In this document: piece after piece, positions 1 through 37,837 of the stretch
Numbering within the stretch: the stretch's first letter is position 1
Layout: every line of letters begins with the position of its first letter
DNA from: Desulfocapsa sp.
GTDB lineage: Bacteria; Desulfobacterota; Desulfobulbia; Desulfobulbales; Desulfocapsaceae
NCBI GenBank assembly: GCA_013792135.1
Contig: VMSP01000012.1
Coordinates: 1 to 37,837, forward strand
Length of the DNA: 37,837 nucleotides
Direction: 5' to 3'
Program-made: the position numbers and the translations under genes
Notes under the pieces: generated by a model
Told to the model about the DNA's origin: nothing
What the model saw: only the letters and a program-made list of their open reading frames with translations
Databases searched by the model: none

Positions 1-156
1 AATACAAGGTTTTTTCTCTTTTTTGCTCCACCAGCAACATGAGTGGCCGTGAAAAGGCTTGCACAGGTCACTTCATACAGAAACAGAGGTTTACTATACA
101 GTTTTTGAAGATATGATCTTCCCATATCGGGAATAGCTGACATAAAACAAGGAACA

Positions 157-501
157 ATGCTTGAGACAAAGCCAACTTTGTTTATTTTCCCTTTTTTTGT
201 CGGGGGCGTTGCTGGTTTTTTAATCGGTAATATGAAGGATAAATTATTGAAACTTAATGCCGACCTGGAACTTCTAGTGAAACAAAGAACGGCAGAACTT
301 CAACAAGTACATGTGGAATTAAAGAAACTGCGAGGTCTTCTTCCGTTATGCAGCTATTGCAAAACCACTCGGGATGATACCAGATTTTGGGAGCAGGCTG
401 ATGTCACTCTTAGTATTTGTCCTGATTGCATGAAAGAACATTACCCTGAAGAGTATGAGGCAATGCAATTTAAACAGGTAGGTGTTAATGGTGTGATTTA
501 A
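157..501 (+). CDS. Small membrane-anchored protein with coiled coil and C-terminal CxxC...CxxC zinc-type tail
   Basis: 114 residues. ATG follows an AAGGA Shine-Dalgarno by 5 bases. One hydrophobic helix (about residues 8-24) is followed by a charged coiled coil (about 28-60) and then a tail with GLLPLCSYCK, RDD, W, and CPDC before YPEEYE. This Cys-containing tail is common at the C-terminus of PAS, GAF or response-regulator proteins of Deltaproteobacteria (established pattern, from memory), where it probably binds a metal. Here it stands without any sensor or output domain. It could be a stand-alone redox or metal-responsive membrane element, or what remains of a longer signalling protein. 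The coding call is fairly secure; the function is not known. Confidence 0.7.
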   Translation: MLETKPTLFIFPFFVGGVAGFLIGNMKDKLLKLNADLELLVKQRTAELQQVHVELKKLRGLLPLCSYCKTTRDDTRFWEQADVTLSICPDCMKEHYPEEYEAMQFKQVGVNGVI

Positions 502-861
502 GATATTACGAAGAAGTAGTACTCTGAGATGAAAATATTTTTTTTTCATTGGGCGATTATCATTATTGATGAGTTGATGGCTAAGGTGATGCGGTGGTAT
601 CGGAGAAATGAGGTTGTTTTTTTTTAAAGGTGGGGGAAGAATCGAGGAAAATTATAACACCTTCGAGGTGTGTCACCATCATCTACCTGAACATTATCGC
701 CATTCAGGATTTATTCGACTCGATATGAAGCGTTGAAGAACTACCGAGATCATCTGCTGCCGTTTACCATCCCGAATGTTCTTTTATGCCGCTGCAATAT
801 CGGTGGGAAAAAAGAAAATTCCGGTCACCCATTGCCGGCTAACCCTTGAGGGAGAATACCC
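502..861. other. 360-bp gap, no confident gene
   Basis: No open frame with a credible start. The plus strand has short protein-like stretches in two frames (about 640-740 and 735-840) split by a stop near 735, which may be a worn-out coding remnant that I cannot assign. A short A/T hairpin (ATGAAAA / TTTTCAT, about 530-550) may end transcription of the preceding gene. The last bases carry the ribosome-binding site of the next gene. Confidence 0.4.
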
Positions 862-3312
862 TTGTCACCTTCCGGACCAAAAAAGAATCAACTCAAACAG
901 TTTGAAACCATCCGCGGGGAACTGAAAAAGATTGTTCTCGATCAGGACAGCGCTATCGATGAGGTGGTGGACGCCTTTATTCATATGGACTTCCGTCCGC
1001 CCAAGGAGGCGGAGCCCAAGGCGATCTTCACCTTTCTCGGTCCGCCTGACGTGGGCAAGATCTATCTGGCCCGGGTGCTCTGCAGCATGCTCAAGGAGTA
1101 TAAGGGTTTTAAACATTTTGATCTGGAACGCTACAGCAATTCGGAAAGCGGCGACCTTCTCCTTGGCCCCCAGATGGTCGACCAGGAGAATGAGGAAGGC
1201 GAGCTGTTCCGGTTTCTCCGTGCCACTCCCCGTGCCATTATACTTTTTGAGTCCATTGAAATGGCGAGCAATCAGCTGCAGATGGCGCTGCTTGATCTGA
1301 TAACTAAAGATGAGCTGGAGAGCGGCATTAATTGCCGTGGGGTGATTTTTATCTTCACCTCCACCCTTGGTAGTACCCTTTATCAGGGCAAGGAATTTCA
1401 GGCAACCTTCCAGCACCGCAAGGCCCGAGCCCAAGGCTTGATCATGGATGCCATTGCCAAAGAAAAGAAGGTGGGAGACGAGACTGTCCAGGCGGCTATT
1501 GCCTCGAAGCTCCTGGCTACCCTGGCCCAGAATTATATCATTCTTTTTAATCGGCTGGGCATTAACGCCATGGTTCGCATCGGCACGGATTCCTTGTTGC
1601 AGCTGGCCGAACATTTTCGGGACAAGGGTATTGGACTCGATTTCCCCGATCTCAAGGGATTGGTTGCCCTCCTGGTTCTCTCCCTGGGGCCTGCGATCTC
1701 TGCGAAAAAGGTGAAGCAAAAGCTGCCTGACGAGGTACTCTTTAAGATAACCCGCAGTCTACGGAAATTGACCTCATCTCCAGCCCGGTTCGTCTTCAAG
1801 TTGACCAAGAAAGCCGAAGCCTCGCTGCACAGGCTCGCTGAGGCCGGAGATCAGCTTCTGCCTCAGCTCTACAAGAAGAACCAGACCGTGGAGCTGACCT
1901 GGAAGGAGTACCAGAGAGGGGAAAACCTTATCTTCAGCCTGGTCAGGGCAGAAACCCGTGCGCTTCCCAAGGGAAAAGGGCTGTTGCGGAATGAACGGCC
2001 TGCCATCGAATTTTCCGAGATTGGTTTTACAGATATTGCCGGCAACCGCCAGACTAAAACCATCTTGAAGCAGATCATCAATACCCTGAAAAAACCCGAG
2101 CTGGTGAAGAAGTTTTCCATCAGCATGCCCAAGGGAATGTTGTTGTACGGGCCGCCAGGGGTCGGAAAAACTCTGCTGGGTAAGGCCTTTGCCCGGGAGG
2201 CTGGCCGGCCCTACATCTACGTCTCCCGCACTGAGCTGTTTGACTCCGAGTATATCCGTCTGGTTTATCTCAAGGCACGTGAATACGCGCCCAGTATCGT
2301 TTTCCTGGATGGTATTGACGTCAAGGGGGTGATGGAAGGGGTGCTGGCCGGAGTGCCTGCCGATCAACTTGCTCTCGAGATTGACGCACTTTCCGACGAT
2401 CCGGAGGAGTCGGTGTTCACCGTGGTCACGGCGGTGAGTCGGGAGGAGGTGCCGGAGCTGCTCATCGAGCCTGAACGTATCGACACCTTTGTTGAGACGC
2501 CGGAGCTTGACCGGGAGGCGAGGCGTTTTTTCATCGAACAGATCCTCAAGAAACCCAACGACGGCAAGATCGATGTGGACAAGGTGGTCCGCTACATCTC
2601 CGGTATGAACGGCTATGAACTGCAGCGCATCGGTAAGGAGGCCTCACTCCATGCCATCCGTCACGGCCTCGCCTGCATCAGTGAAGAGATTCTCATCGAG
2701 CAGATCAATATCATCAAATACGGCTCAAAACTGGAGAAGAAGCATATCCGTAATCTGGAGGAAGACCTGCGTCAGACCGCCTTCCATGAGGCTGGCCATG
2801 CGGTGCTCTCCTACCTGTTGCTCCCGGATGTCAAAATCGAACAGGTCACCATTGCCCCGCGCCTGCGGACACTGGGGTTCATCTCCTACAGTTTTGAGGA
2901 TTTTCCCAGTAACCTTTCCAAGGAAGAGATGTTCAATAACATCTGTGTGCTAATGGCCGGAAGAATTGCCAGCATGAAAAAATTTGGCGCCAAGGGCATG
3001 GATACCGGGGCGGCCAGCGACCTTGAGGAGGCGACACATCAGGCCTATCTCGCCATTACCAACTTGGGTATGGACGAGGAGTTGGGTTTTGTCCATACCG
3101 ACACTCTGACCCACAACGTCAATCCTCAGTTTTTCCGGGAGGTGGTGGAGCGTCAGGTCCGTGTCTGGATCGACAAGGCTACCAAAAGGGCTGGTGAGCT
3201 GGTGGAAACCAACTGGCAGCAGATAGAGACCCTGGCCGCCATCCTGATCCGGCAGGAAATTGTCGATGGTGCTGAACTGGAACGGATCATGGACGAGAAA
3301 AGACGGGCGTGA
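862..3312 (+). CDS. FtsH-like M41 metalloprotease with an extra N-terminal ClpB-like AAA domain; ATPase motifs degenerate
   Basis: 816 residues. TTG start behind GAGGGAG (848-854). Residues about 20-210 resemble the second AAA domain of ClpA/ClpB, but its Walker A is GPPDVGKI (60-67, no Ser/Thr) and its Walker B acid pair is replaced (LFESIE). A second, FtsH-type AAA domain (about 385-600) has a good Walker A, GPPGVGKT (430-437), yet Walker B reads FLDGID (D483, G484 instead of Glu). The FVG pore-loop segment is missing and the arginine-finger segment is altered (EPERIDTF). The C-terminal M41 peptidase looks intact: HEAGH at 642-646 and a third zinc ligand D720, spaced 74 residues from the second His as in E. 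coli FtsH. No N-terminal membrane helices are seen, so it is probably cytoplasmic. Likely an unusual protease whose ATP hydrolysis is weak or lost. Confidence 0.85.
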   Translation: MSPSGPKKNQLKQFETIRGELKKIVLDQDSAIDEVVDAFIHMDFRPPKEAEPKAIFTFLGPPDVGKIYLARVLCSMLKEYKGFKHFDLERYSNSESGDLLLGPQMVDQENEEGELFRFLRATPRAIILFESIEMASNQLQMALLDLITKDELESGINCRGVIFIFTSTLGSTLYQGKEFQATFQHRKARAQGLIMDAIAKEKKVGDETVQAAIASKLLATLAQNYIILFNRLGINAMVRIGTDSLLQLAEHFRDKGIGLDFPDLKGLVALLVLSLGPAISAKKVKQKLPDEVLFKITRSLRKLTSSPARFVFKLTKKAEASLHRLAEAGDQLLPQLYKKNQTVELTWKEYQRGENLIFSLVRAETRALPKGKGLLRNERPAIEFSEIGFTDIAGNRQTKTILKQIINTLKKPELVKKFSISMPKGMLLYGPPGVGKTLLGKAFAREAGRPYIYVSRTELFDSEYIRLVYLKAREYAPSIVFLDGIDVKGVMEGVLAGVPADQLALEIDALSDDPEESVFTVVTAVSREEVPELLIEPERIDTFVETPELDREARRFFIEQILKKPNDGKIDVDKVVRYISGMNGYELQRIGKEASLHAIRHGLACISEEILIEQINIIKYGSKLEKKHIRNLEEDLRQTAFHEAGHAVLSYLLLPDVKIEQVTIAPRLRTLGFISYSFEDFPSNLSKEEMFNNICVLMAGRIASMKKFGAKGMDTGAASDLEEATHQAYLAITNLGMDEELGFVHTDTLTHNVNPQFFREVVERQVRVWIDKATKRAGELVETNWQQIETLAAILIRQEIVDGAELERIMDEKRRA

Positions 3313-3428
3313 AGCAAGAAGACCTGAGATCCCGTGTTCACGTGAATGTGTTAATGTTGAAAATAACTCTGTCCCTTTTTTGTGCGCAAATTTCCGGGAC
3401 CAGCTCTCTTCTCAATTAAGGAGGCAAT

Positions 3429-3749
3429 ATGAAAAGGATATTGATTTCAACGCTTATTGCAGGGTCATTGCTGACGGGACGGCCTGTGTAGTGATGCAGG
3501 AGGGCGGGGCGGCTACCATTCAGGTGGAGTAATAATAGCCCCCTTCTTCCGCCTGTCGTAGTGTTGGACGTAGAGACGTATTATTTTTACAGTGACTTTC
3601 ACTATCATTACATAAACGACAGGTGGTACTACTCGAAGTCAAGGCGTGGGCCTTGGGCTGAATTGCCAAGAGACCGCTACCCCAGAGAGGTCAGGTTCAA
3701 GAACGACAGGAGGCAGGACAGATATCGCGACCATGATAACCGTCGTTAA
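3429..3749 (+). pseudogene. Broken copy of the Tyr-rich lipoprotein gene at 11329
   Basis: This stretch aligns along its whole length, including the AAGGAGGCAAT ribosome-binding site, with the intact gene at 11329-11673. A 5-bp duplication-like insertion (GACGG) just before the lipobox Cys shifts the frame and gives a TAG stop at 3489-3491 after 20 codons. Further small indels follow. The rest of the protein reappears in another frame from 3561 to 3749, still encoding the WYYS, RRGPWAEL and RDRYPREVRF segments. Similarity stops at the end of the gene, so only the gene and its Shine-Dalgarno region were duplicated. It cannot make the lipoprotein. Confidence 0.85.
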
Positions 3750-4188
3750 TGATAGTGACCAGCCGGCAGTGACAATCACAGCACAAGCCACATCACCTCC
3801 TTATAAAAATGCTTAAAATCATCGAAGATGTGAATCATGTTTTATAATCCTTTTGCTTTTACAAACTGGGCATCGAAGACTGAATTTCTTTCTGGATACG
3901 GTGAAAATTACGTTTCCTTTCCTGTATTTTGTACGAATATAGTGATACCCCGCGATACCAAAACCATGATAGTGTAAATACGTGGATATGTAGAAACCTC
4001 CTTATCTTTTGCTTGGTTGTTTTGATAAGGGGTACATGTCCATTCTTTTTACTATTCATTTATTTTGGGCAAGTACGCTCAATCAGGAAGAACCATTTTT
4101 TTGTATGTATCCTCATGAAAACGATGACTTGCGAGAGGGGGATGTTCAAAATTTCAGAATACTCTTGGTTGATACAAGTCTTTGAGAA
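3750..4188. other. About 440-bp AT-rich gap
   Basis: AT-rich sequence. A plus-strand frame (3929-4243) is open for 104 codons but has no ribosome-binding site, an unusual composition, and overlaps the better-supported minus-strand Cys-rich gene, so it is not called. Nothing else is recognised. Confidence 0.4.
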
Positions 4189-4374
4189 TCACGGGGAAGA
4201 TTTTTTATGGGTCACCACACCACTGAGTCCCACACATTCCTGACAATATTTCTGGTCGGTGGATTCACTCTGACAGTCAGGGCAGTATTTTTTGCCGCAT
4301 CCATGGCAGGCGTTGAGAGTGGATGAATCAACTTCTTTTTCACAGATCTGACAGATTATCTTTTCGTTTGCCAT
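4189..4374 (-). CDS. 61-residue protein with four CxxC pairs (zinc-ribbon type)
   Basis: ATG at 4374 is preceded on the minus strand by GAGGTG at good spacing. Eight cysteines form four CxxC pairs at residues 8/11, 23/26, 31/34 and 44/47, which would fit two zinc-binding knuckles or one RING/B-box-like cross-brace. There is no signal peptide or membrane helix, so it is probably cytoplasmic. The Cys spacing and the Shine-Dalgarno make a real gene likely even though it is short and stands alone between plus-strand genes. The function is unknown; nucleic-acid or protein binding is a guess. Confidence 0.7.
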   Translation of the reverse strand: MANEKIICQICEKEVDSSTLNACHGCGKKYCPDCQSESTDQKYCQECVGLSGVVTHKKSSP

Positions 4375-4649
4375 TGGTCACCTCATTGTGGACGTTTCTT
4401 TTTAGCTTATCATAATTTAAGGTGATTCTGAATGCATTTGTATAAAGAAATAGTCTCCATTTCTCCTCTGGATAGCAGGGTGTTTTTTGTAGAAAAAGGA
4501 GAATTGATAACAGCTAAGGAAAAAAATATTTTCCGAAGGGTGACCGCTATTTTTTTTTTGGAGAAAGCCTTTACCTATAATTGATCTGGATGATACTATA
4601 ACATAGAATCACTTCACCTCAAGCTTGGCTCATTGGTAATGGAGAGCAT

Positions 4650-4891
4650 ATGAAAAGTGTGGGTATGGTCGTTCACAAATTTATCCATGCTGAGGGGAGC
4701 TGCAGGCCTCTGATAAATTGCTGGTTGCAGCAAACGTTATTTCACAAAATCCGCAGGCTATGCAGTTGAGATATCTCCAGACCCTGAATGATATCTCAAC
4801 TGATAAAAATACAACGACCATTGTCTTTTCCTTACCTATATATATCCTTAAAGGACTGGTGCAGACGAAAAGCGGCAGGGAGGAATCATAA
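4650..4891 (+). pseudogene. Frameshifted C-terminal fragment of a slipin/stomatin-like (SPFH) protein
   Basis: From 4697 to the TAA at 4889-4891 the frame encodes ELQASDKL, then AMQLRYLQTL and TTTIVFSLP, the conserved C-terminal part of bacterial slipins (SPFH/Band 7 family). Upstream, the frame starting at ATG 4650 (behind GGAG) encodes FIHAEG, the residues that normally come just before. The two frames join if a single G was lost in the GGGG run at 4694-4697. The large N-terminal SPFH part is absent. It is a truncated and frameshifted relic. The final stop overlaps the ATG of a 31-codon frame. Confidence 0.75.
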
Positions 4892-4986
4892 TGGATAAGT
4901 CCAAGAACCAGGATGACATGCTGCAGGTTATGGCCCTGGATTGTTCCTGGCGGCTGATGACAGTTACGGAGAAATTGGAGTTCTAG
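4891..4986 (+). CDS. Possible 31-residue ORF downstream of the slipin relic
   Basis: Starts with ATG overlapping the stop of the slipin relic (TAATG), with AGGGAGG at 4877-4883 as a possible ribosome-binding site, and ends with TAG at 4984-4986. No recognisable domain. It might be the start of a truncated gene that once followed the slipin, or a chance frame. Low confidence. Confidence 0.25.
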   Translation: MDKSKNQDDMLQVMALDCSWRLMTVTEKLEF

Positions 4987-5023
4987 CCAAATCTGGCCTT
5001 TTTTATCCTGGATACCATTACAA

Positions 5024-5353
5024 ATGGTGCGATCTCAAAGAGAAATGATGAAAAATATCCCAAAACCATCAAATCAACCTGCATGTGACAGACCCGACTA
5101 TCTGGAACGACGTAAATCTTCATCCCGACGGAAAACTGAAGACCGACGTTCTAAGGAAGAAAGACGTTTTGACAGTCGGGTGGCAAGGGTTAGCGTGCGC
5201 AAGAAGATCAAGGCTTGGCTTCGATCACTGATCCGTTCACGTCTAGGTGTTGATCGGCGTAAAAAACGTGATCAGCGTAGAAATGTAGATCGGCGTCAGC
5301 AACGGCTAGAATCTATCCTGACCCAGAATGAAATAGCCGATCTTCTCTCTTAG
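5024..5353 (+). CDS. Arg-rich hypothetical protein with ERR/DRR repeats
   Basis: 109 residues, very basic. The N-terminal half has repeated DRR, ERR and SRR units, the middle is a basic amphipathic stretch (KKIKAWLRSLIRSRLG), and a second DRR cluster is followed by an acidic end (LTQNEIADLLS). No signal peptide or membrane helix. Arg-rich xRR repeats of this sort occur as linkers in deltaproteobacterial regulators; on its own it could bind RNA, DNA or acidic lipid, but this is guesswork. The first ATG has only a weak upstream purine run, and ATG at 5045 is an alternative start. A hairpin follows directly. Confidence 0.55.
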   Translation: MVRSQREMMKNIPKPSNQPACDRPDYLERRKSSSRRKTEDRRSKEERRFDSRVARVSVRKKIKAWLRSLIRSRLGVDRRKKRDQRRNVDRRQQRLESILTQNEIADLLS

Positions 5354-5384
5354 AAGAAAAAGGGGGAAGATTTTTTTTTCTTCT
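5352..5384 (+). terminator. Probable terminator
   Basis: AGAAGAAAAA (5352-5361) can pair with TTTTTCTTCT (5375-5384). The stem is A/T-rich and contains a T-run, overlapping the stop codon of the Arg-rich gene. Confidence 0.5.
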
Positions 5385-5462
5385 TTGGGTTCACCTGTCC
5401 GCGCAGTTCAATCTGCCGACCTCGTTTTTTCGAAATCTCTTGCTCAAACTTTCTGTTTCCCG

Positions 5463-5552
5463 TTAGCTGTCCCCGTTAGGTGGCCGGTTGTAACCGCGCT
5501 GGATGATATGATGTGGACAATTGTTGATGGTTAACCTGGCGAGACGAGGCAT
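5463..5552 (-). pseudogene. N-terminal fragment of a REP-associated (Y1/IS200-like) transposase
   Basis: Reading from 5552 on the minus strand gives MPRLARLTINNCPHHIIQRG, the typical first residues of REP-associated tyrosine transposases (Y1_Tnp family), including the PHHIIQRG segment. The frame then ends after about 29 codons, well before the HUH and catalytic Tyr motifs. The rest of the gene is not found next to it. A 5' fragment of a decayed element. Confidence 0.7.
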
Positions 5553-5629
5553 GTAAAGAGGTTGCCACAGGCTGGAGAGAATGTCAAAAATAAATCTGTT
5601 ACCTTTTGTGCTCTTCCCCCGTTTCAAAA

Positions 5630-5655
5630 AAGATGTATGTCCTGAACCGGACATT
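5630..5655. repeat. Short inverted repeat near the transposase relic
   Basis: ATGTCC and GGACAT flank TGAACC, forming an imperfect palindrome just upstream of the transposase fragment. REP-type palindromes usually lie beside such transposases, so this may be a leftover. Only one copy was noticed here. Confidence 0.3.
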
Positions 5656-5666
5656 ACTGACCCCAT

Positions 5667-6102
5667 TTATGATGACAGAGTATTTATGAAACTCTACTAC
5701 TACAAGGTAGTAAGAGGAACGCCATAATATCTGGGAAGAGTCATATCTCATCTGTCATCCAGTAACATGAAAAAGACAGGGGAATGAGTCACATATGACC
5801 ATCGGTTAAATATGACCATTGTTATGCATAGTTGTTAATGGCAGTTCTGCAGATACCTTCTTAGCAAATTGTTCCTAAAAATCAGAATGATGGGTGACAT
5901 GATGCTGAGCGTCTGGAATCTGGCATAAAGATTGCTTTAAGTAGAGTGAACAGTGGCACAAATATTTCTATTTGGTGCCTCATTGCAGCCATCCTAATCA
6001 CTTATCCATATGGAAAGAAGTAACATTAGGCGGTTGAAGGTGATTGTCGGCCGATTCTCCGTTCTATAACCAGGACGGCAAAGAGGAACAAAGGAGGATG
6101 AA
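5667..6102. other. About 435-bp gap upstream of the His-rich lipoprotein
   Basis: No credible gene. A small hairpin (CTACTAC ... GTAGTA, about 5694-5712) is present. A TGGCAC at about 5952 resembles the -24 half of a sigma-54 promoter, but the expected -12 element is poor. A strong AAAGGAGGATGAA ribosome-binding site lies at the right end. Confidence 0.35.
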
Positions 6103-6285
6103 ATGAAGAGAAGCATTATGCTGGGAATGGTATTGGTGACAATGCTTGTATCTCTTAGCGGATGTTTTGTGGGATATCCTGAGCATGACAGGGACGGAGG
6201 ACATGATAGGGGTTCGAGACATGACCATGACAGGGGTGATAGGCATTACCATGACAGGGACGGAGAACATGATGAAAGGAGATAA
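6103..6285 (+). CDS. Small His/Asp/Arg-rich lipoprotein
   Basis: 60 residues with an excellent Shine-Dalgarno (AAAGGAGG). A lipoprotein signal ends at LSGC with Cys21 as the lipidation site. The mature part of about 40 residues is built of HDRD, HDRG and HYHDRD units with seven His (28, 34, 40, 42, 48, 50, 56) and many Asp and Arg. It is expected to be anchored to the inner or outer membrane. His/Asp clusters suggest binding of divalent metal, but this is inference. Similar short repetitive lipoproteins are common in Deltaproteobacteria and are uncharacterised. Confidence 0.7.
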   Translation: MKRSIMLGMVLVTMLVSLSGCFVGYPEHDRDGGHDRGSRHDHDRGDRHYHDRDGEHDERR

Positions 6286-6549
6286 AATCTGTGCATCCCG
6301 GAAGCTGGTCAAGCCCTAAGGTCATATTTGAGCACAAGGTAAGACCCATGCTTGCGCAAGATGATTTTGTAAGGTCATCCCAATAGGTGTGAAGCGTAAA
6401 AAAGGTATCGTACAAATGAGCGGCTTCATTAATTCGTAAAAGGCCGTCGGAAAAACGGATCAGACACTCGCATCTGGTCACACTGCGTTCGGAGTACAGG
6501 CGCCGTATCCGGAAGATATGCAAGATCGACAATATAAAAGGAAAAAAAT

Positions 6550-7374
6550 ATGAAAAAAGTAAAATGGATATTTGTGACGCTGATGATCGCCTGCCTCTTG
6601 CCAGGTTGTGCCCAAATGGGCCAGACGACGAAAGCATCTTCATCTTCGGTCATGGACCGAGTCATTTCTCAAGGTGAGCTGCGAGTGGGAGTCTCCGGGG
6701 ACATGCCGCCTATGAACTTCCTCACCAAGGAGGACAAGGTCATCGGCATGGATGTCGACTTGGCCACGATGATCGCCGACGGCATGGGTGTCAAACTGAA
6801 TGTGCAGAGGATCGATTTTTCAGGCCTGCTGCCAGCCCTGGAATCCGGAAGCATCGATATGATCGTCTCCAACATGACCATGACGCCGGACCGCAACCTT
6901 CAAGTGGCATTCGTGGGGCCTTATTTTATTTCCGGCAAGGCGTTTCTCACCAAAGGCAGCAGTGTCGCCCAGGCCAAGGGGTTGCCTGATATCAACAGCG
7001 GGCAATTCACCTTTGTCGCCTTGAAGGAGTCCACCAGCGAAGAGGTGATCCGGGAGGGCGCGCCCCAGGCCAAATTGCTGACGTCCAGCACCCAGGACGA
7101 GGCCATCCAGATGGTGATCGACGGCAATGCCGATGCCATGATTGCCGACTACCCCATCTGTGTCATCGCGGCGTACCGTAACCCGGAGGCGGGCTTGGTC
7201 TCCGTTGAGGCCCCCATCACTTACGAGCCCATCGGCATCGCCGTGGCCAAGGGCGACCCCCACCTGCTCAACTGGCTGGGTAACTTCCTGGACAGCCTGG
7301 AAAATTCTGGATACATGAATGAACTGAGGGAAAAATGGTTCGCCCAGTCTAACTGGCTGTCACAGATGAAATAA
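6550..7374 (+). CDS. Solute-binding lipoprotein, bacterial extracellular binding protein family 3 (polar amino-acid type)
   Basis: 274 residues. AAAAGGA ribosome-binding site. A lipoprotein signal ends in LLPGC with Cys20. The mature protein is a two-lobed family 3 binding domain: GELRVGVSGDMPPMNF, GMDVDLATMIADGMG, then SGLLPALESGSIDMIVSNMTMTP (the conserved stretch of amino-acid binding proteins) and a C-terminal lobe with IGIAVAKGDPHLLNWLG. It should capture an amino acid or similar small solute in the periplasm. No permease or ATPase gene lies nearby, so it either serves a transporter elsewhere or acts as a sensor. A strong terminator follows. Confidence 0.85.
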   Translation: MKKVKWIFVTLMIACLLPGCAQMGQTTKASSSSVMDRVISQGELRVGVSGDMPPMNFLTKEDKVIGMDVDLATMIADGMGVKLNVQRIDFSGLLPALESGSIDMIVSNMTMTPDRNLQVAFVGPYFISGKAFLTKGSSVAQAKGLPDINSGQFTFVALKESTSEEVIREGAPQAKLLTSSTQDEAIQMVIDGNADAMIADYPICVIAAYRNPEAGLVSVEAPITYEPIGIAVAKGDPHLLNWLGNFLDSLENSGYMNELREKWFAQSNWLSQMK

Positions 7375-7375
7375 C

Positions 7376-7474
7376 ATGAACGCTGAATTCATGCATTGTT
7401 ATGCTCCCATCACCGCAGAAGGAAGCGTTTATTTGAGCAAGGCAGCGGAACGGATTACGGGCTGGAAACAATGA
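7376..7474 (+). CDS. Possible 32-residue ORF behind the binding protein
   Basis: An ATG two bases after the preceding stop opens a 32-codon frame ending at TGA 7472-7474, before the terminator at 7496. No Shine-Dalgarno of note and no recognisable domain. It may be a leader-sized peptide, a relic, or noise. Confidence 0.2.
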   Translation: MNAEFMHCYAPITAEGSVYLSKAAERITGWKQ

Positions 7475-7495
7475 ACGTGATTGGCCGCCGTTGTT

Positions 7496-7530
7496 AAGGC
7501 CAACCAAGGATTAATTGGTTGGCCTTTGTT
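7496..7530 (+). terminator. Rho-independent terminator of the binding-protein gene
   Basis: Perfect 12-bp stem AAGGCCAACCAA (7496-7507) with TTGGTTGGCCTT (7515-7526), 7-base loop, followed by TGTTTT. Strong GC core. Confidence 0.85.
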
Positions 7531-7654
7531 TTAATGTTAAAATCAAACGCTCCAGAGGCTTACATGAACAAGCAATCTTTTTTGACCAATGATCTGGCTA
7601 TGCTCACGCGATCACGCAAGCAAATCTGGACAGCGTAAGCATCATGGAGCTTTT

Positions 7655-8836
7655 ATGAAAAAAAAAGCCAATCCAGGAGCGGGCAATCCATCTCCCGTAG
7701 AACAGATATCTGAGATTTCCCATCCCTTGATCCTTCACGTTCCTGTTGATGCGCGAGGCTTAGCGCTTGGCATACTGGCGACAATCGCCTTGGTGTTTGC
7801 ACTGGAATGGATGCAGACCTTTTTTGTTCCCCTGTTGCTCGGCATTTTCTTGTCCTACACCCTGACTCCACTCGTTGTTTGGCTGGAACGGATTAAGATG
7901 CCGCGAGTGCTGGGTACCAGCCTGGTAATGATGGCGGTTGTGTGCGTACTCGTGCTGGGCACCTACTCGTTGCGTGGGCAGATGCAAACGATACTTGTGC
8001 AGTTACCCGAGGCAGCGAGCAAGCTGTCCGCTGGGTTCGCCAGTATGCGTGCTGATCTGAGCCTGAGCGGCAACATGCAGAAAGTGCAAACAGCCGTGGG
8101 CGAAATGGAAAAAGCAACGAGCCAGATGACCAGCATTCCGCCAGGCCGCAAACAGCAAACTGCTCATGTCGTCATCGATACGCCCGGATTCAAACTGGGT
8201 GATTTTATGTGGGCGGGTTCTATGGGGGCCTTAGGCTTTATTGGCCAGGCGACTATGGTGATCTTTCTGGCCTTCTTTCTTCTGGTGGGTGGAAACACCT
8301 TTAAGCGCAAGCTGGTACGACTCACGGGGCCGTCGTTGTCGAGGAAAAAAATCACGGTTAAAATCCTTAACGACATCAACGGTTCCATCCAGAAATATTT
8401 ATTCATGCTGTTGCTGACTAATCTGCTGTTAGGATTGCTCACCTGGATCGCGTTCCACTGGATCAGCTTGGAAAACGCGGGTGCCTGGGCAGTCGCTGCG
8501 GGTTTGCTGCATGTCATCCCTTATGTCGGTCCAACACTCACCGCAGTGGCTATCGGGATGGCGGCTTACATGCAGTTCGACTCGTTTCCCATGGCGCTGC
8601 TGGTCTTGGGGGTGTCATTGGTGATTGCCATGGTTGTCGGCACCTTTGTGACTACCTGCATGACCGGGAAAAACGCCAAAATGAATGCAGCAGCTGTTTT
8701 TATCTCGCTGCTGTTCTTGGGGTGGCTGTGGGGCGTATGGGGCATGCTGCTTGGCATTCCGATCATAGTCATCATGAAAGTAATATCCCACCATGTAGAA
8801 CAGATGCAGCCTGTGGCGGAGTTGCTTGGAGAATAG
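7655..8836 (+). CDS. AI-2E family transporter (PerM/YdiK-like permease)
   Basis: 393 residues from ATG 7655, which has GGAG 7 bases upstream; an upstream in-frame ATG at 7589 lacks a ribosome-binding site. About eight membrane segments: a pair around residues 35-75, one near 85-105, a polar region of about 100 residues, then a helix near 200 and a C-terminal block of helices. The C-terminal half holds the family signature HVIPYVGPTLTAV. Members of this family export or move small molecules or ions (AI-2 in E. coli TqsA, Na+/H+ in others), so the substrate here is open. It stands alone behind a terminator. Confidence 0.85.
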   Translation: MKKKANPGAGNPSPVEQISEISHPLILHVPVDARGLALGILATIALVFALEWMQTFFVPLLLGIFLSYTLTPLVVWLERIKMPRVLGTSLVMMAVVCVLVLGTYSLRGQMQTILVQLPEAASKLSAGFASMRADLSLSGNMQKVQTAVGEMEKATSQMTSIPPGRKQQTAHVVIDTPGFKLGDFMWAGSMGALGFIGQATMVIFLAFFLLVGGNTFKRKLVRLTGPSLSRKKITVKILNDINGSIQKYLFMLLLTNLLLGLLTWIAFHWISLENAGAWAVAAGLLHVIPYVGPTLTAVAIGMAAYMQFDSFPMALLVLGVSLVIAMVVGTFVTTCMTGKNAKMNAAAVFISLLFLGWLWGVWGMLLGIPIIVIMKVISHHVEQMQPVAELLGE

Positions 8837-8968
8837 AAACCGTCCATGCTGTACGAATGATGCCCATGCTCTTTTTTGGCAACAATGAATAAACAGATAT
8901 AGCTTTTTTACGTCTCTGGAGTGATAATGGGGAAAAGCTAATTTCTATCACCTGTGAAGGAGGATACT

Positions 8969-11224
8969 ATGAAGATGGTAAAGACAGTGATGTTTGTGGT
9001 TGTTCTACTTTTAGTGCCGGTTTATGCCCTCTCTGCGAATCACGGATATATGCGCATAAGCCATATTGAAGGCGACGTCCAGATAAAGACGACCGATGCG
9101 GAAGACTGGGGTTACGCCTCTATAAATACACCTCTCGCCGAGGGTGATGAGGTTTGGCTCCCTCAGGACGCGAGGGTTGAACTGCAGCTGAACACAGGGA
9201 CATATATCAGACTCGATCAGAGTTCTGCTTTCCAGATACTGTCGATGGATGAGGATTCTTCCCAGTTTTATCTGACGCAGGGATATGCCTATATTTTTTA
9301 TGATGCCCCGGCGAGGGGAGGGGTCATACAGGTCGATACCCCTGATGCGTCAACCCGAGCCTTCGACAACGCGGTCTTCAGAATCGACATGTCGGAGCAG
9401 TACACCGACGTTGGGGTTTACAAGGGGTACGTTGAAACGGAGAATAATGTCGGAAATACAAGAATAAACGAAGGACAAATGGTGTCCCTCGGGCAGAACA
9501 CGGATGGAGAGCTTGCTCCGATGGGTCCTCCTGATGAGTGGGAAAGATGGAATAAGGCGAGGAACCATAGTGTTTATGCGGAAAGGGGCGCAAGTTCCCG
9601 TTATCTTCCCGCCGAACTCAGTGCCTATTCTTATGATTTAGATAACAGCGGCAGGTGGGTGCAAGATCCGCATTATGGCCATGTCTGGACGCCGAGGATT
9701 GCAGCCGGTGGGGAGTGGTCCCCTTACAGAGACGGCCGATGGGTCTGGAGGGGTAGTGATTACGTATGGGTGGGGTCCGAGTCCTGGGGATGGGCGCCCT
9801 ACCATTATGGCAGATGGAGCTTTGGTGTAAACATCGGCTGGTTCTGGGTGCCGCCCGTTGCCAGAGAGGTTTACTGGAGTCCGGGAAACGTCGGCTGGGT
9901 CAGGACGGATGATTATGTGGCATGGGTCCCACTGGCGCCCGAAGAAATATATTACGGACACGGCAATTACGGTCGGAACAGCGTAAACATTACCAATGTG
10001 AATATCAACCAGGTCAACATTACTAATGTTTATCAAAACGTAAATGTTGACAATGGAGTGACAATTGTAAATCGTAACACATTTAATACGGGCGCACCTA
10101 CCATTGTTAATGTCAACAAAAACATCATCCAGAAGGAAATATTCGTAAGAGATAATTTCAGTGTCGGCACACCTGATATTAAGCCTACGAGGGCTAGTCA
10201 TTTTGCTTCGACCAGGCAGATTCAGCCGGCTAAGCTCCCACCGCAACACGTAAGGGGGCTGAAGGTGCAGGACTTAAGACACTCACGCCCGCTTATTAAA
10301 GATCGTGACAAGTCTGTCATGAACCCCGGCGTTAACCCTAGGTCACTGCGGGTGAATGCTGTTACTACGCCGAGAACTCCCGGTAGGGGGACGCCTATGA
10401 TTCAGCAGGTTAGGCCTGTAGAGAGAGAAAAAACTGCTGCCCCAGAGGTTGGTCCTACCGGTAGAGGTCAAAGACAGCAGGTTAAGCCAGCAGAGAGAGA
10501 AAAAACTGCTGGCCCAGAGGTTGGTCCTACCGGTAGAGGTCAAAGACAGCAGGTTAAGCCAGCAGAGAGAGAGAAAACTGCTGCCCCTGAGGTTGGTCCT
10601 ACCGGCAGAGGTCAAAGACAGCAGGTTAAGCCAGCAGAGAGAGAAAAAACTGCTGCCCCTGAGGTTGGTCCTACCGGTAGAGGTCAAAGACAGCAGGTTA
10701 GGCCAGCAGAGAGAGTGAAGCCTGCTGCCCCTCAGGTAGCCCCTGCAGTCAGAGAACAAAGACAACAGGTTAAGCCTGCACAAAGAGTGAAACCTGCTGC
10801 CCCTCAGGTAGCCCCTGCAGTCAGAGAACAAAGACAACAGGTTAAGCCTGCACAAAGAGTGAAACCTGCTGCCCCTCAGGTAGCCCCTGCGGTCAGAGAA
10901 CAAAGACAACAGGTTAAACCAGCACAGAGAGCGAAGCCTGCTGCCCCACAGGTAGCCCCTGCGGTCAGAGAACAAAGACAACAGGTTAAGCCGGCACAGA
11001 GGGTGAAACCTGCTGCCCCTCAGGTAGCCCCTGCGGTCAGAGAACAAAGACAGCAGGTTAGGCCGGAACAGAGAGTGAAACCTGCTGCCCCTGAGGTAGC
11101 CCCTGCGGTCAGAGAACAAAAACAGCAGGTTAGGCCGGATAAACAAGGGAACTCCGGGGCACCTGAATGCGGCCCCGGACAGAAAGATGAGAATAATCCT
11201 AAAAAGTGCCCGCAGAAAAAATAA
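8969..11224 (+). CDS. Secreted FecR-domain / DUF6600 protein with ten 24-residue C-terminal repeats
   Basis: 751 residues. The chosen ATG (8969) has AAGGAGG 5 bases upstream; a longer GTG start would lie inside that site. Domains in order: signal peptide ending near ALSA (about residue 24); a FecR-like beta domain (about 30-165, with IEGDVQIKT and an EGDEVWLPQDARVELQL segment); a Trp/Tyr-rich DUF6600-type block (about 225-330) with repeated W-x-P-Y, GRWVW and GWAPYHYGRW motifs; an Asn/Val-rich stretch (NVNINQVNITNV); and a Pro/Gln/Arg-rich repeat region from residue 479. It should be exported, possibly to the cell surface. Such proteins are often mislabelled as chromosome-partitioning proteins. 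Role unknown; a structural or adhesive envelope part is plausible. Confidence 0.8.
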   Translation: MKMVKTVMFVVVLLLVPVYALSANHGYMRISHIEGDVQIKTTDAEDWGYASINTPLAEGDEVWLPQDARVELQLNTGTYIRLDQSSAFQILSMDEDSSQFYLTQGYAYIFYDAPARGGVIQVDTPDASTRAFDNAVFRIDMSEQYTDVGVYKGYVETENNVGNTRINEGQMVSLGQNTDGELAPMGPPDEWERWNKARNHSVYAERGASSRYLPAELSAYSYDLDNSGRWVQDPHYGHVWTPRIAAGGEWSPYRDGRWVWRGSDYVWVGSESWGWAPYHYGRWSFGVNIGWFWVPPVAREVYWSPGNVGWVRTDDYVAWVPLAPEEIYYGHGNYGRNSVNITNVNINQVNITNVYQNVNVDNGVTIVNRNTFNTGAPTIVNVNKNIIQKEIFVRDNFSVGTPDIKPTRASHFASTRQIQPAKLPPQHVRGLKVQDLRHSRPLIKDRDKSVMNPGVNPRSLRVNAVTTPRTPGRGTPMIQQVRPVEREKTAAPEVGPTGRGQRQQVKPAEREKTAGPEVGPTGRGQRQQVKPAEREKTAAPEVGPTGRGQRQQVKPAEREKTAAPEVGPTGRGQRQQVRPAERVKPAAPQVAPAVREQRQQVKPAQRVKPAAPQVAPAVREQRQQVKPAQRVKPAAPQVAPAVREQRQQVKPAQRAKPAAPQVAPAVREQRQQVKPAQRVKPAAPQVAPAVREQRQQVRPEQRVKPAAPEVAPAVREQKQQVRPDKQGNSGAPECGPGQKDENNPKKCPQKK
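10403..11122 (+). repeat. Ten tandem 72-bp repeats inside the FecR/DUF6600 gene
   Basis: Ten units of exactly 72 bp (24 codons), each starting QQV[KR]P, then a degenerate eleventh from 11123. Two sub-types occur in blocks: four units ending PEVGPTGRGQR, then six ending P[QE]VAPAVREQ[RK]. The high identity within each block indicates recent expansion by slippage or recombination. Because the unit length is a multiple of three, other frames and the minus strand also stay open here. Confidence 0.95.
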
Positions 11225-11328
11225 ATTTTGGAGTAAAAAATGGCAGAAAAAACTCGCACAATGTCAAAACAATCTGGCATGAGGGCCATTTTCACGGTAG
11301 GGAGTGTAACTTCAACTAAGGAGGCAAT

Positions 11329-11673
11329 ATGAAAAGGCTATTGATTTCAACGCTTATTGTAGGGTCATTACTGACGGCCTGTGTAGTGGCGCCAGGAGGG
11401 GGCTACGGCCCAGGTGGAGTAATGATTGCACCCTTTCTTCCGCCGGTCGTGGTGTTGGACGTAGAACCGTACTATTATTATAGTAATTTTCACTATCATT
11501 ACACAAACGACAGGTGGTACTACTCGCAGTCAAGGCGTGGGCCTTGGGCCGAATTACCGAGAGACCGCTACCCCAGAGAGGTTAGGTTCAAGAGAGAAGA
11601 CAGGAGGCAGGACAGGCACCAAGGCCCTGACCGGCGGGACAGAGATCGATACCGCGATAACCAACGTTATTGA
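11329..11673 (+). CDS. Small Tyr-rich lipoprotein (intact copy)
   Basis: 114 residues, start behind AAGGAGG. The lipoprotein signal ends in LLTAC (Cys18). It is followed by a Gly/Pro linker, a VVVLDVEPYYYYSNFHYHY segment, the core NDRWYYSQSRRGPWAEL then PRDRYPREVRF, and an Arg/Asp-rich tail. The WYYS...RGPW core looks like a small folded motif shared by short deltaproteobacterial lipoproteins (from memory). It lies 104 bp behind the FecR/DUF6600 gene, which also carries aromatic-rich envelope motifs, so both may belong to the same envelope structure. A decayed second copy is at 3429-3749. Confidence 0.75.
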   Translation: MKRLLISTLIVGSLLTACVVAPGGGYGPGGVMIAPFLPPVVVLDVEPYYYYSNFHYHYTNDRWYYSQSRRGPWAELPRDRYPREVRFKREDRRQDRHQGPDRRDRDRYRDNQRY

Positions 11674-12093
11674 TCTTGACTTTGCAATAGGTAAGCGTCG
11701 ACCTGCTTCCTGTTGCATCAGAGATACCACCTCAGCTGGAGGACTTGATGATTCCTCTGAGGGAGGCTACGCTGTGAGACCTGCAAGAAGGCTACGCCGC
11801 GTAACTTTCCGTTCTGCCAAGGAATAAAGCCCTTCCGTCTTCTGACTAAAAAGTCATGGTCAACTCGTCAAAGCGCCGCTCTATTTCTACGGCCTCGGCA
11901 AAGGTCCAGGAAAGATATTTGTTCCCGTTCGTTTTGCTGTCCTTTCCTTTTGATTTATTGTTGCTTCTCCAGTCTGCCTTTGATGTGGAAATCTGCTGTA
12001 GGAGAGAGGGTGTAAACAGGTGGTCTTGACATTTTGATACTGAGGTTTCCCGGAATATCAGGCCATAAAACATGAACGTCCCCGTAATATGGT
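11674..12093. other. 420-bp gap holding only a transposase relic
   Basis: Apart from the IS110-type remnant on the minus strand at 11846-11974, no gene, terminator or promoter could be supported in this stretch. Confidence 0.4.
11846..11974 (-). pseudogene. C-terminal remnant of an IS110/IS116-type transposase
   Basis: The minus-strand frame ending at 11846 contains KTNGNKYLSWTFAEAVEIERRF, cut here after the diagnostic NGNKYLSW-FAEA segment of the IS110 family C-terminal (IS116/IS110/IS902) domain. The region upstream of 11974 shows no transposase similarity and no DEDD domain. It is a short relic. Confidence 0.55.
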
Positions 12094-13098
12094 ATGCTGC
12101 GTAACTCTGCCACAATCATTCTGATATTTCTGGTGATGGTCAGCCTGATGTTAAGTTGTGCGTCAGCCTCCGAAGTTTCAATTCCCCAAAGAAGTGATTG
12201 GTCCACCCCCAAAGAGATTGTTGGTTTACGTCTGGGCCCGCAAGGTTCTTGGGATGATTCCGATCCCGGAGCGGTCACTCCCTGCACTATCGTAAAGCTC
12301 TCCGGAGTTTACTATCTCTACTATGTCGGGTCCGACGGGAAGCGCGACCATGACAAAGGACCGGCGCATAGAAAGCTGGGTCTGGCAACCAGCTCCAACG
12401 GTATTGATTTCACCAAGTACAAGGGCAATCCGATACTCTCTTGGTCGCCCGGCAATAACGATGAAGAAGGCATATTCGGGGCCAAAGCCCTCTCGGTCGA
12501 TGGCAGGATCTATCTTTATATTAACACCGTGTCCGCTAAAAATGCCACTACGGATCAGGTGTGGGGCGATGTGCATCTGGTGACTTCTACCGATGGAAAA
12601 CATTTCGGCAAGCCGGTTCTGGTTCTCGATCACAGCAATGCTGATGTCGTCGGATATGGGGATGAACTCGGCCCAACCGGTATCATGCATAAAGATGGTA
12701 AATGGTCGCTCTATTATTTTGCAAAAGGTCTGCGTGTTTCAGATTGGCGACTTTGTCTGGCGACAGGGGATTCGTCGACGTCTTTTGGACGTACCCAACA
12801 GCTGATAGATGAAAAAGCCTTTTTCGGCTCTGGAGGGGATGTTCACTGGTTGTCAAACAGCAGCATAGCGATGTTCTTCCAAAAAAGGAATGATTGGGGC
12901 CGGATTGAAGTATATACGGCTCTTGCGGATAGCCCGGACAAGCTGACCAAGGCAAGAACATGGGTCGGCTTTGCGCAGGGGGAAGGTGTGACCGTATTCT
13001 TGGATAAACAGGCAGGGAAATGGTTCCTGTACAATCGCAATCTTTCCGAAGGCAGCAAAACGTTCGTTCGCATAGCGCCGGTGAAGTATGACAAGTAA
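12094..13098 (+). CDS. Exported beta-propeller protein, glycoside-hydrolase family 43/130-like
   Basis: 334 residues with an N-terminal hydrophobic signal ending near SLMLSCASA (a poor lipobox, so either lipid-anchored or cleaved by signal peptidase I). The mature part repeats the five-blade pattern of GH43/GH130/GH32-like propellers: GVYYLYYVGS, GRIYLYINT, GKWSLYYFAKG, SSIAMFFQKR and GKWFLYNRN sit at the start of successive blades, each followed by a loop of the type GLATSSNGIDF or LVTSTDGKHF. An Asp-rich entry (WDDSDPGAVTPC) may hold catalytic residues. It may cleave or bind a glycan outside the cytoplasm. The start has no strong Shine-Dalgarno. No sugar-uptake genes are adjacent. Confidence 0.7.
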   Translation: MLRNSATIILIFLVMVSLMLSCASASEVSIPQRSDWSTPKEIVGLRLGPQGSWDDSDPGAVTPCTIVKLSGVYYLYYVGSDGKRDHDKGPAHRKLGLATSSNGIDFTKYKGNPILSWSPGNNDEEGIFGAKALSVDGRIYLYINTVSAKNATTDQVWGDVHLVTSTDGKHFGKPVLVLDHSNADVVGYGDELGPTGIMHKDGKWSLYYFAKGLRVSDWRLCLATGDSSTSFGRTQQLIDEKAFFGSGGDVHWLSNSSIAMFFQKRNDWGRIEVYTALADSPDKLTKARTWVGFAQGEGVTVFLDKQAGKWFLYNRNLSEGSKTFVRIAPVKYDK

Positions 13099-13135
13099 CC
13101 AGCGGATTTTTTTTTTAAAAATGGTCAGAGTAAAA

Positions 13136-13220
13136 TTAAACTCTCTCTTTCCGCCACCCTATAGGCCGCCCTCTCTTTTTCGATTTTAGTTGTTCTCTAC
13201 CCTGTTCTATTGATTTAGTC
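13136..13220 (-). pseudogene. Possible C-terminal fragment of a REP-associated (Y1) transposase
   Basis: The minus-strand frame ending at 13136 gives SIEQGREQLKSKKRGRPIGW, which resembles the basic KRGRP tail of REP-associated transposases. Just beyond the stop, positions 13118-13140 contain GGTCAGAGTAAAATTAAACT, a sequence I associate with the ends of these elements. No catalytic part is nearby. Tentative. Confidence 0.4.
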
Positions 13221-13624
13221 ACTTTCCTCGTTTGCCTGTAAAGATGAACCGGAGGTATTGCCGTGGTGATGACCAGTTGCCGGCGATGACAACTTCTTGG
13301 CGGAGATTTAGATAGGATGGGAATGGCCATCCTTCCTCGGCTAGAAGATCGTTCCAACTTAGAATCAAATTTACTGTGCTAGTTCGCGTATAAAGTGAAA
13401 AGGCCTCATCGACGTTCGTAGCCCATTCTTGAGTGAACTCCTGGGGTTTTCTGGCAATGAGAGTTGAAAGGTAGTGGAGATTGATAGGAAGCTTGGAGCG
13501 AAGTTCGGCGATTGAATCAGGTGACATGTGTTCATTCGCGTAATGGCTAACAGTGTGCTTGGCAGATTCTGTCCATTGTTTTTTCTGGGAGGTTATGCAG
13601 GCTATGTTCGTCCAGCATATTCAT
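13219..13624 (-). pseudogene. Frameshifted hypothetical gene
   Basis: Two protein-like frames join on the minus strand. From ATG 13624 the frame encodes MNMLDEHSLHNLPEK and soon stops; the next frame encodes QWTESAKHTVSHYANEHMSP and continues to the TGA at 13219, with segments such as LSWNDLLAEEGWPFPSYLNL. The join falls at a run of six A (minus strand) at 13579-13584; a run of five would restore one frame of about 135 codons. The family is not recognised. This may be an inactivated gene, a phase-variable tract or a sequencing error. Confidence 0.5.
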
Positions 13625-13708
13625 ATAATTTCATGAGTGATACTTGATGCATCCGAGAAAAACAACTTTTTCAACCAAAAATGTTGAGATTTCATGGGGT
13701 AAGTATCT

Positions 13709-13782
13709 GGACTGACTCAGTCCATGCGGGATAAAGCCGGCGAGGTCGGCTCGCGCAGCTCCCGGCCCGGAAAAGCCGGGGG
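13709..13782. repeat. GC-rich cluster of palindromes upstream of the efp promoter
   Basis: A perfect 15-base palindrome GGACTGA-C-TCAGTCC (13709-13723), a 4-bp stem GCCG...CGGC (13736-13750) and CCCGGC / GCCGGG (13761-13766 and 13775-13780) lie in a row in an otherwise AT-rich gap. They lie upstream of the predicted promoter and so are not in the efp leader. This could be the end of a small RNA, an operator region or a repeat element. Confidence 0.45.
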
Positions 13783-13837
13783 CAATGGTTGTCGATCTGC
13801 TGTTTTTGCCATCGGATGCTGGCCTGAGTTTTATCGG

Positions 13838-13867
13838 TTGCGTAAAGTGCTGTAGTGCAGGTATAAT
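13838..13867 (+). promoter_or_regulatory. Sigma-70-type promoter for efp
   Basis: TTGCGT (13838-13843), 18-base spacer, perfect TATAAT (13862-13867). Transcription would start near 13875, giving a leader of about 85 bases before the EF-P start codon. Confidence 0.7.
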
Positions 13868-13957
13868 AATTGTTTATTTTTTTAATTTATGTATGAGATT
13901 TGTTTTAAGGGTTAATTCAATATTCCAAGCCAGAGGGCGGAATTCAGGGAGAATAGC

Positions 13958-14521
13958 ATGTACAGCGCGGCAGATTTACGCAAGGGGTTGAAGGTTCAGG
14001 TTGATGGAGCGCCATTTATTGTTACCGATTTCGAGTTCTCCAAGCCGGGAAAGGGTCAGGCCCTCTATCGCTGCAAGATGCGAAATATGATCACCGGCAA
14101 CCAGTTGGTTCAGACCTATCGCTCCAATGACAAGTTTGAAAAGCCGGAGCTGGAAGAGCGGAAGATGCAGTATCTCTACTGTCAGGAGAGCGAGTATCAT
14201 TTCATGGATACCGAGAATTATGAGCAGATTGTCATTGATAAGGAACATCTGGGCGATAATGTCAATTACATGACTGATAATATGGATATGGAAGTCCTCT
14301 TTTTTCAGGACAAACCCATCGATGTCAGCCTGCCCATGTTTGTCAATCTGGTGGTAACCAAGGCTGATCCCTGGGCCAAGGGCGATACCTCCGGTTCAGA
14401 CAGCAAACCGGTGACGGTGGAGACGGGCTATGTCCTGCAGGTCCCGCCCTTTGTTGACGAAGGCGACAAAATCCAGATCGACACACGCACCGGGGCTTAT
14501 GTTACGAGAGTCAAAGAATAA
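13958..14521 (+). CDS. efp: Elongation factor P
   Basis: 187 residues, the usual length. GGGAG Shine-Dalgarno 8 bases before ATG. EF-P binds the ribosome between P and E sites and rescues stalling at consecutive prolines. Three beta-barrel domains are evident: an N-terminal KOW-like domain with the modification loop SKPGKGQA (Lys32, matching Lys34 of E. coli), a middle OB domain, and a C-terminal OB domain ending in the conserved GDKIQIDTRTGAYVTRV. The Lys at the loop tip and the EpmA gene directly downstream indicate beta-lysylation rather than rhamnosylation. EpmB is not in this window. Confidence 0.97.
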   Translation: MYSAADLRKGLKVQVDGAPFIVTDFEFSKPGKGQALYRCKMRNMITGNQLVQTYRSNDKFEKPELEERKMQYLYCQESEYHFMDTENYEQIVIDKEHLGDNVNYMTDNMDMEVLFFQDKPIDVSLPMFVNLVVTKADPWAKGDTSGSDSKPVTVETGYVLQVPPFVDEGDKIQIDTRTGAYVTRVKE

Positions 14522-14527
14522 ATGGTG

Positions 14528-14640
14528 TCGCGCAAAGGCTCAAATACTGCGTTGCGATGCATCCTTCGTCATTGCGGCGTACCCAAAAGTACGCCTCATT
14601 CCTCAGGATTTTCGCGCCTTGTCTTTGGGCCTTTTCGCTT
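14528..14640. repeat. Long imperfect inverted repeat between efp and epmA
   Basis: Centred on GGCGTAC (14576-14582) - CCAAAA - GTACGCC (14589-14595), with flanking arms that also pair imperfectly: the CTTCGTCATTGC side against the TCATTCCTCAGG side, and GCGCAAAGGC against GCGCCTTG. It resembles a dispersed intergenic element I recall from several deltaproteobacterial genomes (TACTGCGTTGCG...GCGCCTTG). It could fold as a hairpin of about 90 bases in the efp-epmA transcript, with a possible role in termination or mRNA stability. Confidence 0.65.
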
Positions 14641-14687
14641 AGCCATCCCCGTGGTGATTTTTAACAAGACCATTCGTCGTAATTTTT

Positions 14688-15611
14688 ATGCTTGATCTGC
14701 AGGGGCTGCATTTTCGCGCGGCCTTTTTTCATTCCCTCCGTTCCTTCTTTGTCCGTCAGCAGTTCCTCGAAGTCGATACCCCCATTCGTCAGCCCTTGCT
14801 CCTCCCTGAATTGAATATCGAGCCCTTGGCCTCAGAGGGCTGGTTCCTGCAGGCATCCCCGGAGCTCTGTATGAAGCGCCTTCTGGCCGCGGGATGCAGC
14901 CGGATCTTTCAGCTCTGCAACTGTTTCCGCAAGGGCGAGCGCGGCCAGCTCCATCTGGAAGAATTCACCATGCTGGAGTGGTATCGGACGAATGCCGATT
15001 ATGAGGACCTGATGGCGGATTGCGAGGCGCTGCTCAGCTCCTTGCTGGCGGATCTGGGCGGGATGGATCTCTGTGCTGTCTCCAATGGCAGTCTACGGAC
15101 CGGCGACCGGGTTATTTCCCTGCAAGCGCCCTGGGATAGGCTGTCGGTGCATGAGGCCTTTGCCCGCTTCAGTCCTGTCTCCATTGAGCAGGCCATGGCC
15201 AATGATACCTTTGATGAGATTCTGGTCGAGTATGTGGAACCATTCCTGGGGGTGGATAGACCTCTTTTCCTCTACGATTACCCGGTGGAGCTGGGCTCTC
15301 TGGCCAGGAGCAAGTATGGCTTTCCCCTGCTTGCCGAGCGTTTTGAACTCTATATCAATGGTATTGAACTGGCTAATGGCTTTTCCGAACTCACTGACAG
15401 CCAGGAGCAGCGGCAGCGTTTTGAGCGGGAACTGGAGCTCATGGACGATGAACGCAGGCTGCGTTCATCGATGCCCGAGCGTTTTCTGGAAGAGCTTGCG
15501 GGTCTTGATCGGGCCGCAGGTATTGCCTTGGGGGTGGATCGTCTGCTCATGCTTCTCATGGGCAAGGAGAGCGTGGGCGAGGTGGTTTCCTTTGCCCCTG
15601 GTGATTTTTAG
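14688..15611 (+). CDS. epmA: EF-P (R)-beta-lysine ligase EpmA (PoxA/GenX/YjeA)
   Basis: 307 residues, close to the 325 of the E. coli enzyme. It is a short class II lysyl-tRNA synthetase homologue without the anticodon-binding domain. It activates (R)-beta-lysine with ATP and attaches it to the loop lysine of EF-P. Seen: motif 1 region EVDTPIRQP, LQASPELCMKRLL, motif 2 FRKGERGQLHLEEFTMLEWY, and motif 3 GIALGVDRLLMLLMG near the end. It sits directly after efp in the same direction, which supports the assignment. No clear Shine-Dalgarno is seen before ATG 14688. The stop codon touches a long hairpin. Confidence 0.95.
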   Translation: MLDLQGLHFRAAFFHSLRSFFVRQQFLEVDTPIRQPLLLPELNIEPLASEGWFLQASPELCMKRLLAAGCSRIFQLCNCFRKGERGQLHLEEFTMLEWYRTNADYEDLMADCEALLSSLLADLGGMDLCAVSNGSLRTGDRVISLQAPWDRLSVHEAFARFSPVSIEQAMANDTFDEILVEYVEPFLGVDRPLFLYDYPVELGSLARSKYGFPLLAERFELYINGIELANGFSELTDSQEQRQRFERELELMDDERRLRSSMPERFLEELAGLDRAAGIALGVDRLLMLLMGKESVGEVVSFAPGDF

Positions 15612-15663
15612 ATGCCGTTATGATAAGAGCAAAGCTTTTGTTGCTCTTATCATTTACGGCATC
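15611..15663. terminator. Long hairpin after epmA
   Basis: GATGCCGT (15611-15618) and ATGATAAGAGCAA (15620-15632) pair with TTGCTCTTATCAT (15641-15653) and ACGGCATC (15656-15663), with one small internal bulge and an 8-base loop. It lies between convergent genes and could act on both strands. There is no long T-run. Confidence 0.7.
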
Positions 15664-15667
15664 TTAT

Positions 15668-15713
15668 GCCACGCCAAGAAACAGCAGCACAAATTGCTGT
15701 TTCTTGGCGTGGC
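15668..15713. repeat. Perfect 19-bp inverted repeat
   Basis: GCCACGCCAAGAAACAGCA (15668-15686) is the exact reverse complement of 15695-15713, with an 8-base loop. It follows the preceding hairpin by 4 bases. Position between convergent genes suggests a bidirectional transcription stop, but the perfect arms and lack of T-run are also compatible with a small mobile repeat. Confidence 0.75.
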
Positions 15714-15754
15714 GTCTGGCAAATTACATTTGTCGCAGATCATACATGGGGGTT

Positions 15755-16900
15755 TCATCTGCCTTGGGAAAGCAGCAAGCCTTGCTCGCTGTTCTGCTCC
15801 GCGACACCTTTATGGAGGGTAATCTTTCCGCCATCCTTCCGCCCCAGTTCATAGGTCTCCCGATAGATCATGGCACCGGTGGCTGAACGCCGACGTAAAC
15901 GGGGAAAGCGCATCCCCACAAAGCGGTCTAAGGCCCTCTCTTCCACTTGGATCAAAACGGCCATGCCCGGAACGCCAGACCTGTCTGTGTCCCTCTTCTC
16001 TGGCTTTGGACGCGTTGTCAGTGTCTCCTGGGTCAGCAGTTTGTCGTAAAATCCCTGCAACAGTCCCAGATAATAACTGTTCCTGGCGCGGATGCCCTTG
16101 CCGCCGATCATGCTCCTGTTTTGTTGCCACAGGGAGGCAAGCTTCCCCGCCAGAAAGGCATAGCAGTACTCGGCAATGGCCACATTTTCCTGTCTGCCAA
16201 AGATCTCAATGGTCTTGTGGTGGCTATCCTGCAGCGGATCATAGAGGCTGGCGGTGACCACCTTGACATAAAAAAAGCGGAGGAGGATGGCGCAGATCTT
16301 GTGCTGCCATCTCTCCAGCCGCTTGGTCTTGCCGTTGATAATCAGGGAGGTGAATTTAGATTGTGCGTCTTCCAGAATCTGTTGCAGATTGTGGCGCGCC
16401 ATAAGTTGGCTGGCCTTTTCCATGGCGATGGCTGCCTCGTGTTCATTATTCGAGCCTGCCAGGGCCAGGAGCTTACCGATCCTGCGGATGAACTGCCGGC
16501 CCTTCTCTGTCTGCTGATTTTCGCTAGGATCTGTTGCTCCAGTCTTCGGCAGATCACCTGAGGCGAGACGAAAGGGTGCGGGCAGGCCAAGGAGGTCACA
16601 GGCCTTGTGGAAGAGGGGGCCATGACCACCATCGGTCTCGAAAAAGAGCTCCGAGCAGATCTGATGGGCCATCTCGTGTTTCAGAATCTGGCAGGTGATA
16701 TCCCAGGAGTGGCCGGTGATCAGCCGGGTGCTGATACGGATGACTCTGGTCACGGACTGCCAGGAACCATACTGTTTTTCTGTCTCGGTGATCTCAAAAA
16801 CCGGGGTCTTGAGTCTCAGTCCGTACTGCCAGTTGATGTTGGCAAACTCGGCCAGTAATTGCCGGCCCCAGAGCGGGTAATAGGCTGAAAAATCCGTCAT
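15755..16900 (-). CDS. SprT-like zinc-protease domain fused to DUF2786
   Basis: 381 residues. The N-terminal part (about 15-115) is SprT/SprT-like: HEMAH at 75-79 with a following GGHGPLFH (His93), the expected three zinc ligands. Next comes a DUF2786 segment (about 138-180: IGKLLALAGSNNEHEAAIAM, then KASQLMARHNL). The remaining 200 residues contain a helical region and a basic Arg-rich stretch (RFPRLRRRS) near 345. SprT-like domains in eukaryotic Spartan cleave DNA-protein crosslinks; bacterial ones are little studied. It lies 25 bp downstream of arfB on the same strand, so the two are probably co-transcribed. Domain calls are good; the cellular role is inferred. Confidence 0.75.
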   Translation of the reverse strand: MTDFSAYYPLWGRQLLAEFANINWQYGLRLKTPVFEITETEKQYGSWQSVTRVIRISTRLITGHSWDITCQILKHEMAHQICSELFFETDGGHGPLFHKACDLLGLPAPFRLASGDLPKTGATDPSENQQTEKGRQFIRRIGKLLALAGSNNEHEAAIAMEKASQLMARHNLQQILEDAQSKFTSLIINGKTKRLERWQHKICAILLRFFYVKVVTASLYDPLQDSHHKTIEIFGRQENVAIAEYCYAFLAGKLASLWQQNRSMIGGKGIRARNSYYLGLLQGFYDKLLTQETLTTRPKPEKRDTDRSGVPGMAVLIQVEERALDRFVGMRFPRLRRRSATGAMIYRETYELGRKDGGKITLHKGVAEQNSEQGLLLSQGR

Positions 16901-16925
16901 TGTTGTCTTTGATTCTGTCTGCAGG

Positions 16926-17336
16926 TCATGGTACCTTTTTGCGTAGGGCCTTGATTGTCCCCCGTTGCGTCTTCAGGTCCGTCCGTTTCTTTCTGGCGTT
17001 TTTCCCCGGCCTGGTGGGGCGACGATGCTTGGCTACGATCATGGCATCCGTGATGATCTGGCGGAGTCTATTCAGGGCATCTTCCTTGTTTTGTTCTTGG
17101 GTCCGGTACGTCTGGGCCTTGATGATGAGAACCCCGTCCTGAGTCAGCCGCTGATCTCCGAGTGCCAGCAAGCGCTCTTTGCAGCTGTCGGGCAGGGAGG
17201 AGTTGCGAATGTCAAAACGCAGATGGACAGCGCTGGCGACCTTGTTGACATTCTGACCTCCGGCCCCGCTGGCCCGGATAAAATGCAGCTCGATTTCATC
17301 GTCTGGGATGCTTATGGTGCTTGTTATCTGTAACAT
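16926..17336 (-). CDS. arfB: Alternative ribosome-rescue factor ArfB (YaeJ-like peptidyl-tRNA hydrolase)
   Basis: 136 residues, typical length. It releases nascent chains from ribosomes stalled without a stop codon. The release-factor-type catalytic domain has the GGQ motif (residues 26-28 in RASGAGGQNVNKV). The C-terminal tail (from about 105) is rich in Lys and Arg (RRPTRPGKNARKKRTD, KALRKK), the part that enters the empty mRNA channel. This short form without codon-recognition domains distinguishes it from RF1/RF2. It is divergent from shikimate kinase and first gene of a likely two-gene operon with the SprT-like protein. Confidence 0.92.
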   Translation of the reverse strand: MLQITSTISIPDDEIELHFIRASGAGGQNVNKVASAVHLRFDIRNSSLPDSCKERLLALGDQRLTQDGVLIIKAQTYRTQEQNKEDALNRLRQIITDAMIVAKHRRPTRPGKNARKKRTDLKTQRGTIKALRKKVP

Positions 17337-17407
17337 GGCGATTTCTTTCTTGAGGGATCTTTGAGTCTATTCATTTTTTTATCCTCTGAATAAGTGTGTA
17401 TCATATC

Positions 17408-17935
17408 ATGTCTGCGCAAAAAACGAATCTTGTTTTGATCGGGATGGCCGGCGCCGGTAAAAGTACGGTCGGCCCCCTACTGGCCCGGATGTTGTCCTAT
17501 GATTTTGTCGATGTGGATGATCTCATTGAGGCCGATCAGCAACAATCCCTTCAGGAGCTTGTTGATCACCACGGTCCGGCTTGGTTTCGCCTGCTGGAGG
17601 AGAGGATACTCCTTGGTCTTGACCTGCAGCATTATGTCATTGCCACCGGCGGCAGTGCGGTCTATGGTGCGGCCGCTATGAATCATCTGAAACAGAGTGG
17701 TCTGGTAGTGTTTTTAGATGTGCCGCTTCCGATTCTGGAGGCCAGGGTGGGTGATGTGGCAAGCAGGGGGTTGGCGCGGGAGGAGGGGCAGAGCTTTGCT
17801 CAGTTGTTTGCCGAACGTGAGCCTCTTTATCTTAAGCATGCTGATCTAAGGATAGAGTGTGCAGGAATGAACCTGGTGGAGATCTGTACTGCGATTATTG
17901 AGGCTGGTGCGGGTGTGCTGGAAATCATCGCGTAA
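17408..17935 (+). CDS. aroK: Shikimate kinase
   Basis: 175 residues from ATG 17408; an in-frame GTG at 17396 is possible and neither has a strong Shine-Dalgarno. It phosphorylates shikimate with ATP in the chorismate pathway. Seen: Walker A GMAGAGKS near residue 12, the shikimate-binding VDVDDLIE segment, FRLLEE, and the ATGGSAVY motif (central Gly-rich shikimate site). The lid region, SRGLAREEGQSFAQLFAEREPLY, cut here, is as in AroK/AroL. The usual LIA-lid Arg is present. Stand-alone gene divergent from arfB. Confidence 0.88.
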   Translation: MSAQKTNLVLIGMAGAGKSTVGPLLARMLSYDFVDVDDLIEADQQQSLQELVDHHGPAWFRLLEERILLGLDLQHYVIATGGSAVYGAAAMNHLKQSGLVVFLDVPLPILEARVGDVASRGLAREEGQSFAQLFAEREPLYLKHADLRIECAGMNLVEICTAIIEAGAGVLEIIA

Positions 17936-18043
17936 AGTGATTGTGCTGGGGTACCATTTTTAGGTGATATGTGCTAAAGTGGTCCGGTTAAATTGAAATC
18001 AGAATGGGCCTTCGGGCCTGAAATATTATAAATGGAGTGGAAT

Positions 18044-18472
18044 ATGACACAGGCAAAGAAAGGAAATAAAGTGAAGGTGAATTACACGGGCAAGCTTGTT
18101 GACGGGACGGTCTTTGATTCCTCGGAAGGGCGTGAGCCTCTGGAGGTTGTCCTCGGCAGCGGTCATGTGATTCAGGGCTTTGATGAGGCCTTGGTCGGCA
18201 TGGGACTAGGCGAAAAGAAGACGGTTACCATTCCGGTGGAGAAGGCCTACGGCGCTCATGACCCGAACATGGTCATGGAGGTGCCCATTGAGCAGGTGCC
18301 GCCGGACTTCAGTCCTGAGGTTGGTCAGAAGCTGGAAGTGGGCGGGACCAACGGTGAGATAATGATCATGCTTGTAAGAGAGATTAATGATACCCATATC
18401 TATCTGGATGCTAATCCGCCATTGGCCGGACAGGATCTGATCTTTGATCTGGAACTGGTGGCGATTGCCTGA
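18044..18472 (+). CDS. SlyD-like FKBP-type peptidyl-prolyl isomerase
   Basis: 142 residues from ATG 18044, which has GGAGTGG 3 to 9 bases upstream; ATG 18032 would place the start on that site. FKBP core with VKVNYTGKLVDGTVFDSS at the N-terminus, GHVIQGFDEALVGM in the middle, and the SlyD-type IF chaperone insert (about residues 70-120). The core resumes at HIYLDANPPLAGQDLIFDLEL. It lacks the His-rich metal-binding tail of E. coli SlyD. Cytoplasmic folding helper. A small GGCC-TTCG-GGCC hairpin lies in the leader at about 18008-18019. Confidence 0.9.
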   Translation: MTQAKKGNKVKVNYTGKLVDGTVFDSSEGREPLEVVLGSGHVIQGFDEALVGMGLGEKKTVTIPVEKAYGAHDPNMVMEVPIEQVPPDFSPEVGQKLEVGGTNGEIMIMLVREINDTHIYLDANPPLAGQDLIFDLELVAIA

Positions 18473-18574
18473 ACGCAGAAGTCAGCTTTCATTTTTTAAA
18501 GCAAATAGGTCCTGTTGCAACTTTGGCATGGCCGTACCCCTTGATTGTCTTTAGGGAGCAAACGGGAATCATTT

Positions 18575-19510
18575 ATGAAAATGCAACTGGCAAGCAGGCT
18601 GATATGTCCCGCCTGTCTCCCTCGGGAGCATGCCCTGCAATTGGATATAAGCTCGGCTGAGGCTGAGGATATCGTTGACGGAACCCTCAGCTGCCGGCAC
18701 TGTGACAGCCGTTTTCCCATCCGCCATGGAATTGCCTTTCTTGATCCTGTTCGGCAAGATGACTGCTTGGTCAACCGGTATGAGCAGGAGGATGTGCTGT
18801 CGTCCTATTTGTGGAGTCATTACGGTGACCTGCTCGGTGACGAGCAGGCCACCGATGCCTATCAACAGTGGGCCGGTCTCATGGAGCCCCATGGTGGGAT
18901 GGCCCTGGACCTTGGCGGAGCCGTCGGCCGTTTCACCTTTGAGATGAGCTCCAAATGCGATCTGGCCGTTGGTGTTGATAAATCACTGGCCTTTGTCAAA
19001 ACGGCCCGCCGATTCATGCTTGAGGGCGAGCTGCGTTTCACCCTCAAGGACGAAGGCCTGCTGGGCCGGGAGGTGGTCATCCGCCGCCCCGCGCAGTGGC
19101 AACCGGAGCGGGTGGAGTTTATCGTCGCCGATGTCCAGCGTCTTCCCTTTGCCGCGCATACGGCAAGCTCTGTCGCCTCTCTCAATCTGGTCGACAAAGT
19201 TCCCGAACCTTATGCCCATCTCCAGGAGATCAACCGGGTCGCTGCCACCTCGGGAAGTCAGCTGCTCCTCTCTGATCCCTTTTCCTGGTCCACCGAGGCG
19301 GCAGAGATTGATCAATGGTTGGGTGGCAAGGAGGATGGCCCTTATGCCGGTAAGGGCTTGGATAATATCGTGGCCATTATGTGCCATGGCCATGGAGGAC
19401 TCTCGCCCGGCTGGCAGGTGACAAAGCGTGATCATGTCTGGTGGAAAATCCGCAGCCACAGCAATCATTACGAACTGATCAGGAGTTGTTTCATCAAGGC
19501 AGCACGATAA
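18575..19510 (+). CDS. SAM-dependent methyltransferase with N-terminal Trm112-like zinc ribbon
   Basis: 311 residues from ATG 18575, which has GGGA at useful spacing. The N-terminal 55 residues form a Trm112p-like ribbon: ICPAC (Cys11, Cys14) and SCRHC (Cys40, Cys43), then RFPIRHGIAFL. The class I methyltransferase fold begins near 100 with motif I LDLGGAVGRF and continues with VGVDKS, VEFIVADVQRLPF and SVASLNLVDKV. The Gly-rich motif I has an Ala/Val variant. It is 12 bp ahead of a molybdopterin oxidoreductase in the same direction. The substrate is unknown; quinone, cofactor or protein methylation are all possible. Confidence 0.8.
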   Translation: MKMQLASRLICPACLPREHALQLDISSAEAEDIVDGTLSCRHCDSRFPIRHGIAFLDPVRQDDCLVNRYEQEDVLSSYLWSHYGDLLGDEQATDAYQQWAGLMEPHGGMALDLGGAVGRFTFEMSSKCDLAVGVDKSLAFVKTARRFMLEGELRFTLKDEGLLGREVVIRRPAQWQPERVEFIVADVQRLPFAAHTASSVASLNLVDKVPEPYAHLQEINRVAATSGSQLLLSDPFSWSTEAAEIDQWLGGKEDGPYAGKGLDNIVAIMCHGHGGLSPGWQVTKRDHVWWKIRSHSNHYELIRSCFIKAAR

Positions 19511-19522
19511 ATTGAGGTCATC

Positions 19523-21574
19523 ATGAAAAAAGATACTGTTTGTCGGATGTGTTCCTCCTGTTGCCCGGTGGAGGTGGAAGTCGTTGCCGGTAAACTGGTA
19601 TCGGCGCAACGTAAATCCTTCCTTAGCAAGGATTTACGCAGCCCCTGTCTGAAGTTGCAGGCGGTAGCGGATATTGTCTATTCCGACAAACGCCTCACCA
19701 CCCCGCTGATCAGAGAAAAGGATGGTGCCTTTCGCCAGGCAAGCTGGGATGAGGCTCTCGATCTGGTGGCGGAACGCTTCAAACACTACCAAGGGCAGGC
19801 CCGACCTGAGGCCGTAGGCTGGCTGCGGGGCATGGCCGCGGATTGGGGATCCCCCTGGGATTACGCTAACCGTTTGATGAATTGCTACGGCTCTCCCAAT
19901 ACCATCGGCAATGGCTCCATCTGCTTTGTGGCCCGGGAGATGGCCCACACCTATACCTATGGGGCCATGGCCTTTCCCGAGGCAGCCAAGGCCAAGTGCA
20001 TCCTGGTCTGGGGCAAGCATGACGCTGATACCACCCTGGGGGTGGCCGATGCCATCAACCATGCCACCAGCAATGGCGCCAAGCTCATTGTGGTGGATCC
20101 GATCCAGACCCCTCTGGCCCGCAAGGCCGACATCTGGCTGCAGATCAAACCAGGTCATGACGGCCTGCTGGCCATGGCCATGATCAATGAAATCATCACT
20201 CAGGATCTCATTGATCATGAATTTGTTGAGGGATTTACCACCGGCTTTGAGCAGCTTCGAGAGGTGGCCGGAAGATATGCCATCGATACCATCGCCCCCG
20301 GCATCTGGCTTGATCCGCAACAGGTGCGGGAGGCTGCCCGCCTCTACGCCACCATCAAGCCCGCCTGTCTGATTGATGGTAACGGCCTGGACATGCAGCT
20401 CGATATATTTCAGTCCACTCGTGCCGTGGCCTGTCTGCGCGGACTCACCGGTAATATTGACCGGTCCGGCGGTGATGTCCTGCCCCAACCGATCTCCTTG
20501 CGCCCTCTCCAGGCCCGCGACAGACTGCCTGTAGGCGTTACGCCGATCACCGCTGCCTACCCTCTTTTTAACAGCTTCAGCGAGACCTGGGGCAATCAGG
20601 TGCAATCCTGTGTGGTGGATGCCATTCTCGACCAGAAGCCGTATGGCCTGAAGATGCTGGTGGTCCAGGCCGGCAATCCGGTGGTGACCATGGCCGATTC
20701 CAGCCGGGCCCATCGTGCCATGCAGGAGCTGGAATTTCTGGTGGTCATTGATATGTTCATGACTAGAACCGCCGAGCTGGCCGATGTGATCCTGCCGGCC
20801 GCCGGTTGTTTTGAAAAGACGCAACTGAACCGGGCAGCCACCCGCAACAACCCGATCATCCTCCAGAATCAGGTCATCGAGGCCGTGGGGCAGTCGTGGC
20901 CTGACTGGAAGATCGTCTTTGAACTGGGGCGCCGGATCGGTCTGGAGCAGGAGTTCCCATGGCACAGCGCCGAAGCGGCCATTGATGATCAACTGGCACC
21001 AGCCGGTGTTACTGTTGAACGACTGCGGCAGGAGCCTGACGGAGTGCGGGTGGAAGGGCTGCGCCATGAAAAGTATCGGCAGGATGGTTTTGCCACCCCA
21101 TCCGGTAAATTTGAATTCTTCTCCCGCAGGCTCGAGGAAAACGGCCATGCCGGGCTGCCCTATGCTGACGGCTTTCCTGAAAAAGCCATCAGCTTTGCTG
21201 AGCAGCAGGATGATTTTCCCCTGATCGGGATCAGCGGCCGTCGCGATATCCGTTTCACCAACTCCCAGTACCGCATTATCCCCGCCCTGCTCAAGAATGA
21301 GGAGGGATGCGTGGTCGATATCCATCCTCTTGATGCGGCACAACAGCAGATTGAGGATGGCGACCAGCTGCAGATCACCACCCCGAAAGGAGCCATTACC
21401 ATGTCGGCCAGGGTGTCGCCGGTGGTCCACCCCGGCTCGGTTCGTATCGCCTGGGGCTGGGGCGATTACAAGGCTGACTGGAACCTCAATACCCTCACCG
21501 ATGATGAGGTCAGAAACCCCATCACCGGCACCCCGGGCCAGCGCACCTTTATGTGCCGGGTGAGCAAGGTCTGA
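19523..21574 (+). CDS. Cytoplasmic molybdopterin (Mo/W-bis-MGD) oxidoreductase with N-terminal 4Fe-4S site
   Basis: 683 residues. The N-terminal Fe-S motif is C7-x2-C10-x3-C14-x27-C42. A likely Mo/W-ligating Cys is C134 in GNGSICF. Cofactor-binding stretches include LVWGKHDADT, KLIVVDPIQTPLARKADIWL and, near the C-terminus, the molydopterin-dinucleotide domain (IRFTNSQYRI, GDQLQITTPKG, PGSVRIAWGWG). There is no TAT signal, so it acts in the cytoplasm. Overall layout matches the MopB family that includes acetylene hydratase and thiosulfate/polysulfide reductases; nearest subgroup cannot be decided by eye. No electron-transfer or membrane subunits are adjacent; only the zinc-ribbon methyltransferase lies upstream. 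A terminator follows. Confidence 0.88.
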   Translation: MKKDTVCRMCSSCCPVEVEVVAGKLVSAQRKSFLSKDLRSPCLKLQAVADIVYSDKRLTTPLIREKDGAFRQASWDEALDLVAERFKHYQGQARPEAVGWLRGMAADWGSPWDYANRLMNCYGSPNTIGNGSICFVAREMAHTYTYGAMAFPEAAKAKCILVWGKHDADTTLGVADAINHATSNGAKLIVVDPIQTPLARKADIWLQIKPGHDGLLAMAMINEIITQDLIDHEFVEGFTTGFEQLREVAGRYAIDTIAPGIWLDPQQVREAARLYATIKPACLIDGNGLDMQLDIFQSTRAVACLRGLTGNIDRSGGDVLPQPISLRPLQARDRLPVGVTPITAAYPLFNSFSETWGNQVQSCVVDAILDQKPYGLKMLVVQAGNPVVTMADSSRAHRAMQELEFLVVIDMFMTRTAELADVILPAAGCFEKTQLNRAATRNNPIILQNQVIEAVGQSWPDWKIVFELGRRIGLEQEFPWHSAEAAIDDQLAPAGVTVERLRQEPDGVRVEGLRHEKYRQDGFATPSGKFEFFSRRLEENGHAGLPYADGFPEKAISFAEQQDDFPLIGISGRRDIRFTNSQYRIIPALLKNEEGCVVDIHPLDAAQQQIEDGDQLQITTPKGAITMSARVSPVVHPGSVRIAWGWGDYKADWNLNTLTDDEVRNPITGTPGQRTFMCRVSKV

Positions 21575-21669
21575 GTGGCAAGCCATTTCAGCTTGCTCAA
21601 TGTTTTGGCGGACGATTGCTCTGTGTCGTAATGTTTTTTGTCACTTACTCAATGATATTTCAGCCGTTT

Positions 21670-21711
21670 TTTAATAAAGAAATATTATTTTCTTTATTAA
21701 ATTTTTCTTTT
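21670..21711 (+). terminator. AT-rich rho-independent terminator
   Basis: 13-bp stem: 21670-21682 pairs with 21689-21701 (TTAATAAAGAAA with TTTCTTTATTAA), 6-base loop, followed by TTTTTCTTTTT. It ends the methyltransferase/oxidoreductase transcript. Confidence 0.75.
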
Positions 21712-21826
21712 TAAGAAAAATAAGCAGTATACTGATTTTCATATAGAGTTCCTTTAGTGATTGATAGAAACTGCAGCCTCCCTTATTTTTCGAACAAAAA
21801 TTATTCTCAGGCGTAAGGAAAAAAAT

Positions 21827-23407
21827 TTGGAAAATACCACCATACTCTGCGTTGATGACGAACCCGGTGTTCTCGATGCCTACCAAAAGATTTTACAGAA
21901 AGACAAGGGTGAGGACTCCGATGTAAAAAGCAGACTCTCGGCCAGGCGAAGACGATTTTCCGGGGAGAAGGAGGAAGAGACGGTCATGCCCCCTCTCCCG
22001 GAGGAGCCTTCTTTTCGTATCCTCACGGCTGCAAGTGGAGAAGAGGCGGTGGACATTGTCCGTCGCGAGCTCGACTGCGGCAGACAGATAGCGGTCGGCT
22101 TTTTCGATATGCTGATGCCTGGCGGCATCGACGGACAGGAAACGATCGCCCGCATTCGGGAGCTTGACAACCAGATACTCTGTGCGGTGGTCACCGCTTA
22201 TACCGACCGCAGCACCAAGCAGATCGGCAAGGTCTTTGACCGGCAGGAAGACTGGCTCTATTTCAATAAGCCCTTTACCATGGGTGAGCTCTCCCAGTCC
22301 GCACTTCATCTTGTCTCGTCCTGGAATCGCCGCCGCCACGAGGAGGCCTTGGTCAGCCAGCTGGAGACGATGCAGGCAAGCCTTATGGGCATTCTCGACT
22401 TTGTCCACGATCTGAACAAGATCCCGCCCATGGTCCTTGATCACCTCTTGGAGGGGACCCTCGGCCATTTCCTCAGACTGCTGGGCGCCAGCGACGGCTT
22501 TGTGTGGCTGAACAATACTCTTAAGGATGCAACTATGATCGGGGCCGGCCAGTTCCGAGGGATTTCCGCTGACAAACTCACCACCATGGTTTCCCAGTGG
22601 GAGCTGGTTAAAGATGTGGTCAGGGTGAGGAAATCGATAGTTGTTGAACGCATGGCGGCCATCCCTCTGCAGGTTGGATCCCTGGTCCAGGGGGTACTCT
22701 TTGTTCAGCAGGATAGACTTTTTCTTCATGATCAGAAGCTGCTGGAAATGTTTGCCAGTCAGGCCGTGAATATGATCAAGAATTCACAGGTATATCAAGA
22801 GTTGCACTGTGCCAACATGCAGCTCTCCACCACCCTTGATGAACTGCAACAAACCGTCGGCCAGTTGTCAAAATCCGAGGAGCAGCGGCATAAATATGAA
22901 AAACTGACCTACTATGACGGGCTGACCGGGATCCCCAACCGACGCTATCTTGAAGTTTTTTTCAGGCAGCTTCTTAGTCGCTGCCTCCGACAAAGAACCC
23001 ATCTGGCTTGCCTGATGATCGACATAGACCATTTCAAGTTGATCAATGACAACCACGGCCATATTGTCGGTGACCGGGTTCTCCAGGAACTGGGAACCAT
23101 GCTGACTCATGAGAAGCGTGATCATGAATTTGTCGGCCGCTATGGGGGGGAAGAGTTTGTCATGCTGCTGGAAAACATCTCAGCCGATAACACCCTCTTG
23201 GTAGGAGAACGGGTCCGTAGCGCTGTCGAAAACCATACCCTCGATGTCGAGGGTAAGCCTGTTAAGATCACAATCAGCTTGGGAATTATGGTCCTGGAAC
23301 CGACTGTGGCAACGACTATTACCGAGATTATCGAAAAGGCAGATAGTGCCCTCTATGCAGCCAAAAACAAGGGCAGGAACTGTTGTGTTATGGCGGCTGA
23401 GGAGTAG
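21827..23407 (+). CDS. Response regulator with GAF-like linker and GGDEF (diguanylate cyclase)
   Basis: 526 residues from TTG 21827, which has AAGGA 8 bases upstream; a longer frame from 21761 lacks such a site. REC domain (about 3-165): acidic pair D10/D11, phospho-acceptor D94 (FFDMLMPG), and Lys in NKPF. Between the first helix and second strand there is an extra charged loop of about 35 residues (SRLSARRRRFSGEKEEE). A GAF-like region follows (about 190-320), then a coiled coil and GGDEF (about 365-520) with DGLTGIPNRR and active site GGEEF. The inhibitory RxxD site reads RDHE, so feedback inhibition may be weak. Likely makes c-di-GMP on phosphorylation, with the histidine kinase two genes downstream as the obvious partner. 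Confidence 0.88.
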   Translation: MENTTILCVDDEPGVLDAYQKILQKDKGEDSDVKSRLSARRRRFSGEKEEETVMPPLPEEPSFRILTAASGEEAVDIVRRELDCGRQIAVGFFDMLMPGGIDGQETIARIRELDNQILCAVVTAYTDRSTKQIGKVFDRQEDWLYFNKPFTMGELSQSALHLVSSWNRRRHEEALVSQLETMQASLMGILDFVHDLNKIPPMVLDHLLEGTLGHFLRLLGASDGFVWLNNTLKDATMIGAGQFRGISADKLTTMVSQWELVKDVVRVRKSIVVERMAAIPLQVGSLVQGVLFVQQDRLFLHDQKLLEMFASQAVNMIKNSQVYQELHCANMQLSTTLDELQQTVGQLSKSEEQRHKYEKLTYYDGLTGIPNRRYLEVFFRQLLSRCLRQRTHLACLMIDIDHFKLINDNHGHIVGDRVLQELGTMLTHEKRDHEFVGRYGGEEFVMLLENISADNTLLVGERVRSAVENHTLDVEGKPVKITISLGIMVLEPTVATTITEIIEKADSALYAAKNKGRNCCVMAAEE

Positions 23408-23453
23408 TCCCGGTCGTCCCTTTTTTAAACATCTAGTCCATGTGGAGAAGAAT

Positions 23454-24182
23454 ATGAGACCCATTTACCTGCTTTCCATCTGTGTCTTTGCCATGTTATT
23501 TGTTGTCACCTTCTTGCCCAGCTCGCTACTGGCTGAGGAAGCCGAAGAGGAAGGGGAAAGCATCGCCGGGATCGTTGCACGATCCAATATGACCCCTACC
23601 ATGCAGGAGACGGCAATCGCCCTCTTTGACCATATCCATCTGCTGGAGAAAAGTTTCCGCAATGGCCAGTGGGAAAAGGCCTCTCAAGAGGTGGACCAGA
23701 TTGACCAATTTTACAGTAAGGTACTGAAAATCAGTGAGGACCTGAAATCTAAAGTGGAGCTCAGCTACCTGCAGGCCTTTGAGTTCTCCCTGGCGGAAAT
23801 CAGCCGAGGCATCAAGCGCCAGGACAGGGTGCTGGTGGAAAAGAGATTTCTCCAACTGCAGCCGGAGCTCTTTGATGTCCTTGACCGGTTTACAGTCATC
23901 CCCCTGCGTTTGACCGCCAGCCGCTTTTATATTGATCTGGCCATTGATGCCCTGGATGATCAGCGTTTTGATATCGCGCTTGATGAACTGGGTGAAATCA
24001 GTGAATATATGGAGCAGTTGGAAAAGCCCCTTACCGCCAAGGGGCTGGATATGGCCTCCCTGAATCACAAAATTGCCGAATCCCGCCAGCTCCTGCAGAA
24101 AAAGGGGCCGGGCAGCAAGAAGGTGCTGGAGGATATCCGTCTGATCCTGGAACAGTTTTTCCAGACCTTTTCCTCGAAATAA
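23454..24182 (+). CDS. Periplasmic helical protein of unknown function
   Basis: 242 residues from ATG 23454 with GGAG about 9 bases upstream. A signal peptide (about 1-25, ending near SSLLA) is followed by an acidic stretch (EEAEEEGES) and an all-helical mature domain with heptad-like spacing (TAIALFDHIHLLEKSF, SKVELSYLQAFEFSL, SRFYIDLAIDALDD). No Cys, haem motif or known domain recognised. It lies between a diguanylate cyclase and a histidine kinase, 46 bp from the first and 11 bp from the second, so it may be the periplasmic ligand-binding or sensing partner of the kinase. That role is inferred from position only. Confidence 0.7.
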   Translation: MRPIYLLSICVFAMLFVVTFLPSSLLAEEAEEEGESIAGIVARSNMTPTMQETAIALFDHIHLLEKSFRNGQWEKASQEVDQIDQFYSKVLKISEDLKSKVELSYLQAFEFSLAEISRGIKRQDRVLVEKRFLQLQPELFDVLDRFTVIPLRLTASRFYIDLAIDALDDQRFDIALDELGEISEYMEQLEKPLTAKGLDMASLNHKIAESRQLLQKKGPGSKKVLEDIRLILEQFFQTFSSK

Positions 24183-24193
24183 GCGGGGCTTAA

Positions 24194-26320
24194 TTGGCAG
24201 CGTCATCCCGCTTACGCAACAAGCTGCTTTTTCTTTCAGGGATTATCTTCCTGCTGTTTATTGTTCTCAATGGCACGACAGCAGTTATCACTTCCACCAG
24301 GCTTAAGAGTTTCCTGCGCGATCAGGGTGACAGGGAGATCCTCCAGAGGACGGTTGATGTTGACCGCCAACTGAGAGCTGTTGTTGCCCAAAAACAGGAA
24401 CTCCTCAACCTGCTGGCCGGAGATGTCAACCTGGCCATTGCCATCAAGCGCCAGCGCCTCAGTGTCCTTGATGAACTTTTCACAGATTGGAAAAAAGAGA
24501 GCGACTTCCTGGAGTTCCTGCTGGTCGACCAGGCCGGTAACCTGATTTCCGATAACAGCGCGGAGGCCCCGGTCTCTCTTGCCGGGGAGACTTGGTATCA
24601 GGAGGCCAGAGAGACCGGGGCCTCACGAATCTCTTTCGAACCAGGAGAAAAGCAGCCCCCGGTCTTCTGGCTCCTCTCCCCCTTGACGGTGCGCAATATT
24701 CCTTACGCACTTCTGGCCAAGGTCAACTGGCAAACGGTCCCTCTCTTCCTCGACCAGAGCAAACTGGTCCAGCTGCAGGACAGCAACAACTTCTTTGTCA
24801 TTCTTGATGGCCACTATAACCCGCTCTACCTCCCCCCCTTTCTTCATGAGGTGCGCGACCAATTCTCCACCATTTTTTTCTCCTCCTCCCCCAGTCTGCA
24901 GGTCTTGCGGGATGCCCTGCTGCACAAAGAAATAGGCAATCTCCATGAGATCAACTTCGTTGACCAGGATAATTGTGTCGGGTTTGCCCGGCCGCAAAAC
25001 TCCCCCTGGCTGGTCCTTTCCTTTCAGAATGAGGAGCAAAGCCATGGCGCGATCAACCGCATCTACCGGAGTAGTCTGCAGATCAACCTCCTCATCCTCA
25101 TGGCCGGCCTGGGTATCCTCTTCCTGCTGATCTGGAAGGTAGCCGCTCCCTTCCAACAACTGATTGCCGTAACCGGCGAGATCATCCAGGGCAAGTATCC
25201 CGACCAGATCAAGATCCCCGCTGACGATGAGGTCAGGCAGATTGTCGAGGCCCTGAACGTGATGATCAGTCAGGTTTGCCAGCAGGAGGCAGAGGTCAAG
25301 GCCCTTTATGAACAGGAAAAAGAAGATTCGGCAAATCTCACCAGGGCCAATGAATTGCTTGCCCGGCAGTCTGATGAACTGCACCTGAAAAATCAGGAGG
25401 TCCAGCAGGCCTTTGATGAGCTGCGGGTGGTTCAGGAGGACTTGTTGCAGGCCGAACGCCTGGCGGTCGTTGGCGAGACTTCAGGACGGGTGGCCCATGA
25501 GGTCCTCAATCCGGTGAGCGCGATCATGTTCCGGGTGGAAAACGACCTGGCTAAATGCCCGGAGATACACGACTCTCTGGAGGGGCTCCGGGAAATACTC
25601 AGCGACTGGCAGCAGGAAATGGAAAACGGCACCTTGCCCCGATATTTCTCTGAGAAGGGTGAAGAAGGTGTCTCCTACGGTGCAGAAGACCTTAGTCTCC
25701 TGCAGGGCATGGCCGATGAATTTCAGCTCCTCAACGAGCAGCGACAACAGAATCTGCAGTTTATTTTCAAACAGATCCAGCGGGTCATCAAGATCATCAA
25801 TGTCCTACGGGAATCGACCATGACAAACCGGTCAGCCAGCCGTTTCCCCGTCACGGAACCGTTGCTCGAGGCCCTCGATCTCCTGGCCGATTCGCTGCAA
25901 AAAAGAAAGATCACTGTGCAAAAAAACATCCCTGACGGTCTGCCTCATATTGATGCGGACCTCACCGAATTCATCCAGGTCTTTACCAATCTGCTGCGCA
26001 ATGCCATGCAGAGTATCGACCAGAAACAGCAGCAAGGTGGGATGATCACTGTAGATGTCAGGCAGAATGAGGAGAGAACCATAGAGATCCGCATCAAAGA
26101 TAACGGCAAGGGAATCCCTGCTGCCATCCAGGCCTCCATCTTTGAACAGCATTTTACCACCAAAGGTAAAAGTGAGGGTACGGGCCTGGGCCTGGGCATC
26201 AGCAGGAGATTTGTCAGGGAATACGGTGGCGAATTGATCCTGGAAGAGAGTCGTGAAGGGGAAGGAACCACCTTTCTTGTTACCCTACCAATGGTAGCTC
26301 CTATCCCGTCATCTCTTTGA
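24194..26320 (+). CDS. Membrane sensor histidine kinase with periplasmic domain and HAMP
   Basis: 708 residues from TTG 24194 behind a G-rich site. First membrane helix about 12-32, periplasmic sensing domain of about 260 residues (Cache-like length), second helix about 296-317, then HAMP, a coiled coil, and the HisKA box with phospho-acceptor His435 in GRVAHEVLNPVSAI. About 90 residues containing an acidic insert follow before the second helix of the dimer domain. The ATPase domain has N box LLRNAMQSI, G1 DNGKGIP and G2 GTGLGLGIS, all intact. With the preceding two genes it forms a signalling unit that probably feeds the GGDEF response regulator. Confidence 0.9.
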   Translation: MAASSRLRNKLLFLSGIIFLLFIVLNGTTAVITSTRLKSFLRDQGDREILQRTVDVDRQLRAVVAQKQELLNLLAGDVNLAIAIKRQRLSVLDELFTDWKKESDFLEFLLVDQAGNLISDNSAEAPVSLAGETWYQEARETGASRISFEPGEKQPPVFWLLSPLTVRNIPYALLAKVNWQTVPLFLDQSKLVQLQDSNNFFVILDGHYNPLYLPPFLHEVRDQFSTIFFSSSPSLQVLRDALLHKEIGNLHEINFVDQDNCVGFARPQNSPWLVLSFQNEEQSHGAINRIYRSSLQINLLILMAGLGILFLLIWKVAAPFQQLIAVTGEIIQGKYPDQIKIPADDEVRQIVEALNVMISQVCQQEAEVKALYEQEKEDSANLTRANELLARQSDELHLKNQEVQQAFDELRVVQEDLLQAERLAVVGETSGRVAHEVLNPVSAIMFRVENDLAKCPEIHDSLEGLREILSDWQQEMENGTLPRYFSEKGEEGVSYGAEDLSLLQGMADEFQLLNEQRQQNLQFIFKQIQRVIKIINVLRESTMTNRSASRFPVTEPLLEALDLLADSLQKRKITVQKNIPDGLPHIDADLTEFIQVFTNLLRNAMQSIDQKQQQGGMITVDVRQNEERTIEIRIKDNGKGIPAAIQASIFEQHFTTKGKSEGTGLGLGISRRFVREYGGELILEESREGEGTTFLVTLPMVAPIPSSL

Positions 26321-26515
26321 ATCGCTGATTTTTTTCGGAGTACTTTTTTATCTGCGTTGCTGCGGTTTTTTATATCGTTTCCCTGTTGTCAGCTTCCGGC
26401 GTCAGGGGTACTGGTGGCAGATAACCATAGCATTTACACTACTCCTTTCAACGCCCCAGGCTGTTGTGGCCTGCAGGTGAATGTGTTTCTTTCCATTACT
26501 TCCCATGAGGTTGTC

Positions 26516-26902
26516 ATGTCCAGCGAAGAAAAAATAGAGGCTTCGGAGACCAGGATTACCAAGGCGGTGTTCCCCAACACCACCAACCATTATGCCACCC
26601 TGTTCGGCGGCACAGCCCTGCAATGGATGGACGAGGCTGCATTTATCACCGCCACTCGTTTCTGCCGGCAGAAGATGGTGACGGTCTGTTCTGACCGCAT
26701 TGACTTCAAACAGCCGATCCCGTCCGGCACCTTTGTCGAGCTGGTGGGCCGGGTGGTGAAGGTGGGCAACACCAGCTTGCAGGTTCGGGTGACTGTTTAT
26801 CTTGAGCAGATGTATGATGAGAGCCGGAAAAAGGCGATTGAAGGACTTTTTACCTTTGTCGCCATTGATGACAATATGCAGCCTGTTGCTGTGCGGAAGT
26901 AG
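26516..26902 (+). CDS. Acyl-CoA thioesterase, hotdog fold (YciA/BFIT type)
   Basis: 128 residues from ATG 26516, which has GAGG 6 bases upstream; the longer upstream frame is not credible. It hydrolyses acyl-CoA to free acid and CoA in the cytoplasm. Family features: PNTTNHYATLFGGTALQWMD with the GG and active-site Asp, then SDRIDFKQPIPSGTFVEL. The remaining beta strands (VGRVVKVGNTSLQVRVTVYLE) complete a single hotdog domain. Single-gene transcript. Substrate chain length cannot be read from sequence. Confidence 0.9.
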   Translation: MSSEEKIEASETRITKAVFPNTTNHYATLFGGTALQWMDEAAFITATRFCRQKMVTVCSDRIDFKQPIPSGTFVELVGRVVKVGNTSLQVRVTVYLEQMYDESRKKAIEGLFTFVAIDDNMQPVAVRK

Positions 26903-27026
26903 GTGTTGGTTGAGAGAATCAGAGAGTATTGCTGCGGCTTGAATTGCATCTGGTTTGTGAGCCCATTGAGTCCTTTGTTGAGAAAAAGACCTTGAGGTAA
27001 CGGTATAAATGCTTTTTTTTTTATGT

Positions 27027-27051
27027 CCATTATTGACTAAATCAATAATGG
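27027..27051. repeat. 10-bp inverted repeat in the gap before the beta-barrel gene
   Basis: CCATTATTGA (27027-27036) - CTAAA - TCAATAATGG (27042-27051), perfect arms. The T-run lies on its left side, so it is not a classic terminator on either strand. It may be an operator. Confidence 0.5.
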
Positions 27052-27108
27052 TAGTATCCTAAATTAATATAATGAATGAAAATAGCTAGCTTTATAGGAA
27101 TTATTCGT

Positions 27109-27127
27109 GCACTCTCTCACAGAGTGC
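27109..27127. repeat. 7-bp inverted repeat about 110 bp upstream of the beta-barrel gene
   Basis: GCACTCT - CTCAC - AGAGTGC, perfect arms. Possible operator or leader hairpin for the outer-membrane protein gene. Confidence 0.45.
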
Positions 27128-27237
27128 CTGCATGAGGTCAGTCTTGAGCAATTATAGGCTGAATATTTGTGCAGGGTTTAAATGTGGTAATTTGTTATTT
27201 TTTTTTTGAGAAAATTTAACATAAAAAGGAGAAGGTA

Positions 27238-27903
27238 ATGAAGAAATCTGCGTTTGTTTTGTCCTGTTGTGCTCTTGCTCTGTCTGCGACATCTGCTTCT
27301 GCTGCCGGAATGTACGTCAGTGGTAAATTGGGATTGTCTGTTCCTCCCACATTAACGGCAAGTGGAGCTGATTATTGGGGAACGTGGGCCGATGATGTTT
27401 CATTTGATACGGGGATGGCAATCAATGGTGCGTTTGGTTACGATTTTAATGGTTTCAGGGCTGAGGCTGAACTCGGATATCAGCAGAATAACTTAGATAC
27501 AGACGACTGGCGCGAAGCTGATAGATTCGGCTATTACAGGAGCGGGACCTTGTCATATGCAGATGGGGATATGACAGCGACGACCTTCTTTGCCAATGGG
27601 TATTATGATTTTAAAAATAATAGTCCCTTTGTGCCATATCTGGGTGTTGGTATCGGCTATGCCAATATTGAACTCAATGACGTGAAGGTTGATCCCTGGG
27701 ACGTTGGGTACAGTAATGATGATGGTGTTTTCGCTTATCAGCTGATGGCTGGCGTTTCGTATGCCATCAACAAGACCGTGGCCCTTGACTTTTCTTATCG
27801 TTATGTCGGCGCTGCTGATCCATCGTTTGATGATTATGGCGGTACGACAGACTTTGAGTTTGCCAGTCACAACTTTTTGCTGGGTGCGCGGATGAGTTTT
27901 TAA
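27238..27903 (+). CDS. Outer-membrane beta-barrel protein (porin-like, OmpA/Opa-type small barrel)
   Basis: 221 residues, AAAAAGGAGAAGG ribosome-binding site. Signal peptide ends at SASA (about residue 22). The mature part shows alternating aromatic/hydrophobic strands typical of eight-stranded barrels (MYVSGKLGLSV, NGAFGYDFNGFRAEAELGY, FFANGYYDF, PYLGVGIGYANIEL, YQLMAGVSYAINKTVALDFSY cut here) and the final residue is Phe in LLGARMSF, the usual C-terminal signal for BAM-dependent insertion. A strong terminator follows. Ligand or role unknown; isolated gene with a long leader containing two inverted repeats. Confidence 0.88.
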   Translation: MKKSAFVLSCCALALSATSASAAGMYVSGKLGLSVPPTLTASGADYWGTWADDVSFDTGMAINGAFGYDFNGFRAEAELGYQQNNLDTDDWREADRFGYYRSGTLSYADGDMTATTFFANGYYDFKNNSPFVPYLGVGIGYANIELNDVKVDPWDVGYSNDDGVFAYQLMAGVSYAINKTVALDFSYRYVGAADPSFDDYGGTTDFEFASHNFLLGARMSF

Positions 27904-27942
27904 TCAGTTCAATGAAATAAAGGCCTGTAAAAGAAAGGCTGT

Positions 27943-27981
27943 ATGGGCACCGGTACTTGTTTACCGGTGCCCATTTTTTTT
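27943..27981 (+). terminator. Rho-independent terminator of the beta-barrel gene
   Basis: 13-bp perfect stem ATGGGCACCGGTA (27943-27955) with TACCGGTGCCCAT (27962-27974), loop CTTGTT, followed by a run of T. Confidence 0.92.
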
Positions 27982-28058
27982 AGGTATAGCGTGGTTGTTG
28001 TGACGAATTACGGCGCAGCAAGAGTGAAAAAAAAATTCAGAAACACCTTCTAGAAGAA

Positions 28059-29312
28059 CTATTTTTGTTCAGGCCCAAGGGCAGCTGAGCGACCAGCCAG
28101 CCAGCCTGTGGAAAAGGCGGCCTGAAGGTTATAGCCGCCGGTGTCACCCTGGATGTCAAGGACCTCTCCTGCCAGATAGAGTCCCGGGGCCTTGCGTGAC
28201 TCCATGGTTCGGGGCTCTACCTCTTTCAGATCCACTCCGCCTGCAGTAATGATGGCCTCGGTAAAGGAGCGATGGCCGCTGACCTCCAAGCGGAAGTCCT
28301 TGAGCCAGGTTTTCAGTCGTTTACGTTCCTTGGCCGTGACCTGTCCGCCCAGACGATCTGCGGGGATCTCGGTGAGTTTGAGACAAACTGGGATCATCTC
28401 GCGGGGCAGCAGGCCACGCAGGATGCTGTGGATCTGTTCTTTGCTGCGACTTTCCAGATCACGGAGCAAGCGGGCATCCAGCTTTTGCTCATCGAGCGCC
28501 GGTTTCAGGTCGATAGAGAGGGTTATGCTGTCTTCTCGGCGCAGGCCGTCCACTACTTCGCCGCTCAGGGTAAGAATCACCGGACCGGTGACTCCGAATT
28601 TAGTGAAGCTCATCTCGCCAAAGGCCTGTCGGCAACGCTTTCCATTGATAATCAGCCGCACATTGATATTGCGCAGGTCAAGACCGTTCATGGGTGCTGT
28701 CAGGTCACCGGCGATCTCCAGGGGTACCAGTGCCGGTCGGATGGGGACGATGGTGTGGCCTACCGATGCGGCCAGTCGATAGCCATCCCCTGTTGATCCG
28801 GTGGCGGCATAAGAGGCGCCACCGGTAGCGAGAATGACGGCGTCGCAGCCTAGTGCTTCATCGTCGCACAACACTCCACTGACGTGCCCATTAGTGGTCA
28901 GCAGCAGTTCAACTTTTGCTGATGTGTTTATCTTGACCCCGCATTTCTGCAGCCACTGCTGAAAAGTCTTCACCACGTCCGGCGCCTTGCCGCTGGCCGG
29001 AAAGACACGCCCTCCTCTTTCGCTCACCAGCTCCAGTCCCTGCTGCTCCAGAAAGGCCATGAGCTCGGGGGCAAAAAAGCGGGAGAAGGCCTGGCGCAGG
29101 AAGCGTCCATTGCTGCCAAAGTGGTCGATGAACTCTTTGATCCCGGCGATATTGGTGATGTTGCAGCGTCCTTTGCCGGTGATGCAGATCTTGCGGCCGG
29201 GACGTTTCATCTTTTCGAGGATGAGGACATCCGCACCGGCTGCCGCCGCCTGTCCAGCAGCCATCAGGCCTGCCGCGCCGCCGCCGACGACGATGACTTT
29301 TCGTTTATTCAT
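28059..29312 (-). CDS. HI0933-type (BaiN/YhiN family) FAD-dependent oxidoreductase
   Basis: 417 residues from ATG 29312 with AGGA 10 bases upstream; an ATG at 29333 is possible but has no ribosome-binding site. Rossmann FAD-binding start KVIVVGGGAAGLMAAGQAAA, then the family signature GRKICITGKGRCNITN, ATGGASYAATGSTGDGYRLA in the middle, and C-terminal LYLAGEVLDIQGDTGGYNLQ with FAD contact. Cytoplasmic flavoprotein. One member (BaiN of Clostridium) reduces bile-acid intermediates, but most have no known substrate. Same direction as the radical SAM gene 29 bp upstream; probably co-transcribed. Confidence 0.92.
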   Translation of the reverse strand: MNKRKVIVVGGGAAGLMAAGQAAAAGADVLILEKMKRPGRKICITGKGRCNITNIAGIKEFIDHFGSNGRFLRQAFSRFFAPELMAFLEQQGLELVSERGGRVFPASGKAPDVVKTFQQWLQKCGVKINTSAKVELLLTTNGHVSGVLCDDEALGCDAVILATGGASYAATGSTGDGYRLAASVGHTIVPIRPALVPLEIAGDLTAPMNGLDLRNINVRLIINGKRCRQAFGEMSFTKFGVTGPVILTLSGEVVDGLRREDSITLSIDLKPALDEQKLDARLLRDLESRSKEQIHSILRGLLPREMIPVCLKLTEIPADRLGGQVTAKERKRLKTWLKDFRLEVSGHRSFTEAIITAGGVDLKEVEPRTMESRKAPGLYLAGEVLDIQGDTGGYNLQAAFSTGWLAGRSAALGPEQK

Positions 29313-29341
29313 TTTTTCAATTTCCTGTTTCATTATTTTTT

Positions 29342-30850
29342 TTAGAGCATAAATGGGGCATGGTTTGAGGTGAAGATGGGAGGATCCCGTTGGAGGATGG
29401 GAATGATGGCCGGATGACGTTTGAACTCCTTGTCAAGAAAAGTACGGATAGCTTTACGGCCCCAGCCTTGCGGGTGAATAAAGTCGCTGTAGAGGGAGAG
29501 GTCGCCCTCATAGAAATCGCTGGTATGCAGAGCATGGGCCTCAGGGCTGCATACCGGCATATTAAAAACGGCCAGATTGAGAAAGGTAATGGCACGCTGG
29601 TGAGTTACCACAAAATCCAGGGTTTTGCGGGCCTGTTCCAGTCCTTCTGACGGGGTGCCGAAGAGCAGATAGACGTAGGTGGCAATACCTGCCTGCTCAA
29701 GTGCGGACAGCGCCCCCGCCACCATCTGCAGATCAATGCCTTTGTCCATGGCATCCAGTACGGACTGGTCGCCGGATTCGATACCCAGTTTGAGCATCAG
29801 GCAGCCGGACTGGCGCAGCCTGCGGCAGAATTCCGGGTCAGTGAGCAGGGGGCTGACCCTGGCGAAGCCATACCAGGGGGCATTTGGTGGCGTGTCGATC
29901 AGTCTGTGCATCAGGGCCGGGGAAATGGCGTTATCGAGAAAATGGATGAGGGCAGGCTTTGTCTCCTGGCAGAGGGTGGTAAGATCGGCAAGGACCATGT
30001 CTGCAGACAGGAAATGATAGGGGTTCTCTTCAGCCTTTTCCGGGCAGAACGAGCATCTGTTCCAGTAGCAGCCGGACGAGGCGGCGTAGGGGAGGATAAA
30101 ACCAGGCGCCAGATATCCTTTGAGGGGAAGATCCTGGAAATCGGGCGGATGGTGTTGTTCGTTGTTCTCGATCCCTAAGAGCCTCAGTAAGGGCACTTCA
30201 CCAGGCCCTGCTACCAGATGGTCGATGAGCCCAGCAAAGGGATTGCTCCAGGACGCGTTGTGCAGCCAAGAGGTGATCAGGCCGCCCCCGACGACAATGG
30301 GCAGTCCCGGGGCAATTCTTTTGAGAAAACCGATCATGGCAAAGGTGGTTGGGGCCTGGCTCAGGTAATTGAGGGAAAGGCCTACCATCTGCGGGTTGCT
30401 GCTCTCCAGAATCCGGGTCAGCCGTTCTGCAAACCAGGGATAGAAGATATTGTCTTCAGGATCTGCGGCACAGCGCAGCAGGTCAGCACTTTTGAGGGGG
30501 GAAACGGTAGGGTCCTGATAATTAGCCAGATTCAGACCAAGCTGTTGCTTCAATCCCACCTGCTCCAGCACGCGATTGATATCGGCCACGGCCCGTTGAT
30601 ATCGCGCCGGGTTGGTGTAGATCTCAAGGCTGCGCATCTTGCTCAGGTTATCGCCTATGGCCCGGAGAGCGCGTCTGGTCCAAGTGTCATCAGTCTGTGG
30701 CTGCTGGCCAAGGAGATGAAGCTGCCCTTCAATATTGGCGTCCAGCAGGATGCAGCTGCTCAGGCCATGGTCAAGCAGGGCGCCGGCCAGTTGGGCAATA
30801 CCGGCCGGCGCTTCACAGGGTTTGGCCAGGGGGGGATAGATGAGGAGCAT
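29342..30850 (-). CDS. Radical SAM protein with N-terminal B12-binding-like domain
   Basis: 502 residues from ATG 30850 (MLLIYPPL, the usual first strand); the frame is open further upstream without support. An N-terminal cobalamin-binding-like Rossmann domain (VGLSLNYLSQAPTTF, IVVGGGL) lacks an obvious DxHxxG cobalamin-ligand motif. The radical SAM core begins at SGCYWNRCSFC with Cys261, Cys266, Cys269, which is C-x4-C-x2-C instead of the common C-x3-C-x2-C. Later core motifs include LKLGIESGDQSVLDAMDKG. The substrate is unknown. Co-directional with the flavoprotein gene downstream. Confidence 0.85.
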   Translation of the reverse strand: MLLIYPPLAKPCEAPAGIAQLAGALLDHGLSSCILLDANIEGQLHLLGQQPQTDDTWTRRALRAIGDNLSKMRSLEIYTNPARYQRAVADINRVLEQVGLKQQLGLNLANYQDPTVSPLKSADLLRCAADPEDNIFYPWFAERLTRILESSNPQMVGLSLNYLSQAPTTFAMIGFLKRIAPGLPIVVGGGLITSWLHNASWSNPFAGLIDHLVAGPGEVPLLRLLGIENNEQHHPPDFQDLPLKGYLAPGFILPYAASSGCYWNRCSFCPEKAEENPYHFLSADMVLADLTTLCQETKPALIHFLDNAISPALMHRLIDTPPNAPWYGFARVSPLLTDPEFCRRLRQSGCLMLKLGIESGDQSVLDAMDKGIDLQMVAGALSALEQAGIATYVYLLFGTPSEGLEQARKTLDFVVTHQRAITFLNLAVFNMPVCSPEAHALHTSDFYEGDLSLYSDFIHPQGWGRKAIRTFLDKEFKRHPAIIPILQRDPPIFTSNHAPFML

Positions 30851-31044
30851 GTTTGCTGTTTGGAGTGAAGTATTCTGGCGCCGAAAAGAGATGACAACCC
30901 ATGTCCGGCTTGCTACAATAGTAGAATATTGGTACTGGCTTTTTTTTTTTGTGTGCATTAATGTCCCGAAGCAGAACAGTATCTTCATACCATATTAATA
31001 CGAAAAGACGTTCAGAAAAATCTTTTAACCCATGGAGTGTCCTT

Positions 31045-31980
31045 ATGTTTTCTTTTTTAAGCCGTCTTACCCCTTTTTTCCTGGTGCTGATCGCCTTGAT
31101 GTTCATTGAGGGTGGGGTTACCGCTGAATTGGCTGATGCCCGTTCCCGTTCAGGTGGCCGCTCTTTTAGTCGCAGTACACCGGCTCCGAAGGCGCCGGTG
31201 ACTCAGACCGCTCCTGGTGCCCAGGCTACAAAAAAATCCGGATTCGGCAGCGGTCTGGCTGGCGGTCTCTTGGGCGGCGCATTGGGCGGCATGTTGTTTG
31301 GCAGCATGTTCGGTATGGGCGGTGGCAGCGGTATGGGGATCCTTCCCCTGCTTCTCTTGGGCGGGGTCGGCTATTTCCTCTATAAACGTTTTATTAAACC
31401 TCCTGTCGCCGGGACGCAACAGGGATATCAGCCGCCAAGGCAGGCTCCGGTATCGTTTTTCTCCGGCAATCAACCGGAGGGAATGGCTGGGACGGTTCCC
31501 CCACCGCCACCTGGCGCTTTGCCGGGAACCCTGGAAGAGGGGCTGGCCATGATCCGGCAGACTGACCCTGGTTTTGATGTGAATCATTTTGTCGAGGTGG
31601 CCTCAGATGTCTTTTTCAAGGTTCAGGCCGGCTGGATGCGGCGTGATATCGGGTCTTACAGGCATCTGCTGGGAGAGGATCTTGCCGCTGAGTATGAGCG
31701 TCAGTTTGCCGAGATGCGACAACTTGGCCACATCAATAAACTGGAGAGTATCTCCATCCGCAAGGTGGAGATCGTGGCTGCGGGCCAAGAGAATAATGAG
31801 GATTTTGTTACCGTGCTCTTTACCGCCAATCTCCTTGATTACACAGTGGATGAGCACAGCGACGGACTGGTGGAAGGAAGTATGACGGATCCGGTCAAGT
31901 TTGCCGAAGAGTGGACTTGGGCCAGACCGGTTGGGACTGAGGCCTGGCGGCTTGAGGGAATCAAGGTTGTGAATGGTTGA
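31045..31980 (+). CDS. Membrane protein with C-terminal Tim44-like domain
   Basis: 311 residues from ATG 31045 with GGAG 7 bases upstream. An N-terminal signal or anchor helix (about 6-30) is followed by an Arg/Ser-rich stretch (DARSRSGGRSFSRS), a Gly-rich hydrophobic section (GLLGGALGGMLFGSMFGMGG, then LPLLLLGGVGYFLY), a Pro-rich linker, and a Tim44-like domain (about 180-311: WMRRDIGSYRHLLGEDLAAEY, WTWARP). This layout is well known in proteobacterial Tim44-like proteins, whose function is not settled. Divergent from the radical SAM gene. Confidence 0.88.
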   Translation: MFSFLSRLTPFFLVLIALMFIEGGVTAELADARSRSGGRSFSRSTPAPKAPVTQTAPGAQATKKSGFGSGLAGGLLGGALGGMLFGSMFGMGGGSGMGILPLLLLGGVGYFLYKRFIKPPVAGTQQGYQPPRQAPVSFFSGNQPEGMAGTVPPPPPGALPGTLEEGLAMIRQTDPGFDVNHFVEVASDVFFKVQAGWMRRDIGSYRHLLGEDLAAEYERQFAEMRQLGHINKLESISIRKVEIVAAGQENNEDFVTVLFTANLLDYTVDEHSDGLVEGSMTDPVKFAEEWTWARPVGTEAWRLEGIKVVNG

Positions 31981-32066
31981 ATCAATCAGGTAGGCAATGG
32001 TGATGAGCCGGTCTGGTTGGTGAGCGTTCTTCCCCTATCCACAAAAATGAGAAGAAGGAAAGGCCT

Positions 32067-33884
32067 GTGCTGATCGATAAGGTTTTCATCCTGGCCGCGG
32101 TTGTTTTTGCCGGTATCCTCTGTCAGTGGTTTGCTTGGCGGGTAAAGCTGCCCGCCATTCTCTTTTTGCTTTTTGCCGGGATCATTGCCGGGCCGCTCAC
32201 CGGTTGGCTAAACTCCGATGCCCTTTTCGGCGATCTGCTTTTTCCCTTTATTTCCCTTTCCGTTGCGGTGATCCTTTTCGAGGGCAGTCTTACCCTGCGT
32301 TTTCACCAGATTGCCGGGCTGGAGCGGGTGGTCCGCAATATGATCTCCTTCGGGCTGCTGGCCACTTGGCTGATAACCGCTACTGCCACCCGATTTGTTC
32401 TGGACTTACCCTGGGGGCTGGCCCTGCTCTTCGGCGCGATCACCTCAGTGACCGGCCCCACCGTGATCGTGCCTATGCTGCGTACGGTCAAGCCTAGCGC
32501 CGCCGTGGCCAATATCCTGCGCTGGGAGGGTATCGTTATCGATCCCATCGGCGCGACCCTGGCTGTTCTGGTTTATGAGTTCATTCTGGCCGGTAGCAGC
32601 GGCAATGCCTTGGACCACACCCTTCTTGCCTTTGCCAAAATTGTCGGTATCGGTCTTCTCCTAGGATCTCTGGTCGGCTTTTTTTACGGCAACATTCTCC
32701 GCCGCCATTGGCTGCCTGAGTTTCTTCACAATGTGGCCACTCTGGGGCTGGTCATCTTTGCCTTTGCCGTTTCCAACAGTATTCAGCACGGATCCGGCCT
32801 GCTCACCGTCACGGTCATGGGCCTTTGGCTTGCCAATATGCGGGACGTCCCTCTGGAGGAGATTCTCGATTTTAAGGAGAGCCTTAGTGTGCTGCTCATC
32901 TCCGTTCTTTTTATTGTGCTGTCTGCGCGTCTTGATTTTCATCGCTTTTTTCATCTTGGCTGGCAGGTGGTTTTTATCTTTCTTTCAATTCAGCTTATCT
33001 CAAGGCCCTTGAGTGTGATGATTTCTGCCCTTGGCTCGAAGCTGAGCTGGCCGGAGCGTAATCTTCTTGCGTGGATAGGTCCGCGCGGCATTGTGGCCGC
33101 CGCCATCTCCGCTCTCTTCGCCATCAAACTCGAAGCAGCGGGATACCGTGAGGCGGAGTTGCTGGTGCCCCTGACCTTTTCGGTGATCATTGGTACCGTG
33201 GTTCTGCAGAGTGCCACAGCCCGTTTTATCGCCAAAAAGCTGGGCGTGGCAGAGCCGGAACCACGAGGCTTCCTGATCATCGGTGCCAATCTGGTGGCGA
33301 GAGCGATCGGCAAGGCCTTGCAGCAGGCGGGTTTTCGGGTATTGCTGGTTGACAGTAACTGGGAGATGATCGGTAAGGCGAGGATGGAGGGATTGGAAAC
33401 CTATTATGGTGAACCTGTTTCCCAGCATGCGGACCGTAATCTTGATCTGGTCGGAATCGGCAAAATGCTTGCCCTTTCACCGCGTGGTTCGCTCAATAGC
33501 CTCTCCTGCATGCACTACCGGATGGAGTTGGGTCCCAAGGCTGTTTTTGCGATCCAGGTTGCGGCCGATCTGGAGATATCCAAAGAGCGTAAGGCGGTGT
33601 CTCATCGAAAATGGAGAGTTCTTTTTGGCCCAGATGTGAGCTTTTCCAGCCTGACCAAAGCCCTGACTCAGGACGGTTGGAAAGTGCGCAGCACCACGCT
33701 CAGCCAGACCTTTGACTTTGCCGCCTATCAGCAACAGTACGGGCAGGGGGCGATCCCGCTCTTTGCCGTGACTCCCAAGGGCAAGATAGAGGTGTTTACC
33801 GTGGAGGAGAAGTTGAGCCCGCAGCCGGGATGGACCATTCTTGCCTTGGTGGCGGATTCGGACCAATCTTCTGGCGTTGCCTGA
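32067..33884 (+). CDS. CPA1-type cation:proton antiporter with C-terminal TrkA-N-like domain
   Basis: 605 residues. GTG start behind AAGGAAAGG. About 12 to 13 membrane helices over the first 385 residues, with the family core LFEGSLTLRF, FGAITSVTGPTVIVPMLR and RWEGIVIDPIGATLAVL (buried Asp of the transport site). The C-terminal part starts with a Rossmann-like GFLIIGANLVARAIGKALQ, cut here, similar to the NAD-binding TrkA-N/RCK domain but with a modified Gly motif. It exchanges Na+ or K+ for H+ across the inner membrane; the TrkA-like tail probably regulates it. Converges with the pseudouridine synthase gene. Confidence 0.92.
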   Translation: MLIDKVFILAAVVFAGILCQWFAWRVKLPAILFLLFAGIIAGPLTGWLNSDALFGDLLFPFISLSVAVILFEGSLTLRFHQIAGLERVVRNMISFGLLATWLITATATRFVLDLPWGLALLFGAITSVTGPTVIVPMLRTVKPSAAVANILRWEGIVIDPIGATLAVLVYEFILAGSSGNALDHTLLAFAKIVGIGLLLGSLVGFFYGNILRRHWLPEFLHNVATLGLVIFAFAVSNSIQHGSGLLTVTVMGLWLANMRDVPLEEILDFKESLSVLLISVLFIVLSARLDFHRFFHLGWQVVFIFLSIQLISRPLSVMISALGSKLSWPERNLLAWIGPRGIVAAAISALFAIKLEAAGYREAELLVPLTFSVIIGTVVLQSATARFIAKKLGVAEPEPRGFLIIGANLVARAIGKALQQAGFRVLLVDSNWEMIGKARMEGLETYYGEPVSQHADRNLDLVGIGKMLALSPRGSLNSLSCMHYRMELGPKAVFAIQVAADLEISKERKAVSHRKWRVLFGPDVSFSSLTKALTQDGWKVRSTTLSQTFDFAAYQQQYGQGAIPLFAVTPKGKIEVFTVEEKLSPQPGWTILALVADSDQSSGVA

Positions 33885-33917
33885 AGGCTTAGGGTGATGG
33901 TTCTTTCGTAGTGACTT

Positions 33918-34544
33918 TTAAAAAGAGGGCGTCGAATGGTAACTCATCTTCTGGCCCGATGCCGGGTGCTGAAAGGCCAGATATGTGGCATGGAGCTGCA
34001 GCTCTCCTGATTGTTGTCCCTTACCATACAACCGGTCGCCGACCATGGGGATTCCCAGTCCCAACGGGTGAGCTGCGTGCAGGCGTAGTTGATGGGTGCG
34101 TCCGGTTAGAGGAGTGAATTCGACTCTGCTCCATTTTCCTTCGATACCAATGAGCCGCCAGCGGCTGATGCCCATTTTACCATGCAACGGGTCATGGATT
34201 TGGTAGGGTCGGTTATTCGGGTCAAGTCGGAAAGGAAGAGCGATCTCGCCTGATTGCTGATCGAGTCTTCCCTCCAGCATTGCGATATAGTGTTTTTTCA
34301 CCAGCCGTTTTTCAAACTGGATAGAAAGATGTCGATGGGCCTCTTTGCTTCGGGCTACAACCATCAGGCCGGAGGTATCCATGTCGAGTCGATGTACGGC
34401 TGGTTGGGTGATGCAGTCGGGGAACAGCGCTCTGATCCGGCTTACCACGCAGTCCTGCATGTCCGGGCCTCTGCCGGGTACAGAGAGAAGGCCGCTGGGC
34501 TTGTTGATCACCAGAAACAGGGGGTCGATGAAGAGAATTTCCAT
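33918..34544 (-). CDS. RluA-family RNA pseudouridine synthase
   Basis: 208 residues from ATG 34544 (MEILFIDPLFLVINKPSG). It converts uridine to pseudouridine in rRNA or tRNA. Seen: NKPSGLLSVPGRG near the N-terminus, the catalytic motif HRLDMDTSGL with Asp54, the PLTGRTHQLRLH segment, and GDRLYG. Length is that of RluA itself (about 219), without an S4 domain. Four bases separate it from the stop of the preceding gene, so the two form an operon. In some Gammaproteobacteria the upstream domain is fused to this enzyme. rRNA or tRNA target not decided. Confidence 0.9.
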   Translation of the reverse strand: MEILFIDPLFLVINKPSGLLSVPGRGPDMQDCVVSRIRALFPDCITQPAVHRLDMDTSGLMVVARSKEAHRHLSIQFEKRLVKKHYIAMLEGRLDQQSGEIALPFRLDPNNRPYQIHDPLHGKMGISRWRLIGIEGKWSRVEFTPLTGRTHQLRLHAAHPLGLGIPMVGDRLYGKGQQSGELQLHATYLAFQHPASGQKMSYHSTPSF

Positions 34545-34548
34545 GCTG

Positions 34549-35331
34549 CTACTCTGTATGACCCTGCATCTCATCCAGGCCGCAGAGCATAAAACCAAGG
34601 ATAGGTGCACATTTGCTGGCGCAGGATGGGTAAAACCGACCATGCTGACGTGTCTGTGATGCATTTTCGCGGCCCCAGTAGAATTCTGTAAGTCCCAAGG
34701 GCTGTAGATTCTCTTTTACCGCCTGATTGAATAGCTTGGGGGCGCAGCAATCCCCTGTGCCGGTGGGGATACCTCCGGTACCCGTAAAGACCTCATTTAA
34801 AGGACGTTTCTGCCCACGAAAGTTGGTCAGGCTGTAGAGCGTATGAATTTCTTGCATCCATCGTTGGGAGAGTTGTTTACGTCGGTTCATCAGATCTTTC
34901 CACCGGGGTGAGCCATGCTCCGCATGTTGGAGCTCCCTGCCAAGGTGCTTGATCTGGGGCTCAATGTCGGCATAGATCATGGTGAATATTTCCACATTGA
35001 AGAGTGGTGGTGCCCAGCCCACCACTTGCCAGTTGCCGTTGTACTGACCGGAAAAAGCCCGGAGAATCCGTTCACTCCCATCTGCAGCCCGGCAGACCAT
35101 AACTCCGAACATCTTGCCTCGGGCCTCACCAAAAAGGGTGGCTGTAGTCAGCTGCGAATCCTCCTGTCCTCTTGTAGCCAGGATGTCTATCCGTTTTTCC
35201 TCTTCCATGAATTGCATGAGTTCCCGGCAATGGGTGCGGGCACTACCTTCATGAAATGAGTGTTCCACTCCGCAATCCAGACAGAAGCCTTCAGCGATTC
35301 GTTCTTGTTGGCTCTTTTTTTTTTGTTGCAT
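34549..35331 (-). CDS. Stand-alone partner of the RluA-type synthase (N-terminal domain of fused homologues)
   Basis: 260 residues, GAGGA ribosome-binding site 5 bases before ATG 35331. Conserved-looking parts: FCLDCG near the N-terminus, LFGEARGKMFGVMVC, RAFSGQYNGNWQVVGWAPPLF, TGTGDCCAPKLFNQAV, FYWGRENAS, FYPSCASKCAPILGFML. These match, from memory, the N-terminal domain found fused to RluA-type enzymes in Vibrio and Shewanella relatives. The Cys clusters (C17/C20, CC, and CASKC) may bind metal. It is encoded just before the synthase with a 4-base gap, which supports joint action. Confidence 0.8.
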   Translation of the reverse strand: MQQKKKSQQERIAEGFCLDCGVEHSFHEGSARTHCRELMQFMEEEKRIDILATRGQEDSQLTTATLFGEARGKMFGVMVCRAADGSERILRAFSGQYNGNWQVVGWAPPLFNVEIFTMIYADIEPQIKHLGRELQHAEHGSPRWKDLMNRRKQLSQRWMQEIHTLYSLTNFRGQKRPLNEVFTGTGGIPTGTGDCCAPKLFNQAVKENLQPLGLTEFYWGRENASQTRQHGRFYPSCASKCAPILGFMLCGLDEMQGHTE

Positions 35332-35404
35332 GAATTCCTCGTCCTTGATTGAATGCGCTCTATTCTACTTTATTGTTTAAATTTTACCAACTCCAAGGTC
35401 TATC

Positions 35405-37591
35405 TTGAATTACACTGAACAACTGCAGAGGATCTTTGGCTTTTCCACCTTTCGTGCCAATCAGGAGGAAATTGTCCAGGCGATCCTGGCAGGCCGTGAC
35501 GTCTTCGCGGTCATGCCCACAGGGGGTGGAAAATCTCTTTGTTATCAGCTGCCTGCCTCCATGATGAAGGGCACCTGTCTGGTAATCAGCCCTTTGATAT
35601 CTCTGATGAAAGATCAGGTAGATGCCGCTAATGCCTTTGGCATGGATGCCGGCTTGCTTAACTCCACTCTTTCTAATGCTGAACAGCATGAAGTCATGAC
35701 CCGCTTGCAGGAGGGCTTGTATGATCTGCTCTATCTCTCACCGGAACGGCTGGCCCTGCCAGGATTTCTGGAGCGTTTGAGACGGGCACCCCTCTCGTTT
35801 GTAGCCGTGGATGAAGCGCACTGCGTCTCTGAATGGGGTCATGATTTCCGTCCTGATTACCTGGCGCTTTCCTGTCTCAAACAGGAATTGCCCGGAGTGC
35901 CGATCACCGCTTTTACCGCTACAGCCACCCAGAGGGTACAGGAGGATATCATCCGCCGTCTGGCCCTGAGCAAGCCGCTCATGACCCGCGCTTCCTTTGA
36001 CCGGCCCAATCTTTTTTATCAGGTGCAACTTCGTGATCAGGTGAACAGCCAGATTGAGGCAGTCATACGTGCCCATCCCGATGAGGCCGGGATTGTCTAT
36101 AGGCTTAGCCGTGCGGATGTCGAAAAGACAGCTACCTGGCTGCAGAAAAATGGGATCAAGGCCTTGCCCTATCATGCCGGGCTTGACAAACAGACTCGTA
36201 GCCGGAATCAGGAGGCCTTTAATCGCGACGAGGTACAGGTGGTGGTGGCCACAGTCGCCTTTGGTATGGGGATTGACAAGTCAAATGTTCGTTTTGTGAT
36301 CCATGGGGATCTGCCCAAAAGTATGGAAGGTTATTATCAGGAGACAGGCCGTGCAGGCCGCGATGGTGAGCCTGCTCTCTGCCTGCTCTTGTATTCGCGG
36401 GGCGATTATTTCCGCCTGCGGCCCTTTGTCGATCAGTTACCGGATGAGCGGGAGCGTCAGCTAGGTCTGGCGCAGCTTTCCAGGATGATGGATTTTGCTG
36501 AAAAACCGGTCTGCCGTAGGCGGGCAGTGCTTCGTTATTTCGACGAGGACTACGCGCCGGATAATTGCGGCAGTTGTGATATCTGTACACATGGGGTGGA
36601 AACCGTTGATGCCACAACTGAGGCCCAGATGGTGATGTCTGCTGTTTATCGCAGCGGGCAACGCTTTGGTGCCGGTCATATTGTCGATATTGTTTATGGG
36701 GCCAGGACCGGACGGATTACCGCCCTTGGTCATGATCAGCTCAAGACCTATGGGGTGGGTCGGGAGCGCGGCAAGCGATTTTGGCGGCAACTTATCGACA
36801 GTATGCTCAGCCAGGGGCTGCTCAAGAGTGAAGGTGACCCCTACCCCCTGTTGCACATCACTGTTGCTGGGGAAGAGGTGCTCTTTGGCCGGGAAAAATT
36901 TGTTACCCATCGTATGCTTGCCGATACGAGCGAAGGCAAGAAGGGGAGATCGGAAGAGCTTGCCTATGACCCGCAGTTGTTTGCCCTTCTTAAAAAACTT
37001 CGGCGCGACATGGCTGAGAAAGAAGGGGTGCCACCCTATATCCTGTTCTCCGATAAGAGCTTGCATCAAATGAGCAGTCTCATGCCGCAGACCCCTGATG
37101 CCCTGCTGGCCGTAAACGGAGTGGGCCAGATGAAACTTGAGCGCTATGGGAAGCCTTTTCTGGAGATCATTGGAAATTATCTGTTCGACAATCCTGAGGC
37201 CTTTAAGCATCAGAAGAGTTCAAAGGTTATAGTACCATCAGTTGCCCGGAAGCAGACTAGGGGCCAGACCTTAGAGGAAACATTGCGCCTGGCGGAGACA
37301 GGGTTGAGCGTAGAGGAGATTGCAGCTGCGCGGGAGTTGAAAACTTCGACCATCGCCTCCCATATCGGGGAACTTCTGCAACAGGGAAAAGGGCTGGATG
37401 TAGATCGTTACGTCGACCGGGAGGTGCGGAGTGCAATGACGGAACTGTTCAAATCGCATGGGCTCTTTCGTCTCAAGCCGATCGTCGATGGCATGAAAGG
37501 CCGGGCGGGATATGACCAGGCCCATATTGTCCGCGGCTTTCTGGTGTCCCAGGGCTGGAAGATAGAAGAGGTGAACGATTATGCGGCTTAA
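35405..37591 (+). CDS. recQ: ATP-dependent DNA helicase RecQ
   Basis: 728 residues, longer than E. coli RecQ (about 610) because of a C-terminal helix-turn-helix (HTH_40) domain. TTG start with AAGG upstream. A 3'-5' helicase for recombination and repair. Seen: Walker A TGGGKS (39-44), DEAH (136-139) in [36 protein letters not shown] (motif VI), the zinc Cys set of the RQC domain (C...CGSCDIC), RQC winged helix, and HRDC ([16 protein letters not shown]). The final 110 residues ([24 protein letters not shown], cut here) form the HTH_40 unit. Divergent from the RluA operon with a 73-bp gap. Confidence 0.97.
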
Positions 37592-37703
37592 GATTAATGG
37601 AGTAACTCAAATCGGATTTTACAGTTAAGGCGAAAGACACTCCCACAAAAATCTGACTATTATACCATAAGCTCGATCGTTGTTTTATTACGTATAACAG
37701 TAG

Positions 37704-37837
37704 TTATGGTGCGAGATTGGTTATGTTGTGTGTTTTCTTCTCTGTTTGCTTTTCTTCCCTCCTTTTGTAGTTCTTAATTTTTGTCTCTTCTTCCTCCTTT
37801 TTCTTTGGATTTTGTTCTTTTTCTTCCTGTTTGGCCG
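37704..37837 (-). CDS. Possible 3' end of a Lys/Glu-rich gene, cut by the window edge
   Basis: The plus strand is strongly pyrimidine-rich from about 37730. On the minus strand one frame is open from the edge to TAA at 37704-37706 and reads as a KEKE-type charged tail (KKKEEEETK, KRREEKQTEKK) ending in NITNLAP. It may be the disordered end of a real protein or a low-complexity non-coding tract. Only about 43 codons are visible. Confidence 0.3.
   Translation of the reverse strand, partial: AKQEEKEQNPKKKEEEETKIKNYKRREEKQTEKKTHNITNLAP

Follow-up and report, generated by a model that had tools for sequence, protein, structure and literature searches.

The window, by which we mean the whole 37,837-nucleotide stretch of a Desulfocapsa sp. 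contig analyzed here, carries a gene (positions 862 to 3312, forward strand) for an 816-residue protein that is real, conserved, and unusual: two AAA+ domains with eroded ATPase motifs stand in front of an M41 zinc peptidase domain with an intact active site. The usual view of AAA+ proteases is that they must thread their substrates at the expense of ATP. Judged by its sequence and that of its relatives, this protein probably forms a soluble peptidase ring that does not depend on ATP hydrolysis, with the AAA parts serving as scaffold and not as motor. The family it belongs to is conserved and seems to have abandoned the motor, probably on more than one occasion, while retaining the protease.

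Results

Domain layout and predicted fold

The open reading frame begins with TTG at 862. Relatives such as the closest named orthologue, from a Desulfocapsaceae bacterium (L007, 94% identity), begin at an ATG two codons upstream, a place where the window reads ATA CCC TTG (856 to 864); the gene starts either at the TTG or at an unusual ATA. Pfam assigns three domains to the 816-residue protein, all above the gathering scores: AAA_2 (PF07724, ClpA/ClpB D2-like) at residues 52 to 198 with 53 bits (threshold, 27), AAA at residues 426 to 547 with 75 bits, and Peptidase_M41 (PF01434) at residues 634 to 809 with 111.6 bits (threshold, 29.9). Two relatives of the ACT group introduced below score 99 and 117 bits with PF07724. 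By this test, and with the HExxH motif and the distal Asp ligand in place, the protein is an M41 peptidase. It is not an FtsH, failing on score, anchor, pore loop, and ATPase motifs alike: the NCBIfam FtsH equivalog TIGR01241 yields 211.9 bits against a curated cutoff of 600, and its N-terminal anchor, Walker B DE, FVG loop, and full pair of arginine fingers have no match here. The ClpB equivalog TIGR03346 likewise stays below its cutoff (56.3 bits against 1232) and aligns with residues 17 to 299 only.

AlphaFold2, run with 47 family rows, returned a mean pLDDT of 82 but a pTM of 0.48, which lends credence to the individual domain folds but not to how they are arranged. The predicted fold of residues 4 to 318 resembles Skd3 (7ttr; Z 23.1, rmsd 4.1 over 288 residues) and also ClpC and ClpB, and that of residues 380 to 811 resembles FtsH (2ce7; Z 27.9, rmsd 6.9 over 395 residues); further matches include 8xku and 8xqw. 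The extra ClpB-like domain that an earlier note had read from the letters alone is borne out by the AAA_2 and Skd3 matches. Its claim that membrane helices are absent also stands, with a maximal 19-residue mean hydropathy of 1.58 (at residue 257, inside the first AAA domain) against 1.76, 2.28, and 3.07 in three ordinary FtsH proteins of the same genome, although the gap to the lowest of these is small. Those three FtsH proteins (29 to 34% identity) and two weak matches to part of the first domain, probably Clp ATPases, are all that a search of the 4.2-Mb genome at E 0.001 recovered, with no further match and no paralogue of the P type described below.

Eroded ATPase motifs and an intact zinc site

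The ClpB/ClpA-D2-like domain with its small subdomain (D1) takes up residues 1 to 380 (862 to 2001). Its Walker A motif, GPPDVGKI (residues 60 to 67; 1039 to 1062), keeps the Gly and the Lys but has I67 in place of Ser/Thr, and its Walker B motif, IILFES (residues 126 to 131; 1237 to 1254), has E130-S131 in place of Asp-Glu. The earlier reading that D1 had lost the Walker A Ser/Thr and the Walker B acids therefore holds for the former and only partly for the latter, the first acid being conservatively changed to Glu and not simply lost. The D1 pore-loop stretch contains no aromatic residue.

In the FtsH-type AAA domain (D2, residues 385 to 620; 2014 to 2721), alignments with FtsH confirm an intact Walker A motif, GPPGVGKT (residues 430 to 437; 2149 to 2172), and a Walker B motif, IVFLDG (residues 479 to 484; 2296 to 2313), in which Gly replaces the catalytic Glu (D483-G484), both as originally described. 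The missing FVG pore loop corresponds to a six-residue gap in the FtsH pore loop 1 region, between D461 and S462 (2242 to 2247). The arginine-finger segment had been called rewritten; within this second region of homology, ELLIEPERIDTFV (residues 532 to 544; 2455 to 2493), it is the second finger that has gone, with T542 in its place, and the first, R539, is kept. Sensor 1 joins the list of losses, its Asn column (525) being occupied by Val. What D2 retains is the Walker A Lys-Thr, D483, D486, and R539. These losses are not chance, since they recur in orthologues under purifying selection.

The peptidase domain (residues 634 to 809; 2761 to 3288) preserves the zinc site HEAGH (residues 642 to 646; 2785 to 2799) and the third ligand D720 (3019 to 3021) at the FtsH spacing that had been claimed for them. 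Overall, the loss of ATP-driven unfolding with retention of the protease, as proposed in the earlier note, is well supported by the sequence.

A patchy family with graded erosion

In a collection of species genomes, one scan detected 72 loci of the family. Members occur in 7 of 395 genomes drawn from the window's phylum and in 38 of 397 drawn Campylobacterota, with two candidates scored per genome in both draws; the family is thus patchy in Desulfobacterota and Campylobacterota. Motifs were typed in 100 family rows, the window's own included, and in 16 ordinary FtsH controls. These counts leave out broken, stop-containing, or cut loci (L012, L022, L025, L036, L038, L039, L042, L071, L072, L077, and L078), second copies from the same genome (L079 to L090 except L086, and most of L108 to L173), the duplicates L204 and L205, and L230 and L233, which came to light later; among the rows counted, some (e.g., L032) are truncated by a contig end that lies outside the motifs. 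The rows fall into groups A (the window's close kin, 16 rows), B (other Desulfobulbales and others, 15), C1 (5), C2 (17), C3 (8), S (27), P (6), and ACT (6). The S type is a 448-residue Sulfurovum-type form with a single AAA domain and M41 but no D1; L060, among its 27 rows, is probably a C2 protein truncated close to the end of a contig. An origin of this short form by gene splitting was considered and rejected, no ClpB-like D1 gene being conspicuous among the recurrent neighbors (18 read by eye).

All 100 rows keep the Walker A Lys, and 94 keep the zinc ligands, the exceptions being the six P rows. FtsH pore loop 1 and the second arginine finger are absent throughout (100/100 each) and present in 16/16 controls, which keep all sites. 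Another residue takes the place of the Walker B Glu in 83 rows: Gly in A and B, Asp in C2 and S (where the motif reads ED, or KD in one row), and Ser, Gly, or Asn in C3. Full Walker B motifs are found in the other 17 (C1, P, and ACT) at the same alignment position, none of them shifted, and the erosion is therefore real and not a misalignment. All 16 group A rows, which represent the genus, combine Gly for this Glu with a residue other than Asn at sensor 1. The ACT proteins (n = 6) have Walker A and B intact in both AAA domains, the D2 sensor-1 Asn, and an intact zinc site. Since these Walker-intact proteins share the lack of pore loop 1 and of the second finger, both losses must be ancient, and on their own they are no sign of a dead ATPase. 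Ahead of the peptidase, the window protein bears a family signature, ILIEQINIIKYG (residues 610 to 621; 2689 to 2724); the stretch EQINIIKYG occurs there in 16/16 A, 14/15 B, 15/17 C2, and 26/27 S rows and varies in C1, C3, P, and ACT. Neither was seen in the FtsH rows shown.

In a tree computed with the motif columns removed and FtsH as the outgroup, the family forms one side of a branch (support 100), with ACT branching early, P as one clade, and A, B, C1, C2, C3, and S together as another. That both Walker motifs of both domains, as well as the zinc site, are intact in the early-branching members marks the eroded state as derived. The genome of L233 is a single contig and belongs to the window's phylum; in this protein D1 is eroded, D2 retains Walker B DE, and a 45-row tree places it beside A and B (support 94/92). 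A single clade of all Glu-lost rows is rejected for these 45 rows, L233 included, by a careful method (AU p = 0.014) but not for 81 rows without L233 by a quick one (p = 0.33). The rejection suggests repeated loss of the Walker B Glu while the protease was kept, a history that is likely rather than proven. The Desulfobacterota members, with a Candidatus Tharpella row among them, are nested within Campylobacterota diversity, which suggests transfer across phyla.

Gene neighborhoods

Clustering of the open reading frames of loci L001 and L007 to L078 yielded no common partner gene, and the surroundings of A, B, C2, and S are varied. The most widespread neighbor, found in 14 loci, is a 207-residue gene that by eye resembles uracil phosphoribosyltransferase. 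Upstream of the window gene, positions 157 to 501 encode a 114-residue protein that is hydrophobic over an N-terminal segment and has two pairs of Cys; open reading frames in L021 and L036 are related to it. Farther along the window, at 19523 to 21586, two open reading frames on opposite strands (683 residues, plus; 650 residues, minus) overlap almost fully.

Of the six ACT genomes, four were inspected (L221, L222, L223, and L224, in G601, G858, G560, and G831), and all four loci are compact gene clusters. In three the gene directly adjoins that of a DUF4062 protein, part of which is a STAND-like P-loop NTPase region, and in the fourth that of an ankyrin-repeat protein; one ACT operon encodes a TIR protein two genes away. 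Of five ACT-neighbor proteins given to PADLOC, a set without the TIR protein, four matched no family, and the ankyrin protein matched candidates through its repeats. Such surroundings point to an origin in conflict-type operons, and the clusters are possibly a defense module. Defense-family models match only parts of the window protein's AAA domains (e.g., IetA over residues 395 to 455), and IteA_antiphage reaches 48.7 bits against a cutoff of 510. No plasmid match was found at E 1e-60. Phage matches are FtsH-like only (residues 370 to 810, 29% identity) and come from 11 Pseudomonas phage records; these phages of about 285 kb carry FtsH-like matches of about 440 residues (e.g., LC727698.1, 147255 to 148565), annotated as ftsH, cell division protein, or hypothetical.

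Mirror-image paralogues and a possible partner

The ring independent of ATP hydrolysis is the most likely reading. Next comes one that we regard as rather unlikely, in which the window protein would provide the proteolysis in a mixed ring or a stacked complex and an ATPase-competent partner would unfold substrates and feed it. Candidates for the partner would be a P-type paralogue in Sulfurovum and, in the window genome, an ordinary FtsH or a Clp ATPase, either of which could supply power in trans. The P proteins speak in its favor. In all six, Walker A, Walker B DE, and the sensor-1 Asn of D2 are intact, and all carry aromatic residues at the D1 pore-loop position (GWKGY or GWSGY), which corresponds to the pore loop of ClpB D2. 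Their zinc sites are broken (YEAGR, YEAGH, KEAAH, or REAAH), the first His being gone in 6/6 and the second also in three. In Sulfurovum sp. AR (G429), an 874-residue P protein with intact GPPGTGKT, IIFIDEID, AATN, and RPGR and the zinc site YEAGR coexists with an S protein that has Walker B ED, no arginine fingers, and an intact HEAAH. A protease-intact S accompanies P in five of the six P genomes, whereas none of the six ACT genomes contains one (one-sided Fisher, 0.008); this co-occurrence is inflated because five of the six P proteins came from searching S-bearing genomes. Such a pattern would suit a machine divided between two proteins in Sulfurovum. The accessible text on Arabidopsis FtsH12 and FtsHi discusses just such a split, with FtsH12 as the protease unit and FtsHi as the ATPase (PMC6460958).

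Several observations weigh against a partner nonetheless. The window genome has no P type. P is present in only 5 of the 27 genomes that yielded S-type loci and absent from 22 at E 1e-60, and G769 has a P, with no S found in its assembly. In G429 the two genes lie on different contigs, and the D1 Walker B Glu of P is itself replaced by Ser or Ala in 6/6. Co-occurrence in the draw of 397 Campylobacterota (0.04) was rejected as support, the only genome with both being G429, the center of the draw; among the other 396, one has P, seven have S, and none has both. A gene for 124 to 125 residues lies just upstream of P in 3/3 loci (L218, 4538 to 4912; L219, 8157 to 8531; L220, 7708 to 8085), and the one copy tested, that of L218, matches Pfam NikA-like.

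Possible residual ATPase activity

It is improbable that ATP is still hydrolyzed, slowly and with altered residues. The intact Walker A of D2 may allow nucleotide binding and some odd hydrolysis; besides the Lys-Thr, D483, D486, and R539 are kept, C1 and L233 retain the Walker B Glu, and the Walker-intact members also do without the second finger, so that one finger may suffice in this family. The weight against it is that the Walker B Glu and the sensor-1 Asn have both gone in 16/16 rows of the genus.

Selection and gene presence in the genus

In six pairwise comparisons of four close genes, dN/dS is 0.06 to 0.12 for the whole gene, 0.09 to 0.15 for D1, 0.03 to 0.07 for the eroded D2 AAA domain, and 0.03 to 0.12 for M41: the AAA domain is held as tightly as the peptidase, and purifying selection on it within the genus is strong. 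The gene is expendable in the genus. Seven of its 17 genomes, the window's own included, have a full or contig-cut copy and seven have none, three of the latter (G003, G005, and G009) being 91 to 99% complete; the copy is frame broken in two (G002 and G015), and in G004 it is divided between contig ends and a second, partial copy exists. Frames also break in L022 (6301 to 6480) and L078, and L025 contains a stop. Despite these absences and breaks, it is very improbable that the gene is on its way out, with ATPase and function both being lost, given the low whole-gene dN/dS and the same losses common to old lineages.

A programmed frameshift was also considered for L036 (7201 to 7460) and L039 (7201 to 7520), which break at the same GGCC-rich spot just after the D2 Walker A motif. 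L036 has an inverted-repeat-like replacement, L039 loses one GGCC unit, and L038 only ends at a contig edge; because the breaks differ, we read them as mutations or assembly errors and not as a programmed site. In L042 (1 to 2098), a partial second copy of the peptidase part follows the first copy, and the small genes between them look by eye like what is presumably a toxin-antitoxin pair.

Discussion

Our preferred reading is that in this cytoplasmic zinc peptidase, the two AAA+ domains would no longer act as motors. They would hold the chains in a ring and carry the peptidase sites in a chamber. With the Walker A Lys-Thr and D483 still in place, the ring perhaps contains bound nucleotide. 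Its substrates would either be unfolded or small, or be passed on by other chaperones, and cutting would therefore be zinc dependent with no ATP hydrolysis by this chain. The earlier note had likewise suggested unfolded or small substrates, or nucleotide used only for assembly, and both suggestions remain inferences. The Walker B ED of S and C2, which is a swap rather than a plain loss, counts against a motor-less ring.

The family may have a longer history, which we put forward tentatively. It could have begun as an ATP-fueled machine of Campylobacterota, whose intact forms, in the genomes examined, sit in conflict-type operons with TIR, STAND-like, or ankyrin proteins, and then have split its activities: several lineages, the window's included, would independently have lost the ATPase to become ATP-free proteolytic rings, and one Sulfurovum lineage would have lost the protease to provide the motor in a reciprocal machine made of two proteins. 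Protease-dead subunits derived from FtsH are known from chloroplasts. The opposite direction, ATPase eroded and protease intact, is without report in the open-access literature searched, in which we found no description of this architecture or of such an FtsH relative; coverage was partial, and this is weak evidence of novelty. As intact, half-eroded, and mirror-image relatives all exist, the role of an AAA ring when static becomes testable, as does the parting of motor and protease into two proteins.

Among known systems, the second AAA domain of ClpB, ClpA, and Skd3 is the counterpart of D1, from which it differs in that the nucleotide motifs and pore loop of the window protein are eroded; the rest of ClpB is unmatched. 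The FtsH ternary conflict systems also have two AAA domains per chain, the first inactive, but there both are FtsH-type, the second is active, and the partners are MoxR and vWA proteins; the term M41 is absent from the accessible text (eLife 2020, PMC7159879). For Campylobacter jejuni, the accessible part of an account of its proteases names one FtsH, Cj1116c (PMC9953165). FtsH and the i-AAA and m-AAA proteases (MEROPS M41) share the order of AAA and M41, the zinc-site spacing, and the fold (2ce7) with the window protein. The latter has no membrane helix and no FVG pore loop, carries an extra ClpB-like AAA domain in front, and has lost the second finger together with the Walker B Glu and the sensor-1 Asn. 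The motor complex of Arabidopsis FtsHi, FtsH12, and Ycf2 comes close in another way, with FtsH relatives that have lost one activity assembled in one complex; the fold matches to 8xku and 8xqw are a further point of resemblance. In FtsHi, however, it is the HExxH motif that is altered, according to the accessible text (PMC6460958), which makes these proteins the mirror image of the window protein and likens them instead to the P types of Sulfurovum.
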